Shown here piece by piece: positions 1 through 64,000 of a stretch of DNA of 64,000 bases (positions within the stretch are counted from its first letter, which is position 1; each line of letters begins with the position of its first letter). The notes below the pieces were generated by a model. It ran no database searches and was not told where the DNA came from. It was given only the letters and a program-made list of their open reading frames with translations. Origin of the DNA: Pedobacter riviphilus. Its GTDB lineage: Bacteria; Bacteroidota; Bacteroidia; Sphingobacteriales; Sphingobacteriaceae. The DNA lies in NCBI RefSeq assembly GCF_014692875.1, contig NZ_CP061171.1, positions 2,294,001 to 2,358,000 on the forward strand, in the 5' to 3' direction. Position numbers and translations under genes: made by a program.

Positions 1-967
1 AAACAACGCTATTGTTATATACTCCTGTATGTTGGCTATATGTTTTTTGAACAGCTTTCCGTTTTTTATTTGTTTTAGAAAGTGATTTTAGAAAATGCCA
101 GTGGCCTTTGCTTACTGCCATTGTAAATTTAGGCTTTCCGGTAAGCAAAAAATGCCACCATGCAATAAAATCAATAAACATCCTGATTGTTATTCTGAAA
201 ATGGCATCACCGGCAGGTAAATTTTTCTGCATGATGATCAGGTTGTTTCTGAAATTGAGATAAGTTTTAAATGGATTCTCTGTTTGTAGTGTTCCACCGC
301 CAACATGATAAACTTCGGCATCCGGACAGTACATAATCTTGTAATTCAGGTTCTTTAAACGCCAGCACAGATCTATTTCCTCCATATGCGCAAAAAGATC
401 TGCATCTAAGCCACCCGTTTCTCGCCAACATTTGCTTTTAATAAAAAATGCCGCTCCACTTGCCCAAAAAACTTCGATTGTATCATTGTACTGACCATAG
501 TCAAACTCATATACATTAAACAGCCTGCCACGACAGAAAGGAAAAGAATAGATATCCAGATACCCCCCGGCTGCACCAGCATACTCAAATTGTTTTTTGT
601 TTAACTGCCATTTAATTTTAGGTTGCGCCGCAGCAATCTGTGTATCGCTTTCCATCAAATCGATCACAGGCTTTATCCAATTGGGGGTTACCTCTACATC
701 CGAATTGAGCAGTATAAAATAATCAGCCTCAACGCGTTCTAAAACCTTGTTGTAGCCTCCTGCAAAACCATAATTCTGGTCGTTCAGTATAATTTTAACA
801 GTAGGGAAGTTTTCTTGTAAAAATGAAACAGAATCATCAGTAGAGGCATTATCGCCCACTACAATTTGGAGATTATCATACGCAGAAAGCAAAATTCCAG
901 GTAAAAATTGCTTTAAATATGCTTTTCCATTCCAGTTTAAAATTACAACAGCTACAGATGGGTTCAT
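1..967 (-). CDS. Glycosyltransferase family 2 (partial, runs off left edge)
   Basis: Read from the ATG at 967, the frame stays open to base 1, so about 322 residues are visible and the C-terminus is missing. It starts MNPSVAVVILNWNGKAYL, the usual GT-A opening of family 2 enzymes. The metal and nucleotide-sugar motif appears as LLNSDVEV, and a later acidic segment reads HMEEIDLCWRLK, as in WbbL/rhamnosyltransferase-type enzymes. Such enzymes add sugars to O-antigen or other surface glycans at the cytoplasmic membrane. The lipid A acyltransferase gene ends 6 bp upstream on the same strand, so the two are probably cotranscribed for envelope synthesis. Donor and acceptor sugars cannot be read from the sequence. 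Confidence 0.9.
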   Translation of the reverse strand, partial: MNPSVAVVILNWNGKAYLKQFLPGILLSAYDNLQIVVGDNASTDDSVSFLQENFPTVKIILNDQNYGFAGGYNKVLERVEADYFILLNSDVEVTPNWIKPVIDLMESDTQIAAAQPKIKWQLNKKQFEYAGAAGGYLDIYSFPFCRGRLFNVYEFDYGQYNDTIEVFWASGAAFFIKSKCWRETGGLDADLFAHMEEIDLCWRLKNLNYKIMYCPDAEVYHVGGGTLQTENPFKTYLNFRNNLIIMQKNLPAGDAIFRITIRMFIDFIAWWHFLLTGKPKFTMAVSKGHWHFLKSLSKTNKKRKAVQKTYSQHTGVYNNSVV

Positions 968-973
968 TCTTTT

Positions 974-1846
974 TTATTCGGGTTTAAATTTCCAGCGCTT
1001 ATGGCTCCAAAGCCAATATTGCGGCTGTTCTTTAATAATATTTTCTAAAAACTTAAAGTGCAGATCAGTAATCTCGAATTCATGCATTCGTTCCGGATCC
1101 AGGCACATGGGCAAAACTTCTATATGGTAGTAGCCCTTTTTAACTACATTAACTTTAAAATAATATATTGGTCTTTTAGTAGATTTTGCAATTTTTTCTA
1201 CGCCTAAAAGCGCTGCAGTAGGTTGATGCAGAAAATCTACAAAATATTTGGTTTCTTCTCTGGTAGGTGATTGGTCGCTCGCAAAACATAAAAGTGTTGG
1301 TATGTTTTTATAAGCGGCTATCCCGCGCAACGTTTGCCGCATAGGCATAAAAATATTTCCATACTTGGTCCGCAAACAATCAAACCAGGTTTCGAAAATT
1401 TTATTTTTGATGGGTTTAAAAATAACCATAGTTTTGGCTGATATGCTCAGGCCAAGCGCTAATGTGCCTAATTCCCAGTTGCCATAATGGCCGGTACAGG
1501 CTAATACACTTTCTCCTGTTTTAAAATGAGTCTCCAGTTGTTCCAAACCAGTAAACTTTACCCTTTTTAAGATTTCAGCTTTCGAAATACTGGTCATTTT
1601 AATAATTTCGAAGATAAGTTCAGCCAAATACAGGAAGAATTTTTTCTCTATAACCTTAATTTCGGCTGAAGACTTTTCAGGAAAAGAAAGGGTTAAATTC
1701 TGTCTGACAACTTTTTTTCGATAGCCTATTACGTAATAAAGCAGATAATATAGTAATCTTGCAAAAAAAAAGAGCAGAGATAAAGGCAGCAGCGATAACA
1801 GGTATAAAAAAAATACGCCAACGTGCGCAATCCCTCTTTTAATCAT
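974..1846 (-). CDS. Lysophospholipid/lipid A acyltransferase (LpxL/HtrB family)
   Basis: 290 residues, close to the family norm. A hydrophobic N-terminal anchor (about residues 8-40) is followed by the acyltransferase signature with its H-x4-[DE] catalytic pair, seen as GHYGNWELG near residue 120, and a second conserved block SDQSPT near residue 190. Family members transfer an acyl chain to lipid A precursors on the inner face of the inner membrane. In Bacteroidetes the family also includes acyltransferases for other lipids, so the substrate is not certain. The gene lies just upstream of a family 2 glycosyltransferase on the same strand, consistent with a lipopolysaccharide or surface glycan operon. 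Confidence 0.9.
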   Translation of the reverse strand: MIKRGIAHVGVFFLYLLSLLPLSLLFFFARLLYYLLYYVIGYRKKVVRQNLTLSFPEKSSAEIKVIEKKFFLYLAELIFEIIKMTSISKAEILKRVKFTGLEQLETHFKTGESVLACTGHYGNWELGTLALGLSISAKTMVIFKPIKNKIFETWFDCLRTKYGNIFMPMRQTLRGIAAYKNIPTLLCFASDQSPTREETKYFVDFLHQPTAALLGVEKIAKSTKRPIYYFKVNVVKKGYYHIEVLPMCLDPERMHEFEITDLHFKFLENIIKEQPQYWLWSHKRWKFKPE

Positions 1847-1885
1847 TATTTTTAAAACGTTTCAACTACAAACATAAATTTTCAA

Positions 1886-2496
1886 ATGCAGAATACAGCT
1901 ATACTTCCATTATTTTATCTTCCACCAGTGGGCTATTTTAGTTTATTACAAAAACTGGGAGAGGATTTTTTAATTGAAAAACACGAGCATTTAGCGAAGC
2001 AGACTTATCGTAACAGAGCCAGTATTTATTCGCCCAATGGAAAACTGGATATTACCGTTCCAGTGGTTAAAGGCTCAAAAACACACACGCAAATGAAAGA
2101 TGTACGGATTAGTTATGATTTTAAATGGCAACGTTTACATTGGATGAGCTTAGAAAGTTGCTATAGAAGTTCGGCCTATTTTGAGTTTTATGAAGATGAA
2201 CTTTCGCGATTTTATAATCAAAAATTCGAATTCCTTTTCGATTATAACCTCGAATTGGTAGAATGGCTCTCCAAAAGTTAAAGCTTAATAAAAGCTTCGG
2301 AGTTACCACCGAATATTTTGATAATATTGCTCCCGAGCTTGATTTTCGTACTAGTATGAATCCTAAAAAAGAGGAAGATATTGTAAAAAATAAGCCATAT
2401 TATCAGGTTTTTGAAGATAGACATCAATTTTTACCCAACTTAAGTATTGTTGATTTGTTGTTTAACCAGGGTCCGCAAGCCCGGCTATATTTATAA
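1886..2496 (+). pseudogene. WbqC-like family protein, split by a one-base frameshift
   Basis: Two overlapping frames make one WbqC-like protein. Residues 1-131 (1886-2281) end in EWLSKS-stop, and the next frame, open from 2263 to 2496, continues KLKLNKSFGVTTEYF. Adding one A to the four-A run at 2273-2276 joins them as EWLSKKLKLNKSFG and gives about 203 residues, the usual family length. The early segment, which runs from the start through NRASIYSPNGK, is typical of the family. WbqC-like proteins are often encoded with glycan or lipoprotein genes, and their biochemical role is unclear. corA starts 3 bp after the stop. I consider a sequencing error more likely than gene loss because five other genes here show the same defect. 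Confidence 0.85.
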
Positions 2497-2499
2497 AGT

Positions 2500-3621
2500 A
2501 TGGGAAAAAACAAACCGCGTAACCGCCATAAGCACTATAAAGTTCCAGCCCCAGGTACCAGTCCGGGTTTATACACTATTGATGAAGAAGCATTAAAACC
2601 AATTATTGTACTTCATATTTATAACGATAAGAGTTATAAAAAAGTGGAATTGGAAAACATTAATAATATTGATAAACTGATTGAAAATAAGGATTTTTGT
2701 TATTGGTTTGATATTAAAGGACTGGCAGATCCTAATATATTCGAAACACTTTATTCAAAATTAGGTATCAGCAGGCTTGTATTAGAAGATATTACCAGTT
2801 CTTACCAGCGACCCAAGCTAGATGAATATGATAATGACAAGTACATTTTTGCAGTGAGCAGGCATCTGTTTTTAAATGAGGAGAATATTTTAAATAATGA
2901 TCAGGTCTCTTTTATCCTCTCTGAACGTACATTGATTACCTTTCAGGAAACTTATGCCGATTGTTTTGAGCCTGTAAGAAAACGATTGGAAATAGGGAAG
3001 GGGAACATCCGTATTGGCGGCATTAGTTATCTGATGTATGCCATTATGGATGTAATTGTAGATAATTATTTCGCCTTATTAAATTTTTGGGGTGAAGAAT
3101 TAGATGCAATTGAAGACCGCTTATATGATCAGCCTGATAAAAGGATCATGTATGATACACAAGCCATTAAAAGATCGTTGATCATGATCCGAAAAGTAGC
3201 CTGGCCAGAAAGAGATAAACTTAACGATATTATCCGCACCGATAGCCCGTTAATATCCGACCTGACCAAAACTTACATGAAGGATGCTTACGATCATTGT
3301 ATCCAGATTATTGATTTCATTGAATCCCTAAAAGAGATTGCATCGGCCAATATTGATATGAATTTATCCATTATCAGTAACCGGATGAACGAAATCATGA
3401 AGGTTTTGACCATCATTTCGTCCATATTTATTCCATTAACCTTTATTGCAGGGATTTATGGGATGAACTTTAGTCGGGAAGACCCTACAACCGGAAAGAT
3501 ATTGAAAGATAACATGCCAGAATTATATGCCGAACATGGTTATTTATACACCTGGATTGTAATGGCTGTGATTGCGGTTTTACAAGTGATTTATTTTTGG
3601 CGTAAAGGTTGGTTTAAATAG
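2500..3621 (+). CDS. corA: Magnesium/cobalt transporter CorA
   Basis: 373 residues. It has a large soluble N-terminal domain, a long helix (about residues 180-310) and two C-terminal transmembrane helices. The CorA signature GMN is present in FIAGIYGMNFSRED at the end of the first membrane helix, followed by a second helix and a basic tail ending WRKGWFK. CorA forms a pentameric channel that imports Mg2+ across the inner membrane and closes when cytosolic Mg2+ binds. It starts 3 bp after the WbqC-like gene. An unrelated Mg2+ transporter, MgtE, follows on the same strand. No M-box riboswitch was recognised upstream. Confidence 0.95.
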   Translation: MGKNKPRNRHKHYKVPAPGTSPGLYTIDEEALKPIIVLHIYNDKSYKKVELENINNIDKLIENKDFCYWFDIKGLADPNIFETLYSKLGISRLVLEDITSSYQRPKLDEYDNDKYIFAVSRHLFLNEENILNNDQVSFILSERTLITFQETYADCFEPVRKRLEIGKGNIRIGGISYLMYAIMDVIVDNYFALLNFWGEELDAIEDRLYDQPDKRIMYDTQAIKRSLIMIRKVAWPERDKLNDIIRTDSPLISDLTKTYMKDAYDHCIQIIDFIESLKEIASANIDMNLSIISNRMNEIMKVLTIISSIFIPLTFIAGIYGMNFSREDPTTGKILKDNMPELYAEHGYLYTWIVMAVIAVLQVIYFWRKGWFK

Positions 3622-3879
3622 TACTTCATTCTTATTAAGAATGCGTTTCAAGGATGTTTTAACCTACATTCGTCAGCTTTACCAGTAGCAAAGCGGAAAG
3701 CAACGAAGTAAACCGAGCCTTAAGCGAGCTTACCGCAGGTAATTTATTTCAGGGTCTATTCTGTAGAAAAATGCTGAAACAAGTTCAGCATGACGAGGGT
3801 AAGAAAGGTTAAACAGAAATTTTAATAAAAATCAACTTTTAATATTTGTAGCTTTAGGGCGTTTATGGTTAGGTTATAG
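3622..3879. repeat. Intergenic region with REP-like palindromes
   Basis: This gap has no credible ORF. At 3772-3790 lies a hairpin, TGCTGAA-5 nt-TTCAGCA, followed by TGACGAG. This is one arm of the recurring 'CCTGAAC-TTGTTTCAGG ... CAGCATGACG' element seen at several other gaps in this window. The part at about 3691-3745 holds an AAGCGGAAAGC segment resembling one at about 12695, probably a degenerate member of another repeat family. No promoter stands out. Confidence 0.6.
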
Positions 3880-5229
3880 ATGCAGTCATTCGAAATAGAT
3901 AAAAGCGACGTACTCAAGGTTAAAAATGCAATTTTAGCTGGCGATGAAACTTTAAAAGTAGTTTTAGAGGAGTATCATGCCTCAGAAATCGCGATTTTGT
4001 TTGAGCGTTTGGATAAATCCGAACAACAGCATATTATCAACCTGCTTCCTGCAGAAATAGCATCTGAGATTATTTCCGAGATGGATGAAGAGTCCCATCC
4101 CGAGGATTTACTTTTTCAGCTTCACCCTGATAAACGCACTGAGATAGTTGAAGAACTGGATTATGATGATGCAACAGACATTATATCTCAGCTGGAAGAT
4201 CATGAACAGAATGAAATCTTAGAGGACCTTACCGAAGATCATGCTTCAGAAATCAGGAACCTTTTAACCTACGACGAAAAAACTGCTGGTGGTTTGATGA
4301 ACACAGAACTGATCTGTGTAAACATAAACCTCACCAAAAAAGATGCAATTGACGAGATTATCCGCCAGAGCGAAGAAATGGAAGAGTTTTATACCATTTA
4401 CGTAGTTGATGACGAGGAGATTTTTAAAGGTATAGTTTCGTTAAAAGATATCATTAAAGCAAAACACAATGCCAAGATAACAGAGTTGGTTAAGGTCGAT
4501 GCCGTTTATGTACATCCTGATACCGATCAGGAAGAAGTAGCCAACCTGATTTCGCAGTATAACTTAACCAGTATTCCGGTAATAGATGATCATCAAAAAT
4601 TACTCGGAAGGGTAACTTTCGATGATGTGATCGATGTAATGGAAGCAGAAAGTACAGAAGATATCTTAAAAATTTCGGGGGTATCAGAAGATGAGGAGTT
4701 GAGTGGTAACTGGGTAGAAGCCGTAAAATCACGTTTACCTTGGCTAATTATCAATTTGGGCACAGCTTTCTTAGCATCATCTGTAGTGCGTTACTTCGAT
4801 CCGACGATTAAACTAATTCCTTCTTTAGCAGCCTATATGACAATTATTGCTGGGATGGGCGGCAATGCTGCTACCCAGGCACTTGCAGTAACGGTAAGGC
4901 GTATTTCGTTATATGATTTAACAGATAAACAGGCTTACAGGACCGTTTTAAAAGAATTTACCGTAGGCTTAATTAATGGTGCAGCTAACGGATTAATTGT
5001 ATTTATTTTTGCCTTCTTTTTCGACGGAAACCCAATGCTCGGTTTGGTTATCTTCCTGGCTATGACAGGTAATTTGATTATTGCGGGCATTACCGGTGCA
5101 GGTATTCCACTTATTTTAAAACGCGTAGGTATCGACCCCGCCATTGCATCATCTATAATTATTACTACTTTTACCGATGTTTTTGGTTTCCTATTAATTT
5201 TAGGGCTGGCCAGCAAACTTTTATTATAA
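3880..5229 (+). CDS. mgtE: Magnesium transporter MgtE
   Basis: 449 residues in the family order: an N-terminal superhelical MgtE_N domain (about 1-125), two CBS domains (about 135-255, with EEFYTIYVVDDEEIFKG and TSIPVIDDHQKLLGRV) and a five-helix membrane domain (about 280-449). The membrane domain contains the conserved GNAATQALAVTVR block. MgtE is a homodimeric Mg2+ channel gated by Mg2+ binding to the acidic N and CBS domains, and this protein is accordingly rich in Asp and Glu there. It follows corA in the same direction after a 258-bp gap with palindromes, so cotranscription is doubtful. Confidence 0.95.
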   Translation: MQSFEIDKSDVLKVKNAILAGDETLKVVLEEYHASEIAILFERLDKSEQQHIINLLPAEIASEIISEMDEESHPEDLLFQLHPDKRTEIVEELDYDDATDIISQLEDHEQNEILEDLTEDHASEIRNLLTYDEKTAGGLMNTELICVNINLTKKDAIDEIIRQSEEMEEFYTIYVVDDEEIFKGIVSLKDIIKAKHNAKITELVKVDAVYVHPDTDQEEVANLISQYNLTSIPVIDDHQKLLGRVTFDDVIDVMEAESTEDILKISGVSEDEELSGNWVEAVKSRLPWLIINLGTAFLASSVVRYFDPTIKLIPSLAAYMTIIAGMGGNAATQALAVTVRRISLYDLTDKQAYRTVLKEFTVGLINGAANGLIVFIFAFFFDGNPMLGLVIFLAMTGNLIIAGITGAGIPLILKRVGIDPAIASSIIITTFTDVFGFLLILGLASKLLL

Positions 5230-5340
5230 TCAGGATTTACTTGATTTAGAATTCCAAGATTTAACGCTTGCAAAACTAAATTGAGCACCTGTAAATTGAA
5301 CTAATACTACAATATATTAAATCTGCAAAATCTGATCCCG

Positions 5341-6341
5341 ATGCAAAAAACAAGACACGATTGGACAAAAGAAGAAATACACGAAATTTATAATAGACCA
5401 TTTTTAGATCTGGTTTATGAAGCCGCAACCATCCACAGAGAAAATAAAGATTATAATGAAGTTCAGGTAAGTTCATTGATTTCGATTAAAACTGGTGGCT
5501 GTGCCGAAGATTGCAGTTACTGCCCTCAAGCGGCACGTTACCATACCGATTTAGAGGTACAGCCATTAATGCAGGTTGGGCAGGTTGTTAGTGCTGCTGT
5601 TAAAGCAAAAGAGGGGGAGCATCACGTTTATGTATGGGTGCCGCATGGCGCGAAGTACGCGATAACCGCGATTTTGACCGTGTGATTGAAATGGTGAAAG
5701 CTGTGAATGATATGGATATGGAGGTTTGCTGTACATTAGGTATGCTTACCGAAAACCAGGCACAACGTTTAGCTGATGCTGGTTTATATGCGTACAATCA
5801 TAACATCGATACTTCTGAAGATGATTATAAACGTATTATTTCGACCAGAACTTACGATGATCGTTTAAATACCATTAAAAACGTGCGTAAAGCCAAATTA
5901 ACGGTATGCAGTGGTGGTATTATCGGTTTAGGTGAAACTGTAGAAGACCGTGTTTCGATGTTACAGACTTTATCAAACATGGAAAAACATCCTGAATCAG
6001 TTCCGGTTAATGCTTTAGTACCGGTAAAAGGAACACCTTTAGAAAATCAACCGCGCGTTCCAATATGGGATATGGTAAGGATGATTGCTACAGCACGTAT
6101 CGTAATGCCAAACTCGGTGGTACGTTTATCTGCTGGTAGAAATGAAATGAGTACACTGGAGCAGGCTTTTTGCTTTATGGCAGGTGCAAGTTCCATTTTC
6201 GCGGGCGATAAATTATTAACCACGCCAAATCCTGCATTTATTGATGATATGGCCATGTTTGAATTGTTGGGACTAAAAACCCGCGATGCCTTTAAAAATG
6301 GCAGACCCGCAAATACAAGAATTGAACAAGAAGCTGTTTAA
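5341..6341 (+). pseudogene. bioB: Biotin synthase, split by a one-base frameshift
   Basis: The radical-SAM cluster motif is intact as CAEDCSYCPQ (C-x3-C-x2-C) near residue 55, preceded by SIKTGG. The first frame derails after KAKEGEHH and ends at 5685. A second frame continues from about 5612 with [19 protein letters not shown] to 6341 and carries the C-terminal RLSAGR block. Adding one G to the five-G run at 5613-5617 restores [17 protein letters not shown] and a protein of about 333 residues, normal for BioB. BioB inserts sulfur into dethiobiotin using a [4Fe-4S] and a [2Fe-2S] cluster. No other biotin gene is in the window. A strong terminator follows. Confidence 0.92.
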
Positions 6342-6360
6342 TCAGAAAATATAATCAATA

Positions 6361-6391
6361 AAAAAGTCCCGAAAAAATCGGGACTTTTTTT
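6361..6391. terminator. Bidirectional rho-independent terminator
   Basis: An AAAAAGTCCCGA stem pairs with TCGGGACTTTTT around a short A-rich loop, with an A-run on one side and a T-run on the other. It sits between convergent bioB (+) and ohr (-) and can serve both. Confidence 0.85.
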
Positions 6392-6429
6392 GTTTCGGGG
6401 CATCAGCAATTTTTAAGCCAGGTGCCTTG

Positions 6430-6840
6430 CTATACCGCAGTAACCCTTACCTCGATATTTCCTCTGGTTGCTTTAGAATATGGACAGGCTCTATGCGCTT
6501 TATCAGCCAAAGCTTGTGCTTCCTCATGCGAAATACCTGGAATATGAACGTCCAGATCTGCTGAAAGTACGAAAGCATTTCCGTCTTTATTAAAAGAAAC
6601 CAAAACCTTCACGTTTGCTTCGCTAACATCAATACCTTCACGCGCTGCTACACCGCCTAACGCACCCAAATAACATGGTCCCCAGGCAGCAGCAAACAAT
6701 TCTTCAGGATTTGTAGCACCACCTTGTCCGCCAAGTTCTTTTGGTTTTCTTAAATCGAAATCTAAAATTCCATCACTAGATTTAATGTGTCCGTCTCTTC
6801 CACCAGTAGCTGTAACTTCAGCTGTATATAGCTTTTCCAT
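6430..6840 (-). CDS. ohr: Organic hydroperoxide resistance protein (Ohr, OsmC superfamily)
   Basis: 136 residues, standard for Ohr. Both redox cysteines are present, the peroxidatic one in FAAAWGPCYLGAL and the resolving one in HRACPYSKATRGN. The ending NIEVRV is also typical of Ohr rather than of OsmC or YhfA. Ohr reduces organic and fatty-acid hydroperoxides in the cytoplasm, using lipoylated proteins as reductant in characterised cases. The gene is single and faces bioB across a shared terminator. No OhrR regulator is adjacent. Confidence 0.93.
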   Translation of the reverse strand: MEKLYTAEVTATGGRDGHIKSSDGILDFDLRKPKELGGQGGATNPEELFAAAWGPCYLGALGGVAAREGIDVSEANVKVLVSFNKDGNAFVLSADLDVHIPGISHEEAQALADKAHRACPYSKATRGNIEVRVTAV

Positions 6841-6947
6841 AATGTTTTCTTAATATGGATACTTAACAATTTTTAGTGGCCTTTGTTTTTATGATGGTTT
6901 AAATCTTGAATTAATGCAGACAGATTACTTGCGTAATAAAGTCTGAT

Positions 6948-9107
6948 CTAAATCTTGATTTTCACTAGTAGCTTATAAATATCGTAAGCTACCTTCTGGA
7001 TAAGATCGAATTGCTCTGGTACCAAATCTTCACCTTTTTTTATCACTAAACCATTATCATTTAGCCTGATTAATGGCACATTATCTATTGTACCGGTTCC
7101 TTGCTCCAGATTATCAATAGAGGTATCCAATAAATAATTGGTGTTATTGGCAATCGGCTTTAGCGCATCGAAACTCTCGAAGATAAATTGATGTTCCTTA
7201 TTGTAGAGCGAAAGTGTTGCAATATAAGAAGACAATAAATGGCTGAGCGCAGTAAACTGATGCACCTCTTTAATAAACAACTGTTTGCTTTTTGGTTCAG
7301 AAAACATTCTTTGAAACAGGGAAGCCAAATTTGCCGTACTTACATACACTTCTTTTCTCGCCAGTTTATATTCTGTTTTGTCGTAATTTTTCTCAAAATA
7401 CAGCTTAATCACTTGCTCGTAATATGCCTTATTTGCTTTTAAGATATCAATCATGGCCTCTTTAAGCTTTTCATACTCCCAAGTCGGAAATAAAGAATAA
7501 CTGGCCAATAACGCAATGCCTGAGCCAATAAAAGTATCATAAATCCTTTCACGTGCCAGCGCGATCGATCCCATACCCAGAAAATCGAATAGGATTAAGA
7601 TATACGGCGTCATAAAGAGTACACTTACTACATAATTTTTCCTTTGGAAACTATAACAGCCAATCATGCATATTAGTAAGATCACAAATAAAGTATTCCG
7701 ATCGTGGATGTAAGTAATTACGCCCATGCCAATAAACGCCCCAACTGTGGTGCCGATTAAACGCTGATAATTACGTTCTTTGGTTAAACTAAATCCTGGT
7801 TTCGAAATAACCAGAATGGTGAGGAGAATCCAGTAACTGTGCGAGAAATTGAGCATTTGAGCAACTATAAAACCCAAAAGCATTACCACTGTAACCCGTA
7901 ACGAATGCCTGAAAGTAGAAGAGGTATACGTTAAATTCTCTGTAAACAATTTAAAATCGAATTTTTGTCTGGTGATAAATTTTTCTGTATCTACCTCGGC
8001 CTGTCTAATATCTTTGCTATTTCTGATTTTAAAATAACTAAAGATGGTTTTAACCCTTGCCAATATGTTTTCGATGTTTACCTCAATATTTTTTAGGGCA
8101 ATAATGCCCAGGGTATTGTACTCCTGGTTTTGATTATTCCTTTCCAGATCGTTGATTTTGATCTTTAATCTTTCGATCTCAATCAATAAACGTTTTGAAA
8201 CAACAGGTGTTCCACCGCTTTTTAATGCAAATGCAATATCATCAAGCGCATAAGAAATCCGCTTAATGGCCATTTCATAATCTGATAATATACCCACTTT
8301 ATCAAACTGATCATGCAGTTGCTGGTAATGATAATAGGTAGACATTACCTGCTCAAACAGGTCGACCATATCTACAAATACCAATAACAAAAATCTACCC
8401 TCAGGAGTAGAATCTCTTACGATTTCGCGGGTTCTGAATAGTAATTCCCTTACGGCATCTTGTTTTTCGTGAACAGAAACCTGAAGTTGTAACAGATCTG
8501 AATAAGTTTTATCGTAATTGTTATTTTGGTGATAAAACTTAGCTTTTTCGCGCAGAAATTCTGCAACTTCTAAAATAGAATCGCTTAACGATTGCTGTAC
8601 CAAACGAAAAGGACGTAACCGATATACAAAATAACTTAAACCAGTATACCATAAGCTTCCGGCCAGTACCATAATCGCATATAACAATACATCCTGCCAA
8701 GGGCGGATATCATCAATGCTCAAAACCATAATCAGCAGAACGGCAGTGCCAACCGATGCAGCCCTGATGCCATAGATGTAAAACATCGAAAACACAAAAC
8801 TTGATATGGCCAATAAAAAGCCGATAAAATAGTGGTTTTTGTTGGTTAGGCCTGTTATGATAGAGAAGGTAAAGATGAGCACAGAGGTAATTAACATGGC
8901 GTTTCTTCGGTGCACCATTGGCCCCGGACTATCTACCACGCTTACACATAAAGCGCCTAACGATAAAGTCATCCCATACTTTAACATGCCAAACTGGGCA
9001 AAAATTAAGGAGGGGAGCAGTACGCCAATAGTAATGCGGAGACCATCAGCAAAATACGTACTCAATAAAAAGTCCTGTATATTTCGAACGGGTTGCCTCA
9101 TCTGCAT
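6948..9107 (-). CDS. FUSC-family inner-membrane protein (YccS/YhfK-like)
   Basis: 719 residues in the duplicated layout of the FUSC family: an N-terminal membrane block (about 20-165, five or six helices), a long soluble helical stretch (about 170-375), a second membrane block (about 395-535) and a cytoplasmic C-terminal part. The second block contains the conserved GTTVGAFIGMGVITY segment. The family includes YccS, fusaric-acid resistance proteins and AaeB-like aromatic acid exporters, but most members have no assigned substrate. It stands alone and diverges from the 750-bp gap carrying the candidate RNA. I infer a membrane transport or envelope role only. Confidence 0.85.
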   Translation of the reverse strand: MQMRQPVRNIQDFLLSTYFADGLRITIGVLLPSLIFAQFGMLKYGMTLSLGALCVSVVDSPGPMVHRRNAMLITSVLIFTFSIITGLTNKNHYFIGFLLAISSFVFSMFYIYGIRAASVGTAVLLIMVLSIDDIRPWQDVLLYAIMVLAGSLWYTGLSYFVYRLRPFRLVQQSLSDSILEVAEFLREKAKFYHQNNNYDKTYSDLLQLQVSVHEKQDAVRELLFRTREIVRDSTPEGRFLLLVFVDMVDLFEQVMSTYYHYQQLHDQFDKVGILSDYEMAIKRISYALDDIAFALKSGGTPVVSKRLLIEIERLKIKINDLERNNQNQEYNTLGIIALKNIEVNIENILARVKTIFSYFKIRNSKDIRQAEVDTEKFITRQKFDFKLFTENLTYTSSTFRHSLRVTVVMLLGFIVAQMLNFSHSYWILLTILVISKPGFSLTKERNYQRLIGTTVGAFIGMGVITYIHDRNTLFVILLICMIGCYSFQRKNYVVSVLFMTPYILILFDFLGMGSIALARERIYDTFIGSGIALLASYSLFPTWEYEKLKEAMIDILKANKAYYEQVIKLYFEKNYDKTEYKLARKEVYVSTANLASLFQRMFSEPKSKQLFIKEVHQFTALSHLLSSYIATLSLYNKEHQFIFESFDALKPIANNTNYLLDTSIDNLEQGTGTIDNVPLIRLNDNGLVIKKGEDLVPEQFDLIQKVAYDIYKLLVKIKI

Positions 9108-9420
9108 GTTACAAAAATAACATAATAGTGATGTTTTTTGTTGCGATTAAAATTAAGTTTTTTGCTTTTTTTAAAAATTTAAGCAGAAAACAGGTAATAA
9201 ATTGATTGACAAAATATTATGAATTGTTTATAAATATGATTCCCTAAAATGTTAATAAAGTTGAATAAACAGGAAATACTAAATAAAAATGGCTATTTCA
9301 ATAATTCAACATGTTGATAACCAATACTTTTAAGTGGATAACTTTGTTCATAAAAACGTTTATTTTTTGCTTGGAAAATCTGTGTTTATGCACTAAATTA
9401 GATTATATCAAATACGAAGT
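9108..9420. other. AT-rich intergenic region, two near-DnaA-box sequences
   Basis: No ORF is visible. The stretch is very AT-rich and holds TGTTGATAA at about 9311 and AGTGGATAA at about 9333, each one base from the DnaA-box complement TGTGGATAA. The fusC promoter should lie at its left end, and the promoter of the RNA candidate that starts at about 9421 at its right end. I see no clear Bacteroidetes -7 element (TAnnTTTG) and call no promoter. Confidence 0.4.
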
Positions 9421-9777
9421 ACTTTGAATTCTGATAAAACGAGCCAAAAGAGATAAGGAACCGAAAGGGAAATTGTTTCGGAGCGTTTACAGGGAAAACG
9501 ATTAATTTCTGAAAGGGTTAAACCGAGTAAGGATATATATAACCATCGAAAGATTGGACGATAAGAAAATCGCACAGGCCCAAACAGAGATTATGGAGAA
9601 CTAGGAAGTTTACGGACGGATGAGTTGGAAATAAATTTTCACGAATCGCAAAAGTTGCAAAACCTAACGATAACGGAAAAATCAAGGTAACAAAGATTTG
9701 ATGCTTTAAAATACAGCTACGGTTGTTTTTAGAGTTAAAACGGGGAACTGAATCGAAAGAAGAGGGACCCCGTTTTT
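9421..9777 (+). ncRNA. Candidate structured RNA of unknown class
   Basis: This stretch is noncoding in all frames and more purine- and GC-rich than its flanks. It contains several local hairpins: CCGAAA/TTTCGG (9461-9481), a GAAA-tetraloop hairpin CCATCGAAAGATTGG (9543-9557), CGAT/ATCG (9559-9572) and GCAA/TTGC (9648-9658). It ends in a rho-independent terminator (9737-9777). The conserved cores of tmRNA, RNase P RNA (GAGGAAAGTCC) and SRP RNA were looked for and are absent. It could be a divergent 6S RNA, a long leader upstream of the PhoH gene, or a new RNA. The start is a guess. Confidence 0.5.
9737..9777 (+). terminator. Rho-independent terminator of the candidate RNA
   Basis: AAAACGGGG (9737-9745) pairs with CCCCGTTTT (9768-9776) and is followed by more T. 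It lies 85 bp before the PhoH-like gene, so it ends an independent transcript or attenuates a leader. Confidence 0.75.
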
Positions 9778-9861
9778 ATTTTGTCTAAAATTTTGGCCTT
9801 TCGATCAAAAAAGAATAGCAAATCCTTCCACATATTATCCCTAAAATATTAAATTTACCAA

Positions 9862-11214
9862 ATGGCCAAAAAAGGTAAATCAATCTCCAATCCGTCAAAA
9901 AAGATATTCGTTTTAGATACCTCAGTTATTTTATACGATCATGATGCGATAAATAATTTCCATGAGCACGATGTAGCCATTCCCATTCAGGTTTTAGAAG
10001 AGCTCGATAATTTTAAAAGCGGTAACGATACGCGGAATTTTGAGGCCAGAAGTTTTATCCGCCTTATTGATGAAACTTCAAAACAAAAACTGATCAGCGA
10101 TTGGATTTCGTTGAAAAGTCCAGGATCAGGAAAATTTAAGGTAGTTTTAAATGAAAGCCCACTAACCATAAATGCGGAAGAAGTGTATGGAAAAGGTAAA
10201 ACTGACCATAAGATTTTAAATGCAGCATTAAGTTTAAAAGAAGAATATCCAGATAAAAAAGTCGTACTGGTATCGAAAGACATCTGCCTGCGGTTAAAAG
10301 CAAAAGCTTTGGATTTAAATGCAGAAGATTACGAAACAGGTAAGATTAAAAACGTAGATGAGCTTTATGCTGGGAAGACCGAACTTATAGATTTTCCAAT
10401 CGAGATAATTGAGGAAGTAAAAAAACAGCCTTTTATCGATGCTGGTGAGATCGAATTACCGCCAAAAAACGCTAACCACTTCTATATTTTAAAGAACAAG
10501 AGAAAAACGGCAAACGTATTTTATAACAATAGTTTAAAAACAATTTCTGCGGTATCAACCGATTCGATATTTAAAATAAAACCAAAAAATATTGAACAGG
10601 CATTTGCTATCCACGCGCTTTTAGATCCTGAAATTAAGCTGGTGAGCATACAGGGGAACGCTGGGACAGGCAAAACATTATTGGCTTTGGCAAGCGCATT
10701 AGAACAGCGTAAAAACTTTAGGCAGATTTATGTTACCCGACCGATTGTTTCCCTGAGCAATAAAGACATCGGTTTCCTACCAGGGGATGCAAAATCGAAA
10801 ACCGATCCTTTTATGGCGCCCATTTGGGATAATCTGCGATTTATTAAAGAGCAGTTTATTGGCGATGATAAAATGTCGGAAAAGATTGATGAACTAATTG
10901 TAACCGAAAAAATAGCGATTGCGCCATTGGCTTTTATCCGCGGAAGAACCCTCACCAAAATTTTCTTTATCATTGATGAAGCACAGAATTTAACGCCGCA
11001 TGAGGTGAAAACAATAATTTCGAGAGCAGGTGAGCATACCAAGATTGTTTTTACCGGTGATATTTACCAAATTGACACCCCTTATCTCGACTCAGAAAGT
11101 AACGGTCTTTCGTACCTGATTGAAAATGCAAAGAACCATCCGCTTTATGCGCATATCACCTTGCATAAGGGCGAAAGGAGCGAATTAGCCAATTTGGCCA
11201 ATGAGTTGCTTTAA
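9862..11214 (+). CDS. PIN-PhoH fusion ATPase/ribonuclease (YlaK-like)
   Basis: 450 residues. An N-terminal PIN nuclease domain (about 12-160) opens with FVLDTSVILYDHDA and has further acidic residues at VLEELDNFK and SKDICLRLKA. The C-terminal PhoH domain (about 235-450) has Walker A QGNAGTGKTLLAL and Walker B IIDEAQNLTP. PIN-PhoH proteins combine ATP-dependent RNA unwinding with RNA cleavage. The fusion is also known as PhoH2 and, in some genomes, is paired with an antitoxin-like PhoAT gene. No such partner is visible here, unless the upstream structured RNA is related. The start is the first ATG after the leader region. Confidence 0.92.
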   Translation: MAKKGKSISNPSKKIFVLDTSVILYDHDAINNFHEHDVAIPIQVLEELDNFKSGNDTRNFEARSFIRLIDETSKQKLISDWISLKSPGSGKFKVVLNESPLTINAEEVYGKGKTDHKILNAALSLKEEYPDKKVVLVSKDICLRLKAKALDLNAEDYETGKIKNVDELYAGKTELIDFPIEIIEEVKKQPFIDAGEIELPPKNANHFYILKNKRKTANVFYNNSLKTISAVSTDSIFKIKPKNIEQAFAIHALLDPEIKLVSIQGNAGTGKTLLALASALEQRKNFRQIYVTRPIVSLSNKDIGFLPGDAKSKTDPFMAPIWDNLRFIKEQFIGDDKMSEKIDELIVTEKIAIAPLAFIRGRTLTKIFFIIDEAQNLTPHEVKTIISRAGEHTKIVFTGDIYQIDTPYLDSESNGLSYLIENAKNHPLYAHITLHKGERSELANLANELL

Positions 11215-11341
11215 CTCGTCATGGTAAGATTATTTAACTCTTTTTATTCTGATGTTGTTAGGCACTGCATTTATTTTCAATAATAAATAAGGAATAAAAA
11301 TGTAAATAGTATTATTTTTTTCATAAGTGAGAAAGTCTTGG

Positions 11342-12552
11342 CTAATGATACTTCTGCAATGCCCTAATAGCAATAAACAATCCGATTAAAGTTAAAACTG
11401 CACTCAGTATAAACGGTGCGCCAGGAAAATAAACCGGCGCTTTCCCTTCGATAAAATAAGCAAATATATGTGTCATTACCCAAGGCGCAAATATGGCGGC
11501 TAAACTCTGTAAACCAGTTAAAACACCTTGCATTTCGCCCTGTGCATTCGCAGGCACCTGATTGGAAATAAGTCCCTGCATAGCTGGTCCGCCGATTCCT
11601 GCCAAACCATAGGGAAGCATAAAGGCAAACATCATCCAGCCTTTTGATGCAAAAGCGAAAGCAATAAAGCCGATGATATATAAAATGAGACCAAAATAAA
11701 CGGCTTTCTTTTCTCCAATTTTTGGTAAAATTACTCTGATTAATCCCCCTGAACAATTCCAATAACCAAACCCACAAATCCTAGAGAATAACCCACCCAT
11801 GCAGCATCCCACTTAAATTTTTCCATGGTATAAAAGGTCCAGTTAGATTGAACCGAATGACTGGAAAAATACAATAAGAATAACGTGGCCATTAAGCCGG
11901 CTAATGCCGGATATTTACCAATGCTCCGCAACGAGCCGATGGGGTTTGCTCTTTTCCAGTCAAACGCCCTTCGTTTTTCAACTGGTAACGATTCTGGCAG
12001 GATAAAATACCCATAAAGCCAGTTAATTAAAGATAAACCTGCAGCAATCATAAAAGGGACCCGGGTACCAAAATGACTAAAAACACCGCCTAAAACCGGA
12101 CCTAAAATAAAACCAACGCCGAATGCAGCGCCAACCAAACCAAAATTCTGCGCCCTTTTCTCAGGAGGCGAAACATCTGCAATATAAGCCTGAGCGGTTG
12201 TAAAACTAGCCCCTGTAATACCGGCAATAATCCTTCCTACAAATAACCAAATAATGGAAGGGGCAAAGGCTAAAAAAATATAATCGACACCTAAACCGAA
12301 CAAAGAGCTTAATAATACTGGTCTTCGTCCATACCGATCGCTCATTGCACCGATAATTGGAGAGAATATAAATTGTACCGATGCATAAGCAAGTGTGAGC
12401 CAGCCACCATATTCTGCCGCCAAACCAAAGCCACCGCCGGTAAAATCCTGTATAAGTTTTGGTAACACCGGAATGATTAGCCCAAAGCCCGTAAAATCGA
12501 TCAGGAGGGTAACCATAATAAAACTCATTGCAGATTTCTTTTCGTTTGCCAT
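11342..12552 (-). pseudogene. MFS efflux transporter, TetA-like, split by a one-base frameshift
   Basis: The N-terminal half (12552 to 11740) ends [14 protein letters not shown]. The other frame continues [19 protein letters not shown] to 11342. Adding one G (minus strand) to the five-G run at 11745-11749 restores IGIVQGGLIRV and a protein of about 403 residues with 12 predicted helices. Motif A is [14 protein letters not shown], and motif C-like [10 protein letters not shown] is present, typical of drug:H+ antiporters of the TCR/Tet group. The start chosen (MANEKK) is the second ATG. Substrate is unknown, and resistance to tetracycline should not be assumed. The defect matches five others in the window, so error is likelier than loss. 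Confidence 0.87.
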
Positions 12553-12561
12553 ATAAAGCAA

Positions 12562-13018
12562 AAGTATCAGAATTACTTAAGAATGTAAATTTTAGTTCTC
12601 TACAAATGATCATACAAACCTATCAGGTTTCAAAAACCTGATAGGTTTAAATCGGTATATAAAATACAGAGCCACTGTTCATAAACCTGATAAAGCGGAA
12701 AAGCCCTGAACGAAGCATGAGTGAAGACTTAGAGCGATAGCAGGGCAACAGACCGCCACTAGCACAACACACTACATTTCAAAAAAAATTATCAGCCTAA
12801 TCCGTCAAACCTATCAGGTCTCAAAAAGCGGCAAGGCTTAGATCAAAAAACGTTTAAACTAGCCTTCAATAACTTAAAATTACATTGGGCGTAAAAAACC
12901 TATCACAAAGGCCAAAACTTTTCCACAATACCTTAATTCGCCTAAATTTTGTTAAATTCGCAAGGTTATAGTAATACCCTTTTTTTAATATCGTTTTAAG
13001 TAGCGAGAATAATAATTT
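12562..13018. repeat. Intergenic region with perfect 15-bp inverted repeat and REP-like elements
   Basis: At 12616-12648, AAACCTATCAGGTTT and its exact complement are separated by 3 bp. A partial copy of one arm lies at about 12807-12821. At about 12704-12750, GCCCTG and CAGGGC flank a loop that holds ACGAAGCATGAGTGAAG, reminiscent of the gap at 3691-3745. These are dispersed Bacteroidetes intergenic palindromes. The last 100 bp before gyrA should hold its promoter, but no clear element is seen. Confidence 0.65.
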
Positions 13019-15610
13019 ATGGCAGAAGATTTAGAAAATCAACAGAACGACAAAATCATTCCAATTAACATAGAAGAGCAGATGAAATCGGCCTACATTG
13101 ATTACTCAATGTCGGTAATTGTATCAAGGGCTTTGCCTGATGTACGCGATGGATTGAAACCGGTACACCGCCGTGTTTTATATGGCATGCTCGATCTTGG
13201 TGTAACCAGTAATAAACCACATAAAAAATCTGCCCGTATAGTAGGGGAGGTTTTAGGTAAATATCACCCACATGGTGATGCGTCAGTATATTTCACCATG
13301 GTCCGTATGGCTCAAGACTGGAGTTTGCGTTATCCAATGGTAGATGGACAAGGAAACTTTGGTCACATTGATGGTGACTCGCCGGCTGCGATGCGTTATA
13401 CTGAGGCACGTTTTTCGAAAATTGCTGAAGAAATGCTTGCCGATATCAATAAAGATACAGTAGATTTTCAGTTAAACTTTGATGATACCTTACAAGAACC
13501 AACTGTTTTACCTGCAAAAATCCCGAACTTATTGGTTAACGGATCTTCTGGTATTGCTGTAGGTATGGCCACCAACATGGCACCTCACAACTTAACCGAG
13601 GTAATTGATGGTGTGGTAAACTATATCGACAATAGAGATATTACAATCGAGGAATTAATGAAGTTTGTAAAAGCTCCAGATTTTCCTACCGGTGGTATTA
13701 TTTATGGTTATACTGGTGTAAAAGAGGCTTTCGAAACAGGTCGAGGCCGTATCGTAATGCGAGCAAAGGCAGAAATCGAGAACATTAAAGACCGTGAGGT
13801 AATTATTGTTACTGAAATTCCTTACCAGGTTAACAAAGCACAGATGATTGAGCGTACTGCTGAATTGGTTGGTGAGAAAAAACTTGAAGGTATTTCTAAC
13901 ATTAAAGACGAATCGAACAAAGATGGTATCCGTATCGTTTACGAAATTAAACGTGATGCAAATGCTTCTATCGTTTTAAACAACCTCTATAAGTATACCG
14001 CACTACAAACTTCTTTCAGTGTAAATAACATCGCATTGGTAAAAGGCCGTCCGCAAATGTTAAATCTTAAAGATTTAATTGTACATTTTGTGGATCACCG
14101 CCATGATGTGATTGTTCGCCGTACCAAATACGAATTAGCTGAGGCCGAAAAACGTGCACACATTTTAGAGGGTTATTTAATTGCTTTAGATCATTTAGAT
14201 GAAGTAATTAAATTAATCCGTGCATCTGAAACACCAGATGAAGCCCGTTTAGGCTTAATGGAGGAATTCGGACTGAGCGATATTCAGGCCCGTGCAATTT
14301 TGGATATGACGCTTCGTCGTTTAACAGGACTAGAGCGTGATAAGATCAAAGAAGAGTATGCCGAATTAATGAAAACCATCGAATATTTGAAATCTATTCT
14401 GGCAGATGAAGGTTTACGGATGAAGATCATCAAAGATGAACTTGAAGAAGTTAAGCAGAAATTTGGTGATGAACGTAAAACAACTATCGTTCACTCGGCC
14501 GAAGATATGAGCATGGAAGATTTCATCGATGATGAAGAAGTGGTTATCACCATCTCTCACGAAGGTTATGTAAAACGTACTCCAGCAACCGAATTCAGAG
14601 CGCAGGGTAGAGGCGGAAAAGGATCGAAAGGCAGTACTTCAAAAAATGAAGATTTTATAGAGCATATGCTCGTGGCTACAAACCACAATTATATGTTATT
14701 CTTTACCGAAGCTGGAAGATGTTTCTGGTTGAGGGTTTACGAAATTCCTGAAGGTTCGCGAACCAGTAAAGGAAGAGCGATCCAGAATATTATCAATATC
14801 CCGAAAGAGGAGAAAATTAAAGCCTATATTAAGGTTAAAAACCTTAAAGATCAGGAATACTTAGAGAACAATTTCATTATTATGTGTACTAAAAAAGGTA
14901 CCATTAAGAAAACTTCTCTTGAGGCATATTCACGTCCACGTGTAAATGGTATCAATGCCATCAACATTAATGACGGCGATGTATTATTGGAAGCTTGTTT
15001 AACCAATGGTGAAAGCGAAATTGTTATGGCGTTGCGCTCAGGTAGGGCAATCCGTTTCAATGAAAAAACTGTTCGTCCGATGGGCAGAACAGCTACTGGT
15101 GTACGCGGTGTTAGGCTTGCGCATGATGAGGATGAAGTTGTTGGCATGATTGCTGTAAACAATCCTGAAGTTACCGTGTTAGTAGTATCAGAAAAAGGAT
15201 ATGGTAAACGTACAGATATTGAAGATTACCGTGTAACTAACCGTGGAGGTAAAGGAGTAAAAACAATTAATGTTACTGAAAAAACCGGACAATTAGTTTC
15301 GATTAAAGACGTTACAGATAGCGAAGATTTGATGATCATTAACCGTTCAGGTATTGTAATCAGAATTCCGGTTTCAGCATTAAGGGTAATGGGCCGTGCC
15401 ACGCAAGGTGTTCGTTTGATCTCATTAAAAGGTGATGACGAGATTGCATCGGTAACTAAAATTGATCACGAAGAGGACGAGGAAGAAACAGTAGATTTAA
15501 CTGATGTTGTAGTTACAGACGGTGAAGAATTAGAAGCAGATACTACTCCAGAAGTTGACGATACGGAAGAAGAGGCTGATTCAGATAATGAAACGGAAGA
15601 AGAAAATTAA
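13019..15610 (+). CDS. gyrA: DNA gyrase subunit A
   Basis: 863 residues, full length. The N-terminal breakage-reunion domain has the active-site tyrosine in AAMRYTEAR (Y127), followed by a coiled coil and the six-bladed C-terminal domain with the GyrA box-like segment [10 protein letters not shown] (about residue 535), which marks gyrase rather than topoisomerase IV. A very acidic tail closes the protein. GyrA with GyrB introduces negative supercoils. The quinolone-resistance region reads [10 protein letters not shown], so the positions equivalent to E. coli S83 and D87 are Ala (A88) and Phe (F92). The gene is followed closely by a TPR protein gene. Confidence 0.97.
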
Positions 15611-15636
15611 CTAAAAATAAGATTAGAATAAAAATT

Positions 15637-16725
15637 ATGAAAAGAGTATTTCTAAGTATAGTTCTAGCGGGTGTAGTAAGCGCTGCATTTGCTCAGAAAA
15701 GTGAAGTAACCGCGGCAAAAAACGATTGGGGTTTGTTCCAGTTAACTTCTTCAAGTGCATCAACGCCATTAGCGAAGAAACTTGAGTCGTTAGCGAAAGG
15801 GTTGGCTCACACAGATAAAGCTATTGCTGATGAAAAATCTAAAGTAATGCCTGAAGCATGGTCTTATCGTGCTTTATTTGCTTCTTCTGCAGCAATTTTA
15901 GATTCAACAAGTACTGCAAACGCTGATGCAAACCTGAAAATTGCACAAGAAGCTATTGCTGAAGCAAAAAAACTGGATACTAAAGGTGCGGAGAAAGACA
16001 ACATTAATTCAGCTGAAATCAATATTAGCAATGCAATTAGAAATGGTGGTGTAATTGCTTACAATAAAAAAGATTACAAAACTGCTTACGCAAAATTTGT
16101 AGCAGCAACAGTGATTAATCCAAACGATACAGCAATGTATTTAAATGCGGGTATTGCGGCCAGGCTTAATGAGGATTATCCAAATATGATTACCCAGTTC
16201 AAAAAAGTAATCTCTTTAAATTCTCCACAGTCTAAAGATTTATATTCTGAGATTATCTCAACCACATTGGCTAAACAAAAAGATACAACTGCTGCGTTGG
16301 CCCTTATTAAGGAAGCAACTGCAAAATTCCCTGAAAATACCGACTGGATTAAAACTGAGACTCAGATTTATATTGATAGGGGTGATGCAGCAAAATCTGA
16401 GCAAATGTTAGTGGCTTTAGCAACAAAAGAACCTAACAATGCTAACTATCAGGTTTTATTAGGTAATATCTATTTCAGTCAGGCTTTAAAATTACAGGCC
16501 GACAGAAATAAAATTGATCCTAAGAAAGTAAAAGAATTTAACGAAGTAACAGGTAAAATGAATGCTTTGTTAGATAAATCGCTCCCTTTTTACAAAAAAG
16601 CTTTAGAAGTTGACGCTAAAAACCAAGGTGCATTAGAAACCTTGAAAACGATCTATGCTTTTAGAAATGATACTAAAAATTACGAAGACATCAAGAAACG
16701 TTTAGACGCATTGCCTAAACAATAA
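15637..16725 (+). CDS. Secreted TPR-repeat protein
   Basis: 362 residues beginning with a clear signal peptide, MKRVFLSIVLAGVVSAAFAQ. Tetratricopeptide-like helical repeats fill the rest, seen for example in YNKKDYKTAYAKFVAATVINPND (about 145-167) and in the following DTAMYLNAGIAARLNEDY (about 168-185). It is predicted periplasmic or outer-membrane associated and to scaffold protein contacts. It lies 26 bp after gyrA on the same strand and may share its transcript. A paralog follows after a strong terminator. No enzymatic motif is visible and the specific role is unknown. Confidence 0.85.
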   Translation: MKRVFLSIVLAGVVSAAFAQKSEVTAAKNDWGLFQLTSSSASTPLAKKLESLAKGLAHTDKAIADEKSKVMPEAWSYRALFASSAAILDSTSTANADANLKIAQEAIAEAKKLDTKGAEKDNINSAEINISNAIRNGGVIAYNKKDYKTAYAKFVAATVINPNDTAMYLNAGIAARLNEDYPNMITQFKKVISLNSPQSKDLYSEIISTTLAKQKDTTAALALIKEATAKFPENTDWIKTETQIYIDRGDAAKSEQMLVALATKEPNNANYQVLLGNIYFSQALKLQADRNKIDPKKVKEFNEVTGKMNALLDKSLPFYKKALEVDAKNQGALETLKTIYAFRNDTKNYEDIKKRLDALPKQ

Positions 16726-16740
16726 TTCTGATACCCATTT

Positions 16741-16777
16741 AAAAAAAGAGCCCGAAATTTCGGGGCTCTTTTTTTTA
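16741..16777 (+). terminator. Rho-independent terminator
   Basis: An A-run, the stem AGAGCCC / GGGGCTCT with a GAAATTTC centre, and a run of eight T end the gyrA-TPR transcript. Confidence 0.88.
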
Positions 16778-16823
16778 TGTTTATTTTTATGGTTTATTAT
16801 GGTTTTACCACATTATTTATCTT

Positions 16824-17969
16824 ATGCAGAATTGCTTTAAAGTATCATTAATTGCCTTAATTTTCGTCTCTTTTAATGCTGTGGCCCAAAAAACTCAAAT
16901 CCTTATTGCCAGAAATGCCGTGGGTAAACTACAGGCATCTATCGCCAATAAAGAAGATGAGAAAAAGCAACTTGCTATTATAAGTGAAGGTTTAAAGTCG
17001 ATTGAGTCTGCAGAAAAAGATAATAAAACAAAAAACTGGGCCGAAACCTGGTCAATAAAATCTTACCTAATGTCGTTTGCCGCATTAATAGATACCGATC
17101 CTAATAATGCCAACAAGTTTTATGATAATGCCATTGAGGCTGTTGCTAAAGCAAAATCGCTTGATCGCTACAATGACAATGGAGGACTTATTAAGGCATC
17201 AGCGCACAACATTCTGATTAAAAAGCAAGAGAAAGGCAATGAAGCCTATTTTAACAATGAATTTAAAGAAGCGTTTGCAGACTTAAAAGAAGTATCAGAT
17301 AATTTTCCAGCCGACACCACTTTAGCATTAAATACCGCAATATGCGCGTTAAACATTCAGTCATATGATGAATCTTTAACTTATTTTAAGCGTGCTAAAG
17401 AAAATGGCATTAAAAACCCGTCTGTTTTCCAGAAAATGGCTCAGATGTATGTAGTAAAATCAGAAAATGAAACTGCAATTAAAACCTTAGAAGACGGGCT
17501 TGCGCTTAATCCATTCAACCGTTTTTTAACCAACGATTATATCAATCTTTTACTCGATACCGAGAATTACAGTAAAGCGCAGGGACTGATCGAAAATAAC
17601 TTAAAAGTAGAAAAAGGAAGTAAACTACTATATTTTCTTTACGGTTATCTGCAACAAATTGGTGGAAATAATGCTACCGCTATTTTAGCTTATGATAAAG
17701 CTTTAGCCACAGATCAAAATTATTTCGATGCATTGTATCAATTAAGTTTGGCTTATATAAACACAGCCAACGAAACCTTAAGTAAAAATGAAGCAGATAA
17801 AACTGCTAAGTATAATGGATTGATTAATCACGCACAGTTTGCTTTGCAGCGTGCCAATGAAATTAATCCGAACGACAAAAAAACAGTTCAGTTACTGATT
17901 GATATCTACACCAAAAAGAAAGCTACCGACAAAGTTCAAGAACTTAACCGAAAGCTTCAGGAACTCTAG
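16824..17969 (+). CDS. Secreted TPR-repeat protein, paralog of the upstream gene
   Basis: 381 residues with a signal peptide ending SFNAVAQ and TPR-like repeats throughout (YFNNEFKEAFADLKEVSDNF, YDESLTYFKRAKENG, and KALATDQNYFDALYQLSLAY near the C-terminus). It shares the layout of the preceding gene: AQK after the signal, an early KNWAETWSIKSYLMSFAALID matching EAWSYRALFASSAAILD, then TPRs. The two therefore look like a tandem duplication. Predicted periplasmic scaffold of unknown partner. It is separated from the first copy by a terminator. Confidence 0.85.
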   Translation: MQNCFKVSLIALIFVSFNAVAQKTQILIARNAVGKLQASIANKEDEKKQLAIISEGLKSIESAEKDNKTKNWAETWSIKSYLMSFAALIDTDPNNANKFYDNAIEAVAKAKSLDRYNDNGGLIKASAHNILIKKQEKGNEAYFNNEFKEAFADLKEVSDNFPADTTLALNTAICALNIQSYDESLTYFKRAKENGIKNPSVFQKMAQMYVVKSENETAIKTLEDGLALNPFNRFLTNDYINLLLDTENYSKAQGLIENNLKVEKGSKLLYFLYGYLQQIGGNNATAILAYDKALATDQNYFDALYQLSLAYINTANETLSKNEADKTAKYNGLINHAQFALQRANEINPNDKKTVQLLIDIYTKKKATDKVQELNRKLQEL

Positions 17970-18092
17970 TCTATTTGTTTTTAAGGGAATAGGGAGGTAT
18001 TTAAGAAACACAACTTAACATAATATTAATTATAAGACAAACCATCAACGATATAAATAAAACAATAACCCTAAAGAATTTGTACTAATATC

Positions 18093-18656
18093 ATGTACGA
18101 CCATTACAACTTCGATGATGCTACTGCTTATCAAATTGAATTAGCCAAACGATTAAAGTTTGAGCCACTTAAAAAAATTAGTATCATAGCCGGTGCAGAT
18201 ATTTCATTTAATAAAAACAGTACAACCATGTATGCTGGAATTGTGATCTTAACTTATCCTGGCATGGTCTTAAAATCATTCGCGTTAGCAACTTACGAAA
18301 CCAGTTTTCCGTATAAAGCAGGATTTTTAGGTTTTAAAGAGGTTCCGGCATTATTAAAAGTTTGGGAATTGATTGCGGATAAACCAGATGTTGTATATAG
18401 CGCTACAGAAATTAAAAATAATGCAGGCGAAATGCTTGGCTTTGCACTGAGAACAAAAATCAATTGCGCACCTGTTTATATTTCTGCCGGACATTTAATT
18501 ACGCAGGAAGAAAGTCTTGAGGTGATAAAAAAAAGTATCGCAAACTATAGAATTCCTGAACCAACCCGCATGGCCCATAATCTTGTAAATGATTTTAGAA
18601 CCGGAAAATTGAAAGCTGGTTTTCATGAGGTATTGGCACCGTTGACTTTGTTTTAA
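18093..18656 (+). CDS. Endonuclease V homolog with internal deletion
   Basis: 187 residues, versus about 220-240 for the family. Matches include GADISF (catalytic Asp, D36), PYKAGFLGFKEVPALL (catalytic Glu, E83), SAGHLIT (H134) and the C-terminal YRIPEPTRMAH. Between KPDVVY and EMLGFALRTK the usual VDGHG...HPRR...GVAK segment of roughly 40-45 residues is absent, taking the third metal-binding Asp (D110 in E. coli Nfi). Endonuclease V cuts near deoxyinosine. This copy keeps its frame and both flanks, so it may be a recent in-frame deletion or a changed function. Nuclease activity is doubtful. Confidence 0.85.
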   Translation: MYDHYNFDDATAYQIELAKRLKFEPLKKISIIAGADISFNKNSTTMYAGIVILTYPGMVLKSFALATYETSFPYKAGFLGFKEVPALLKVWELIADKPDVVYSATEIKNNAGEMLGFALRTKINCAPVYISAGHLITQEESLEVIKKSIANYRIPEPTRMAHNLVNDFRTGKLKAGFHEVLAPLTLF

Positions 18657-18677
18657 CTCAAATTCGTCATGCTAAAC

Positions 18678-19592
18678 TTAAACCCAGTTAATCCCTTTTT
18701 TAAGCAGCTGTACAGTTTTATACTCATCAGAATCTAGTTCCGGCTGAACATTGTAGCCCCAGTTAGCCTGTGGTGGTAAACTCATTAAGATAGATTCGAT
18801 CCGGCCGTTGGTTTCCAGGCCAAATTTAGTTCCGGAATCGTAAACTAAATTAAACTCTACATAACGGCTACGGCGCTGATATTGCCATTGTTTATGGGCT
18901 TCGGTAAATTCTTTATCCCGGTTACGATCAATTAATTCGGTATAAATCGGCAAAAATGTTTCGCCAATATTAATGGAGAAATCCAGAATCTGCTCCCAAG
19001 ACAGATTGGTGTTTTCAGGTTTTAATCGATCGTAAAAAATACCGCCAATACCACGGGTTTCTTCACGGTGTTTAATAAAGAAATAATCATCGGCGTGTGT
19101 TTTGAATTTTGGATAAAACTCAGCACTGAAATCGTCGCAAGCCTGTTTTAGTTTATGATGAAAGAAACGGGCATCGTTTTCGAACACGTAATGTGGTGTT
19201 AAATCGATACCTCCGCCAAACCACCGTGTTTCTTCGTTCAATTCAAAGTAGCGGATATTCATATGGATAATCGGAACCAGCGGATGATTTGGATGAATCA
19301 CAATTGAAACTCCAGTAGCAAAAAAATCATCTTCTGTTACATTAAAGGCTTTTTTTACCGCTTCAGGCAGTTTACCATGTACGGCAGAGAAATTTACGCC
19401 ACCCTTTTCGATAACGGCACCATTTTGCATAATCCGGGTACGTCCGCCTCCCCCACCGTCTCTCTCCCAGAGCTCTTCTTCAAATTTCCCTTCGCCATCG
19501 GCAATTTCCAATCCCCTGCAAATTTCATCCTGTATTTGCTTATACCGTGCTGCTACTTCTTCTTTAAACATGATGATTTTTTCTATTTCCAT
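18678..19592 (-). CDS. hemF: Oxygen-dependent coproporphyrinogen III oxidase
   Basis: 304 residues with the family blocks ERDGGGGGRTRIMQ (about 44-57), GVNFSAVHG, VIHPNHPLVPIIHMNIRYFE, the signature ETRWFGGGIDLTPHY (about 141-155) and the C-terminal RRSRYVEFNLVYDSGTKFGL. HemF uses O2 to convert two propionates of coproporphyrinogen III to vinyl groups in heme synthesis, acting as a cytoplasmic homodimer. Its presence indicates an organism able to make heme under aerobic conditions. Start is either 19592 or the internal MFKEE at 19571. It is convergent with the endonuclease V gene. Confidence 0.97.
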   Translation of the reverse strand: MEIEKIIMFKEEVAARYKQIQDEICRGLEIADGEGKFEEELWERDGGGGGRTRIMQNGAVIEKGGVNFSAVHGKLPEAVKKAFNVTEDDFFATGVSIVIHPNHPLVPIIHMNIRYFELNEETRWFGGGIDLTPHYVFENDARFFHHKLKQACDDFSAEFYPKFKTHADDYFFIKHREETRGIGGIFYDRLKPENTNLSWEQILDFSINIGETFLPIYTELIDRNRDKEFTEAHKQWQYQRRSRYVEFNLVYDSGTKFGLETNGRIESILMSLPPQANWGYNVQPELDSDEYKTVQLLKKGINWV

Positions 19593-19704
19593 ACAAATTT
19601 AAAGGTATTAAAGCAGCAATATTGATTTATGTTTAGATAGTACATTTTATTGACATTGTTTTTGAGTCTGAAGTTTTTAGTCCCTTAGTCCAAAGTCCTA
19701 AAAA

Positions 19705-20937
19705 TTAATGTTCTAAATAGTTGAGGTCTTTATTAAAGCTTTCTTTTAAAGAAGCTACAGAGATCATGGCAATTACGGTTACAATTCCCATTACTATAAA
19801 ACCAGCCGAAACAATATTGTAACGGTGTACAAAAAATTCGAAAACAAATGTGATCGGAATTAACGCTCCGCGTACAAAGTTTGGCGCTGTAGTGGTAACA
19901 GTTGAACGGATGTTAGTGCCAAACTGTTCAGCGGCAATAGTAACGAATGTTGCCCAATAGCCAACTGCAAAGCCCATAAACAGGCAGATCAGGATAAAAC
20001 TACTTTCAGTTAAACCCGTACTGTTCAAATAAACAAGTACAGTAATCACCGATAAACTTTGAAAAATAAGCACTGTTTTTTTTCGTGACTTTAACACCTG
20101 GGCCAAAAAGCCACATACCACATCGCCAATGGCTATACCAAAATAGGTGTACATAATCCCTGTACCAGCATTCAATAAATCTTTAGCCCCTAGCGCTTTA
20201 CCTATTTCTGGCGATTGAGTGACTAAAATACCCACAATAAACCAAAGTGGAAGTCCTAAGCAGATACAAGCCAGATATTTTAAAAATCTTTTCCGATTGG
20301 AGAAAAGCATAAAGAAGTTACCTTTTGAAACCTCCTTACTTTGATCGGCATGCTTAAACATACCTGATTCGAAAGTACCTACACGTAAAAGCAATAACAA
20401 AAGTCCCATGCCACCCCCTACAAAATAAGAGGTTTGCCAGGTAAAATGTTTGCCAATTGTAGCTGCTGCTGCTGCTCCTAGTAAACCAATACCAGCTACC
20501 ACCATTGTACCGTAGCCACGTTTTTCTTTGTCCATGGTTTCGGTAACAAGGGTAATCCCTGCGCCTAACTCTCCTGCCAAACCAATGCCCGCTATAAACC
20601 TGATAATGGCATAAGTATGTACATCCGTAGCAAAACCATTGGCTATGTTCGCTAACGAATACATCAAAATTGATCCAAATAATACTTTGATTCTACCGAA
20701 TTTATCGCCGATAATACCCCAAAGCAAGCCTCCAAGCAATAAACCTAACATCTGCATGTTGATTACATACTCTCCCTCGGTACGCATATGGGCAGCAGAA
20801 ACACCGATATCGGTAAAACTTTTTACCCGTACAACAGAAAATAGAACAAGGTCATAAATATCTACGAAGTAGCCTAAAGCAGCTACAATAACTAAGAAAA
20901 TTACATTACGGTTGTTTGCGTTTGCTTGAAGATCCAT
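19705..20937 (-). CDS. MFS transporter
   Basis: 410 residues, about 12 transmembrane helices. Motif A between helices 2 and 3 reads GIIGDKFGRIKVLFGS. GFAVGYWATFVTIAAEQFGTNIRSTVTTT resembles the metabolite:H+ or sugar-porter branch, in which helix 8-10 segments carry AEQFGTN. Such proteins import or export organic acids or sugars by H+ coupling. No catabolic genes are adjacent to suggest a substrate. The start is the only well-placed ATG, and a 70-80 bp spacer separates it from the next upstream feature. Confidence 0.85.
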   Translation of the reverse strand: MDLQANANNRNVIFLVIVAALGYFVDIYDLVLFSVVRVKSFTDIGVSAAHMRTEGEYVINMQMLGLLLGGLLWGIIGDKFGRIKVLFGSILMYSLANIANGFATDVHTYAIIRFIAGIGLAGELGAGITLVTETMDKEKRGYGTMVVAGIGLLGAAAAATIGKHFTWQTSYFVGGGMGLLLLLLRVGTFESGMFKHADQSKEVSKGNFFMLFSNRKRFLKYLACICLGLPLWFIVGILVTQSPEIGKALGAKDLLNAGTGIMYTYFGIAIGDVVCGFLAQVLKSRKKTVLIFQSLSVITVLVYLNSTGLTESSFILICLFMGFAVGYWATFVTIAAEQFGTNIRSTVTTTAPNFVRGALIPITFVFEFFVHRYNIVSAGFIVMGIVTVIAMISVASLKESFNKDLNYLEH

Positions 20938-21002
20938 TTAATTATTTGGTTTAAGCGTTGAAAGTACGCAATAACACAAATATTTAAAATAGATTTTTAA
21001 AA

Positions 21003-21033
21003 TAAAAGCCACTCTTGTGTTAGAGTGGCTTTT
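21003..21033. terminator. Bidirectional terminator
   Basis: AAAAGCCACTC and GAGTGGCTTTT flank a TTGTGTTA loop just after the small lipoprotein gene, on which it acts (minus strand). Confidence 0.82.
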
Positions 21034-21039
21034 GCATTC

Positions 21040-21261
21040 CTACATTGGAGGATTTTTTTTCGTTGTATCAGGTGGCATTTTAGTAGTGTCAGGCACTTTT
21101 TTAGCGGTGGTGTCTGGCATCTTTTTAGTGGTGTCCATCATTTTTGTCGAATCCGTCGCAGTACTGTCTGAAGAACCAGCCATATTTTTAGACGAATTGC
21201 ATGCTGAAGTGGCTATCATAAGAGAACCCGCAAAAGCAAGACTTAAGATTATTTTTTTCAT
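21040..21261 (-). CDS. Small Thr/Lys/Pro-rich lipoprotein
   Basis: 73 residues. The signal peptide MKKIILSLAFAGSLMIATSAC ends in a lipobox (TSAC), so the mature protein should be lipid-anchored at Cys21. The remaining 53 residues are a low-complexity tail with PDTT/K units repeated about four times (KMPDTTAKKVPDTT...). No domain is recognised. It may be a spacer-like envelope peptide. Its own terminator follows directly. Confidence that it is a real gene rests on the signal peptide, terminator and spacing. Plus-strand ORFs over the same bases are shadows. Confidence 0.7.
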   Translation of the reverse strand: MKKIILSLAFAGSLMIATSACNSSKNMAGSSDSTATDSTKMMDTTKKMPDTTAKKVPDTTKMPPDTTKKNPPM

Positions 21262-21387
21262 AGTTTTTATTGTTATCTATCAACTTAACAACCTTATAAT
21301 CATTTGGTTTTATTTTTTTTCATTCCACATTGCTTATTTTCCATCTATCACATTGATTATTAGCGAATTACAAAACAAAGAAAAGTA

Positions 21388-21696
21388 TTATTCATGATGG
21401 ATCTTCAATTTATTCAGCAATTCTGACGATATATTTTCAGCATATACACCATAACCATCTACCAATACTCCTTTTAAACTTCCTGCATTTGATGAAATGG
21501 CGTAAACAACCGAGCTATCAGCCGGATCGGTCATTCCTTCGAAGCGGTATACCTCTTCGATTTCAAATTCTTCAGGCTTCAGTAATAAATTAAATGATTT
21601 ACATTCTAAAGCATCTGCCGTTAAATTGAAATCTAAATTATAACCGCGACGATCTAAATCTGTTAAAGCGTCGGTAATGGTATCATAAACATGCAT
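21388..21696 (-). CDS. Conserved hypothetical protein (often mislabelled PRPP synthetase)
   Basis: 102 residues, acidic, no signal peptide. It opens MHVYDTITDALTDLDRRGYNLDFNL and contains EEVYRFEGMTDPADSSVVYAI, a pattern I recognise from small Bacteroidetes proteins sometimes labelled phosphoribosylpyrophosphate synthetase. It is far too short for that enzyme (about 310 residues) and has none of its motifs. Function is unknown, probably cytoplasmic. It diverges from the DUF4442 gene, with 52 bp between starts. Confidence 0.75.
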   Translation of the reverse strand: MHVYDTITDALTDLDRRGYNLDFNLTADALECKSFNLLLKPEEFEIEEVYRFEGMTDPADSSVVYAISSNAGSLKGVLVDGYGVYAENISSELLNKLKIHHE

Positions 21697-21748
21697 ATTT
21701 CTAAATTACGGAAATATTACCAAAACAAGATCTGTAAAACTTTAAAAG

Positions 21749-22261
21749 GTGATAAAACTTTCTGATATTAGTAAGTATGATTATTTCTCAAAATACCCTA
21801 AAATGGGTAATGCGTTTTTACCCCCCCTATTTTTTCAACGCATTTGGGTTCAGAGATTTGAAAATGAATTTAGAAGCTGTACGGTTAAGCTGAGCAAGAG
21901 TTTTCTGAATAAAAATTATAACGGCTCTATTTTTGGAGGTACTATTTATGCAGCTACCGATCCATTTTATGCCTTATTATTTGATCAGTTAATGCAACGC
22001 CGTGGCTTTAAAGTCCGTGTTTGGTTAAAGAGTGCCTCTATACAGTATTTAAAACCCGGTCGTTCTACTTTATACTTTACCATAACAGTAACTGACGATA
22101 TGCTGAATGAAGCCGAACATGCATTAAAAACCATTGGGAAGTTTGTAAAAGCCTACCCGATGGAAATTACCAATAAGGATGGCGAGCTGTGTGCTACTGT
22201 AATGAATGAAGTATATATCCGAAACCTGCATCAAGGCGAAACGCCCAGAGTTGCTTACTAA
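21749..22261 (+). CDS. DUF4442 hotdog-fold protein
   Basis: 170 residues starting at GTG. The segment NYNGSIFGGTIYAATDPFYALL (about 55-76) and LKSASIQYLKPGRSTLYFTITV (about 93-114) fit DUF4442, a hotdog-fold family related to acyl-CoA thioesterases and to the YiiD C-terminal domain. A thioesterase-like activity is possible but unproven. The next gene starts 10 bp downstream on the same strand, so they probably form a two-gene operon. Confidence 0.78.
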   Translation: MIKLSDISKYDYFSKYPKMGNAFLPPLFFQRIWVQRFENEFRSCTVKLSKSFLNKNYNGSIFGGTIYAATDPFYALLFDQLMQRRGFKVRVWLKSASIQYLKPGRSTLYFTITVTDDMLNEAEHALKTIGKFVKAYPMEITNKDGELCATVMNEVYIRNLHQGETPRVAY

Positions 22262-22271
22262 TTTTTAGATT

Positions 22272-22901
22272 ATGCCGAGTATTAAGAGTTTAATTTTGCA
22301 GGGTGAGGGCGTTATGCTCGATTTTAAGAAAACCATTACCAGTACCGAGAAAATTGCCAAGAGTTTAGTTGCTTTTGCCAATAACAAAGGTGGCAAATTG
22401 TTAATCGGTGTGGCAGATGATGGATCTATTAAAGGGGTAAAATCAGAGGAAGAAGAAAAATATATGATCTTAACTTCTGCACATCAGTTTTGCAAACCCG
22501 CAATTGAGCCTTACTTTGAAGAAATTTATGTAGATGATAAATTGGTTTTAGTCGTAAATATCCCTGAAAGTGATACTAAGCCACATTATGCACTCGATGA
22601 TCAAAAAAAATGGTGGGCCTATATCCGCATAAATGATAAAAGCGTTCTAGCTAGTCGGATTATTTTGGAAGTGTTGAAACAGGAATATAAAAATAATGGG
22701 GTTCTTATTTCCTATTCTGAAAATGAAAAAAAACTGCTGGAATACCTCGAGCAAAACGAAAAGATTACCTTAAAAGAATTTAGTAAACTGTTGCGCAGTT
22801 CGTATCGCAAGGCCCAGAAAGTATTGGTTAATTTAATTCTGACTAATGTAATCAAATCACATACCACAGAAAAGGAAGAGTATTTTACAGCGGTGAGGTA
22901 G
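22272..22901 (+). CDS. AlbA_2 (Schlafen AAA_4-like) domain protein with C-terminal HTH
   Basis: 209 residues. Residues about 10-125 match the AlbA_2/divergent AAA_4 domain: DFKKTITSTEKIAKSLVAFANNKGGKLLIGVADDGSIKGV is the family pattern. The C-terminal part (about 150-209) looks like a winged helix with KLLEYLEQNEKITLKEFSKLL. Proteins of this type are thought to be nucleic-acid-binding regulators. Family members with HATPase-like tails are longer and this one is compact. It follows a DUF4442 gene with a 10-bp gap. Confidence 0.8.
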   Translation: MPSIKSLILQGEGVMLDFKKTITSTEKIAKSLVAFANNKGGKLLIGVADDGSIKGVKSEEEEKYMILTSAHQFCKPAIEPYFEEIYVDDKLVLVVNIPESDTKPHYALDDQKKWWAYIRINDKSVLASRIILEVLKQEYKNNGVLISYSENEKKLLEYLEQNEKITLKEFSKLLRSSYRKAQKVLVNLILTNVIKSHTTEKEEYFTAVR

Positions 22902-23136
22902 GGTTCTTTTTTCTCGATGGTCGTCACCCTGAACTTGTTTCAGGACCTATTTACAAGTGTTTTAGTCATATTAAAACTAATAGTAAAGATGCTGACCACA
23001 TAGTAGCTATAAGGCAATTGAAAACACTATATCTACTTGTAAAATAAATTCAGCATGATGATCGCTTTGAAAACCTTACATTAACTTTTCTACATCCCTA
23101 TTTTTTGAGTTTTAAAAACCCGACCTTTGCAAACCT
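22902..23136. repeat. REP-like intergenic element
   Basis: CGTCACCCTGAACTTGTTTCAGG (palindrome core 22928-22944) opens the element and TTCAGCATGATGATCG at about 23050-23065 closes it. This is the fullest copy of the dispersed element in this window. The MATE promoter should lie at the end of the gap. Confidence 0.7.
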
Positions 23137-24507
23137 ATGTTTTCTAAAATTTACACCAAATATAAACCCTATTATAAAGAAAATCTTCATTTGGCGCTGC
23201 CAATTGTAGGCTCTCAAGTGGGGCATACTTTGGTACACATGGCCGATAGTATTATTGTAGGTCATTTTACTGATACCGTTCAATTAGCTGCTGTTTCCCT
23301 TGTGAATAGTATATTTATGCTTATCCTCGTAATTGGATTAGGCATTTCTTATGGTTTAACACCACTTATTGCGCAGGAAAACGGTCGTCAGAATTATGGC
23401 GAATGCGGAAAGCTTCTTTCAAACAGTCTCATTATCAATATTTGTGTAGGTATATTTTTATATATACTTGTTCAATTGGGGATATTTTTTGTGATCGATC
23501 ACCTGGAGCAAACACCTGAGGTAGTACGTTATGCAAAACCCTATCTGAATCTTTTATCTGTTTCGATCATCCCTTTATTAGTTTTTCAGACTTTTAAACA
23601 GTTTGCAGAAGGCTTAGGTTTTACCAAACAAGCCATGTTTGTTTCAATCTGGGGAAATGCCATTAACATTATCTTAGGAATCATTTTCGTGAAAGGGATG
23701 TTCGGTATTAAATCGATGGGTGTAAGTGGTGTTGGTTTAAGTACATTAATCGACAGGATTTTGATGGCCACAGTAATGTGTTTTTATGTATTGCGCGCTC
23801 AACACTTTAAAAAATATCTGATCAGCTTTAAAGCTACATTCTTTGATAAAATAAGGGCAATTAAGATTGCTAAAATTGGGATGCCTGTGGCGATGCAATA
23901 TTCTTTTGAAATAAGTGCCTTTAGCGGTGCTGCTGTACTTATAGGTACCATTGGTGCGGTAGAACAGGCTGCGCATCAAATCGCGATTAGCTTAGCTGCC
24001 ATGACCTATATGATTGCTAGTGGGGTAGCATCGGCTGCTACTATTAAGACAGGAAATAACTTTGGCAAGAAAAATTTCGAAGATTTACGTAATTCTGCCA
24101 TAGCCAGCTATCATGTTATTTTGTTGTTTATGTCTATTACAGCAGTGATTTTTGTTTTGGCCAACAACATCATGCCCTTTATTTATACGGAAGATGCTGC
24201 CGTTATTCCTATTGCTGCCCAGTTATTGATTATTGCTGGCTTTTTTCAGCTGTTTGATGGTACACAGGTGGTTGGCTTAGGTGTTTTGCGTGGTATTGGT
24301 GATGTTAATGTTCCGACCTTTATTACCTTTTTAGCTTATTGGGTGGTTGGTATTCCCATAGGTTATGTACTGGGCTTTCATTTTAATTTAGGTGTTAATG
24401 GTATTTGGTACGGACTAACACTGGGTTTGTTAACGGCTTCTATCCTGTTGTTTTTAAGGTTCCAGAATAAAACAAAGAAGTTAAACCGTAACTCTGCTAT
24501 TGTTTAA
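23137..24507 (+). CDS. MATE family efflux transporter
   Basis: 456 residues with about 12 helices in two six-helix halves. Each half opens with a MATE-type segment: LALPIVGSQVGHTLVHMADSIIVG (about 19-42) and IGMPVAMQYSFEISAFSGAAVLIG (about 248-271). The family exports cationic drugs and metabolites using Na+ or H+ gradients, and this protein resembles the NorM branch. Substrate is unknown. It converges with and overlaps the next gene by 11 bp on opposite strands, so the two transcripts may be antisense at their ends. Confidence 0.92.
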   Translation: MFSKIYTKYKPYYKENLHLALPIVGSQVGHTLVHMADSIIVGHFTDTVQLAAVSLVNSIFMLILVIGLGISYGLTPLIAQENGRQNYGECGKLLSNSLIINICVGIFLYILVQLGIFFVIDHLEQTPEVVRYAKPYLNLLSVSIIPLLVFQTFKQFAEGLGFTKQAMFVSIWGNAINIILGIIFVKGMFGIKSMGVSGVGLSTLIDRILMATVMCFYVLRAQHFKKYLISFKATFFDKIRAIKIAKIGMPVAMQYSFEISAFSGAAVLIGTIGAVEQAAHQIAISLAAMTYMIASGVASAATIKTGNNFGKKNFEDLRNSAIASYHVILLFMSITAVIFVLANNIMPFIYTEDAAVIPIAAQLLIIAGFFQLFDGTQVVGLGVLRGIGDVNVPTFITFLAYWVVGIPIGYVLGFHFNLGVNGIWYGLTLGLLTASILLFLRFQNKTKKLNRNSAIV

Positions 24508-25105
24508 TAGGATTACGTTTATTGTAGAGCATAATCGTATTTCTAATCACATCTACACTAAACTCGTCCTTTGCCAAAAAGAAATCCAATAATTCTTTAT
24601 CATCGCCAATTAAGCTATTAAACGCCTCCCTTCTCTGTTTAGCTGAAGTTTTACTGAGTATTGTATTCGTTTTGATCGCAAGCAAGCTATCTGTGTTTAT
24701 CTTTTTTGCATAAAGGTCAAAACTGCTTACACTGCCCGCTCCATAATTGGAACCAGGCATACCAGAAATAGAGAAACCGCCAGTCCTATAACTTTGTGAA
24801 AATTGGTAAAGATCAACCTTACCTTGTTCCAAGACTGCTAAAAACTTTTTTTTATCTTCTCCCGGCAATTTTTTAGCAATAAAAACACATTTATCTTTTC
24901 TTTGAAAATATGCGTTAATGCTATCTGCGATGATCGGTTTCATTGTTCCACCAGCAATTGGGTTAAACATCAGCATGCCTTTTTTTCCTTTTTGAAAGTT
25001 ACAGTAAATTGTATCTCCCGTGTTTAATACGACATACTCAGACTGAGCCATCACAATTTGTGATAAAAATAAAATAGGTAGAATTATCCTAAAAGATTTA
25101 AGCAT
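24497..25105 (-). CDS. Secreted hypothetical protein
   Basis: 202 residues. A signal peptide (MLKSFRIILPILFLSQIVMAQ) precedes SEYVVLNTGDTIYCNFQKGKKGMLMF, the 'D-G-D-T-I' type opening often seen in Bacteroidetes secreted proteins, whose function is unknown. The C-terminal 60 residues are helical and charged. Predicted periplasmic or outer-membrane. The last 11 bp overlap the MATE gene on the other strand. Next upstream on the same strand is a lipoprotein gene, and the two may be related in transcription. Confidence 0.72.
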   Translation of the reverse strand: MLKSFRIILPILFLSQIVMAQSEYVVLNTGDTIYCNFQKGKKGMLMFNPIAGGTMKPIIADSINAYFQRKDKCVFIAKKLPGEDKKKFLAVLEQGKVDLYQFSQSYRTGGFSISGMPGSNYGAGSVSSFDLYAKKINTDSLLAIKTNTILSKTSAKQRREAFNSLIGDDKELLDFFLAKDEFSVDVIRNTIMLYNKRNPIKQ

Positions 25106-25176
25106 AGATTTTTTGTATTGAACGGTTTTGTCGCAAAATATAATTTATCCTCCGGATAAAGAAAATTATTCGGGAA

Positions 25177-25911
25177 TTATTTCCCTCCAACATTAACCAC
25201 AACACCAATGGTAAAGATAGAATTACCTGCAGACATGTATTTGCGACTCTTTAAGCCAATATTACTGCTCGTGGTATACTGCAACTGGAAAGTTTTACTG
25301 AGTGCCATACGCGTAAAGAATACAGGCTCAAAGAAGATATTGTCTTCTTTTGGCTGAACAACACCATTTAAAAAGAACCTATCCATTTTAATATGGCTAA
25401 TCCTTAACGCCGTACCGTAGTTAATCGGAAAATCGGTTCCGAATAAATGCAGGTTGTTTTTCTTTTTCGAACTATAATTTACCTGTAAAAATGTCTTCCG
25501 ATAATCTACTTCCTGCAATTCGGAACTGACGAGGATATCGTCTTTATAATCACGGAAAGTGATATCGCTCCACCCCTTTCCTACACCTGCATAAACTTCT
25601 ATAATCCGGTTGTTGTCAGGCCCAAAAGTATCAAAGTACCCCCCGCCGATCTCAATTAATTTATGTCCAAAATCCTTGGTTTTTCTTTCGCTGTTCATTC
25701 TCGATCCGCTAAAAAGTACACCGATATGATCAGAAACGGCATAAGCACCATTAACACTGGCGTTGCCTTTTAAGGAGATATGTGCACCACCACTAAATTC
25801 ACCCTGTTTACTCAACATGGGGGTATTTGGAACGTTTGGCATATAAACAGATGAACAACTGGCTGCAAAAAGCGCTAAAACTGGAAGTGTAAAACGTAAG
25901 TATTTAATCAT
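25177..25911 (-). CDS. Outer-membrane-associated lipoprotein, beta-barrel-like
   Basis: 244 residues from the ATG at 25911. An in-frame ATG 30 bp upstream would put residues before the signal. The signal peptide MIKYLRFTLPVLALFAASC has a lipobox. The mature part alternates polar and hydrophobic strands (GGAHISLKGNASVNGAYAVSDHIGVLFSG; IIEVYAGVGKGWSDITF), as in small outer-membrane barrels. Likely an outer-membrane lipoprotein of unknown function. Same strand as the following TruC-like gene, with an intervening 38-bp gap. Confidence 0.72.
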   Translation of the reverse strand: MIKYLRFTLPVLALFAASCSSVYMPNVPNTPMLSKQGEFSGGAHISLKGNASVNGAYAVSDHIGVLFSGSRMNSERKTKDFGHKLIEIGGGYFDTFGPDNNRIIEVYAGVGKGWSDITFRDYKDDILVSSELQEVDYRKTFLQVNYSSKKKNNLHLFGTDFPINYGTALRISHIKMDRFFLNGVVQPKEDNIFFEPVFFTRMALSKTFQLQYTTSSNIGLKSRKYMSAGNSIFTIGVVVNVGGK

Positions 25912-25949
25912 AGATGCTATATAAACAGATTTTAATGGCAAAAATTGTG

Positions 25950-26633
25950 TTAGTGTGCCATTTTCATGAAATCCATCACTCTTTTAAACTCATTGTGCAA
26001 ACCGGCTTTTAAATGGATTTTTTCTTTTGTGATGGGATGATAGAATGCTAATTCGGAGGCATGGAGCAACATAGTTGTCATATCCCACTGCTCTTTAAAA
26101 AATTTGTTTTGTTTATTACAGCCATGTGTCCTGTCTCCAATAATCGGATGTAATATATGGCTAAAATGCCTTCTCAGTTGATGCATTCTCCCGGTTTTAG
26201 GTGTAGCCTCAACCAATGAATACCGAGAGGTAGGATGTTTACCGAAAGCTACTGCTACCTCTGCCCTTTGAAGTGTTCTAAACGAGGTGAAAGCATCTTG
26301 CATGGTTCCGTTTTCTTTGGCTAACGGATAGTCGATATCCATGGCATCAGGTGTGAAACCACGTAGGATAGCCAAGTATTTTTTATCGGTTTGTGTATTC
26401 ATAAATTGCTGATGCATAGCGATTTCAGATACTTTATCAAAAGCAAACAACAAGATTCCACTAGTCTTCCTATCCAATCTATGCACCGGACTAACATGTT
26501 TACCAACCTGGTCTCTTAATAACTGAAGCGCAAACTCTGTAGCATCTCTTGCAATGGAAGATTGATGTACCAATAGCCCATGTGGTTTGTTAATTGCAAT
26601 TAGATTTTCGTCCTGATAAATAATCTCCAACAT
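25950..26633 (-). CDS. tRNA pseudouridine synthase C-like (RluA superfamily)
   Basis: 227 residues, RluA fold. The catalytic aspartate lies in HRLDRKTSGILLFAFDK (about 52-68), preceded by INKPHGLLVHQSS. The motif KTGRMHQLRRHFSHI marks substrate RNA binding. Length and the absence of an S4 domain fit TruC, which isomerises U65 of some tRNAs, better than the rRNA enzymes RluC/D. Target assignment is inferred from family similarity only. It is upstream of the HDAC-like gene on the same strand. Confidence 0.82.
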   Translation of the reverse strand: MLEIIYQDENLIAINKPHGLLVHQSSIARDATEFALQLLRDQVGKHVSPVHRLDRKTSGILLFAFDKVSEIAMHQQFMNTQTDKKYLAILRGFTPDAMDIDYPLAKENGTMQDAFTSFRTLQRAEVAVAFGKHPTSRYSLVEATPKTGRMHQLRRHFSHILHPIIGDRTHGCNKQNKFFKEQWDMTTMLLHASELAFYHPITKEKIHLKAGLHNEFKRVMDFMKMAH

Positions 26634-26674
26634 ATGGCCGCGAAGATAAGGATATTATGGTTTTGTGCGTGAGC

Positions 26675-27577
26675 TTATACAAATAAATCAAAGGTCAGCC
26701 GATAGGTGTTACAATGTGCATCTACAATATCTCTGATATCGGTGGAGTAGCCACCGCCCATACTCACCTGCACCGGTAGATTTTTATTTTTACAGGCCTG
26801 CAGTACCATGCTGTCACGTTCTTTGCATGCTGCTCTGCTTAAAGCCAGTTTACCCAACTTATCAGTAAAAAGTACATCTACCCCCGATAAATAAAATACA
26901 AAATCAGGCTTTGCTCTTTCGAGTGCCTTTTTTAAATTTACATTTAAAGATGACAAATATTCTTCATCTTGTACACCATCATCTAAAGGCACATCCAAGC
27001 TTGAAATTTCTTTTCTAAAAGGGAAATTTTTATCGCCATGCATCGAAAAAGTGAATACCCTTGACTCATTTTGAAAGATTTCGGCAGTACCATTTCCCTG
27101 GTGCACATCTAAATCAATTATTAAGATCCGTTTAGCTAAATTTTTATTTAACAGATAATTAGCTGCAACAGCCTGATCATTTAGCAAGCAAAAACCTTCT
27201 CCCCAATTGCTGCCCGCATGATGTGTGCCTCCTGCAACATTAAAGGCAATTCCGTTAGTTATTGCAAAATGGGCAGCATCAATTGTGCCCTGCGTAATTC
27301 TCAGTTCTCGTTCTAAAAGCAGCGCATTTAAAGGGAAACCTATCCTTCTTTGGTCTTTTGCTGATAGTGTTAAATCCCTAAGCTGCTCCCAATATGCTTT
27401 TTCGTGAGTCAAGAGTATAACATCCTCTGAAACTAGTTCGGGACTAAATAGATTCTGCGATGTTATAGTCCCCTCATGTAAAAGTTGTTCAGGTATCAAT
27501 TCATATTTAAGCATCGGAAAACGGTGTCCTTCGGGCAAAGGATGTGCGTAGAGTGGATGCCAGGCAATCTTAATCAT
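26675..27577 (-). CDS. Histone-deacetylase-family hydrolase
   Basis: 300 residues. The zinc-hydrolase motifs are all present: AGGTHHAGSNWGEGFCLLND (about 115-134, the catalytic His pair), IIDLDVHQGNGTAEIF (metal Asp and His) and FYLSGVDVLFTDKLG. The second Asp and the DGG-type loop are also visible (MGGGYSTDIRD). Bacterial members are acetylpolyamine amidohydrolases or acetoin-utilisation (AcuC)-like deacetylases. The exact substrate is unknown. Its first base is the last base of the bestrophin stop codon, so translation is probably coupled. Confidence 0.88.
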   Translation of the reverse strand: MIKIAWHPLYAHPLPEGHRFPMLKYELIPEQLLHEGTITSQNLFSPELVSEDVILLTHEKAYWEQLRDLTLSAKDQRRIGFPLNALLLERELRITQGTIDAAHFAITNGIAFNVAGGTHHAGSNWGEGFCLLNDQAVAANYLLNKNLAKRILIIDLDVHQGNGTAEIFQNESRVFTFSMHGDKNFPFRKEISSLDVPLDDGVQDEEYLSSLNVNLKKALERAKPDFVFYLSGVDVLFTDKLGKLALSRAACKERDSMVLQACKNKNLPVQVSMGGGYSTDIRDIVDAHCNTYRLTFDLFV

Positions 27578-28437
27578 TAACCTAAAATCTCCTCTACGTG
27601 TTTTTCGATGTTCGTACAGATCTGATCTACCGGGAGGTCGTTCGCATCTTCTCCAAACGGGTTCTCTATTTCTTCAGCTATCAGCTCCAAACTTGCTAAT
27701 ACATAGAGAATAAAGGGTACAATCGGCACCACGAAATAACCCAAACTGAATACCCATCCAAAAGGTAAAGTAATAACGTAAATAAAGATAAACTTCTTGA
27801 TAAAAGCACTGTAAGAATATGGGATCGGTGTATTTTTGATACGTTCGCAAGCGCCGCAGATATCGGTAAATTGATTAAAATCGCCTGAAAGCACAATAAA
27901 CTGCTCCTGTGAGATAGCACCTTTTCCAAGTAATTCGTATAACCTGTTAATCAAGCTTCCTGCAATCTGGTTTGGTACGTGTTTACCCTCTTCAACCTCT
28001 ATTAAAAGGCTATTTTTGCCAAAATACATTCTTTCGCGTAAATGTTCCTTTAAGGCAAAAGCATATTTAGGGATGCCATATTCGAAAAAACGGACATCTT
28101 CCTCTGTTAATTTAAGTGCTTTTATTTTCAAGGCCAGGTTACGACTCACATTGGTTAGCGATCCCAACAACTTTCTTCCTTCCCACCACCTGTCGTATGC
28201 TGTATTTGTTCTAAAAACCAGTAGCATGGATAATACAAAGCCCAATAAGCTGTGCATCATACCAATATTGGTTACATAACTGCTTTTCGATAGTTGAAAA
28301 AAATTGAGTTCTGCAAATGCCACCAAACCCGAAAAAACTGCTACAGCTAGCATTAATGGCCACAGTTTCCGAAAAGTGTCGCTTTTGTGAATATGAAAAA
28401 TGAAGGTACTCCAGTCTTTAGGATTGTAATTAATCAT
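27577..28437 (-). CDS. Bestrophin-family anion channel
   Basis: 286 residues with four predicted helices, including SYVTNIGMMHSLLGFVLSMLLVFRTNTAYDRWWEGRK, the bestrophin/UPF0187 signature (about 32-68). Cytoplasmic helices follow, with LPFGWVFSLGYFVVPIVPFILYV near the C-terminus. Bacterial bestrophins form pentameric channels for anions, or for cations in some cases. Overlaps the HDAC-like gene by one base, as a TAATG. No regulator is nearby. Strong family match, unknown physiological role. Confidence 0.92.
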   Translation of the reverse strand: MINYNPKDWSTFIFHIHKSDTFRKLWPLMLAVAVFSGLVAFAELNFFQLSKSSYVTNIGMMHSLLGFVLSMLLVFRTNTAYDRWWEGRKLLGSLTNVSRNLALKIKALKLTEEDVRFFEYGIPKYAFALKEHLRERMYFGKNSLLIEVEEGKHVPNQIAGSLINRLYELLGKGAISQEQFIVLSGDFNQFTDICGACERIKNTPIPYSYSAFIKKFIFIYVITLPFGWVFSLGYFVVPIVPFILYVLASLELIAEEIENPFGEDANDLPVDQICTNIEKHVEEILG

Positions 28438-28469
28438 TTCTTATTTTTTTAATGAGCGTCTGTGCTTTG

Positions 28470-29759
28470 TTATTGTAAAACCTCTTTACTTACTTTTAAA
28501 AGCGCTTTTCCGGCGTGGTAAACATCTTCGAAAGAGTTATAAAGTGGAACTGCACTTAAACGGATCACATCAGGCTCGCGCCAATCGCCAAGTATATGAT
28601 TAGCCATTAAACCATCAAAGATCTGTTTACCATTACGCTGTGCGATGATGGATAATTGGGCTCCTCTATCTTTAGCGATTTTAGGTGTGATAATCTTAAA
28701 CTGCTCTACACCTATTTCTTTATTTACTTCATTTATAATAAATTCAAGATAGGCAGTTAAAGCAATACTTTTACTTCTTAACGGCTCCATAAAGCCCGCC
28801 TGTTCGAAAATCTGAAGAGAAGCATGATATAAAGCCATAGGCATTACCTGCGTACAACTTACCTGCCAACCGTCTGCCCCAGCTTCAGGAATAAAGCCTT
28901 TTTCCATTTTAAAACGCTTACGCTCCTGGTAGCCCCACCATCCAGCAAAGCGATTTAATTTGGTATTATTGAAATGTTTTTCATGAACAAAGATTCCGCT
29001 TATTCCTCCTGGACCTGAATTTTGATATTTGTATGAGCACCAACAAGCAAAATCGATATCCCAATCGTGAAGCTTTAAGGGCACATTACCTGCAGCATGC
29101 GCCAAATCCCAGCCTACAATTGCGCCGATTTCATGCCCTGCCTTTGTAATGGTTTCCATATCATACCACTGCCCGGTGTAATAATTAATTCCACCAAATA
29201 ACACCAACGCAATTTCGCCTGCATTTTCTTTGATCTGAACAACAATATCCTCCGTACGGAGTATTTCCTCGCCTCCTCTAGGGAAAACCTCTATAATCGC
29301 TTCTTTTGGATCGAAACCGTGAAACCTTACCTGGCTTTCTATTGCATATTGGTCAGACGGGAATGCGCCGCCTTCCATAATAATTTTGAAACGCTTGCCT
29401 TTGGGCTGATAAAAACTAACCATTAACAAATGGAGATTCACGGTTAAGGTATTCATTGGGCAAACTTCCGATGGTAATGCGCCAACAATTGGGGCCATTA
29501 ACTTTTTAAGTGCCTTGTGGTAGAACATCCAGGGTTCGTTTCCATCGAACCAGCCCTCTACAGCATAGTTGGCCCAGTTATTAAGCTGACCTTTTAAAAC
29601 TTCACCAGCTACTTTAGGTTGAAGCCCTAATGAGTTACCACACAGATAAATAAAATCTTTTCCATTGTGGTTCGGAAATAAGAACTGAGACCGAAAATCA
29701 CGTAACTTGTCCGCTTCGTCTTTTGCTTGCGCAAATAATAAGTTGTTTTCAAAATTCAT
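28470..29759 (-). CDS. kynU: Kynureninase
   Basis: 429 residues from the ATG at 29759 (MNFENNLLF). A longer frame reaches back to 29810, but that extension would translate the upstream terminator. PLP fold-type I: the active-site lysine lies in FACWCSYKYQNSGPGGISG and the cofactor-binding region includes WDLAHAAGNVPLKLHDWDIDFA. KynU cleaves kynurenine to anthranilate and alanine, or 3-hydroxykynurenine to 3-hydroxyanthranilate for NAD synthesis. Other kynurenine genes are not in the window. Its 3' end adjoins bestrophin, with 32 bp between. Confidence 0.97.
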   Translation of the reverse strand: MNFENNLLFAQAKDEADKLRDFRSQFLFPNHNGKDFIYLCGNSLGLQPKVAGEVLKGQLNNWANYAVEGWFDGNEPWMFYHKALKKLMAPIVGALPSEVCPMNTLTVNLHLLMVSFYQPKGKRFKIIMEGGAFPSDQYAIESQVRFHGFDPKEAIIEVFPRGGEEILRTEDIVVQIKENAGEIALVLFGGINYYTGQWYDMETITKAGHEIGAIVGWDLAHAAGNVPLKLHDWDIDFACWCSYKYQNSGPGGISGIFVHEKHFNNTKLNRFAGWWGYQERKRFKMEKGFIPEAGADGWQVSCTQVMPMALYHASLQIFEQAGFMEPLRSKSIALTAYLEFIINEVNKEIGVEQFKIITPKIAKDRGAQLSIIAQRNGKQIFDGLMANHILGDWREPDVIRLSAVPLYNSFEDVYHAGKALLKVSKEVLQ

Positions 29760-29773
29760 CGCCTCAATATTAC

Positions 29774-29816
29774 AAAAAAAGCAGGTATTGTTTCCAAACC
29801 TGCTTTTCAATTATGT
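29774..29816 (-). terminator. Rho-independent terminator between AAG glycosylase and kynureninase
   Basis: On the minus strand AAAAGCAGGT and ACCTGCTTTTTTT pair around TTGGAAACAAT. It lies just after the glycosylase stop and before the kynU start, which supports separate transcripts and the shorter kynU start. Confidence 0.83.
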
Positions 29817-29823
29817 TATTTTA

Positions 29824-30429
29824 TTAAACCTTATTCGGTTTACTCACATATTTATTGCCTTTTACAAAGAACCGCCAAGGCAACAAAGCATGCTCCTTTG
29901 CGTATGCAATACCCACACGGGGTGTAGCTACAATATCTTCGTTTTGATATCGAATAGCATGGTCTTCGATCCAGATTTCATTACCGGTAAGATTTTTGGC
30001 ATTAAAAGTTCTATCTATCCCTAGTGCTTTTGCCGCAGAACCCGGACCAGCTGAAATTGCGCCTTTTGTATGCAACATATTTCTCCTCTGTTCAATAATA
30101 TCAATCCCAATCAAAGGCTCTATACCCCTAATTAAAACAGCATGTGGATCATTTTCTTTTGAACTTACAACATTGAAGAGATTGTGCATACCATAACAGA
30201 GGTATACATAGGCAATACCGCCGCTACCATACATAGTTTCTGTTCGGCTGGTTCTGCGACCACCATAGGCATGCGAAGCTTTATCCTTTATGCCAAAATA
30301 AGCTTCGGTCTCTACGATAATCCCTGCGCTGATTTCGTTATCAATTTTGGTATACAATACCTTACCCAACAGATCTTTAGCTAGGCTAACCACGTCTTCA
30401 TTCAGATAGTATTCTTCTTTTAGTTTCAA
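29824..30429 (-). CDS. DNA-3-methyladenine glycosylase (AAG/MPG family)
   Basis: 201 residues. The catalytic glutamate sits in GIIVETEAYFG (about 37-47), with KASHAYGGRRTSRTETMYGSGGIAYVYLCYGMHN following (about 50-83), and GPGSAAKALGIDRTFN near the C-terminus. This family excises 3-methyladenine, hypoxanthine and related bases to start base-excision repair. It ends at a terminator before kynU, and the fRMsr gene lies 13 bp upstream on the same strand, so these two may be cotranscribed. Complete and normal length. Confidence 0.95.
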   Translation of the reverse strand: MKLKEEYYLNEDVVSLAKDLLGKVLYTKIDNEISAGIIVETEAYFGIKDKASHAYGGRRTSRTETMYGSGGIAYVYLCYGMHNLFNVVSSKENDPHAVLIRGIEPLIGIDIIEQRRNMLHTKGAISAGPGSAAKALGIDRTFNAKNLTGNEIWIEDHAIRYQNEDIVATPRVGIAYAKEHALLPWRFFVKGNKYVSKPNKV

Positions 30430-30442
30430 TACATTACCTTAA

Positions 30443-30922
30443 CTACCTGTTTAATAAAATGGATATAACCTGCTCTAAATAAACCTTATCCGTTTCATCA
30501 AATTTATTTAAAACCTCGCTATCCACGTCTAGAACCCCTATCACTTCTCCGTTCACCATCAAGGGTAAAACAATTTCTGATCTCGAAGCCGATGCACAGG
30601 CGATGTGACCAGGGAATTCCTCAACATCAGGAACAATAATGGTTTCTGCCTGTTGCCAGGACGCGCCACATACCCCTTTCCCTTTTTTAATGCGTGTACA
30701 GGCTACCGGACCTTGAAATGGCCCCAGCACCAATTCATCTTCTTTAACCAAATAAAACCCTACCCAGAACCAGTTAAATTGCTCTTTGAGCGCCGCTGCG
30801 ACATTTGCGAGATTTGCAATAAAATCTGTTTCGCCATAAAGCAAAGCATCTATCTGAGGGATGATTGACTGATATTGCTCTTCCTTTGATGTGTTTCTGG
30901 TAATGGTTAAATCTTCTGCCAT
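30443..30922 (-). CDS. GAF-domain free methionine-R-sulfoxide reductase
   Basis: 159 residues from ATG 30922 (MAEDLTITRN). A longer in-frame start at 30973 lacks family residues. All three conserved cysteines are seen in PVACTRIKKGKGVCGASW and FPGHIACASASRSEIVLPL, the fRMsr (YebR/MsrC) pattern, on a GAF fold. The enzyme reduces free methionine-(R)-sulfoxide in the cytoplasm. It is upstream of the AAG glycosylase and its 5' end faces the CrtA-like gene, making a divergent pair of damage-related and metabolic genes. Confidence 0.93.
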   Translation of the reverse strand: MAEDLTITRNTSKEEQYQSIIPQIDALLYGETDFIANLANVAAALKEQFNWFWVGFYLVKEDELVLGPFQGPVACTRIKKGKGVCGASWQQAETIIVPDVEEFPGHIACASASRSEIVLPLMVNGEVIGVLDVDSEVLNKFDETDKVYLEQVISILLNR

Positions 30923-31053
30923 TTTAATTTTTCTATAATCAAAGTTAGTTATGATTTGTGAGATACAAAGCAATGGTGGGTTTTAATGACGAAAATTTGA
31001 ATGATAACCTATTCTTAAAATCCTTAGTTTTGGCATCATTAATCGTAAAGTTT

Positions 31054-31743
31054 ATGATCGTAGCCTTAACCATTACCAAATTCCGTAGCCTCACCATTCC
31101 TTTTGCTTTTATGGGAATGGCTGTTTTACGGTTGCCATTGTGGTTGAATAAAAGATGCAGGTTCTGGAAGTTAATGGGAAGCGGAAAAGATGCTCAGGTA
31201 GATTTAGCTCCTGATTACAAACATTGGGCTGTGCTTACTACCTGGGATAACAGGAAGGATTGTGATGTTTTTTATCGTGATTCTTTTGTGATGAAATGGT
31301 TTGGTTTCTTCGGAGTTGAAAGCTTTACTATATTATTAAACCCTTTATCTAGTCATGGCTTATGGTCAGCAGTACAGCCATTTAAATCCGATATAGCAAG
31401 TAATGTCCACACGGATAAGATTGCTGTAATTACAAGGGCAGCAATTAAATTTAACAAGTTAAAAGAGTTTAGGCAGAATATTAAAAGAGCAGCTGATGCT
31501 ATGCGCACTGCACCAGGCTTTATCTTGTCGGCAGGTATTGGTGAAAACCCATTTTTCGATCAGGCCACCTTTTCGATCTGGGCCGATGCAGATAGTATGA
31601 AAAACTATGCGTATAAATCTTTTGATCATTCTGATGTGATTAAGCTTACCAGGGAGCGCGAGTGGTATAAAGAAGAATTATTTGCCCGCTTCTCGATTGT
31701 AGATACCTGGGGTACACTGAATGGCATATCTGTTGAATTGTAA
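31054..31743 (+). CDS. CrtA-like (spheroidene monooxygenase-related) protein
   Basis: 229 residues from the ATG at 31054 (MIVALTITKF). The ORF could extend to 30958, but that overlaps the divergent fRMsr upstream region. WKLMGSGKDAQVDLAPDYKHWAVLTTWDN (about 46-74) and the later WYKEELFARFSIVDTWGTLNG match the spheroidene monooxygenase family, which oxidises carotenoids in phototrophs. Many heterotrophic Bacteroidetes carry such a gene of unknown use, and no carotenoid genes are in this window. A small conserved gene follows after 17 bp. Confidence 0.75.
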   Translation: MIVALTITKFRSLTIPFAFMGMAVLRLPLWLNKRCRFWKLMGSGKDAQVDLAPDYKHWAVLTTWDNRKDCDVFYRDSFVMKWFGFFGVESFTILLNPLSSHGLWSAVQPFKSDIASNVHTDKIAVITRAAIKFNKLKEFRQNIKRAADAMRTAPGFILSAGIGENPFFDQATFSIWADADSMKNYAYKSFDHSDVIKLTREREWYKEELFARFSIVDTWGTLNGISVEL

Positions 31744-31760
31744 ATAAAAATATAAAATAA

Positions 31761-32012
31761 ATGAGAGTAGTAGCAGAACTTCCACATCCGGAATGTAAGA
31801 TCACCATTTTTTCGATGAACCAAAAGTATATTGTAAAGTTTGAGCAGGGTACCTTTGAGCAAAGTTATAAACTTGCAGAACTTGATCTAAGTGGGGGCGG
31901 TGTTAATGATGTGTTTGAAATTATAGACGAAGTGTTTATTCAAACAGTAATAGCTCGTTTTAAAATAATGCGTTCTGATTTCACGGCGGCCTATAACAGG
32001 CATCAATACTAG
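31761..32012 (+). CDS. Small conserved hypothetical protein
   Basis: 83 residues with no signal peptide. Sequence such as MRVVAELPHPECKITIFSMNQKYIVKFEQGTFEQSYKLAELDLSGGG resembles a small conserved protein found in Bacteroidetes genomes, whose function I do not know. Probably cytoplasmic with alternating beta strands. It follows the CrtA-like gene by 17 bp on the same strand, so it is a candidate partner. A minus-strand ORF over its start is a shadow. Confidence 0.7.
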   Translation: MRVVAELPHPECKITIFSMNQKYIVKFEQGTFEQSYKLAELDLSGGGVNDVFEIIDEVFIQTVIARFKIMRSDFTAAYNRHQY

Positions 32013-32508
32013 TATTTATTAATATAACTAATTGATTTTTAGAGTATTATTTGTTTGTTCGAAATAATATTTCGAATATTGGATTGTTTTTAGAAAGAAA
32101 AGCACTTCTAATAAATAGTAATTGTTTAAATTAATTTATATAAACAATTGATATATTGATTTTTATACACAATAACAAAATATAATTTCACCTGCTTATT
32201 TTGCCAAATAAATGGGAGGTTTGGACTTTTTTCATCCTGTAGTGAACAATATCTATTTTGTAGCCCTGAAATAAATTCATGGTGACCAATCTCTTCTAAG
32301 GTTACTTAAAATAGATTCTCGGCTGCGCCCGAAATGACTGATCGCGGGATTGACCCGTTCGTAAATGAATATTTAATAAAAATGCGCATAAATGAAATAT
32401 GTATTCATCTGTGCGCATTAATGGTTAATACAAGAAGATCTTGAAACAAGTTCAGGATAACGCTCGTAGAATGTTCCTTATGCTTGGCGCTTCTGTGGCT
32501 AAAACTTA
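32013..32508. repeat. AT-rich intergenic region with hairpins and REP-like fragments
   Basis: No ORF is credible. Remnants of the dispersed element are seen at about 32266-32290 (CCTGAAATAAATTCATGGTGAC) and about 32436-32460 (TTGAAACAAGTTCAGGATAACG). At 32381-32419 the arms AATGCGCATAAATGAA and TTCATCTGTGCGCATT pair across seven bases with two G.U-type positions. The left half is a long A/T-rich stretch with no visible signal. Promoter and terminator positions are not resolved. Confidence 0.55.
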
Positions 32509-32844
32509 TTAAGCAATCACCGTGTCGTGTACCACTACCCTGTACCAGTTTTTCGAAAATTTCTCTACGGCGTCTAAATGTGCTTTATCTTCCTGATAAG
32601 CATTATGGTCTGCGATGTTGGCAAATGTAATGGTTAGCGAATAAGTAAAAGAGTTATCGGTTACCGGACGTACAGGTGTGTTAGCAGCTAAACCGTAACT
32701 TAATGTTTTGATATATTTGATTGGTTTTAAGCTTTCAAAAAAATTGGCGAAATCTGCAATTTCGGCTTTAGTTAGTTGAGGTTTTAACCAGAACATTACG
32801 AAGTGTTGGATCTGTCCTTTATCTGCGGTTTGAGTTTCTATCAT
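32509..32844 (-). CDS. Dabb family protein (stress-responsive A/B barrel)
   Basis: 111 residues. IQHFVMFWLKPQLTKAEIADFANFFESL (about 11-38) and the late YQEDKAHLDAVEKFSKNW fit the dimeric alpha/beta-barrel Dabb domain. Members include stress-induced plant proteins and enzymes that act on small hydrophobic molecules, with no single function. Complete single-domain protein. It lies upstream of a large intergenic gap and downstream of the Gly-zipper lipoprotein gene on the same strand, with a terminator between. Confidence 0.85.
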   Translation of the reverse strand: MIETQTADKGQIQHFVMFWLKPQLTKAEIADFANFFESLKPIKYIKTLSYGLAANTPVRPVTDNSFTYSLTITFANIADHNAYQEDKAHLDAVEKFSKNWYRVVVHDTVIA

Positions 32845-32883
32845 GGTTCTTTTTTCACTAATATATAAATCATTTTTTTGGGC

Positions 32884-32920
32884 ACAAAAAAAAAGCCCCG
32901 ATTTTACAATCGAGACTTCC
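32884..32920 (-). terminator. Rho-independent terminator
   Basis: On the minus strand AAGTCTCGAT pairs imperfectly with ATCGGGGCTT around TGTAAA, then a run of T. It ends the Gly-zipper lipoprotein transcript. Confidence 0.78.
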
Positions 32921-32939
32921 TATTATCTTCTAAAGCTTT

Positions 32940-33434
32940 TTAGTTTTTAGGTTGCACACGGCCAGATTTTCTGTCTTCACCTCTACCGATTAAATAACCG
33001 CCACCAGCTCCAACTAATCCACCGATGATAGCACCTCTACCTTTTTTCTTATCGATTAATGCACCACCAACTGCTCCTGCCGCACCACCGATAACTGCAC
33101 CTTTAGCTGCATCGCTCCAGCCTTTTTTCTTAGCTGTTGGTTGTGCACCACCATAAGCGCCAGTAGAACCACCACCAGAACTTGCATAAGATCTAGATGA
33201 GCTTGCTCTCCTTGCTGCAGCTAATTCTGCCTGGTGTTTAGCTTCTTTTTCCTGTTCTACCTTGGCCACTTCGGCTTTTTTAAAGCTATCTAACCTTAAA
33301 CTATCTTTAACTGCTTTAATTGCCAATTGTTTTTCGGCCTGTTGTTGTTTTAATGCTGCTTCTTCTTTTGCCTTATTATTACAAGCAAATAAAACTGAAG
33401 AACTTAATGCGATTACTACCAATATCTTTTTCAT
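32940..33434 (-). CDS. Glycine-zipper lipoprotein
   Basis: 164 residues. A signal peptide MKKILVVIALSSSVLFAC ends in a lipobox. A charged helical, probably coiled-coil, stretch (about 20-80) precedes a Ser/Gly linker and a glycine zipper (about 110-150) with GAVIGGAAGAVGGALIDKKK and GAIIGGLVGAGGGYLIGRG. Such zippers pack helices within membranes and mark envelope proteins related to 17-kDa surface antigen or SlyB. The role is inferred only, envelope integrity or stress. The Gly-rich basic tail ends the protein. Confidence 0.82.
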   Translation of the reverse strand: MKKILVVIALSSSVLFACNNKAKEEAALKQQQAEKQLAIKAVKDSLRLDSFKKAEVAKVEQEKEAKHQAELAAARRASSSRSYASSGGGSTGAYGGAQPTAKKKGWSDAAKGAVIGGAAGAVGGALIDKKKGRGAIIGGLVGAGGGYLIGRGEDRKSGRVQPKN

Positions 33435-33565
33435 AACTCTTAATTTTTTAATATGACGCTTGTTTAGCTACCTAACCTCGCTAAACAGGTTTCAATGTGT
33501 TGTATGATTTAGTTAATTACCCATACTAAAGAAAAAATGATGCCAAAATGTTTTGAAAAGAAAAA

Positions 33566-34291
33566 TTATTCCAATAAATCCATATACCAGAAGCCAGAAA
33601 GGGTTGTGGTTGAGCAAGGTGAATCGTCATCTTTTGTTGTTTTACTTGGAGCATTATAAGTTCTGAATACCTTCTCTCCGATGGTGAAAGTGATTTTACT
33701 CTTGAAAATTGGTCCTTCAAATGCAAAAGTATGAAACTCTCCATTTTCGCCGCAGGGATCGATATCTGCGGGAAGTTGCCTGATTAAATCAAGGCTGATT
33801 ACTTTTCCACAAAAATTTTCGAGATTTTGCTGTGTGCAAACAATGATGGTTTTATAGTTCAGGTTTAGGAATTCTTCAATTAAATGTTGTGTATCTTTTT
33901 TCCAAAGTGGAAAAATAGCCTTAAGTCCAATTTCTGCTAATTTGTTCTCGCGATAAGTACGTAAGTCCTCTAAAAAGATATCGCCAAAAATAGAATGGGT
34001 AATACCTTCCTCTTTAAATTTAGAAAGATGATGCTTCATGGTACTATCATAGGTTTCCATATCGGGCATTTCGCCCAAACGAATCTGATACAGTGGAATA
34101 CCAATGCTTTCAGCCTGTTTGATCAGTAAGGATTCCCTAACACCATGCATGGAAACACGGTTGTATTTTTCCGTAACTGTAGTAATCAGGTATCGGATTT
34201 CGATAGTTGAATCTTGTAAAGCATAATGCAAAGCCAATGTGCTGTCTTTACCACCACTCCAATTAAAAATGCAAATCTTTTTATCTGGCAT
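33566..34291 (-). CDS. Dph6-like PP-loop ATPase (COG2102)
   Basis: 241 residues. The PP-loop reads NWSGGKDSTLALHYAL (about 9-24). HGVRESLLIKQAESIGIPLYQI follows, and FGDIFLEDLRTYRENKLAEIGLKAIFPLW matches the Dph6 family (diphthine--ammonia ligase; adenylates a carboxylate and replaces AMP by ammonia). Bacteria have no diphthamide, so the substrate here is unknown. Its start overlaps the sirtuin gene by 11 bp, and a BtuF-like gene lies 8 bp further up on the same strand. Downstream of a B12-regulated operon, it could be an amide-forming enzyme of corrinoid salvage. That is an inference. Confidence 0.82.
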   Translation of the reverse strand: MPDKKICIFNWSGGKDSTLALHYALQDSTIEIRYLITTVTEKYNRVSMHGVRESLLIKQAESIGIPLYQIRLGEMPDMETYDSTMKHHLSKFKEEGITHSIFGDIFLEDLRTYRENKLAEIGLKAIFPLWKKDTQHLIEEFLNLNYKTIIVCTQQNLENFCGKVISLDLIRQLPADIDPCGENGEFHTFAFEGPIFKSKITFTIGEKVFRTYNAPSKTTKDDDSPCSTTTLSGFWYMDLLE

Positions 34292-34967
34292 TGGCTAGGA
34301 TTTCTTTTAACGTCGCAACGCCTTCTACTGCGTTTTTTTCAATGTTGATTATATTCTTATAACGCTTTACATCGGGTGTTTTTGGATCAATAATGTATTT
34401 ATCAACAAAGGAAGGCACAAAATCAATTAAACCTGCTGCGGGATAAACAGCTAACGAAGTTCCGATGAGCACAAACAGATCGGCTTGTTTGCAAAGTTTA
34501 ACGGCTACCTCTATCATGGGTACAGCTTCGCCAAACCAAACTACATGTGGACGAAGTTGAGAGCCCAGCTCACAAAGCTCGCCCATTTTTATTTCTGAAC
34601 CAACGATGGCATAGGTTAAATCTGCTTTTCTATCTGATTGAGACCTGGTAATTACGCCATGAAGATGGGTAACTTTGGTAGAGCCTGCCCTTTCGTGCAA
34701 ATCATCAATGTTTTGGGTAATAATTTCAACGTCGAAGTCTTTTTCCAGCTCGGCAAGCACCTGGTGAGCCAGATTAGGTTTCGCAGCTAAAACCTGCCTT
34801 CTTCTTTCATTATAAAATTCTTGTACCAATTCCGGATTTCTCTCCCAAGCCTCGGGGGTGGCTACATCATAAACATTATAGCCTTCCCATAATCCATCAG
34901 CATCCCTAAATGTTTTTAACCCACTTTCAGCACTGATCCCTGCTCCTGTTAAAACAACTAATTTCAT
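34281..34967 (-). CDS. CobB-type sirtuin (NAD-dependent protein deacylase, class III)
   Basis: 228 residues. Motifs are GAGISAESGLKTFRDADGLWEG (about 7-28), TQNIDDLHERAG (about 99-110) and the catalytic HLHG. The Tyr and Arg in EFYNERRRQ (about 70-78) mark a class III desuccinylase/demalonylase. The zinc ribbon is degenerate: between HLHG and QLRPHVVWFGE only one Cys remains of the four in E. coli CobB. CobB removes acyl groups from lysines with NAD+. It overlaps the PP-loop gene, and the BtuF-like gene starts 8 bp upstream. Confidence 0.9.
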   Translation of the reverse strand: MKLVVLTGAGISAESGLKTFRDADGLWEGYNVYDVATPEAWERNPELVQEFYNERRRQVLAAKPNLAHQVLAELEKDFDVEIITQNIDDLHERAGSTKVTHLHGVITRSQSDRKADLTYAIVGSEIKMGELCELGSQLRPHVVWFGEAVPMIEVAVKLCKQADLFVLIGTSLAVYPAAGLIDFVPSFVDKYIIDPKTPDVKRYKNIINIEKNAVEGVATLKEILANAR

Positions 34968-34975
34968 AAATGTGA

Positions 34976-35917
34976 TTATACAGATTTAAATGATTTCACA
35001 GGCTGGCTGTAGTTGATGAATTTTTTGGCTATGTTTTCGTCCGCCTTAAATATTTCAGGGTGAAACATACAAGCTAAAGCTTCAATACCCTCAACAAGTG
35101 TGCCTACACTAGGCTGGGTAAACATATCAAAATCAGCAATATAAACCTGGTTGTTTTTTACGGCCTCTAGCTCTTTCCAACCTGTTTTTGAGGTTAGCAG
35201 CTCCATTTCTTCCATGCTTCTTTCCATATCAAAACCACATGGGGCAATAACTAAAACCTCTGGATTATATTTCTGGATTTTATCCCATTGCGTTACAATA
35301 GAGTCACCACCAGGATTAGACAGCATATCAACACCACCAGCGGCAGCAATCTGAAAAGGAATCCAATGTCCGCAGTTATAAATCGGTTCTATCCACTCCA
35401 TCAGCATGATCCTTTTTAATGGCGCACGGTTTGCCCTAAGCTGATCTAAAATATGATCTGTTTTCTTTTGCAGCCCTGCCAGATAGTTTAACGCTATCTC
35501 TTCCTTTCCTAAAGCGTTGGCAATGGTAATAGCACATTCGAAAACATCCCGTAAGTTATTTGGTGATAAAGGAACTAGTACAGGTTGTTTACTGAGCTTC
35601 ATTACGGCTGTTTCGGTGCAAACCGTATCGATGTTGCACACTTCACATATATCCTGTGTAAAAACCACATCAGGTGCGATGCTTTCCAATAGTGCATCAT
35701 CTACCCAGTACAAACTTTTGCCTTGTGCTTTTGATGCAGAAAATATACGGTCTATTTCGATGCTCGAATAGTTTTTACCTTCTAATATGCATCGTACAAC
35801 TTTAGGCTGAGCTGCCGCCTCTTTAGGACATTCGAATGTTACGCCATGCAGGTATTCTTGCAGGCCCATATCGTAAATCATTTTTGTAGCAGCAGGTAAA
35901 AAGGAAACAACTTTCAT
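34976..35917 (-). CDS. BtuF-like corrinoid-binding protein without signal peptide
   Basis: 313 residues, periplasmic-binding-protein fold. It opens MKVVSFLPAATKMIYDMG, which matches the mature start of BtuF (RVVSLAP...). No signal peptide is present, so it is predicted to be cytoplasmic or has lost one. Later it contains CEVCN and APCGFDMERSMEEMELL. In E. coli BtuF delivers cobalamin to BtuCD, neither of which is encoded here. Followed by sirtuin (8 bp gap) and PP-loop genes in one likely operon. Substrate inferred from homology and the B12 locus. Confidence 0.82.
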   Translation of the reverse strand: MKVVSFLPAATKMIYDMGLQEYLHGVTFECPKEAAAQPKVVRCILEGKNYSSIEIDRIFSASKAQGKSLYWVDDALLESIAPDVVFTQDICEVCNIDTVCTETAVMKLSKQPVLVPLSPNNLRDVFECAITIANALGKEEIALNYLAGLQKKTDHILDQLRANRAPLKRIMLMEWIEPIYNCGHWIPFQIAAAGGVDMLSNPGGDSIVTQWDKIQKYNPEVLVIAPCGFDMERSMEEMELLTSKTGWKELEAVKNNQVYIADFDMFTQPSVGTLVEGIEALACMFHPEIFKADENIAKKFINYSQPVKSFKSV

Positions 35918-35931
35918 ATCAATATTTATGT

Positions 35932-35999
35932 ATTATCCTGAACTTGTTTCAGTATCTGATAGCCTTTATTAGATGCTAAAATAACTCAGCATGATGAGG
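35932..35999. repeat. REP-like intergenic element
   Basis: TATCCTGAACTTGTTTCAGTATCTGATAG at the left and AACTCAGCATGATGAGG at the right form one more copy of the dispersed repeat, placed between the BtuF-like gene start and a terminator. Confidence 0.65.
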
Positions 36000-36008
36000 A
36001 GTCTAAGT

Positions 36009-36048
36009 TAAAAAAAATCCTCTTTTGAATCGAATCAAAAGAGGATTT
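36009..36048 (-). terminator. Strong terminator after the btuB operon
   Basis: On the minus strand AATCCTCTTTTGA pairs with TCAAAAGAGGATT, followed by a T-run (A-run on the plus strand at 36010-36017). It separates the riboswitch-btuB-DUF6580 transcript from the BtuF-like/sirtuin/PP-loop group, unless read through. Confidence 0.87.
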
Positions 36049-36093
36049 CTATGTTGTTTTCGCTTGATTGATATTATACCAATCAATGGAAAT

Positions 36094-36681
36094 CTATAAC
36101 TTTTGTCTTTGCAGTTTCAATACTGGGTATTTTGCTTTTAAAATTTCGAAAGCTCCAAAAAGTAATGCACCATAAATCACTGTTCCCTCTAAGAATCTGA
36201 TCTCGAATGGAATGGCTTTAATTAAACAATCTATAAACCCATTGAAGTTTTGTGTATACAGCGGGTTCTTATACCATGAGCCAATATCACTTACAATCCA
36301 ATGGATGAATACAATTACAATTGTAGAAAGTAATAAGCTAGCAATATTTACCTTTTTTAGTAAGAAACGACTCACTAAAACCATTAATGCAATTGCAAGG
36401 TATGTCCAGAGTTCTTGAATTAAGAATATATCTACATACTTTTTATATATGGTTGTATAAAGCACTAAATCGCTTAAAAATAAACTCAATAGCGGAAAAG
36501 CGAATGCTTTAAGATTATCTTTAAAATATGCTCCTCCAAATAAAGCTACCGCTCCTATTGATGAAAAATTAGCAAACTTTAATTCATCTGAGTTAAATGT
36601 TACCAGCAAACGGAAAGCCGTTATTACCAATATCATTAACAACAAAATTAAAGTACGTGGATTAAATTTTAAATGAGACAT
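36094..36681 (-). CDS. DUF6580-type integral membrane protein (putative transporter)
   Basis: 195 residues with about five or six hydrophobic helices. FANFSSIGAVALFGGAYFKDNLKAFAFPLLSLFLSDLVLY (about 36-75) matches the DUF6580 pattern, proposed as a transport protein and reminiscent of ECF-type substrate-specificity components. It lies 41 bp after btuB, in the same transcript under the cobalamin riboswitch, and before a strong terminator. I infer that it handles cobalamin or a precursor across the inner membrane, since BtuCD is not in the window. Experimental support is unknown to me. Confidence 0.72.
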   Translation of the reverse strand: MSHLKFNPRTLILLLMILVITAFRLLVTFNSDELKFANFSSIGAVALFGGAYFKDNLKAFAFPLLSLFLSDLVLYTTIYKKYVDIFLIQELWTYLAIALMVLVSRFLLKKVNIASLLLSTIVIVFIHWIVSDIGSWYKNPLYTQNFNGFIDCLIKAIPFEIRFLEGTVIYGALLFGAFEILKAKYPVLKLQRQKL

Positions 36682-36722
36682 CCTATTTTTGGTTAATATG
36701 TATACTGCAAAGTTAAATTTTA

Positions 36723-38591
36723 TTAGTGTATATTAAAAATTACTCCGGTATTAAAGTTGAAACCTAAGCTATTGTAACCAATAATCTCGTTGTATTTTTC
36801 GTTCAGGATGTTTTTGGCATCAAAAAACAGTTTTACACGTTTTTTAGCCAAAGCATATTCTGCATAAGCATTTAACAATTTATAAGCAGGTAAATTATCT
36901 ACCGTGTAAGTCGTAAAATTACCATCGTTACGTTTACCAAAGTAACGGTAATTTGCGCTTACATATAAATTGCTCGTAGCCTGCGCACCTGCAGTGATCC
37001 CAAATGTATGTTTTGGTCTGCGGAAAAGATAGTTGGCAACCGCATTATCAACAAAATTGAACTCATTCCCTTCTACGTAAGCATAATAACCATTGATATT
37101 GAACACACTGAATTTAACTGCTGGTTCAACCTCGAAACCTTTGGTTTTCTGACTTACCTGGTTAATATATCCATTAGGATAAGCATAAATGATTGCATCG
37201 GTTAAATCTCGCTTATAACCTGCTAAACGTAAGCTAAATTTGTCGTCAGCAAAGCTAAAATTAACACCAGCTTCGTAATTCTTCGATTTCTCAGGCTTTA
37301 AGTTCAAATTAGCACCAAACTGACCAAAAAGCATGTTCAAGGTAGGCACTTTAAATGCTGTTGAAACAGTTCCAAATAACTTTATTTCCTTAATGATGTT
37401 GATACTTGGGGTAATTGAGTAAGTATAGTTTTCGCCATATTGTTCGTGTTTATTGTAACGTCCGCCAACTTCAAGATTAAATACACTTAAATCGTGTAAG
37501 AATAAAGATCCATAAGCAGCAAAAATATTGGTTTCCGGTTTATTGGTTGCTGATGATAATTTCATCACGCGGTTATCGATACCCACCAATAAATCTAATT
37601 TATTTCCCAATTTTTGGTTGTAGAATAAATCCAACAACGATACGCGACCTTCGTTAACACTAGGATATTGGCTGTGTGCATCGTTTCTGGTGCTTTCAAA
37701 ACTATAGTTCAAGGTTACTTTACCGGTAGCAAATTCATATTTGGCATTAGTACCTGCAGCAAAGTTTTTCAAAATCGAATAATTGTTTGCATCGGTAAAA
37801 GCACCACCATCAAATTTATAATTGCCATAATAATAACGCACAAATGGATTTACAGAGAAATGATTATCCAATTTGATTCCGAAGTTCGCATTTAGAGCAT
37901 CGGTTTTGAAACCATCTTTATCAAATATAGCTGCACTTCCCATTGGGGTTGCTGCTTCTGAAATCCCATCGGTTTTAGCATGGGTATAGTTAATATTATA
38001 AGAAAAACCTTCAACTCCACCGTTTAAACCAATGGTTCCTTTATAAGTTTCGTAACTCCCTGCACTGGCCACACCATAAATGGTATTTCCTTTTGGGCCA
38101 CCTTTTTTGGTGATAATATTGATTACCCCTGCAACGGCATCAGAACCATAAATGGTAGACTGGCCGCCTCTTAAAATTTCGATGTGATCAATCTGATCAA
38201 TAGAAATCAATCTTAAATCGAATGCACCTCCGTTTCCTGATGGATCGTTCTGTACAATACCATCAATTAAAACCACTGCATAAGCACTTCCTGCACCCCT
38301 AAAAAATACCGATTTGTTTAATCCTGGGTTGCTGCTTGCGCCTGCTACAATAATCCCTGCCTGCTCACTAATAAGTTCTGGCAATGATTTCCCGTTACTG
38401 CGATCCAATACTTCGCGACTGATGATAGTGACCACTTTTCCAGTCTGAGATTGTTTCTGGTCATTTTTTGTTGCAGAAATTACAACATCTTTGAGCTGCA
38501 AACTATCTTGAGTTTGAGCATTAGCCACCTGGCCAATCATTAACTGTGCGAGCCCCAGCCCTGCTACAGTTAGCATACTTTTTTTGTTCAT
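36723..38591 (-). CDS. btuB: TonB-dependent cobalamin receptor BtuB
   Basis: 622 residues from ATG 38591 (MNKKSMLTVAGLGLAQLM). The reading frame could begin at 38618, but the signal peptide starts here and ends at VANAQ. The plug domain (about 35-150) shows VVISATKN, LPELISEQAGIIVAGASS, VLIDGIVQNDPSGNGGAFDLRLISIDQIDHIEILRGGQSTIYGSDAVAGVINIITKKG. A 22-strand barrel follows, ending GYNSLGFNFNTGVIFNIH with an aromatic-type terminus (VIFNI). TonB-dependent uptake of cobalamin across the outer membrane. Identification as BtuB rests on the cobalamin riboswitch in front of it. Forms an operon with DUF6580. Confidence 0.93.
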   Translation of the reverse strand: MNKKSMLTVAGLGLAQLMIGQVANAQTQDSLQLKDVVISATKNDQKQSQTGKVVTIISREVLDRSNGKSLPELISEQAGIIVAGASSNPGLNKSVFFRGAGSAYAVVLIDGIVQNDPSGNGGAFDLRLISIDQIDHIEILRGGQSTIYGSDAVAGVINIITKKGGPKGNTIYGVASAGSYETYKGTIGLNGGVEGFSYNINYTHAKTDGISEAATPMGSAAIFDKDGFKTDALNANFGIKLDNHFSVNPFVRYYYGNYKFDGGAFTDANNYSILKNFAAGTNAKYEFATGKVTLNYSFESTRNDAHSQYPSVNEGRVSLLDLFYNQKLGNKLDLLVGIDNRVMKLSSATNKPETNIFAAYGSLFLHDLSVFNLEVGGRYNKHEQYGENYTYSITPSINIIKEIKLFGTVSTAFKVPTLNMLFGQFGANLNLKPEKSKNYEAGVNFSFADDKFSLRLAGYKRDLTDAIIYAYPNGYINQVSQKTKGFEVEPAVKFSVFNINGYYAYVEGNEFNFVDNAVANYLFRRPKHTFGITAGAQATSNLYVSANYRYFGKRNDGNFTTYTVDNLPAYKLLNAYAEYALAKKRVKLFFDAKNILNEKYNEIIGYNSLGFNFNTGVIFNIH

Positions 38592-38704
38592 TTGATTGTG
38601 AGTTTTGCCCACAGCCAACAGATTAGAAAAGGAAATGAAAATACGAACAACGTTAATATCTCAATCCAAGCTTCAATCCCCGAAAGCTATGAAATTAAAC
38701 GCTA

Positions 38705-38875
38705 AAGGCAGGTCTTCTGACTTACTCCCGTTTTTTCTGTCTTCCCGCTCAGTAGTTAATTGGGCAGTGACTTAAGAATTGAAAAACGTTATAGAGCTTA
38801 CAGCTGCGGGACAGTTACAGATTTACACTGTATTCCCTTTTAATCCCGGATGTAAAGCCGGAAACCAAAAGCGCT
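38705..38875 (-). promoter_or_regulatory. Cobalamin riboswitch (AdoCbl aptamer)
   Basis: On the minus strand the B12 box reads AGTCAGAAGACCTGCC (plus strand 38707-38722), an exact match to its consensus. The upstream core ACTGTCCCGCAGCTGT, with AGTGTAAAT before it, is also present (plus strand 38796-38830). Its position directly 5' of btuB with no intervening gene shows that it represses btuB and DUF6580 when cobalamin is plentiful. The ends of the aptamer are estimated from the conserved parts. Confidence 0.95.
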
Positions 38876-38968
38876 GCAAAAGTAACAAAATTAAACAACA
38901 TGTAAAATGGATGATGGAAAATGGTGATTTTAATAGAAAAAGCTAAATTAGGAATCAAATTTCTACTC

Positions 38969-40216
38969 ATGAAAAGGATTTTAATTATTGCATTTTCGTC
39001 AATCAGTATATTTGCTATGGCACAAAAAACCGATACTGTTTTTCTTAGGAAACTAATGGAAACCAAACCAGAACTTTTTTCTTCAATACTTAACCATCCT
39101 GATAAAAACCAGGTTCAAATCCTTTATACCCAGGTTAACCGTGATGTAAAAAATAGACCTACTTTTAAAACGTTTAGCTATAATTTAGATCCGCACCATT
39201 ATTTTTACCCTGCAAGTACTGTTAAACTCGCTGCAGTGATTTTTGCCCTAGAGAAAATAAACCGGTTAAAAAACACGGGATTAACAGCTAAAAGTACCAT
39301 GATTACCGATAGTGCCTATAAAGGGCAAACGAAAGTTTTAACAGACACAAGTGCTAAAAATGGGCTTCCATCGATAGAACATTACGTTAAAAAGATTTTG
39401 CTTACCAGCGATAACGATGCCTTTAACCGTTTATTCGAATTTATCGGCCGGGCAGAAATTAACGAAAAATTGAAAGCAAATGGATTAAACGATAGTCGCA
39501 TTTTAAACCGCTTGGCCATTGGTGATGCCGGAGAATCGGCCAAACACACCAACCCTATTAAATTTTACAATGGCAGTCAATTGGTGTATGATCAACCGGC
39601 ACAATACGATCCAAAAGACTACGAACTGCAGCTAACTAATCTGGTAATGGGTAAAGGCTATTTGGACAGTGCCGATAAATTGGTAAATAAACCATTTAGT
39701 TTGGCAGGAAAAAATGCCTTTGCCATCAATGATCAACAAAAACTGATGCAGAAATTAATTTTTCCTGAGGCTTTTCCAACTAATGAAAGGTTTAACCTGA
39801 CTGCAGAAGATTATAAGTTGATTTATACCTACATGAGCAAATATCCAACGGAAAGCGATTATCCTAAATACGATCATAAAGAATTTTGGACAACCTATGC
39901 GAAGATGCTGTATTATGGAAGAGAAAAGATAACACCAGCCCCAAACATTAGAATTTTTAACAAGTATGGTGATAGCTATGGCTACATCATTGATAATTCT
40001 TATTTCGTTGATTTTAAAAATAGAATTGAGTATTTCTTAACGGCGGTGGTACAAAGCAACGAAGATGGTATATTTAACGACAATAAATATGAATACGATA
40101 CTGTTTGTTTCCCCTTTATGAAGAACTTGGGCAAAAGCATTTATGAAGTAGAATTAAACCGCAAGAAAATGCACCGAACAGATCTTAGCAAATTTAAACT
40201 TGATTATTCCTACTAA
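38969..40216 (+). CDS. Secreted class A-type serine hydrolase (penicillin-recognising fold)
   Basis: 415 residues. An upstream in-frame start (38921) gives a poor signal, whereas MKRILIIAFSSISIFAMAQ at 38969 is a standard signal peptide. The nucleophile motif S-x-x-K is seen as ASTVKLAAVIFALEKI (about 75-90) and an SDN motif as LTSDNDAFNRLF. The KTG counterpart is less clear (FNKYGDSYGYI). The family includes class A beta-lactamases and related DD-peptidases or esterases, so resistance should not be assumed. Diverges from the cobalamin riboswitch region. No operon partner. Confidence 0.82.
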   Translation: MKRILIIAFSSISIFAMAQKTDTVFLRKLMETKPELFSSILNHPDKNQVQILYTQVNRDVKNRPTFKTFSYNLDPHHYFYPASTVKLAAVIFALEKINRLKNTGLTAKSTMITDSAYKGQTKVLTDTSAKNGLPSIEHYVKKILLTSDNDAFNRLFEFIGRAEINEKLKANGLNDSRILNRLAIGDAGESAKHTNPIKFYNGSQLVYDQPAQYDPKDYELQLTNLVMGKGYLDSADKLVNKPFSLAGKNAFAINDQQKLMQKLIFPEAFPTNERFNLTAEDYKLIYTYMSKYPTESDYPKYDHKEFWTTYAKMLYYGREKITPAPNIRIFNKYGDSYGYIIDNSYFVDFKNRIEYFLTAVVQSNEDGIFNDNKYEYDTVCFPFMKNLGKSIYEVELNRKKMHRTDLSKFKLDYSY

Positions 40217-40328
40217 GATTAAAACCTTTCAGTCCTTTTCAGGTTTATAGCGTAGAAATTGTATAAAAAACTATACATTAATTAAAAAATAATATATTCG
40301 CATTTCAAAATTAAAGAATACATCTCTA

Positions 40329-41732
40329 ATGGCTAAATTATTAATAATTGACGATGAGCGTGCGATAAGGAGTACCTTACGCGAAATTCTAGAGTATGAG
40401 AATTACGATGTTGAAGATATCGATAACGGTATTGACGGTCTCGAAATGATCAAAAAAGGAAATTTCGATCTGGTACTTTGCGATATCAAGATGAATAAGA
40501 TGGATGGTATGGAAGTGCTCGAACAGGCACAGATCATTAAACCAGATTTACCATTCATTATGATATCTGGTCATGGAACAGTTGAAACTGCAATTGAAGC
40601 CAGTAAAAAAGGAGCTTTTGATTTTATTTCGAAACCACCTGATTTAAACCGTTTACTGATTACTGTCCGTAATGGTTTAGACAGGGGAAATTTAGTTACC
40701 GAAACCAAGGTTTTAAAACGTAAAGCAAGTAAAACCCGTGAGATTTTAGGCGAATCGGAAAGTATTTCTAAAATTAAGGAAACCATTGAGCGTGTTGCGC
40801 CTACCGAAGCCCGTGTATTAATTACTGGTGCAAATGGTAGCGGTAAAGAATTGGTAGCCCGTTGGTTACACGAAAAATCGAACCGTGCCGATAGTCCTTT
40901 AATTGAGGTAAATTGTGCTGCTATTCCATCAGAGCTGATTGAAAGTGAATTGTTTGGTCACGAGAAAGGTTCATTTACCTCTGCTGTTAAGCAACGTATC
41001 GGTAAATTTGAGCTGGCTAATGGTGGAACTTTATTTTTAGACGAGATTGGCGATATGAGCCTCTCTGCCCAGGCAAAAGTTTTACGTGCTTTGCAAGAAC
41101 ATAAAATTTCGCGTGTGGGTGGTGAAAAGGAAATTGAAGTAAATGTTCGCGTTTTAGCAGCAACCAATAAAGATTTATTGAAAGAAATTGAAGATGGTAA
41201 CTTCCGTATGGATTTGTACCATCGGTTAAATGTAATCAATATCCATGTTCCACATTTAACAGAGCGAACTGATGATATTCCTGTTATTGCCCAGAACTTT
41301 TTAGAAAGTATCTGCAGCGATTATGGAATGCCCGTTAAGAAAATAAACGATGGTGGAATGGCCGCCTTAAAAGCTTTGCCTTGGACAGGTAATGTACGTG
41401 AGTTACACAATATGATTGAGCGTTTGATTATTTTAAGCGATAAGGTTATTACCGAAAATGACGTGCGTGCCTTTGCTAATCCAGGTGGTGGTACAAATAT
41501 TGGCGCCGCAAGCAGTGCGCAGATTCCGGGTGCCGGTGGATTGAGCCTGTCTTCTTCTTTCGATTCTTTCAATAATTTTCAGGATTATAAAGATCACGCG
41601 GAACGTGAATTCATCAAATTCAAACTGGAAAAAAACAACTGGAATGTATCAAAAACAGCTGATGAAATTGATATCCAAAGAAGTCACTTATATAGTAAAA
41701 TTGAAAAGTTTGGTTTAAAGAGAGCTGAGTAA
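40329..41732 (+). CDS. NtrC-type sigma-54-dependent response regulator
   Basis: 467 residues. A receiver domain (about 1-120) has its phosphorylated Asp in FDLVLCDIKMNKMDG. The AAA+ domain (about 145-380) has Walker A ITGANGSGKELVAR and Walker B GGTLFLDEIGDMSL. A Fis-type HTH ends the protein (NWNVSKTADEIDIQRSHLYSKIEKFGL). The sigma-54 contact loop, normally GAFTGA, is GSFTSA (ELFGHEKGSFTSAVKQ). No sensor kinase is adjacent, so this is an orphan regulator and its targets are unknown. Confidence 0.92.
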   Translation: MAKLLIIDDERAIRSTLREILEYENYDVEDIDNGIDGLEMIKKGNFDLVLCDIKMNKMDGMEVLEQAQIIKPDLPFIMISGHGTVETAIEASKKGAFDFISKPPDLNRLLITVRNGLDRGNLVTETKVLKRKASKTREILGESESISKIKETIERVAPTEARVLITGANGSGKELVARWLHEKSNRADSPLIEVNCAAIPSELIESELFGHEKGSFTSAVKQRIGKFELANGGTLFLDEIGDMSLSAQAKVLRALQEHKISRVGGEKEIEVNVRVLAATNKDLLKEIEDGNFRMDLYHRLNVINIHVPHLTERTDDIPVIAQNFLESICSDYGMPVKKINDGGMAALKALPWTGNVRELHNMIERLIILSDKVITENDVRAFANPGGGTNIGAASSAQIPGAGGLSLSSSFDSFNNFQDYKDHAEREFIKFKLEKNNWNVSKTADEIDIQRSHLYSKIEKFGLKRAE

Positions 41733-41778
41733 GTTAAAGTGTTAGCGCCTTTAAATTAAGTAGAAAACAAAAAATATT

Positions 41779-41862
41779 GTCATCCTGAGCCTGTCTAAGG
41801 AAAAATATTTTTTGTTTTCTATTATAAAGTCTTCGATAAGCTCTAACAACCATGGCTTGTGT
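41779..41862. repeat. Truncated REP-like intergenic element
   Basis: GTCATCCTGAGCCTGTCTAAGG and CTTCGATAAGCTC are degenerate copies of the dispersed repeat, in the gap between the NtrC-like gene and the convergent ClC gene. Confidence 0.5.
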
Positions 41863-41895
41863 CTTCACGAATCATTTTCAGTATCGTGTTTAGAC

Positions 41896-43686
41896 CTACC
41901 CCATATAATCATTCTGCCTCATCAGCAACGCCCTGTATTTATTAAAAATTGCTGTTTTAGAGACAAAGCCTAAATATTGGTTCTGCACGGTAAGCACTGG
42001 TAAAATCCATACATTATCCTGTTCCATTTTCTCCAGTACCATTTTAAGGTCATCATTTTCTGTAATCGTATTCGGTGCAGGCTGAACCAAATGAGAAGCT
42101 CTTAAATTCCCCTTATCAGGATGATTGATCATCTCATTAAATAGTTCTTCCATGTAAATTATCCCCTTAAAATCGCCCAGTTCGTCTGTTACAGCACAAA
42201 TGTTTTTATGCGATTGCATAATCTCGTTCATCTTAACTGAAATCAGATCGTTCATATATAATTGAGGATAGGTTTTCTCGATCAAATACTTTAGCTTCAT
42301 CTGGTTTAAAACCGTTGTATCCTTATCCTCATGAGATAATAACTCTCCCTTATCGGCCAGTGCTTTGGTATAAATAGAATGTTTTTGCGAGCTGCGGTTA
42401 ATGGCGTAAGAAATCGCAGTGGTTATCATCAAAGGCACCATTAAAACATATCCCCCAGTAATTTCGGCAATCAGGAAGATACCCGTTAATGGGGCATGCA
42501 TAATCGAGCCTAAAGCAGCAGCCATGCCTGCAACAATAAAGTTCGAAACATTCAATTGCGCTATTCCCGATAAATTCACGACATAAGCAAATATAAACCC
42601 GATTAACCCGCCCATAATTAAACTGGGCGCAAATGTACCACCATTACCACCTGCACCTAAGGTAACAAGGGTGGCAATTGATTTCATAAAAATGGTCACT
42701 ACCGTAAACAGTACTACCACGGCCGAAATTGAGCTATAATCGGCAAAAATACTATTATTGATTACCGTATGATAATCACCCTTTAGTAAGCCTTTTATTG
42801 TGATATACCCTTCACCATATAGCGTAGGAAATAGAAATACCAAAGCGCCAAGCATTAAACCGCCTACAATTACTTTGGTATAAGGATGTTTTATTTTATA
42901 GAATAATCCTTTTACCGCATAATTTGCTTTGGTAAAATAGATTGAAAACAAACCAATAAAACAAGCCAGTATTACATAATAGAATAAAGCATTTATCTTC
43001 CACCCTTCTGTAACCAGAAAGAAAAGCTGTTGGGTATAAAATAATCTTGCCACTACCGCTGCCGTTGCGGCCGATAACAGAAGGGGAATAAATGCCGGAA
43101 TGGTAAACTCTGGCAATAGAATCTCGATGGCAAAAACAATCCCAGCAACCGGGCTATTAAATGCCCCTGCAATACCAGCGGCTGCACCACAGGCTACCAG
43201 CATGGTAATTTCGCGGTATGACAAGCCCAAAACACGACCAAGATTAGAGCCTATTGCCGATCCACTGGTAACAATTGGTGCCTCCAAACCTGTTGAACCA
43301 CCAAAACCTACCGTAACGGCTGCAGTAATAATCTGCGAATAAATATTATGTGCTTCTACCTTACTCGATTTTTTCGAAATGGCATAAAGTAAAGGGGTTA
43401 AACCTGTTTCGAATTTTGTTTTACGGATAAAGTATTTGATGTACAAAACCGTTAGAAAAATACCGATCATCGGAAATATAAAGTACAAATAGTATTTATA
43501 TTTCCAGTGCCAGTCTGATTGAAGAAATTCTTCGATATGGTGGGTTAAACTTTTTAAAACGGCAGCTGCGAGTCCTGCTAAAATCCCGACAATTACAGCA
43601 AGGATAATTAAGAAATTACGGTTTGATATTTTAGATTTTCGGTACTGGTTAATCTTATCAAGGTAATTTACAAATCTGATGTACAT
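41896..43686 (-). CDS. ClC chloride channel/transporter with CBS pair
   Basis: 596 residues from ATG 43686 (MYIRFVNYLDK). A longer frame reaches 43746. About ten or more helices precede a C-terminal CBS pair (about 455-590). The Cl- path motif GGSTGLEAPIVTSGSAIG keeps the gating glutamate (E of GLEAP, as in GREGP), and SPVAGIVFAIEILLPEF matches the second motif. In that motif the position equivalent to the CLC-ec1 proton glutamate E203 appears to be Ile. It may therefore be a chloride channel rather than a coupled Cl-/H+ exchanger. Lies next to an RluA gene on the same strand. Confidence 0.92.
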   Translation of the reverse strand: MYIRFVNYLDKINQYRKSKISNRNFLIILAVIVGILAGLAAAVLKSLTHHIEEFLQSDWHWKYKYYLYFIFPMIGIFLTVLYIKYFIRKTKFETGLTPLLYAISKKSSKVEAHNIYSQIITAAVTVGFGGSTGLEAPIVTSGSAIGSNLGRVLGLSYREITMLVACGAAAGIAGAFNSPVAGIVFAIEILLPEFTIPAFIPLLLSAATAAVVARLFYTQQLFFLVTEGWKINALFYYVILACFIGLFSIYFTKANYAVKGLFYKIKHPYTKVIVGGLMLGALVFLFPTLYGEGYITIKGLLKGDYHTVINNSIFADYSSISAVVVLFTVVTIFMKSIATLVTLGAGGNGGTFAPSLIMGGLIGFIFAYVVNLSGIAQLNVSNFIVAGMAAALGSIMHAPLTGIFLIAEITGGYVLMVPLMITTAISYAINRSSQKHSIYTKALADKGELLSHEDKDTTVLNQMKLKYLIEKTYPQLYMNDLISVKMNEIMQSHKNICAVTDELGDFKGIIYMEELFNEMINHPDKGNLRASHLVQPAPNTITENDDLKMVLEKMEQDNVWILPVLTVQNQYLGFVSKTAIFNKYRALLMRQNDYMG

Positions 43687-43760
43687 TCTATTGTTTTTTA
43701 ATAGAGGGCGAATACCAAAAGTAAGAAAAACAACGAAACGCGCCAATTTAAAGGGCTGTT

Positions 43761-44483
43761 TTAAGCATCAAATTTATCCAATAGCTTAATTAAAGTTGCA
43801 AAATCTTTTGGGTATGGTGCATCAATCACAATATCTTTGTCATCTAATCCTTTAAAAACCAAATGTCTGGCATGTAATGCGAAACGTTTCATAATGGGCT
43901 GCTCCTCTTCGCCTTTGGCTAATTTATATCCTCTCTTTATTGATGAAAGAAAAACAGGTTTCCCTTTGTACATATCATCACCAACAATGGCTGCTCTTTG
44001 TGTCGCCAGGTGAATACGGATTTGGTGCATTCTACCGGTAATCGGTTTACACTCTACCAAAGTATAGTGTTTGTAGTATTTTAAAGAATTGAATATCGTT
44101 TCTGCACGTTTACCTTCAGCCCTATCAATGGTTACATTTTTATTTCCATCGTTTAAAATAGGTAGATCAACAGTTAAATCATCAAAAATGACGTGTCCAT
44201 CTACCACGGCATGATAGGTCTTATTTACCTTTCTTCTTTCGAACTGCATAGAAGCGTGGCGGTAACCTTCTGGATTTTTTGCAATGATTAGAGCACCAGA
44301 AGTTTCTTTATCCAAACGGTGACAAACCTGCGCATCATCACTATACTGTTTGGCCAAGCGTAATACATTGGTTTCTCCAGATCCTCCACGTTCATCGAGC
44401 GAGGCTAAAAATGGAGGTTTATTGATCACAATAAAATCATTGTCTTCGAAAAGAATAAGGTCTTTAAAATTTGGAAACTTCAA
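43761..44483 (-). CDS. RluA-family pseudouridine synthase
   Basis: 240 residues. The catalytic block is CHRLDKETSGALIIAKNPEGYRHASMQFERRKVNKTYHAVV (about 55-95), with Asp in HRLD, and KPITGRMHQIRIHLA near residue 140. It resembles RluC/RluD, which modify 23S rRNA, but it lacks an S4 domain and starts straight into the catalytic fold. The target cannot be fixed. The ClC gene follows downstream on the same strand. Complete. Confidence 0.87.
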   Translation of the reverse strand: MKFPNFKDLILFEDNDFIVINKPPFLASLDERGGSGETNVLRLAKQYSDDAQVCHRLDKETSGALIIAKNPEGYRHASMQFERRKVNKTYHAVVDGHVIFDDLTVDLPILNDGNKNVTIDRAEGKRAETIFNSLKYYKHYTLVECKPITGRMHQIRIHLATQRAAIVGDDMYKGKPVFLSSIKRGYKLAKGEEEQPIMKRFALHARHLVFKGLDDKDIVIDAPYPKDFATLIKLLDKFDA

Positions 44484-44741
44484 ACTGTGCTGTAATTAAT
44501 GAAGCGCAAAAATACGATTTTATTTTTTTAAGGTGAGCCTGACCCTGAATTTATTTCAGGGACTCAATTAAGAAAGATGCTGATCTCGAATATTCGGGGC
44601 AGCATGCCGATTTTTTAGGACTGTTGTCCTCCTGAACCCGATCTATCGGGTTGTTTCTGGAATTAATTTACGATGCATAAAAAACACAGATTAATCACCA
44701 GAAAAATCTGTGCTAATCTGTGTTATCTATGGTAAAGCTAT
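44484..44741. repeat. Intergenic region with REP-like and inverted repeats
   Basis: GCCTGACCCTGAATTTATTTCAGGGAC at 44533 is a copy of the dispersed element. At 44683-44724 the 11-bp arms AACACAGATTA and TAATCTGTGTT pair exactly across about 20 bp, followed by ATCTATGG. This motif is similar to segments at 48140-48185. No gene is seen. Confidence 0.62.
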
Positions 44742-45431
44742 TTAAGATAGCTCAAACTTATAACCTACTCCTTTTACGGTTGATACATAAGTTTCGCCTA
44801 ATTTTTCCCTTAGTTTACGGATGTGAACATCAATAGTTCTATTGGTTACTACTACCGAATCTTCCCAGATATTTTTAAGGATCGATTCGCGGGTATAAAC
44901 TTTTCCTGGTTTTGATGCCAGCAGATATAAAAGCTCAAATTCTTTTTTCGCCAATACCACTTTGTTACCGCCTTGAAAAACCAAATAAGCTTCACGGTCG
45001 ATTACTAAATCGCCAATTTCCAATTTGTTTTCAGATACTTCTTCTGTTCCTGTATTCCGCCTTAAAATCGCATTAATGCGACTAACTAAAGCACGTGGTT
45101 TAATTGGTTTTGCGATATAATCATCAGCACCTACATTAAAACCAGCAATTTCAGAATACTCTTCACTTCTGGCGGTTAAGAAAACCATAAATGTATTTTT
45201 GAATTCAGGTATTGCACGCATTAAACGGCAAGCCTCAATGCCATCCATTTTAGGCATCATAATATCCAGAATAATCAAATCTGGGTGCACCTTTTTCGCA
45301 ACAGTAATTCCTTCTTGGCCATTGGTAGCTGTGAAAACCTGATAACCCTCTTTTTTAAGGTTATATTCAATAAGCTCCAGAATATCTGGTTCATCATCAA
45401 CAATTAATATTTTCTGACCTGCGTTGTTCAT
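44742..45431 (-). CDS. OmpR/PhoB-family response regulator
   Basis: 229 residues from ATG 45431 (MNNAGQKILIVDDEPD). An in-frame upstream ATG at 45470 gives a basic extension not typical of the family. The receiver (about 6-125) holds DDE and the phosphorylated Asp in PDLIILDIMMPKMDG, plus the conserved Lys in DDYIAKPIKPR. The C-terminal winged helix (about 138-229) has the OmpR-type pattern LTRRE...FELLYLLASKPGKVYTRESILKNIW, then VDVHIRKLREKLG. No histidine kinase is adjacent, so its signal is unknown. Confidence 0.93.
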   Translation of the reverse strand: MNNAGQKILIVDDEPDILELIEYNLKKEGYQVFTATNGQEGITVAKKVHPDLIILDIMMPKMDGIEACRLMRAIPEFKNTFMVFLTARSEEYSEIAGFNVGADDYIAKPIKPRALVSRINAILRRNTGTEEVSENKLEIGDLVIDREAYLVFQGGNKVVLAKKEFELLYLLASKPGKVYTRESILKNIWEDSVVVTNRTIDVHIRKLREKLGETYVSTVKGVGYKFELS

Positions 45432-45534
45432 AGTTAAATATTTGTTACGAAAGTAGTGTCTATGATGCAATATTTAGTTAAGCCTAAGTTAAGAAATTGT
45501 TAATTACTTAAATTAGTTTAACATGGAATTTGTT

Positions 45535-46647
45535 TTAAAGTAACGTTTTGGCTAAAAACGTCTCTAATTCATCGCCACGTAAGTTTTTAGCAATTATTTT
45601 TCCAGAAGGATCAACCAGATAAGAAGTTGGAATAGCTTGCACCTGGTATTTTTTTACCGTTACGCCGTTAAAATCTTTCAATTCCGAAACATGTGTCCAG
45701 GTTAATCCATCAGCTTTTACTGCACCTAACCATGCTGCCTTGTCGGTATCCAGCGATATGCCGATGATATCGAAGTTCTTATTTTTATATTTATTATACA
45801 CCTTAACTACGTTCGGGTTCTCCTGGCGGCAAGGCTGGCACCATGACGCCCAAAAATCGATTAATACGTATTTTCCTTTATAGTCTGATAAACTTACAGG
45901 TTTATCATCCGCTGTATTAATGGTAAATGCCGGAGCAACCTGCCCTACCTGAACTGCTTTTAAAAGTGCCATCTGTTTTACAAAAGCATCAACCGTGGCA
46001 TTGCCTTTAATTTCTTCTTTAACTTCATCAGCAAATTGCACCAGTTCTGCTTCAAATTCCTGTGGACTTAAAGTATTCATGGCATAGAAACTAGCAAGCG
46101 TACCTTTGTTGTCTTTAGCAAATTTTATAATCTGCATATTCAATTGATTGATGTACGATTCGTACTGAGGTTTCATTGATTCTAGTACAGCCGCCCTGTT
46201 TTGAGGCTGTGTTGCTACTTTTGCTTCGAAATCGGCCTGTAGTTTCTCTACTTGTTTGGCAAAATTATTTCTAATCGTATTTAGTTCTGATAATTTTTCT
46301 ACTTCATTTGCCCCTGAAATTTTATAAGTCATTGTTTTGTCGGCCAAATCAGCTTCCAACTTAATATCGTCGCCATTTTTTGCAATTAACATAAACTCAT
46401 GATTACCTACCGATACCCTAAAGAAATCAACTGATGGGGTTTTACGGATGAATTTAAATTCACCTTTTTCTGATAAATTAGTTGAATCGATTGCAACCAT
46501 ATTGCTATTCTGCATCCCATATAAAAATACTTTCTTCTCTTTACCAGGGTTTTGGAAAGTTCCATCAATTGTAAAGCTATCTTTGGGTTTACATGCAGTA
46601 AAGGCAATCGCGATCAGCATGATCAGGCTCAATTGTTTTAGTCTCAT
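45535..46647 (-). CDS. TlpA-like thiol:disulfide lipoprotein with DUF4369
   Basis: 370 residues. A lipoprotein signal (MRLKQLSLIMLIAIAFTAC) precedes a DUF4369 domain (about 25-130), a helical middle and a thioredoxin-like domain (about 235-370) with the redox motif FWASWCQPCRQENPN (CxxC = CQPC). Such proteins reduce or reshuffle disulfides in the periplasm or on the outer membrane in Bacteroidetes. The gene's first base coincides with the last base of the gatB stop codon, so translation may be coupled, although a functional link to tRNA amidation is unlikely. Confidence 0.92.
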   Translation of the reverse strand: MRLKQLSLIMLIAIAFTACKPKDSFTIDGTFQNPGKEKKVFLYGMQNSNMVAIDSTNLSEKGEFKFIRKTPSVDFFRVSVGNHEFMLIAKNGDDIKLEADLADKTMTYKISGANEVEKLSELNTIRNNFAKQVEKLQADFEAKVATQPQNRAAVLESMKPQYESYINQLNMQIIKFAKDNKGTLASFYAMNTLSPQEFEAELVQFADEVKEEIKGNATVDAFVKQMALLKAVQVGQVAPAFTINTADDKPVSLSDYKGKYVLIDFWASWCQPCRQENPNVVKVYNKYKNKNFDIIGISLDTDKAAWLGAVKADGLTWTHVSELKDFNGVTVKKYQVQAIPTSYLVDPSGKIIAKNLRGDELETFLAKTLL

Positions 46648-48110
46648 TATTTTAGTTTTTCAAGTATTAATTCATTTAATTTTTTAGCATCAGCTTTTCC
46701 TTTGGCTAGTTTCATTACATCGCCAACAAACAAACCTAAAACGCCCTTTTTGCCTTTCTTGTACGCTTCTACCTGTTGTGGGTATTTATTTAACACTTCA
46801 TCAATAAAACTACTTAATTCGTCTCCGTTTTCAGAGATGAGTAAGTTTAATGATAGTGCCAAATCGGCAACTTTTGCATTTTCTTCCAACTCAATCGCTG
46901 GTAATAGTTGTTGAATAGCAATTTGCTGTGTAATTTTTTTATCATCAACCAGATTAATGGCTTCTGCCAGTTGTGTTGGATTTACTTTGAAATCGGAGAT
47001 CGTAATCCCTTTTTCATTTAAAACAGCTCTAATTGGACCAATTAACCAATTTATTAAGCTTTTTTTGTTGTGAACAGCTAATTGAGCCTGGTTAAAGTAG
47101 TTTAACAGATCTAAATCTTCAGCAAAAAGTGCTGCATCAGCTTTACTGATCCCAAAGTCAGCAATCATCTGCTGAGAAATTTCATTTGGTAAAGCCGGCA
47201 TTAAAGATTTAATCTCTGCTAACCAATCATCAGAAATATAAATGGGTTGAAGGTCCGGATCTGAAAAATAACGGTAATCATTCGCTTCTTCTTTAGTGCG
47301 CATTGGAGAAGTAGTTCCTTTATCGGAATCAAAGTTTAAAGTGCTCTGGATAATTCTTCCTCCGTTACTAATCACTTCTACCTGGCGGCCAAATTCGAAA
47401 TCCATTGCTCTACGTACATTACGCATAGAGTTTAGGTTTTTTACTTCGCAGCGTGTTCCAAATTCGGTGGTGCCCTGTGGTCGTATAGAAATATTAGCAT
47501 CGCATCGCAAACTGCCTTCTTCCATATTTCCGTCGCTTACATTCAAATGTCTTACTAATTTCCTGATTTCGCTTAGTAAGACAGAAGCTTCTTCCGAACT
47601 GCGGATATCCGGTTCGGTCACAATCTCAATTAACGGCACCCCTGCACGGTTTAAATCAACCAACGAATAGTTATCGTCCTGATCATGAATACTTTTTCCA
47701 GCGTCTTCTTCTAGGTGAATGCGATTAATTCCGATTTTCTTTGTACTGCCATCAGCCAATTGAAGTTCCAAAAAACCATTTACACAGATTGGTTGGTTAT
47801 CTTGCGTAATCTGATACCCTTTCGGCAGGTCGGCATAGAAATAGTTTTTCCGGTCGAAATGGTTGGTCTGGTTAATGGTACAGTTTAGAGCTAAACCTAT
47901 ACGGATAGCTTTTGCTACTACTTCTTTGTTTAACTTGGGTAAGGCTCCAGGCAATGCCAGTGAAACCGTAGATATATTTTGATTGGGTAAAGCCCCGAAA
48001 GATGCACTATCAGCAGAAAATATTTTAGTATTGGTATTTAACTGAACATGGATTTCTAGTCCAGAAACGAGTTCGAAAGCAGTTTGGGGGCTTGTTTCTT
48101 GTAAAGGCAT
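46647..48110 (-). CDS. gatB: Asp/Glu-tRNA(Asn/Gln) amidotransferase subunit B
   Basis: 487 residues, full length. The N-terminal block FELVSGLEIHVQLNTNTKIFSAD, the central GVPLIEIVTEPDIRSSEEA and the YFSDPDLQP region are standard. The C-terminal YqeY-like tail ends KKLNELILEKLK. GatB with GatA and GatC converts Glu-tRNA(Gln), and Asp-tRNA(Asn) in some species, to the correct amide. gatA and gatC are not in the window. The downstream TlpA-like gene overlaps by one base. Confidence 0.97.
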   Translation of the reverse strand: MPLQETSPQTAFELVSGLEIHVQLNTNTKIFSADSASFGALPNQNISTVSLALPGALPKLNKEVVAKAIRIGLALNCTINQTNHFDRKNYFYADLPKGYQITQDNQPICVNGFLELQLADGSTKKIGINRIHLEEDAGKSIHDQDDNYSLVDLNRAGVPLIEIVTEPDIRSSEEASVLLSEIRKLVRHLNVSDGNMEEGSLRCDANISIRPQGTTEFGTRCEVKNLNSMRNVRRAMDFEFGRQVEVISNGGRIIQSTLNFDSDKGTTSPMRTKEEANDYRYFSDPDLQPIYISDDWLAEIKSLMPALPNEISQQMIADFGISKADAALFAEDLDLLNYFNQAQLAVHNKKSLINWLIGPIRAVLNEKGITISDFKVNPTQLAEAINLVDDKKITQQIAIQQLLPAIELEENAKVADLALSLNLLISENGDELSSFIDEVLNKYPQQVEAYKKGKKGVLGLFVGDVMKLAKGKADAKKLNELILEKLK

Positions 48111-48223
48111 TTAAAGCTTCGTGTTATTATAAGTTTTATTAACCACAGCTTGTACTGTTCAATACAGATTTAATCTATGGTTAAATATTAATGTGTCAAA
48201 TATAGTTATTATTTAGTCTTTCC

Positions 48224-49411
48224 TTAAAAAAGGCTCGATGGAGAAATTTTTAGAAATTCTTGCCAAGGCAACCCACCTGCTCCAACTAAAAGTATTTTAT
48301 CGGGCTTATACATTTTGTTAAAAGCATCCATTCCCGAAGTACCCGTAATCTGGCCTGTACTTTTAACTTCTATACCAATTATTTTACCTCGTTTCTCTAA
48401 AATAAAATCTACTTCATCGTTTCTGTGCCGCCAATAAAACACTTTATAACCTTCTACAAATGAGAAATTTAATAAATGTGCACCTATTGATGATTCTACC
48501 ATTCTCCCCCATTCTATTGGTTGTTTTTTTATCTCTTCAAAGAATTCACTTCTTTGAGCGCTTACTAAAGCATTGTTATGCACTTGGAATTTTGGACTGG
48601 ATGAACGTTTACGGATCACATCAGCAGCAAATTTTTCAATCCCGCCCAATAGACCCGCTGTATCTAATAATTGTAAATAATGAGACAATGTTGTGGTATT
48701 ACCTGCATCAGAGAGCTGACCTAGTATTTTGGTGAAAGACAATATCTGACTGGAATATAGACAACCCAATTCAAACAAGCGCTTCATTAAAGCAGGTTTA
48801 TCTACACGGGTGAGCATTAAAATATCTTTTGAAATACTGGTTTCTATCAAAGCATTTGAGACATAATTTTTCCACCGCTCTTCGTCGTTGATGAGGTCTG
48901 CGGCGCCTGGATAGCCGCCAAACCATACGTATTGTTCGGCAGTAAAACCAAAAGCACTTTCCATTTCAGCAAAGCTCCAATGTCCTAAATAAGTTAATTC
49001 GAACCTCCCTGCTAATGATTCTGTTAATCCTTGTTGAATTAGCAGTCTGGAAGACCCCAATAAAATTACTTTTAAGTTTACCCCATTTCGTATGTCTTCA
49101 TCCCACAAGCGCTTCACAATTTCACTCCAATTATCAATTTTCTGAATTTCATCAATCACAAGAAGATATTCATCAATGCCAGGTTCTTTTAATAGTTCTC
49201 TGGTATTAAACCATATCAGTTCTATCCAGGTCTTATCCGAAGCAGCAACTGCATCCGCAGATTCGAATATATAAGGCGTATTAATTTCCTTGACCAGTTG
49301 ACCGATCAATGTTGTTTTACCTACTTGCCTTGGCCCCACAAGGACTTGAATAAACCTTTTTGGTTCATTCATAACCTTTTTAAGTTTCTGTAAATAAGAT
49401 CTTTGAAACAT
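48224..49411 (-). CDS. AAA_14/DUF4143 ATPase
   Basis: 395 residues from ATG 49411 (MFQRSYLQKL). A TTG at 49429 lies further up, inside the palindromic cluster. Walker A is VGPRQVGKTTLIGQLV (about 26-41) and Walker B LLVIDEIQKIDNW (about 80-92). The AAA_14 domain (1-130 or so) precedes DUF4143 (about 200-360), which ends in the nuclease-like HRNDEVDFILEKRGKIIGIEVKS. Common in Bacteroidetes and archaea, of unproven function. It has a very unusual set of palindromes just upstream and is not in an obvious operon. Confidence 0.9.
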   Translation of the reverse strand: MFQRSYLQKLKKVMNEPKRFIQVLVGPRQVGKTTLIGQLVKEINTPYIFESADAVAASDKTWIELIWFNTRELLKEPGIDEYLLVIDEIQKIDNWSEIVKRLWDEDIRNGVNLKVILLGSSRLLIQQGLTESLAGRFELTYLGHWSFAEMESAFGFTAEQYVWFGGYPGAADLINDEERWKNYVSNALIETSISKDILMLTRVDKPALMKRLFELGCLYSSQILSFTKILGQLSDAGNTTTLSHYLQLLDTAGLLGGIEKFAADVIRKRSSSPKFQVHNNALVSAQRSEFFEEIKKQPIEWGRMVESSIGAHLLNFSFVEGYKVFYWRHRNDEVDFILEKRGKIIGIEVKSTGQITGTSGMDAFNKMYKPDKILLVGAGGLPWQEFLKISPSSLF

Positions 49412-49420
49412 ATTTAACAA

Positions 49421-49619
49421 TTTACTCAATATATTGAGTAAATTTACTCAATGTATTAAGTAATTCAAAATGCCTAACTAAATTTTAATTAATTATATAA
49501 TATAAAGTAAGCTTCATTTACTAGTTTTGGCATTAAAAATTACTCAATAAAACACTGTAAATAAGACTATTACATCATTTTTTACAAATTACTCAGTAAA
49601 TTGAGTAAATTTACTCAAT
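49421..49619. promoter_or_regulatory. Cluster of TTTACTCAAT repeats with two identical 20-bp palindromes
   Basis: The 10-mer TTTACTCAAT or its complement occurs about seven times in 200 bp, with an eighth imperfect copy. It occurs as inverted pairs at 49421-49442, then as the perfect palindrome ATTGAGTAAATTTACTCAAT at 49433-49452 and again, unchanged, at 49600-49619. Further copies lie at 49539-49548 and 49589-49597. Placement directly upstream of the AAA_14 ATPase and in front of the secreted-protein gene cluster suggests binding sites for a dimeric regulator, or a recombination or nuclease target. Confidence 0.72.
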
Positions 49620-49731
49620 AGCACACACAATCGTTAAAGAATGTTAAATGGAATGATGCTGATTAAACCAGAGTCCATTAGCCCTGTCTATCCCAGCAAC
49701 ACACATAAGAAACCTTTAATTAAAAAACATT

Positions 49732-50333
49732 ATGAAAAAGTTAGTTTTATTTGCTGCAGTTCTGATGGTTTCATTATTCAGCATAAATAATGCAAAAGCG
49801 CAGATTAGTTTAAATATCAATATTGGTTCGCAGCCAGTTTGGGGCCAACAGGATACAACCATGTAGATTATTATTATTTCCCGGACATTAATGCCTATTA
49901 TTATGTACCTACTGCACAATACATTTATCCGAATGGAAGACATTGGGTTTGGGTAAGTAGTCTGCCTGCCCAATATAGAAACTTTGATGTATATCGTACT
50001 TATAAAGTGGTGATTAATGAGCCAAAACCTTATTTAAGAAACAATATCTATGTTGCCAGATACAGTAAATATAAAAATTACGGTGGTCGCCAAAGCATTA
50101 TAAGAGATAGCCGTGATACCAAATACTATGTAGTAAAAGGGCATCCAAACTATAATGGGAATAAAACTGTAGTGATTAATAATAAACGCCCTGTACGTAG
50201 GGAGAAAACTGTTGTAAGGGTAAATCAAAATTTAAGACCTGGCCGAAACAATGAACAGAGAAACAATAACAGAGGCGATAATAACCATCCTGAAAGAAAT
50301 AATAATCAAGGCCGCGGTAACGAGCATCATTAA
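49732..50333 (+). pseudogene. Secreted tandem-paralog protein 1, split by a one-base frameshift
   Basis: From ATG 49732 a signal peptide (MKKLVLFAAVLMVSLFSINNAKAQ) is read, then ISLNINIGSQPVWGQQ derails to a stop at 49866. The other frame gives WGPTGYNHVDYYYFPD... and ends at 50333. One extra G in the GGGG run at 49841-49844 joins them as QPVWGPTGYNHV, giving about 200 residues. Compare the next gene (SQPLWGPTGYDHVDYYYLPD). A tail rich in Asn, Arg and His follows RDSRDTKYYVVKGHP. Function is unknown. The defect is probably a sequencing error. Confidence 0.82.
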
Positions 50334-50344
50334 ATATTTAATTG

Positions 50345-50378
50345 TAAAAAAGGAGCTTCAAATGGAGCTCTTTTTTTT
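50345..50378 (+). terminator. Rho-independent terminator
   Basis: A-run, AGGAGCTTC / GGAGCTC stem with imperfect loop, and eight T. It follows the first tandem paralog. Confidence 0.75.
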
Positions 50379-50429
50379 GTGCCCCACTTTTGGCACGTGG
50401 TTTGGCTATAAAAACTAAATGAATTGATT

Positions 50430-50945
50430 ATGAAAAAATTATTTTTAATGGCTGTATTGATGATGGTTTCATTATTCAGCATCCCCGCGAAAGCACAGTT
50501 AAATGTGAATATTAACATCGGTTCGCAGCCGCTTTGGGGACCAACAGGTTATGACCATGTTGATTATTACTATCTCCCTGATATAGAGAGTTATTATTAT
50601 GTTCCGCGAAAACAGTTTGTTTATTTAAACGGAAACGAATGGATTTTTGCTAACTCTTTACCCGCGAGATATGGCAATTATGATTTATATAATGGCTATA
50701 AAGTCGTAATTAATTCACCTAGGCCCTATCTAAATTTCAAAAACGATAAAATAAAATATGCCAAATATAAAGGCAATAAAGGTCAGTTTGTAATTAGAGA
50801 TAGCCGTGATAGCAAATATTATGTTGTAAAAGGACATCCTCATGGCATGCCTCCAGGACAGGCTAAAAAAATTTACGGAGAACAGAATAAGGGAAAAGGT
50901 CATGGAAATGGTAAAGGCCATGGAAATGGTAAAGGAAAGGATTAA
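50430..50945 (+). CDS. Secreted tandem-paralog protein 2
   Basis: 171 residues from ATG 50430 (an in-frame TTG lies at 50424). The signal peptide is MKKLFLMAVLMMVSLFSIPAKAQ. The conserved core (about 26-135) reads NVNINIGSQPLWGPTGYDHVDYYYLPD, YYYVPRKQFVYLNGNEW and RDSRDSKYYVVKGHP. The tail is a repeat of GHGNGKGK. Tyr-rich and basic, probably periplasmic or surface-exposed. The family is a Bacteroidetes lineage without an assigned function that I know of. The gene has its own terminator. Confidence 0.82.
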   Translation: MKKLFLMAVLMMVSLFSIPAKAQLNVNINIGSQPLWGPTGYDHVDYYYLPDIESYYYVPRKQFVYLNGNEWIFANSLPARYGNYDLYNGYKVVINSPRPYLNFKNDKIKYAKYKGNKGQFVIRDSRDSKYYVVKGHPHGMPPGQAKKIYGEQNKGKGHGNGKGHGNGKGKD

Positions 50946-50951
50946 TAAATC

Positions 50952-50980
50952 TAAAAGGAGCATTTGAAGCTCCTTTTTTT
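50952..50980 (+). terminator. Rho-independent terminator
   Basis: AAAAGGAGC and GCTCCTTTTT flank ATTTGAA after the second tandem paralog. Confidence 0.82.
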
Positions 50981-51053
50981 ATATATCTGTTACAATAGAA
51001 GTTTTGGCACAGCGTTTGAATTGTTGAAGTACACACAAATAAAATAGATTATT

Positions 51054-51563
51054 ATGAAAAAGTTATTTATTATCTCCGCGATTTTGGGTATCGTGGCTTT
51101 AACATCTAATCAATCTAACGCTCAAGTAAGTATTAATGTAAATATTGGTGCTCAACCAGCTTGGGTTCCTACAGGTTACGAAAATGTTAATTATTATTAC
51201 CTTCCGGAAGTTCAATCTTATTATTGTGTCCCTCAAAGGCAGTTTGTTTATTTAAGCGGAAACAGGTGGACAAGATCGAGATATTTACCAGCAAGATATA
51301 GAGGTTACGACCTGCATCATGGAAGAAAAATTGTAATGTATGGAAACAGCCCGTACCGCAATTATAACACCCATAGGGTTACCTACGTTAGCCGTAATAA
51401 TTATTACCGTGGCTCTTATGGTGGTAGAGACAGAATGAGATACGATTATCCACGAAATAACTACAGAAACTACAGAGAAGATAATAGGTACCACGATAGG
51501 AATGTGAATGCGAGTTTGTTCTCCAGAGGACACCGAGAAAAACATGGTCATGGTAGACATTAA
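51054..51563 (+). CDS. Secreted tandem-paralog protein 3
   Basis: 169 residues. The signal peptide is MKKLFIISAILGIVALTSNQSNAQ. The conserved core shows VSINVNIGAQPAWVPTGYENVNYYYLPEVQSYYCVPQRQFVYLSGNRW, then diverges into a Tyr/Arg-rich region and a His-rich end (HREKHGHGRH). It is the most divergent of the three tandem copies and carries a Cys in the YYCVP segment where the others have YYYVP. Function is unknown, and the duplicates may bind metal or carbohydrate through the His/Arg-rich tail. Confidence 0.8.
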   Translation: MKKLFIISAILGIVALTSNQSNAQVSINVNIGAQPAWVPTGYENVNYYYLPEVQSYYCVPQRQFVYLSGNRWTRSRYLPARYRGYDLHHGRKIVMYGNSPYRNYNTHRVTYVSRNNYYRGSYGGRDRMRYDYPRNNYRNYREDNRYHDRNVNASLFSRGHREKHGHGRH

Positions 51564-51567
51564 AATA

Positions 51568-51598
51568 AAAAAGAGGCTTTAGGGCCTCTTTTTTATTT
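51568..51598. terminator. Bidirectional terminator
   Basis: AAAAAAGAGGC and GCCTCTTTTTTAT flank TTTAGG. It ends the third tandem paralog (+) and can also serve alaS (-). Confidence 0.82.
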
Positions 51599-51645
51599 TA
51601 ATAATGTCACTCCGGATTTATTTCATAGCTATTGTATGATTTTTA

Positions 51646-54263
51646 TTAGTGATGAGGAATGAAATTTTCTGCTTTTTCCAATACAACTTTTAATCCTGCT
51701 GGGTTTTTACCTCCTGCAGTAGCATAAAAAGGTTGTCCTCCACCACCACCTTGAATCTCCTTACCCAATTCGCGCACAATATTTGAAGCATTTAATCCTT
51801 TTTTCACCAGGTGATCGGAAAGCATTACGGTTATTCCTGGTTTACCATCAATTTCTGTAGTAAAAACCAGAAACAGGTTATCAACCATATCTTTCAAAGA
51901 GAAAGCTAGATTTTTAACAGCCTCGGCACTTTGCAGGTCGATATGTTTAGCAATCAGGTTAATACCATTAATCCCCCTTACATGATGTACGATTTCATGT
52001 TTTAAGGTATTTACACGTTCTATTGTAGACTTCTCAATTTCCTTTTTCAGTTTTGCATTTTCATCCAATAAAGCCTGAACAGACGCAGATAAATCTTTAC
52101 TTCCATTGAGTAATGTTTTTAAATGGCCAAGTTCTTTTCTTTGGTCTAAGAAATATTGCTCAGCTTTATCAGCAGTAATGGCTTCTATGCGGCGAACACC
52201 AGCTGCAACTGCACTCTCAGAAATAATTTTGAACGAGCCTATCTGCCCTGTAGCTTTTACATGTGTACCACCGCAAAGTTCTTTAGAAAAATGATCGTCA
52301 AAGGTAATCATGCGGACAAAATCGCCATATTTTTCGCCAAATAGAGCTGTTACACCGCTTTCAATAGCATCTTGATACGGAACGTTACGTTGTTCCTTTA
52401 ACTTAATATTCTGACGGATTTTCTGATTCACAATGATCTCAATCTGTGCTAATTCTTCATCGGTTACTTTAGCAAAGTGAGAAAAATCGAAACGCAGATA
52501 ATCTGCATTAACCAACGAACCTTTCTGATTAACATGTTTGCCTAAAACCTGTTTAAGGGCTGCATGCAATAAATGTGTTGCAGAGTGGTTATCTTCAGTT
52601 AAAATACGTTTATCTTCATCTACAACAGCCCAAAATTTACCATCTAAATTATCTGGCAGGATATCGGTAAAATGAACAGTTAAGCCATTCTCTTTTTAGT
52701 ATCTGTAATGTCTACCCAAAACTGGCGACTATGGTCTTCCAAACGGCCTGTATCTCCTACCTGGCCACCACTTTCTGCATAGAAAGGTGTTTGGCGTAAA
52801 ACTAGCTGGTATTGTTCTTTGCCTTTGGCTTTTACTTTACGATATTTTAAAATTTCGGTTTCGATTTCTAAGTCATCATAGCCTACAAACTCACTTTGAT
52901 CGTCTGTATTTACTACAATCCAATCACCTGTATCAATAGCTGTTGCGGCACGGCTATCGTCTTTTTGTTTTTTCAAGGCCTGTTCGTAGCCAACCAAATC
53001 AACACTCCAGCCTTTTTCTCTAGCCATTAGCTCCGTTAAATCGATAGGAAAGCCAAAGGTGTCTGATAATTCGAAAGCAAAAGCCCCTTCTACCATATCA
53101 TTAGTGGCCTTGTATTTTTCGAAACGCTGTATTCCTGTTGATAAAGTTCTAAGAAAAGAAACCTCTTCTTCCAGCACCACTTTTTGCACAAAATCCTGTT
53201 GTGAAATCAGTTCATCGAACACACCTTTAAACTGATCGGCCAATAAAGGAACCAATTGATTTAAAAATGGCTCCTTAAAGTTTAAAAACGTATAAGCATA
53301 ACGTACGGCACGGCGTAAAATCCTACGGATTACATAACCTGCTTTATTATTAGAAGGTAATTGACCATCGGCAATAACAAAGGAAATGGCACGGATGTGA
53401 TCGGCCATAACACGCATGGCAATATCGGTTTTCTCGTCGGCACCATATTTAATACCCGATTTTTCTGCAATAAATTGAATCATCGGTTGGAAAACATCGG
53501 TATCATAGTTAGAGGTTTTCTCCTGTAAAACACGTACTAAACGTTCAAAACCCATTCCAGTATCAACGTGTTTAGCAGGTAAGCTTTGCAATGAACCATT
53601 TTTTAAACGGTTAAACTGCATAAATACATTATTCCAGATTTCGATTACCTGCGGATGATCTGCATTTACCAGGGTAGCACCATCAACTAAAGCTTTTTCT
53701 TCATCGGTACGGCAATCTACATGGATTTCAGAACATGGCCCACATGGTCCAGTATCACCCATTTCCCAAAAATTGTCTTTTTTGTTTCCGGGCAAAATAT
53801 GGCTTTCATCAACATATTGTTTCCACAGATCGTAAGCTTCCTGGTCTTTTTCCAGTCCTTCTTTTTCGTCGCCTTCGAAATAGGTAACATATAATTTTTC
53901 TTTCGGGATTTTGTAAACTTCGGTCAGTAATTCCCAACTCCAGGCAATGGCTTCTTTTTTGAAATAATCGCCAAAGCTCCAATTGCCCAACATTTCGAAC
54001 ATGGTGTGGTGGTAAGTATCGATTCCCACCTCTTCCAGGTCGTTATGTTTGCCCGAAACACGTAAACAGCGTTGGGTATCGGCAACACGAGAATATTTTA
54101 TGGCCGCCTCCCCTAAAAACAGATCTTTAAATTGGTTCATGCCCGCATTTGTAAACATTAAAGTTGGGTCGTTTTTAACCACAATGGGTGCGGAAGGAAC
54201 AACGTGATGTTGTTTTGATTCAAAAAAACTAAGGAATGCCTGTCTAATCTCTTTTGCTGTCAT
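51646..54263 (-). pseudogene. alaS: Alanyl-tRNA synthetase, split by a one-base frameshift
   Basis: The N-terminal part (54263 to 52680) ends [16 protein letters not shown]. Reading the other frame gives [17 protein letters not shown], continues across the 52569-52680 gap and ends at 51646. One more A in the five-A run (plus-strand TTTTT at 52693-52697) restores about 872 residues. Motifs are [14 protein letters not shown] near the start, the class II core [13 protein letters not shown] and the editing HxxxH (NHSATHLLHAAL), with GGGGGQPFYATAGGKNP at the C-terminus. AlaS charges tRNA(Ala) and is essential, so an intact gene is expected in the living cell. Convergent with the tandem paralogs. 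Confidence 0.95.
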
Positions 54264-54379
54264 TTCAATATTATTGGAGGGAACAAAATTAAAATTTTAT
54301 TGCGTTAATAAGGAAAAATCGAGCTACATTTGAATACTTTAATTAATCGATATAAGACACTCATAATCAATCACAAAAT

Positions 54380-54715
54380 ATGCCGTATAAAGAAAGAGAC
54401 ATTAATAAAATGTATTATACCATGGGTGAGGTGACTGAAATGTTTAATGTCAACGCATCGCAGATCCGTTTTTACGAGAAAGAATTCGATATCCTCCAGC
54501 CTAAAAAAAATAAAAAAGGCAACCGCCTTTTTACGCCAGAAGATATTGAAAACTTAAAAATTATTTTCAATCTGGTTGACGAAAAAGGTTTTACATTAAA
54601 AGGGGCTAAAGACTATTTGAAGAACAATAAAACAGGTGTTAAAGAGAATCAAAAGATTATTGATTCATTAGAAAAACTGAAAGGATTTTTAGTAAACCTG
54701 GCAGAAGAACTTTAA
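54380..54715 (+). CDS. MerR-family transcriptional regulator
   Basis: 111 residues. The winged-helix N-terminus reads KMYYTMGEVTEMFNVNASQIRFYEKEFDILQPKKNKKGNRLFTPEDIENLKIIFNLVDEKGFTL, the MerR pattern, and a short dimerisation helix follows (NQKIIDSLEKLKGFLVNLAEEL). No effector domain or metal-binding Cys is present. Divergent from alaS with 116 bp between starts, so it may autoregulate in the shared gap. Its position before the ComEC operon (158-bp gap) is noted, but a link is only a possibility. Confidence 0.88.
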   Translation: MPYKERDINKMYYTMGEVTEMFNVNASQIRFYEKEFDILQPKKNKKGNRLFTPEDIENLKIIFNLVDEKGFTLKGAKDYLKNNKTGVKENQKIIDSLEKLKGFLVNLAEEL

Positions 54716-54873
54716 GCTTTAAGTAGGCTATTCCATTTATATTTGTAAATTTTCACCCATTGATGTAAGTAATTAAAAAATACATTTTTTGTAATTTTTT
54801 AATTATTTCTCTATATTAGGATCACTAATACAAAAATCACCCTATTTTTTATTAACCAGTTTAACCCCTGCTT

Positions 54874-57105
54874 ATGAAAATATGGTGTGCGTTGTTGCCC
54901 GTCCCTTTCCCCTATTATTTATTTCCCAAGAAACATTTGGGTGTCGTTCTATCTGCATTAATTAGTAATTGGTTTCCACCAGTAAATCCCCCTGTAGATG
55001 CGACGTTTCGTAGCCGTAAAACGGTAGTTTCATGGTGTACTGATGTTTACCATAAACTTCTAACTGGAAGCCGTTATGCGTTTAAGATCTTAATTATCGC
55101 CTTTGTGATGATTGGATTTATGGCAAATGCCCAAACCAATGCACAGGAAACAGATATACGCGATATTTTGGAGAGTATAGCCGAAAACCTGCCTGATGAT
55201 TATGATATGACCGAGTTGGTTGATATATTAGAGAAATATCGTAAACATCCGATTAACCTCAATCGTACCTCGGTTGAAGAATTAAAAACTTTGGTTTTCC
55301 TTTCGCCCTTACAGATTGGTAATTTCTTTACACATATAAAGGAAAATGGTCTGCTTGCGGATGTACTGGAATTACAAAGCATTGCTGGCTTTGATATTAA
55401 AACAATTCAAACCCTGCTTCCATTCGTAACGCTAACCAATATCACTGAATATCAGCAGCTCAGTTTTAAAAATCTCGTGCATGCTGGCGAAAATGACCTG
55501 ATGATGCGTTTTGCACAAACTTTACAAAAACAGAGGGGGTATACTGATTTGCCAGGGAACAGGTATTTAGGCTCGCCAGAAAGATTTCAGATGCGCTACC
55601 GATATCAATATAGTTCAATTCTATCGACTGCCATAACTTTAGATAAAGATGCCGGAGAAAAATTTATCGGTAAGCCTTTCGATTTTTATTCAGGAAATAT
55701 CGCGCTATTCAAATTGGGTAAATTAAAAAAATTGGTAGTTGGCGATTATATACTGCAATTTGGCCAGGGCTTAACCTTATGGTCGGGTTTTTCCTATGGT
55801 AAAGGACCTGATGTAACCAGTGTAGCTAAAAAAGATTTAGGTTTAAGGCCTTACAATTCTACTAATGAATATTCCTTTTTTAGAGGCAGCGCTGCAACAG
55901 TTAATTTATTTAAGAATATAGACATTACTCCTTTTGTCTCGTTCCGCAATCTTGATGCTAGTCAAAAGTTAGATTCTGATGGAAACTTAATTCAGTTTAC
56001 AATTAATCAAACTGGGTTGCATAGAACACCTACAGAGATTAAGAATAAAGGTGTTTTGGCACAAAGTGTATTCGGAACTACAGTTCAATATACCAAAAAC
56101 GAATTTGCTGTTGGTGCCATAGCTTATCATACCAATTATAAGAATCGTTTTATTACGCAAACTGCAGCCTACGATCGGTATAGTTTCACAGGTAAATCAT
56201 TAACTAATTTGGGTTTATTTTATAATTATACCTATAATAACATGTACCTCTATGGCGAGGCAGCAAAAGGTTCAGGTGGTGGTTATGCTTACATTAATGG
56301 TGTACTCATTAGTTTGTCGCCAGCCGTTTCTGCGGCCTTAACCTATCGCAATTATGCTAAAGATTATCACAGTTTCTTTAATCAGGCAGTATCCGAATCG
56401 AGCGAAGCTGTAAATGAAAAAGGATTGTATGCGGGTTTAAATGTTAACCCAAATAAACAGTGGGCCTTTTCTTTCTACGGTGATTTTTTTCGGTTCCCCT
56501 GGTTAAAATATCGTGTTGATGAGCCCTCAAAAGGTTATGAAGTTTTAGCCCAAGCTGTTTATACACCAAGCAAAACCTTTAAAATTTTAGTTCGATTTAA
56601 ATCAGAAAACAAACAACAGAATACCGATCTGGATGTTCCTGTAAATTTCTTAGACCATGTAAAAAGAGAAGGTTACCGGGCAGAAGCAAACTGGCTATTG
56701 AATAAGAATTGGCACCTTCAAAACCGGCTAGAGGTTTCTCAATATATGAAAGGAAGTGCAAATAGGGAATTTGGCTATCTCATTTATCAGGATATAGATT
56801 ATTCGCCGATGTTTGCTAAGCTAACGGGCAATGTAAGGTTTGCCTATTTCAATACCCCGAGTTATAACAGCAGGATTTACGCGTATGAAGATGATGTTTT
56901 ATACAGTTTTGCTTTTGGAATGTATAACGGAAAAGGTTTAAGAACCTACCTCAACCTGAGATACAACATAGTTAAAAAACTAAATATTTGGATTCGATAT
57001 GGCTTATTCGTCTATAAAGACGTAGAAACAGTAGGGACTTATCTGGACGAAATTAAGGGTAATAAAAAATCGGAAGTTAAAATTCAAGTGCGCTATCAAT
57101 TTTAA
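54874..57105 (+). CDS. ComEA-like helix-hairpin-helix protein fused to an outer-membrane-type beta-barrel
   Basis: Up to 743 residues from the first ATG. The start is uncertain because residues 1-68 or so look unlike a signal, while YAFKILIIAFVMIGFMANAQ near 70-88 looks like one with no closer ATG. After it, two HhH motifs occur (about 112-178): LNRTSVEELKTLVFLSPLQIGNFFTHIKENGLLADVLELQSIAGFDIKTI, the ComEA pattern. The rest (about 190-743) is strand-rich and ends KVQVRYQF-like (VKIQVRYQF), a barrel-type C-terminal aromatic. comEC begins 3 bp later. I infer a role in DNA uptake at the outer membrane. Confidence 0.8.
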   Translation: MKIWCALLPVPFPYYLFPKKHLGVVLSALISNWFPPVNPPVDATFRSRKTVVSWCTDVYHKLLTGSRYAFKILIIAFVMIGFMANAQTNAQETDIRDILESIAENLPDDYDMTELVDILEKYRKHPINLNRTSVEELKTLVFLSPLQIGNFFTHIKENGLLADVLELQSIAGFDIKTIQTLLPFVTLTNITEYQQLSFKNLVHAGENDLMMRFAQTLQKQRGYTDLPGNRYLGSPERFQMRYRYQYSSILSTAITLDKDAGEKFIGKPFDFYSGNIALFKLGKLKKLVVGDYILQFGQGLTLWSGFSYGKGPDVTSVAKKDLGLRPYNSTNEYSFFRGSAATVNLFKNIDITPFVSFRNLDASQKLDSDGNLIQFTINQTGLHRTPTEIKNKGVLAQSVFGTTVQYTKNEFAVGAIAYHTNYKNRFITQTAAYDRYSFTGKSLTNLGLFYNYTYNNMYLYGEAAKGSGGGYAYINGVLISLSPAVSAALTYRNYAKDYHSFFNQAVSESSEAVNEKGLYAGLNVNPNKQWAFSFYGDFFRFPWLKYRVDEPSKGYEVLAQAVYTPSKTFKILVRFKSENKQQNTDLDVPVNFLDHVKREGYRAEANWLLNKNWHLQNRLEVSQYMKGSANREFGYLIYQDIDYSPMFAKLTGNVRFAYFNTPSYNSRIYAYEDDVLYSFAFGMYNGKGLRTYLNLRYNIVKKLNIWIRYGLFVYKDVETVGTYLDEIKGNKKSEVKIQVRYQF

Positions 57106-57108
57106 ACC

Positions 57109-59196
57109 ATGTTTAAGACCGAATATATTTTTGTCAGGATCCTGTTTCCTTTCATTTTAGGTATCTGTATTTTTTATTTCTTTCCAGCATTAGCATATAT
57201 TAAATGGTTGACTTTAATCCTATCCGTTATTTTACTAAGCATATTATTTTTAAATGTCACCTATAAAAGATTCAATGTATATCGTTACAAAGGTGCTGTT
57301 GGTATTTTAATTTATATACTTTTTTTCAGTCTTGGCGGTTTATTTTGCCTGCTCAATAACGAAAGTTTAAACCAAAATTACTTTGCAAAAGCCGGGTGCG
57401 ATTATTTAAAAGTTTGGGTTAATAATGAACCTCAGCAAAATAGCAATATTGTGCGCTTTAAAGCAAAGGTAGTAACCGGATACAATAAAAATAAGCAAAT
57501 GAGCTTATCGGGCCAAATGCTGCTTACTGTAAAATTAGACAGCCTAAAACCCATCAAACTAAAGTATGGCGACGAAATGATGATCTCGGTAAAATATACC
57601 GAAGTAGAACCTCCATATAATCCTGCAGAATTTGATTTTAAAGCTTGGTTGCGCAGTCAGAATATTTATCACCAGGGATTTATAAATCAGGATCATATCG
57701 TTAGTACCAAAAACAATATAGGTAATCGAGTGATAAAAACGGCTTTAAATATAAGAGAAAAGCAAGTAGCAAAATACAGAACCTTAATTAAAAGTGATGA
57801 AGCTTTTGCCATGGCCTCTACCCTTATTTTAGGCTACCGTGCCAATTTAAGTAAAGAAACTTTATCTGCGTACTCCAATACAGGAACCATTCATGCTTTA
57901 TCGGTGTCAGGTGCGCATGTAGCAATCATCTATGTCGTTTTAGATTTTATGTTCTTCTTTTTGAATAAAAATCGGGCATTAAGGATAATAAAACTACTAA
58001 TCGTCTGTACTTTGATTTGGGGATATGCCTTGCTAACCGGATTATCACCTTCTGTCGTTCGCTCAGCCATAATGATCAGTATTTTAATAACGGCTAAAGT
58101 TTTATCTAAGAAAACAAATAGTTATAATGTCTTGGCCTTTTCAGCATTTTGTCAACTCCTTTACAATCCAATTTTAATCTGGGATGTTGGATTTCAACTC
58201 TCCTACCTGACCGTGTTCGGATTAATTTATCTTCAACCTAAAATTTACAATCTTCTTTACACAGAACATCATTGGATAGATAAAATATGGAGTTTCATAT
58301 CCATGTCTTTAGCGGCACAAATTATCACCTTTCCATTAAGTATTTATTACTTCCATCAATTTCCACTTTATTTCCTTTTTGCGAATCTCTTCATCACCAT
58401 CCCATTAATATTAATGATGTATTCAGGGATTGTAGTATTAATCCCATCATTCCGATTTCTGGCTCCGGTTTTCGAATGGATAATAAATTTTACAAATGCT
58501 AGCTTAAAGTGGATTGCTGATTTACCATATGCCAGCCTTTCATCAATATGGATTAATTTGCCAGAATTTTCCTTATTGAGTCTCTCGTTAGGCTTGTTTA
58601 TTTACGCATTGACAAAATTTAATAAACAACTTTTGTTTTCTTCTTTACTTTTATTTGTTTGTTACCAACTTTTAATTGTACACGATGATCTAAAGATTTT
58701 TAACCAGCGGAAAATCATTTTCTTTTCTCTGAGAAAAAATTACGCAGCGGCATTTATTAATGGAAAAGAAGCTGTTTTAGTTTCAGATTTAAATATTGAA
58801 GATAAAAACTATGCCTTTTCTATTCAACCGGCATTAGCTCAATTACAGTTAAACAAGATATCTATTATTGATTTCAAAAAAGATACCGTTTTAGGGCAGT
58901 TTGTATTCAAGAACAACCAAATTGCCTTTTTTCAGTATAAGATACTATTGATTGATGAAAATCTAAATAATAAAAAGATAAACGGAGATGCCACTTTTTC
59001 GAGTATTTGGTTAAATGGAAATACTAAATTTAACTTAGCCAAAATAGATACTGCTATAAAATATAGAACAGCAATAATAGATGCCACCAATAAAGATTAT
59101 AAAATTCAGATCTTAAAGAAGTTTATGGAGAATAATGATATAGATGTACAGGTTTTAAAGAAAAATAAAGCATATTTGGTGCAACTAACCCAATAA
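57109..59196 (+). CDS. comEC: ComEC/Rec2-family DNA-uptake channel
   Basis: 695 residues. A DUF4131-like N-terminal region precedes the competence domain (about 210-500), with its family segment TGTIHALSVSGAHVAIIYVVLDF (about 260-282) and GLSPSVVRSAIM. Around ten helices are visible. The C-terminal part (about 545-695) is in the place of the usual metallo-beta-lactamase domain but has no HxHxDH motif. ComEC carries single-stranded DNA across the inner membrane in natural transformation. It starts 3 bp after the HhH/beta-barrel gene and ends 1 bp before the next gene, so these are likely one operon. Confidence 0.9.
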   Translation: MFKTEYIFVRILFPFILGICIFYFFPALAYIKWLTLILSVILLSILFLNVTYKRFNVYRYKGAVGILIYILFFSLGGLFCLLNNESLNQNYFAKAGCDYLKVWVNNEPQQNSNIVRFKAKVVTGYNKNKQMSLSGQMLLTVKLDSLKPIKLKYGDEMMISVKYTEVEPPYNPAEFDFKAWLRSQNIYHQGFINQDHIVSTKNNIGNRVIKTALNIREKQVAKYRTLIKSDEAFAMASTLILGYRANLSKETLSAYSNTGTIHALSVSGAHVAIIYVVLDFMFFFLNKNRALRIIKLLIVCTLIWGYALLTGLSPSVVRSAIMISILITAKVLSKKTNSYNVLAFSAFCQLLYNPILIWDVGFQLSYLTVFGLIYLQPKIYNLLYTEHHWIDKIWSFISMSLAAQIITFPLSIYYFHQFPLYFLFANLFITIPLILMMYSGIVVLIPSFRFLAPVFEWIINFTNASLKWIADLPYASLSSIWINLPEFSLLSLSLGLFIYALTKFNKQLLFSSLLLFVCYQLLIVHDDLKIFNQRKIIFFSLRKNYAAAFINGKEAVLVSDLNIEDKNYAFSIQPALAQLQLNKISIIDFKKDTVLGQFVFKNNQIAFFQYKILLIDENLNNKKINGDATFSSIWLNGNTKFNLAKIDTAIKYRTAIIDATNKDYKIQILKKFMENNDIDVQVLKKNKAYLVQLTQ

Positions 59197-59197
59197 C

Positions 59198-59975
59198 ATG
59201 GAAAATCTGGTTTTATATCAGGTTGCTGAACGAATAGCAACGATAACTATTAATAGGCCCGAAAAGAGAAATGCGCTAAACCCTCAACTTATTGCCGAAT
59301 TAACCTCCGCATTTATAAAAGCATCAGAAGATAGCCTGGTAAAAGTGGTTATATTAAATGCAAATGGTGATGCTTTTAGTGCTGGTGCCGATTTAGCATA
59401 TCTTCAGCAATTACAGCACAATACATTTGAAGAAAACGTAGCCGATTCTAATCATTTAAGAAAACTATTTACAACCATTTATTATTTACCAAAGGTGGTT
59501 ATTGCCCAAGTAGAAGGTCATGCCATTGCGGGTGGCTTTGGTTTAGCAACCATATGTGATATTGTTTTTGCTACCCCAGAAAGTAATTTTGGTTATACTG
59601 AAGTAAAAATAGGTTTTGTACCTGCAATAGTTTCTTGTTTTTTTAAAGCAAAAGGTGAGCGAATCCATAACCAAGGAAATTTTACTAACAGGCAAAACTT
59701 TCTCTGCCGAGCAGGCATTGAAATATAATTTGATAAATTTTGTAACAAATTCATCCGAAATTCATCAAAAAACAAGAGAATTTGCATTAAGTTTGTGTAC
59801 AGAAAGTTCGGGCAATTCATTAATGATTACCAAACAGCTGATTACCCAAACTGTTAACCCGAACTTAGAAAAGAGTTTGGAAACCGCGGTACAGATCAAT
59901 GCCATGGTAAGAGAAAGTGAAGATTTTAAAAAAGGAATTTCTTCGTTTTTGAAAAAAGAAAAAATTAATTGGTAA
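59198..59975 (+). pseudogene. Enoyl-CoA hydratase/isomerase, split by a one-base frameshift
   Basis: Crotonase fold: NRPEKRNALNPQL, GDAFSAGADLAYLQQL and AIAGGFGLATICDIVFATPESNFGYTEVKIGFVPAIVS contain the oxyanion-hole elements and the catalytic Glu of the E-x-K region. After VSCFF the frame fails and ends at 59728. Removing one T from the seven-T run at 59638-59644 restores SCFLKQKVSESITKEILLTGKTFSAEQALKYNLINFV to 59975, a normal 258-residue enzyme. Methylglutaconyl-CoA hydratase is a possible subgroup. It lies 1 bp after comEC. The sole insertion-type defect of the six. Confidence 0.87.
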
Positions 59976-59997
59976 ATAACTAAAACTGAAATAAAAC

Positions 59998-60645
59998 ATG
60001 TTTAAATCAATCAAAACCAGTGTTGTAGCTTTAATCTTGGTAAGTACTGCTATAATTGCCCATGCACAAAAGAAAATTGCTGAAGGTACTTTGGTATTTG
60101 CAGTAACGGCTAATGGTGCAACAACTGACATTAAAACTAAATTTAATGGTAGCTTAACCAAAATAGAAATTGAAAATGGCCCGGCCATGGTCAACATCAT
60201 TTCAAATACGGCAGATAAGACCGGATTATTATTGATTGATGTTCCAGTGGCTCAAAAACAATTCGCGGTAAAGGTGAGCAAAGCAGAAACAGAAGCACAA
60301 GAAGCTTTATTACCAAAATATTCTGACTATAAAGCAACTGGTGAAAAACAGACAATTGCTGGATTTAGTGCTGAAAAATACACCTACAAAGATGACAAAG
60401 GTGGAGCACATGAGTTATGGGCAACTAAAGATGTTGATATTGCTGCAATTACCAATGGTGGTTTCTTTAAAGGTTTAGGGGCACTTCCTGTAAAATATTC
60501 GGCAGTAATTAATGGTGTAAATTCAGACCTGGTTCTAAAATCTCTTTCTGAAGCTAAAGTAGGTGCCATTAACACTGAAATTCCTACTGGTTACGAAGTA
60601 GTAACTATGGACGAATTGAAAGCAATGCAAGGTGGTGGTGAATAA
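59998..60645 (+). CDS. Secreted DUF4412-like protein
   Basis: 215 residues with a signal peptide (MFKSIKTSVVALILVSTAIIAHAQ). The rest is strand-rich, for example GTLVFAVTANGATTDIKTKFNGSLTKIEIENGPAMVNIISNTADKTGLLLID, a layout seen in DUF4412 secreted proteins that look like lipid-carrier (LolA-like) folds. Function is uncertain. It lies 22 bp after the enoyl-CoA hydratase gene on the same strand and ends with a strong terminator. Complete. Confidence 0.75.
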   Translation: MFKSIKTSVVALILVSTAIIAHAQKKIAEGTLVFAVTANGATTDIKTKFNGSLTKIEIENGPAMVNIISNTADKTGLLLIDVPVAQKQFAVKVSKAETEAQEALLPKYSDYKATGEKQTIAGFSAEKYTYKDDKGGAHELWATKDVDIAAITNGGFFKGLGALPVKYSAVINGVNSDLVLKSLSEAKVGAINTEIPTGYEVVTMDELKAMQGGGE

Positions 60646-60668
60646 TTAACCAATTCCAGATAATTTAC

Positions 60669-60727
60669 AGCTTTTTAACTGCAGGCTTTTTATTTAAATT
60701 AGCCCGAAAGTTAAAAAGCTTTTTTTA
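60669..60727 (+). terminator. Long-stem rho-independent terminator
   Basis: A 12-bp perfect stem, AGCTTTTTAACT (60669-60680) with AGTTAAAAAGCT (60709-60720), with a 28-nt loop and seven T after it. It ends the comEC-to-DUF4412 transcript. Confidence 0.82.
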
Positions 60728-60743
60728 TGTCCAAAAAATATAT

Positions 60744-62912
60744 ATGATTAAAAGATTATTATTCAGGTTATCCATTGCTTGTATAGCACTTTGTTCGATA
60801 ATTGATGCAAAAGCTCAAAATATCAATTGGGCAAAAGACGGCAACTCCTACTACCAGATTGCAAATGGAGAAATTATTTCGGTTACTCTCCCTAAAAACG
60901 ACAGAAAAACAATTTTATCGAGGGCACTGTTAACGCCTGCCGGAAAAGATAATGCTATCGCAGTAAGAAGTTTTCAATTGTCTGATGATGGTACAAAGGC
61001 GTTGATTTATACCAATAGTAAAAAAGTTTGGCGTTACGAAACGCGTGGCGATTATTGGTTGGCTGATTTAACTGCTAACAAAATTACACAGATTGGAAAA
61101 GATAAACCAGCCTCATCTCTAATGTTCGCGAAATTATCGCCTGATGGCAGCAAGGTTGCTTATGTAAGTAAACACAACTTGTATGTAGAAAATATTGATG
61201 GAACTGGGGCAAAGGCCTTAACTACTGATGGTACAGAACGAATGATTAACGGTACTTTCGATTGGGTTTATGAAGAAGAATTTGATTGCCGTGATGGTTT
61301 TAGATGGAGTCCGGACGGAAAATCTATTGCTTATTGGCAGCTGGATGCAACAAAGATCAAAAATTTCTTAATGATCAATAATACAGATTCTATTTATCCA
61401 TATACCATCCCTGTAGAATATCCAAAGGTAGGAGAAAATCCGTCTGCTTGTAAAGTTGGTGTGGTTGATATTACAACAGCTAAAACAAACTGGCTAAATG
61501 TTCCTGGAGATAACATTCAGCACTATATTCCGCGTATGCAGTGGGTGCCTAACAGCAATGATATTATTTTACAACAACTTAACCGCGAGCAAAACGAAAG
61601 TATAGTATTTATTTGTAATGCAGCTACAGGATCGGCAAAAGCCGTTTATACCGAAAAAGCTAAAGCCTGGATTGACGCACAGGATGAGTGGAAATGGTTA
61701 AATGATAATAAAGAGTTTACAATTGTATCGGATAAGGATGGATGGAACCACCTGTATAGAATCAGTTTAGATGGAAAAAAAGAAACCTTGGTTACAAAAG
61801 GCAACTATGATGTGATTGATGTAAAATTGATCGATGTAAAAAATAACTTGGTTTATTTTCTGGCCTCACCAACAAATGCTACTCAGAAGTATCTTTTCAA
61901 AACTAAATTAGATGGCAAAGGTAAATTAGAACAGGTTACACCTTCTGTTTTACCAGGAACGCACAATTACGATATTTCACCTAATGCTGCCTTTGCACGC
62001 CATTCGTATAACAGTTCGCTGGTTGAGCCAATTAAGGAATGGATGAACTTTACTACGGGGAACCCATTTACAATGGATGGAAGTATTACTACACAATTAG
62101 CTAAGCAAACGTCAACTAAAAACAAAGTTGAGTTTTTTAAAGTAACTACTGAAGATGGTATTGAAATGGGTGGCTGGATGAAAAAGCCAGATAACTTTAA
62201 TCCAGATAAGAAATACCCTGTACTATTTTATGTTTATGGTGAACCTGCTTCAGCTACGGCATTAGACACTTATGGTGCCGGGAGAAACCATTTATATGCC
62301 GGTGATATGGCCAAAGATGGTTATATCTATATTTCAATGGATAATAGAGGCGCACCTCTTCCAAAAGGAAGCACATGGCGTAAAAGTATTTATAAAAATA
62401 TCGGTGTAATCAATATCCGCGATCAGGCTATGGCCGCTAAAAAATTATTGGCTACCCATACTTATATGGATAAAGACCGAGTAGCTGTTTGGGGCTGGAG
62501 TGGAGGCGGTTCTTCTACATTGAACCTGATGTTCCAATATCCTGAAATTTATAAAACAGGTATTGCAATTGCAGCTGTTGGCAATCAATTAACTTATGAT
62601 AATGTTTACCAGGAACGTTATATGGGTACACCTTTTCCAAGTAAAGAGGCTTATATTAAAGGCTCTCCCATTACTTATGCTAAAAACTTAAAAGGTAATT
62701 TATTATATATCCATGGTACAGGCGACGATAATGTACATTATCAAAATGCCGAAATGTTGATTAACGAGCTAATCAAAAACGAAAAGGTTTTTCAATTGAT
62801 GAGTTATCCAAACCGTACCCACAGTATCTCTGAGGGCGAAGGAACCGGTAAACATTTATCCTTAACTTATACTAAGTTTTTAAAAGAAAATTGCCCTCCA
62901 GGAGCAAGATAA
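60744..62912 (+). CDS. Dipeptidyl peptidase IV (S9 family)
   Basis: 722 residues. A signal peptide precedes a beta-propeller (about 25-470) with the DPP4 Glu motif VYEEEFDCRDGFRWSPDG (about 176-193). The alpha/beta-hydrolase domain (about 470-722) has the catalytic Ser in VWGWSGGGSST (S586), Asp in GTGDDNVHYQN and His in NRTHSISEG. Removes X-Pro dipeptides from the N-terminus of peptides, probably in the periplasm, for peptide use. Not in an operon; the terminator upstream and another downstream isolate it. Confidence 0.95.
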   Translation: MIKRLLFRLSIACIALCSIIDAKAQNINWAKDGNSYYQIANGEIISVTLPKNDRKTILSRALLTPAGKDNAIAVRSFQLSDDGTKALIYTNSKKVWRYETRGDYWLADLTANKITQIGKDKPASSLMFAKLSPDGSKVAYVSKHNLYVENIDGTGAKALTTDGTERMINGTFDWVYEEEFDCRDGFRWSPDGKSIAYWQLDATKIKNFLMINNTDSIYPYTIPVEYPKVGENPSACKVGVVDITTAKTNWLNVPGDNIQHYIPRMQWVPNSNDIILQQLNREQNESIVFICNAATGSAKAVYTEKAKAWIDAQDEWKWLNDNKEFTIVSDKDGWNHLYRISLDGKKETLVTKGNYDVIDVKLIDVKNNLVYFLASPTNATQKYLFKTKLDGKGKLEQVTPSVLPGTHNYDISPNAAFARHSYNSSLVEPIKEWMNFTTGNPFTMDGSITTQLAKQTSTKNKVEFFKVTTEDGIEMGGWMKKPDNFNPDKKYPVLFYVYGEPASATALDTYGAGRNHLYAGDMAKDGYIYISMDNRGAPLPKGSTWRKSIYKNIGVINIRDQAMAAKKLLATHTYMDKDRVAVWGWSGGGSSTLNLMFQYPEIYKTGIAIAAVGNQLTYDNVYQERYMGTPFPSKEAYIKGSPITYAKNLKGNLLYIHGTGDDNVHYQNAEMLINELIKNEKVFQLMSYPNRTHSISEGEGTGKHLSLTYTKFLKENCPPGAR

Positions 62913-62918
62913 AAAATT

Positions 62919-62947
62919 AAAAGCAGCTTTCGGGCTGCTTTTTTTAT
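62919..62947 (+). terminator. Rho-independent terminator
   Basis: AAAAGCAGC and GCTGCTTTTTT flank TTTCGG seven bases after the peptidase stop. Confidence 0.87.
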
Positions 62948-63074
62948 GCGATAAACCTTGGATGAACATAGTTATTAGAATTACAATCCCGAAATTCTAT
63001 TTGTTTTATTATAAAAGCCACTTTAATTAAGCATTAATGTTAAGATTTTTTTTTAAATTTAATCTCAACAATTA

Positions 63075-63608
63075 ATGCTTTCAATAATGCCAGCTACATA
63101 CGATCATTTAAAACTTATTATTCAGCGCTTTGATACACATATTAATAGTGCAAATACAAAAGGTGCTTTTTTGCTGGCGTTCAACACCTTTCTTTGCGGG
63201 GCAATACTTTCTAATCAAAATGCCTTGAGTAAATTGGTAGGTATAAATATTCAACCGAAATTGAAAATAGGTTTATTACTTCTTTTTGTTTTAGGAATTG
63301 TATGCTTGGTAATAGTACTCCTAGCTATTTACCCATTTCTTCATTCAGGAAACTCATCTAAGGACAGCTATCACTCCCATATTTATTTTGGATCTATTGC
63401 CGAATTTGATTCGCCTGGAAAATATGCAGAAAGTATTAGTAAACAAAAAGAATCAGAAAGTTACTATGACCTTTCAATACAAATATTTTACATAGCAATA
63501 GCATTAAAGAAAAAATATAAATATCTTGAATATGCCACAAAGATTATATTCTTACAACTAGCTGTGCTTAGCACATTGGTTTCCTTTATCATACTAGATA
63601 ACCTGTAA
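63075..63608 (+). CDS. Pycsar-type effector membrane protein (PycTM/DUF5706 family)
   Basis: 177 residues. An N-terminal FDTHINSANTKGAFLLAFNTFLCGAIL (about 18-44) is the PycTM/DUF5706 opening, a second helix (about 66-90) follows, and the C-terminal YYDLSIQIFYIAIALKKKYKYLEYATKIIFLQLAVLSTLVSFIIL ends with a third. In Pycsar systems such proteins are gated by cyclic UMP or CMP and disrupt the membrane during phage attack. The partner cyclase gene is not in the window. Start is either ATG 63075 or 63087 (MPATYDH). Other roles for the family are possible, and no immune island surrounds it. Confidence 0.78.
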   Translation: MLSIMPATYDHLKLIIQRFDTHINSANTKGAFLLAFNTFLCGAILSNQNALSKLVGINIQPKLKIGLLLLFVLGIVCLVIVLLAIYPFLHSGNSSKDSYHSHIYFGSIAEFDSPGKYAESISKQKESESYYDLSIQIFYIAIALKKKYKYLEYATKIIFLQLAVLSTLVSFIILDNL

Positions 63609-63622
63609 CTTATTCTCTTTAC

Positions 63623-64000
63623 TTATACTGTAAAATCTATTTGACTTAGTTTTTTACGATATAGTTTATCCATTTCAACTATGTCCGTATAATGTGCTCG
63701 CTTTAATGCCTCACTAACAGAAGATTGTGTTCTTCCTGAAATAGCAGCCAATTCACTCTGCAATAGTTTTTCATTCTCAAGGGCAAGTTTTACCATTTCA
63801 GCTGCTACAACACCCCAGCTATTCATTGCAATTAAAGACAGCTTAATCAGAACATTAAATTCTTCATCAAAAGAAGGATAGGCAGTTTTAATGGCCAAAT
63901 TAGTTTTAGATCGTTTTAAACCATCAAAGGCTGCACCAGAGTAGATAAATGCATTTCCAGTGGATTCTGAAAGCTTTTTTCGTTTATTTTTAATATCACC
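63623..64000 (-). CDS. SatD-family protein, C-terminal part (partial)
   Basis: The frame is open from the right edge (64000) to a stop at 63623, giving the last 125 residues. GDIKNKRKKLSESTGNAFIYSGAAFDGLKRSK and FNVLIKLSLIAMNSW fit SatD proteins, whose C-terminal helix-turn-helix is visible here (LLQSELAAISGRTQSSVSEALKRAHYTDIVEMDKLYRKKL). SatD proteins are of unclear role, noted in acid tolerance in streptococci and often beside a small membrane protein. It is convergent with the PycTM gene, 14 bp apart. Its start lies outside the window. Confidence 0.82.
   Translation of the reverse strand, partial: GDIKNKRKKLSESTGNAFIYSGAAFDGLKRSKTNLAIKTAYPSFDEEFNVLIKLSLIAMNSWGVVAAEMVKLALENEKLLQSELAAISGRTQSSVSEALKRAHYTDIVEMDKLYRKKLSQIDFTV

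Follow-up and report, generated by a model that had tools for sequence, protein, structure and literature searches.

The gene that directly precedes comEC in Pedobacter riviphilus encodes a protein in which a helix-hairpin-helix (HhH) domain is fused to an outer-membrane-type barrel, and the evidence on balance favours this HhH-barrel as a part that Bacteroidota use in the outer membrane for DNA uptake via ComEC, interchangeable with a barrel type found in Riemerella. The window is the whole stretch of 64,000 nucleotides that was analysed (contig NZ_CP061171.1, positions 2,294,001 to 2,358,000), and the features that matter here are collected in Table 1. An earlier sequence-only reading had proposed a DNA receptor or pore of a transformation system lacking a classical ComEA, an interpretation that is partly supported. 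The layout that it described, with the HhH domain fused to a barrel-type protein 3 bp ahead of comEC and both genes on the + strand, is confirmed by the open reading frames, the Pfam matches and structural models. In the comEC product, the Competence domain (PF03772; E 1.5e-54, 185.6 bits) and DUF4131 (92.7 bits) both exceed their cut-offs, while the full ComEC/Rec2 model TIGR00361 reaches 107.8 bits, under its cut-off of 190. No metallo-beta-lactamase domain is among the Pfam hits of this product. The 'DC' domain profile is reported as the main ComEC profile in Bacteroidetes (PMC6299819).

Table 1. Features of the barrel-comEC locus; positions count from the first letter of the window.
Feature	Position	Strand	Basis or detail
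ORF with HhH-barrel protein	54874..57105	+	743 codons/aa; homologues found
comEC	57109..59196	+	695 aa; DUF4131 and Competence domains (Pfam)
Conserved family part, 665 aa, beginning inside the signal peptide	55108..57105	+	Homologues, alignment
Probable relic of a PorV/Q-like gene once upstream: its start codon and signal-peptide codons, with a spacer	54874..55071	+	
HhH (HHH_3) domain, ComEA-like, degenerate hairpins	55243..55431	+	PF12836 residues 124-186; ComEA 8dss profile match
Predicted 24-strand outer-membrane barrel	55489..57099	+	
Long, highly conserved loop, strands 5-6 (GQGL...GKG...RPY)	55759..55878	+	Alignment, DSSP
MerR-family regulator, upstream neighbour	54380..54715	+	

On alignment with its relatives, the ORF carries about 66 residues at its start that are outside the family sequence. 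Many relatives begin 67-78 residues later (676 or 665 amino acids), with an N-terminus that resembles a signal peptide when read by eye, and some close relatives have stops within the corresponding stretch and an ATG further on. Other Pedobacter still have a PorV/Q-like gene at this place, and its start is matched by the first codons (ATGAAAATATGG) and the upstream DNA; the start ATGAARATATGG is common to both, and the DNA upstream of it is similar. No match to the PorV/Q-like protein of other Pedobacter was found in this genome. The stretch is thus probably the start of a lost PorV/Q-like gene that now lies in frame with the barrel gene, and the 743-residue start was rejected as the ancestral one, given the later starts of the relatives and the PorV/Q-like character of the first codons.

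That the protein ends in an outer-membrane-type barrel, as the sequence-only reading held, agrees with structure prediction. The AlphaFold model (pLDDT 86.7, pTM 0.85) and that of P0121, a distant member from Hymenobacter (pLDDT 84.6, pTM 0.81), each contain 24 long strands as counted from DSSP lines, a count that leaves out short strands in long loops; closure of the barrel is taken from usher alignments rather than from coordinates. The last position, F665, reaches a conservation of at least 90% across the 78 rows of alignment A4, and the modelled protein would combine the antiparallel barrel, signal peptide and C-terminal aromatic residue of Gram-negative outer-membrane beta-barrels. Foldseek matches of the barrel are to generic barrels. 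An estimate too rough to build on puts 26 K/R and 17 D/E at the lumen-facing strand positions.

For the HhH domain, PF12836 matches residues 124-186 of the single protein with E 9e-5 and 22.9 bits, below Pfam's 27, and reaches 27.9 bits, above the cut-off, in the genome search. When solved structures are compared with a profile built from 78 members of the family, the matches include EEPD1, in its HhH stretch (9yi2, E 3.5e-6), and ComEA (8dss, E 7e-5). The comEA model TIGR01259 gives 15.4 bits, far under its cut-off of 152.35, and models of GspK match the domain weakly. In an HhH pair of the ComEA kind, glycine-rich GxG hairpins serve to contact the DNA backbone. In this family, GxG is found in 0/78 members in alignment A4 and 1/24 in A1; among 46 diverse members, eight of which align badly in the hairpin region, it is found in none at hairpin 1 and in five at hairpin 2. 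The mean net charge of the domain is -1.4 (A4, 78 rows). The ComEA-like character assigned earlier holds as a profile match, but because the hairpins are degenerate and the domain slightly acidic, duplex-DNA binding by it is doubtful, and a normal DNA-binding HhH was rejected on these features.

The same genome also encodes a separate three-HhH ComEA-like protein, with GIG in the middle unit only, and relatives of this protein occur in 104 of the 105 genomes of the class sample. The suggestion that a classical ComEA is lacking is contradicted by this free protein, and the HhH-barrel is likewise ruled out as a stand-in for a missing ComEA.

Matches to the HhH-barrel family were found in 289 of 392 sampled Bacteroidota genomes, a count that takes in weak matches, for which the E limit was 1e-3 (G115, at 1e-4, is one of them), and the interrupted copy of G416. 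In this last genome, and in favour of a shared pathway, comEC and the barrel gene lie approximately 590 kb apart and both contain in-frame stops, while the adjoining ORFs look intact. Of 80 loci of the Sphingobacteriaceae type, 77 have comEC next to the barrel gene, downstream and in the same orientation, with an estimated distance of no more than 150 nt in 76 of these 77. It outlasts every other neighbour tested: among 65 long loci, comEC is present in 62, ech in 49, merR in 43 and alaS in 39. Outside this type, comEC was beside the barrel gene in none of the 46 loci fetched. The proposed coupling to comEC is thus conserved within one group but is not phylum-wide.

Elsewhere the neighbours point in a different direction, as 29 of 40 loci have a PorV/Q-like gene immediately before the barrel gene and 19 of 40 a divergent porD nearby; the PorV/Q-like gene is also found in 52 of 80 Sphingobacteriaceae-type loci. 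These assignments rest on few members for the PorV/Q-like family, all below the NCBIfam cut-off, and on one checked member for porD (219 bits, cut-off 170). Such neighbours could belong to a general part of outer-membrane transport or assembly, exporting protein, lipoprotein or glycan with a PorV/PorQ-like partner. The HhH domain would then be a protein-protein module as in GspK, in keeping with its missing GxG hairpins and weak GspK matches, and comEC would merely happen to share an operon with the barrel gene in one group. The neighbours also hint at a part of the type IX secretion system (T9SS), a reading that is rejected because the translocon SprA does not track the barrel: none of the 67 barrel carriers of f18 is among the 319 SprA-positive genomes, and the opposite state, SprA without HhH-barrel, is seen in f3 and f4. 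This independence also argues against the broader transport role. In addition, the PorV/Q-like partner was found neither in this genome nor in 28 of the 80 Sphingobacteriaceae-type loci, with barrel and comEC remaining, and a transport role leaves unexplained both the joint absence of barrels with ComEC and the alternation of barrel types described below. We therefore regard it as unlikely.

The best evidence for a role in DNA uptake comes from a single family, f2, with 112 genomes, 7 without comEC and 105 with it. Neither barrel type is present in any of the 7 genomes without ComEC, which come from four genera, whereas at least one is present in 93 of the 105 with ComEC (Fisher p 1.4e-6 if every genome counts as independent, and about 6e-4 if each genus is represented by a single genome). 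For the HhH-barrel itself the counts are 0/7 and 47/105, bearing out the co-occurrence with ComEC that had been put forward as a check. The two barrels alternate among the 105 genomes, with HhH-barrel only in 44, RS04915-like only in 46, both in 3 and neither in 12, an odds ratio of 0.018. RS04915-like barrels were assigned here by domains, adjacency to DUF5689 and the names of Chryseobacterium relatives rather than by the Riemerella sequence itself, and matches weaker than E 1e-60 (G447, G469 and G484 of 52) were discarded as barrels of a generic kind. One of these, G484, may be a true carrier counted under 'neither', since the matching stretch is at the end of a contig and G409, of the same genus, is positive. 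Counting against a tie to ComEC, neither barrel accompanies it in these 12 genomes of f2, nor in 5 of 12 f1 genomes (genus g3). Together, the joint absence and the alternation in f2 suggest that both barrels act in DNA uptake.

It might be argued that the barrels alternate merely as a consequence of different lineages inheriting different outer-membrane proteins of unrelated function. A ComEC tree was built for 100 of the 105 genomes, and its best topology has at least 8 switches between the two barrel states, but the states are strongly clumped. Branches are poorly supported, with no more than 3 to 5 changes required by the starred ones, and independent pairs are too few for a sign test to reach significance. 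At the level of the class, 65 members under 1e-60 were used out of a phylum search in which 170 of 392 genomes matched the RS04915 type at 1e-10. Nine genomes carry both barrels, one of them G115 with its weak HhH-barrel match, and exclusion gives p 0.14 once f3 and f4 are left out. Class-wide exclusion was accordingly set aside as evidence in its own right, as it hangs on f3 and f4, and the single-family test was relied upon. Within f2, the alternation continues from genus to genus, carriers of both barrels (G091, G394 and G459) sit among neighbours with the HhH-barrel or the RS04915-like barrel, and both barrels are missing from all 7 genomes without ComEC, which makes inheritance without shared function very unlikely.

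If the HhH-barrel serves DNA uptake, the 24-strand barrel would let double-stranded DNA into the periplasm, presumably through its lumen, and the N-terminal HhH domain on the periplasmic side would hand the DNA over to the three-HhH ComEA-like protein, directly or via protein contact. ComEC would then move one strand into the cytoplasm across the inner membrane. Lineages without the HhH-barrel would fill the same step with the non-homologous RA0C_RS04915 barrel type of Riemerella, together with its DUF5689 partner. The co-occurrence data apply identically to a protein of DNA uptake that is no pore, namely a periplasm-facing docking or gating protein linking another channel (PorV/Q-like, SusC-type receptor or pilus secretin) to ComEA and ComEC. 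PorV/Q-like or SusC-like neighbours are common, with a SusC-like gene after the barrel gene in 6 of 8 f2 loci as judged by eye, and the long conserved loop that joins strand 5 to strand 6 may possibly plug the lumen. However, 24 strands, as in ushers that pass folded subunits, exceed what docking needs, and the PorV/Q-like partner is dispensable. A docking or gating role is thus quite improbable.

The HhH-barrel family bears on the question of how Bacteroidota bring DNA through their outer membrane. The protein is widely annotated as 'helix-hairpin-helix domain-containing protein', and the articles under open licence in PubMed Central yielded neither a description of it nor transformation data for any carrier. 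As a second solution to this step, this apparently unstudied protein would be a target for knock-out and could mark potential competence in the genomes that carry it, which may be those of transformable bacteria, and two unrelated barrels with one job would allow their mechanisms to be compared. A broader generalisation, which we put forward tentatively and at somewhat less than an even chance, is that Bacteroidota import transforming DNA via single-chain giant barrels with no pilus secretin. The two non-homologous types, the CarboxypepD_reg/TonB-plug barrel of Riemerella and the 24-strand HhH-barrel, which occurs across several classes of the phylum and would feed ComEA and ComEC, would then replace each other.

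The closest known system is the transformation set of Riemerella anatipestifer (RA0C_RS04915, RS04920, RS02645 and ComEC), of which ComEC and the three-HhH ComEA-like protein are also present in this genome. A transposon screen in that species reportedly found essential proteins that are not homologous to any well-characterised machinery; transformation could no longer be detected after markerless deletion of RS04915 or RS04920, or when a transposon interrupted comEC or RS02645, the three-HhH gene (PMC8459023). Both systems have a large predicted outer-membrane barrel, but in RS04915-like barrels a CarboxypepD_reg domain, along with a weak match to the TonB plug, is found in place of an HhH domain, and hhalign of 5 RS04915-like rows with 47 HhH-barrel rows detects no homology (probability 2.2, 27 columns). 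The HhH-barrel is absent from the sampled genomes of f3, the kin of Chryseobacterium, and of f4. ComEA of B. subtilis and V. cholerae shares an HhH domain recognisable by profile, but it is small and either anchored or free within the periplasm, whereas here a single degenerate HhH is fused to a barrel. The chaperone-usher pores FimD and PapC are similar in fold, and 24 strands is the size of pilus ushers, although no usher family is among the Pfam hits of the HhH-barrel protein up to E 1. In type IV pilus systems, the PilQ secretin would serve the crossing of the outer membrane by DNA; secretins are multimeric and unrelated to the HhH-barrel.

The simplest account of the HhH-barrel, a protein of Pedobacter riviphilus that joins a ComEA-like HhH domain to a predicted 24-strand outer-membrane barrel, is that it carries out the step at the outer membrane in ComEC-dependent DNA uptake. 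This role, close to the DNA receptor or pore proposed in the sequence-only reading, is suggested because the gene is linked to comEC in one group and absent together with ComEC, and because the barrel alternates with one that transformation requires and occurs independently of the T9SS. DNA would pass through the barrel lumen, and the HhH domain and a PorV/Q-like partner may contribute. Databases name the homologues 'helix-hairpin-helix domain-containing protein' or 'ComEA family DNA-binding protein', and no paper describing the protein was found in the openly licensed part of PubMed Central.

The family was detected in 289 of 392 Bacteroidota genomes (E up to 1e-3). In the Sphingobacteriaceae-type set, the best 80 loci of the scan and nearly all from Sphingobacteriaceae, comEC lies downstream on the same strand in 77, at an estimated distance of at most 150 nt in 76 of these; the other three loci are from Parapedobacter. 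In the 65 loci whose flanks both exceed 9 kb, comEC is retained most often (62), ahead of ech (49), merR (43) and alaS (39). The coupling noted from sequence alone thus holds for this type but not elsewhere, as comEC was found near the barrel in none of 40 loci from 28 other families and none of six loci from family f18 (12-20 kb per locus). The ComEC profile used here does pick up comEC at loci of f2, f8, f9 and f10 that are known to carry it. In the window, alaS and the enoyl-CoA hydratase gene, one on each side of the barrel-comEC pair, each read as two ORFs, through either sequencing error or a real frameshift.

Coordinates of the features discussed
Feature	Location	Strand	Description
Tandem small proteins	window 49839-51563		three paralogues (164, 173, 169 aa); VPTGY/GPTGY motif; basic, glycine- or asparagine-rich tails; signal peptide visible in two
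alaS	window 51646-54263		two ORFs in different frames
HhH-barrel	window 54874-57105	+	743-aa ORF
comEC	window 57109-59196	+
Enoyl-CoA hydratase gene	window 59198-59975		two ORFs in different frames
Barrel fusion, Pedobacter psychrodurus	L037, about 9900-10040		PorV/Q-like start joined to barrel
comEC, genome G416	L192, C1:239940-240704		TGA-interrupted
HhH-barrel, genome G416	L193, C1:833113-834774		TGA-interrupted

Many homologues are 665-676 aa long and the closest ones often 743 aa (protein homologue search); in P. riviphilus and its closest kin the ORF extends 67-78 codons further upstream than in other relatives. The upstream start (ATGAAAATATGG...) and the preceding DNA match the beginning of a PorV/PorQ-like gene that in other Pedobacter immediately precedes the barrel gene, and a search of this genome with one such protein found nothing. 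The N-terminal part of the 743-aa ORF is therefore most simply read as a remnant of the deleted partner, now in frame. The partner gene is kept in 52 of the 80 Sphingobacteriaceae-type loci. In P. psychrodurus it is lost, and its start and signal peptide are joined directly to the barrel protein (MKIWYALLLVFFPYSLLAQ...), by its sequence a natural signal-peptide swap.

Outside the Sphingobacteriaceae type, the barrel gene repeatedly has the PorV/Q-like gene (29 of 40 loci) and porD (19 of 40) nearby. PorD binds the T9SS extended translocon, but its removal in Flavobacterium johnsoniae did not detectably change T9SS activity (PMC10994853). Membership of the HhH-barrel in the T9SS is not supported, since the barrel and the translocon protein SprA (319 of 392 genomes) occur independently: none of the 67 barrel carriers of f18 has a SprA match, while in f3 (Chryseobacterium kin) and f4 SprA occurs and the barrel does not. 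In many families outside class Bacteroidia, a porD-like gene recurs in divergent orientation to the PorV/Q-like and barrel genes (L131, L133-L140, L143-L145, L147-L149, L151-L154), in a phylum where barrel carriers without SprA occur. A SusC-like gene, judged by eye, lies downstream of the barrel gene in six of eight f2 loci read (L117-L120, L197, L202; not in L195 or L193).

A second barrel is typified by Riemerella RA0C_RS04915; markerless deletion of its gene or of the neighbouring RS04920 (DUF5689) abolishes detectable transformation (PMC8459023). Profile-profile comparison found no homology between the two barrels. The RS04915 type, a barrel with a CarboxypepD_reg or TonB-plug domain, was found in f4, Chryseobacterium-type and f2 genomes as part of a cassette that also encodes a DUF5689 protein and a member of the endonuclease/exonuclease/phosphatase family (L196 not checked for DUF5689). 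The five loci read all have a divergent nuclease-like gene next to the barrel gene (Pfam assigns Exo_endo_phos_3 in L177 and L194; L178, L179 and L196 were judged by eye); this gene is a candidate for the nuclease step in transformation of the Riemerella type.

Of the 105 genomes in a class sample, 32 have the HhH-barrel only, 56 the RS04915 type only, nine both and eight neither; this exclusion depends on large clades (p 0.14 once f3 and f4 are removed). Family f2 (112 genomes, 86 genera), being mixed in barrel type, was therefore analysed alone. The anticipated co-occurrence with ComEC is borne out in that none of the seven f2 genomes missing ComEC carries either barrel, but is incomplete among the 105 with ComEC (HhH-barrel only 44, RS04915 type only 46, both 3, neither 12). 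When each genus is represented by one genome (rounded means over 200 draws), the exclusion of the two barrels persists (p 4e-11), as does the tie to ComEC (p 6e-4). These values overstate the number of independent events, since 43 of 97 inner branches of the f2 ComEC tree stay open, only 3 to 5 changes are forced by starred branches, and a sign test on independent pairs lacks power (two pairs on supported branches). This tree, built quickly from 100 ComEC domains, requires at least eight switches between the two barrel states. One starred clade unites G394 (both barrels), G470 (HhH-barrel) and G483/G269 (RS04915 type), which looks like barrel replacement in progress. All five sampled genomes of genus g3 of f1 (Pedobacter kin) keep ComEC and ComEA with neither barrel; together with the 12 f2 genomes, they show that ComEC can occur without either, and may rely on a third solution or no longer take up DNA.

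In the f2 genome G416, comEC and the HhH-barrel gene each keep one frame throughout the matched stretch, interrupted by TGA only (3/3 and 12/12 in-frame stops, respectively; TAA 0, TAG 0), mostly at hydrophobic or aromatic positions. Joint decay of the two genes does not explain stops that are TGA alone, as neutral decay predicts about 17-28% TGA (P 5e-10 to 4e-8 for the barrel, 0.02 for comEC). A screen over 400 kb of the same contig yielded no further gene interrupted by TGA in this way (2 when run for TAA, 0 for TAG), and none of the three tRNAs there is a UCA tRNA. TGA recoding restricted to these two genes is possible.

The barrel's HhH domain is recognisable against solved structures (EEPD1 9yi2, E 3.5e-6; ComEA 8dss, E 7e-5). 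The domain has nonetheless lost its GxG hairpins: one occurs in 0 of 78 rows of close members and 1 of 24 broader rows, and GxG in the second hairpin in 5 of 46 diverse members, with eight rows aligning badly there. HhH domains contact DNA mainly via backbone nitrogens, and ComEA has helping lysines (PMC9747964). From its sequence, we expect the barrel's HhH domain to bind DNA weakly or not at all, or to act in protein-protein contacts. It carries a mean net charge of -1.4 (close alignment) or -2.2 (broader), in contrast to +3, -1 and +6 for the three HhH units of a free 299-aa protein. Because this protein is encoded in the same genome, and has a relative in 104 of 105 class-sample genomes, the premise of a system without free ComEA was wrong. 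It has an N-terminal hydrophobic stretch resembling a membrane anchor, and it resembles Riemerella RA0C_RS02645, which PMC8459023 describes as having three HhH domains and being needed for transformation.
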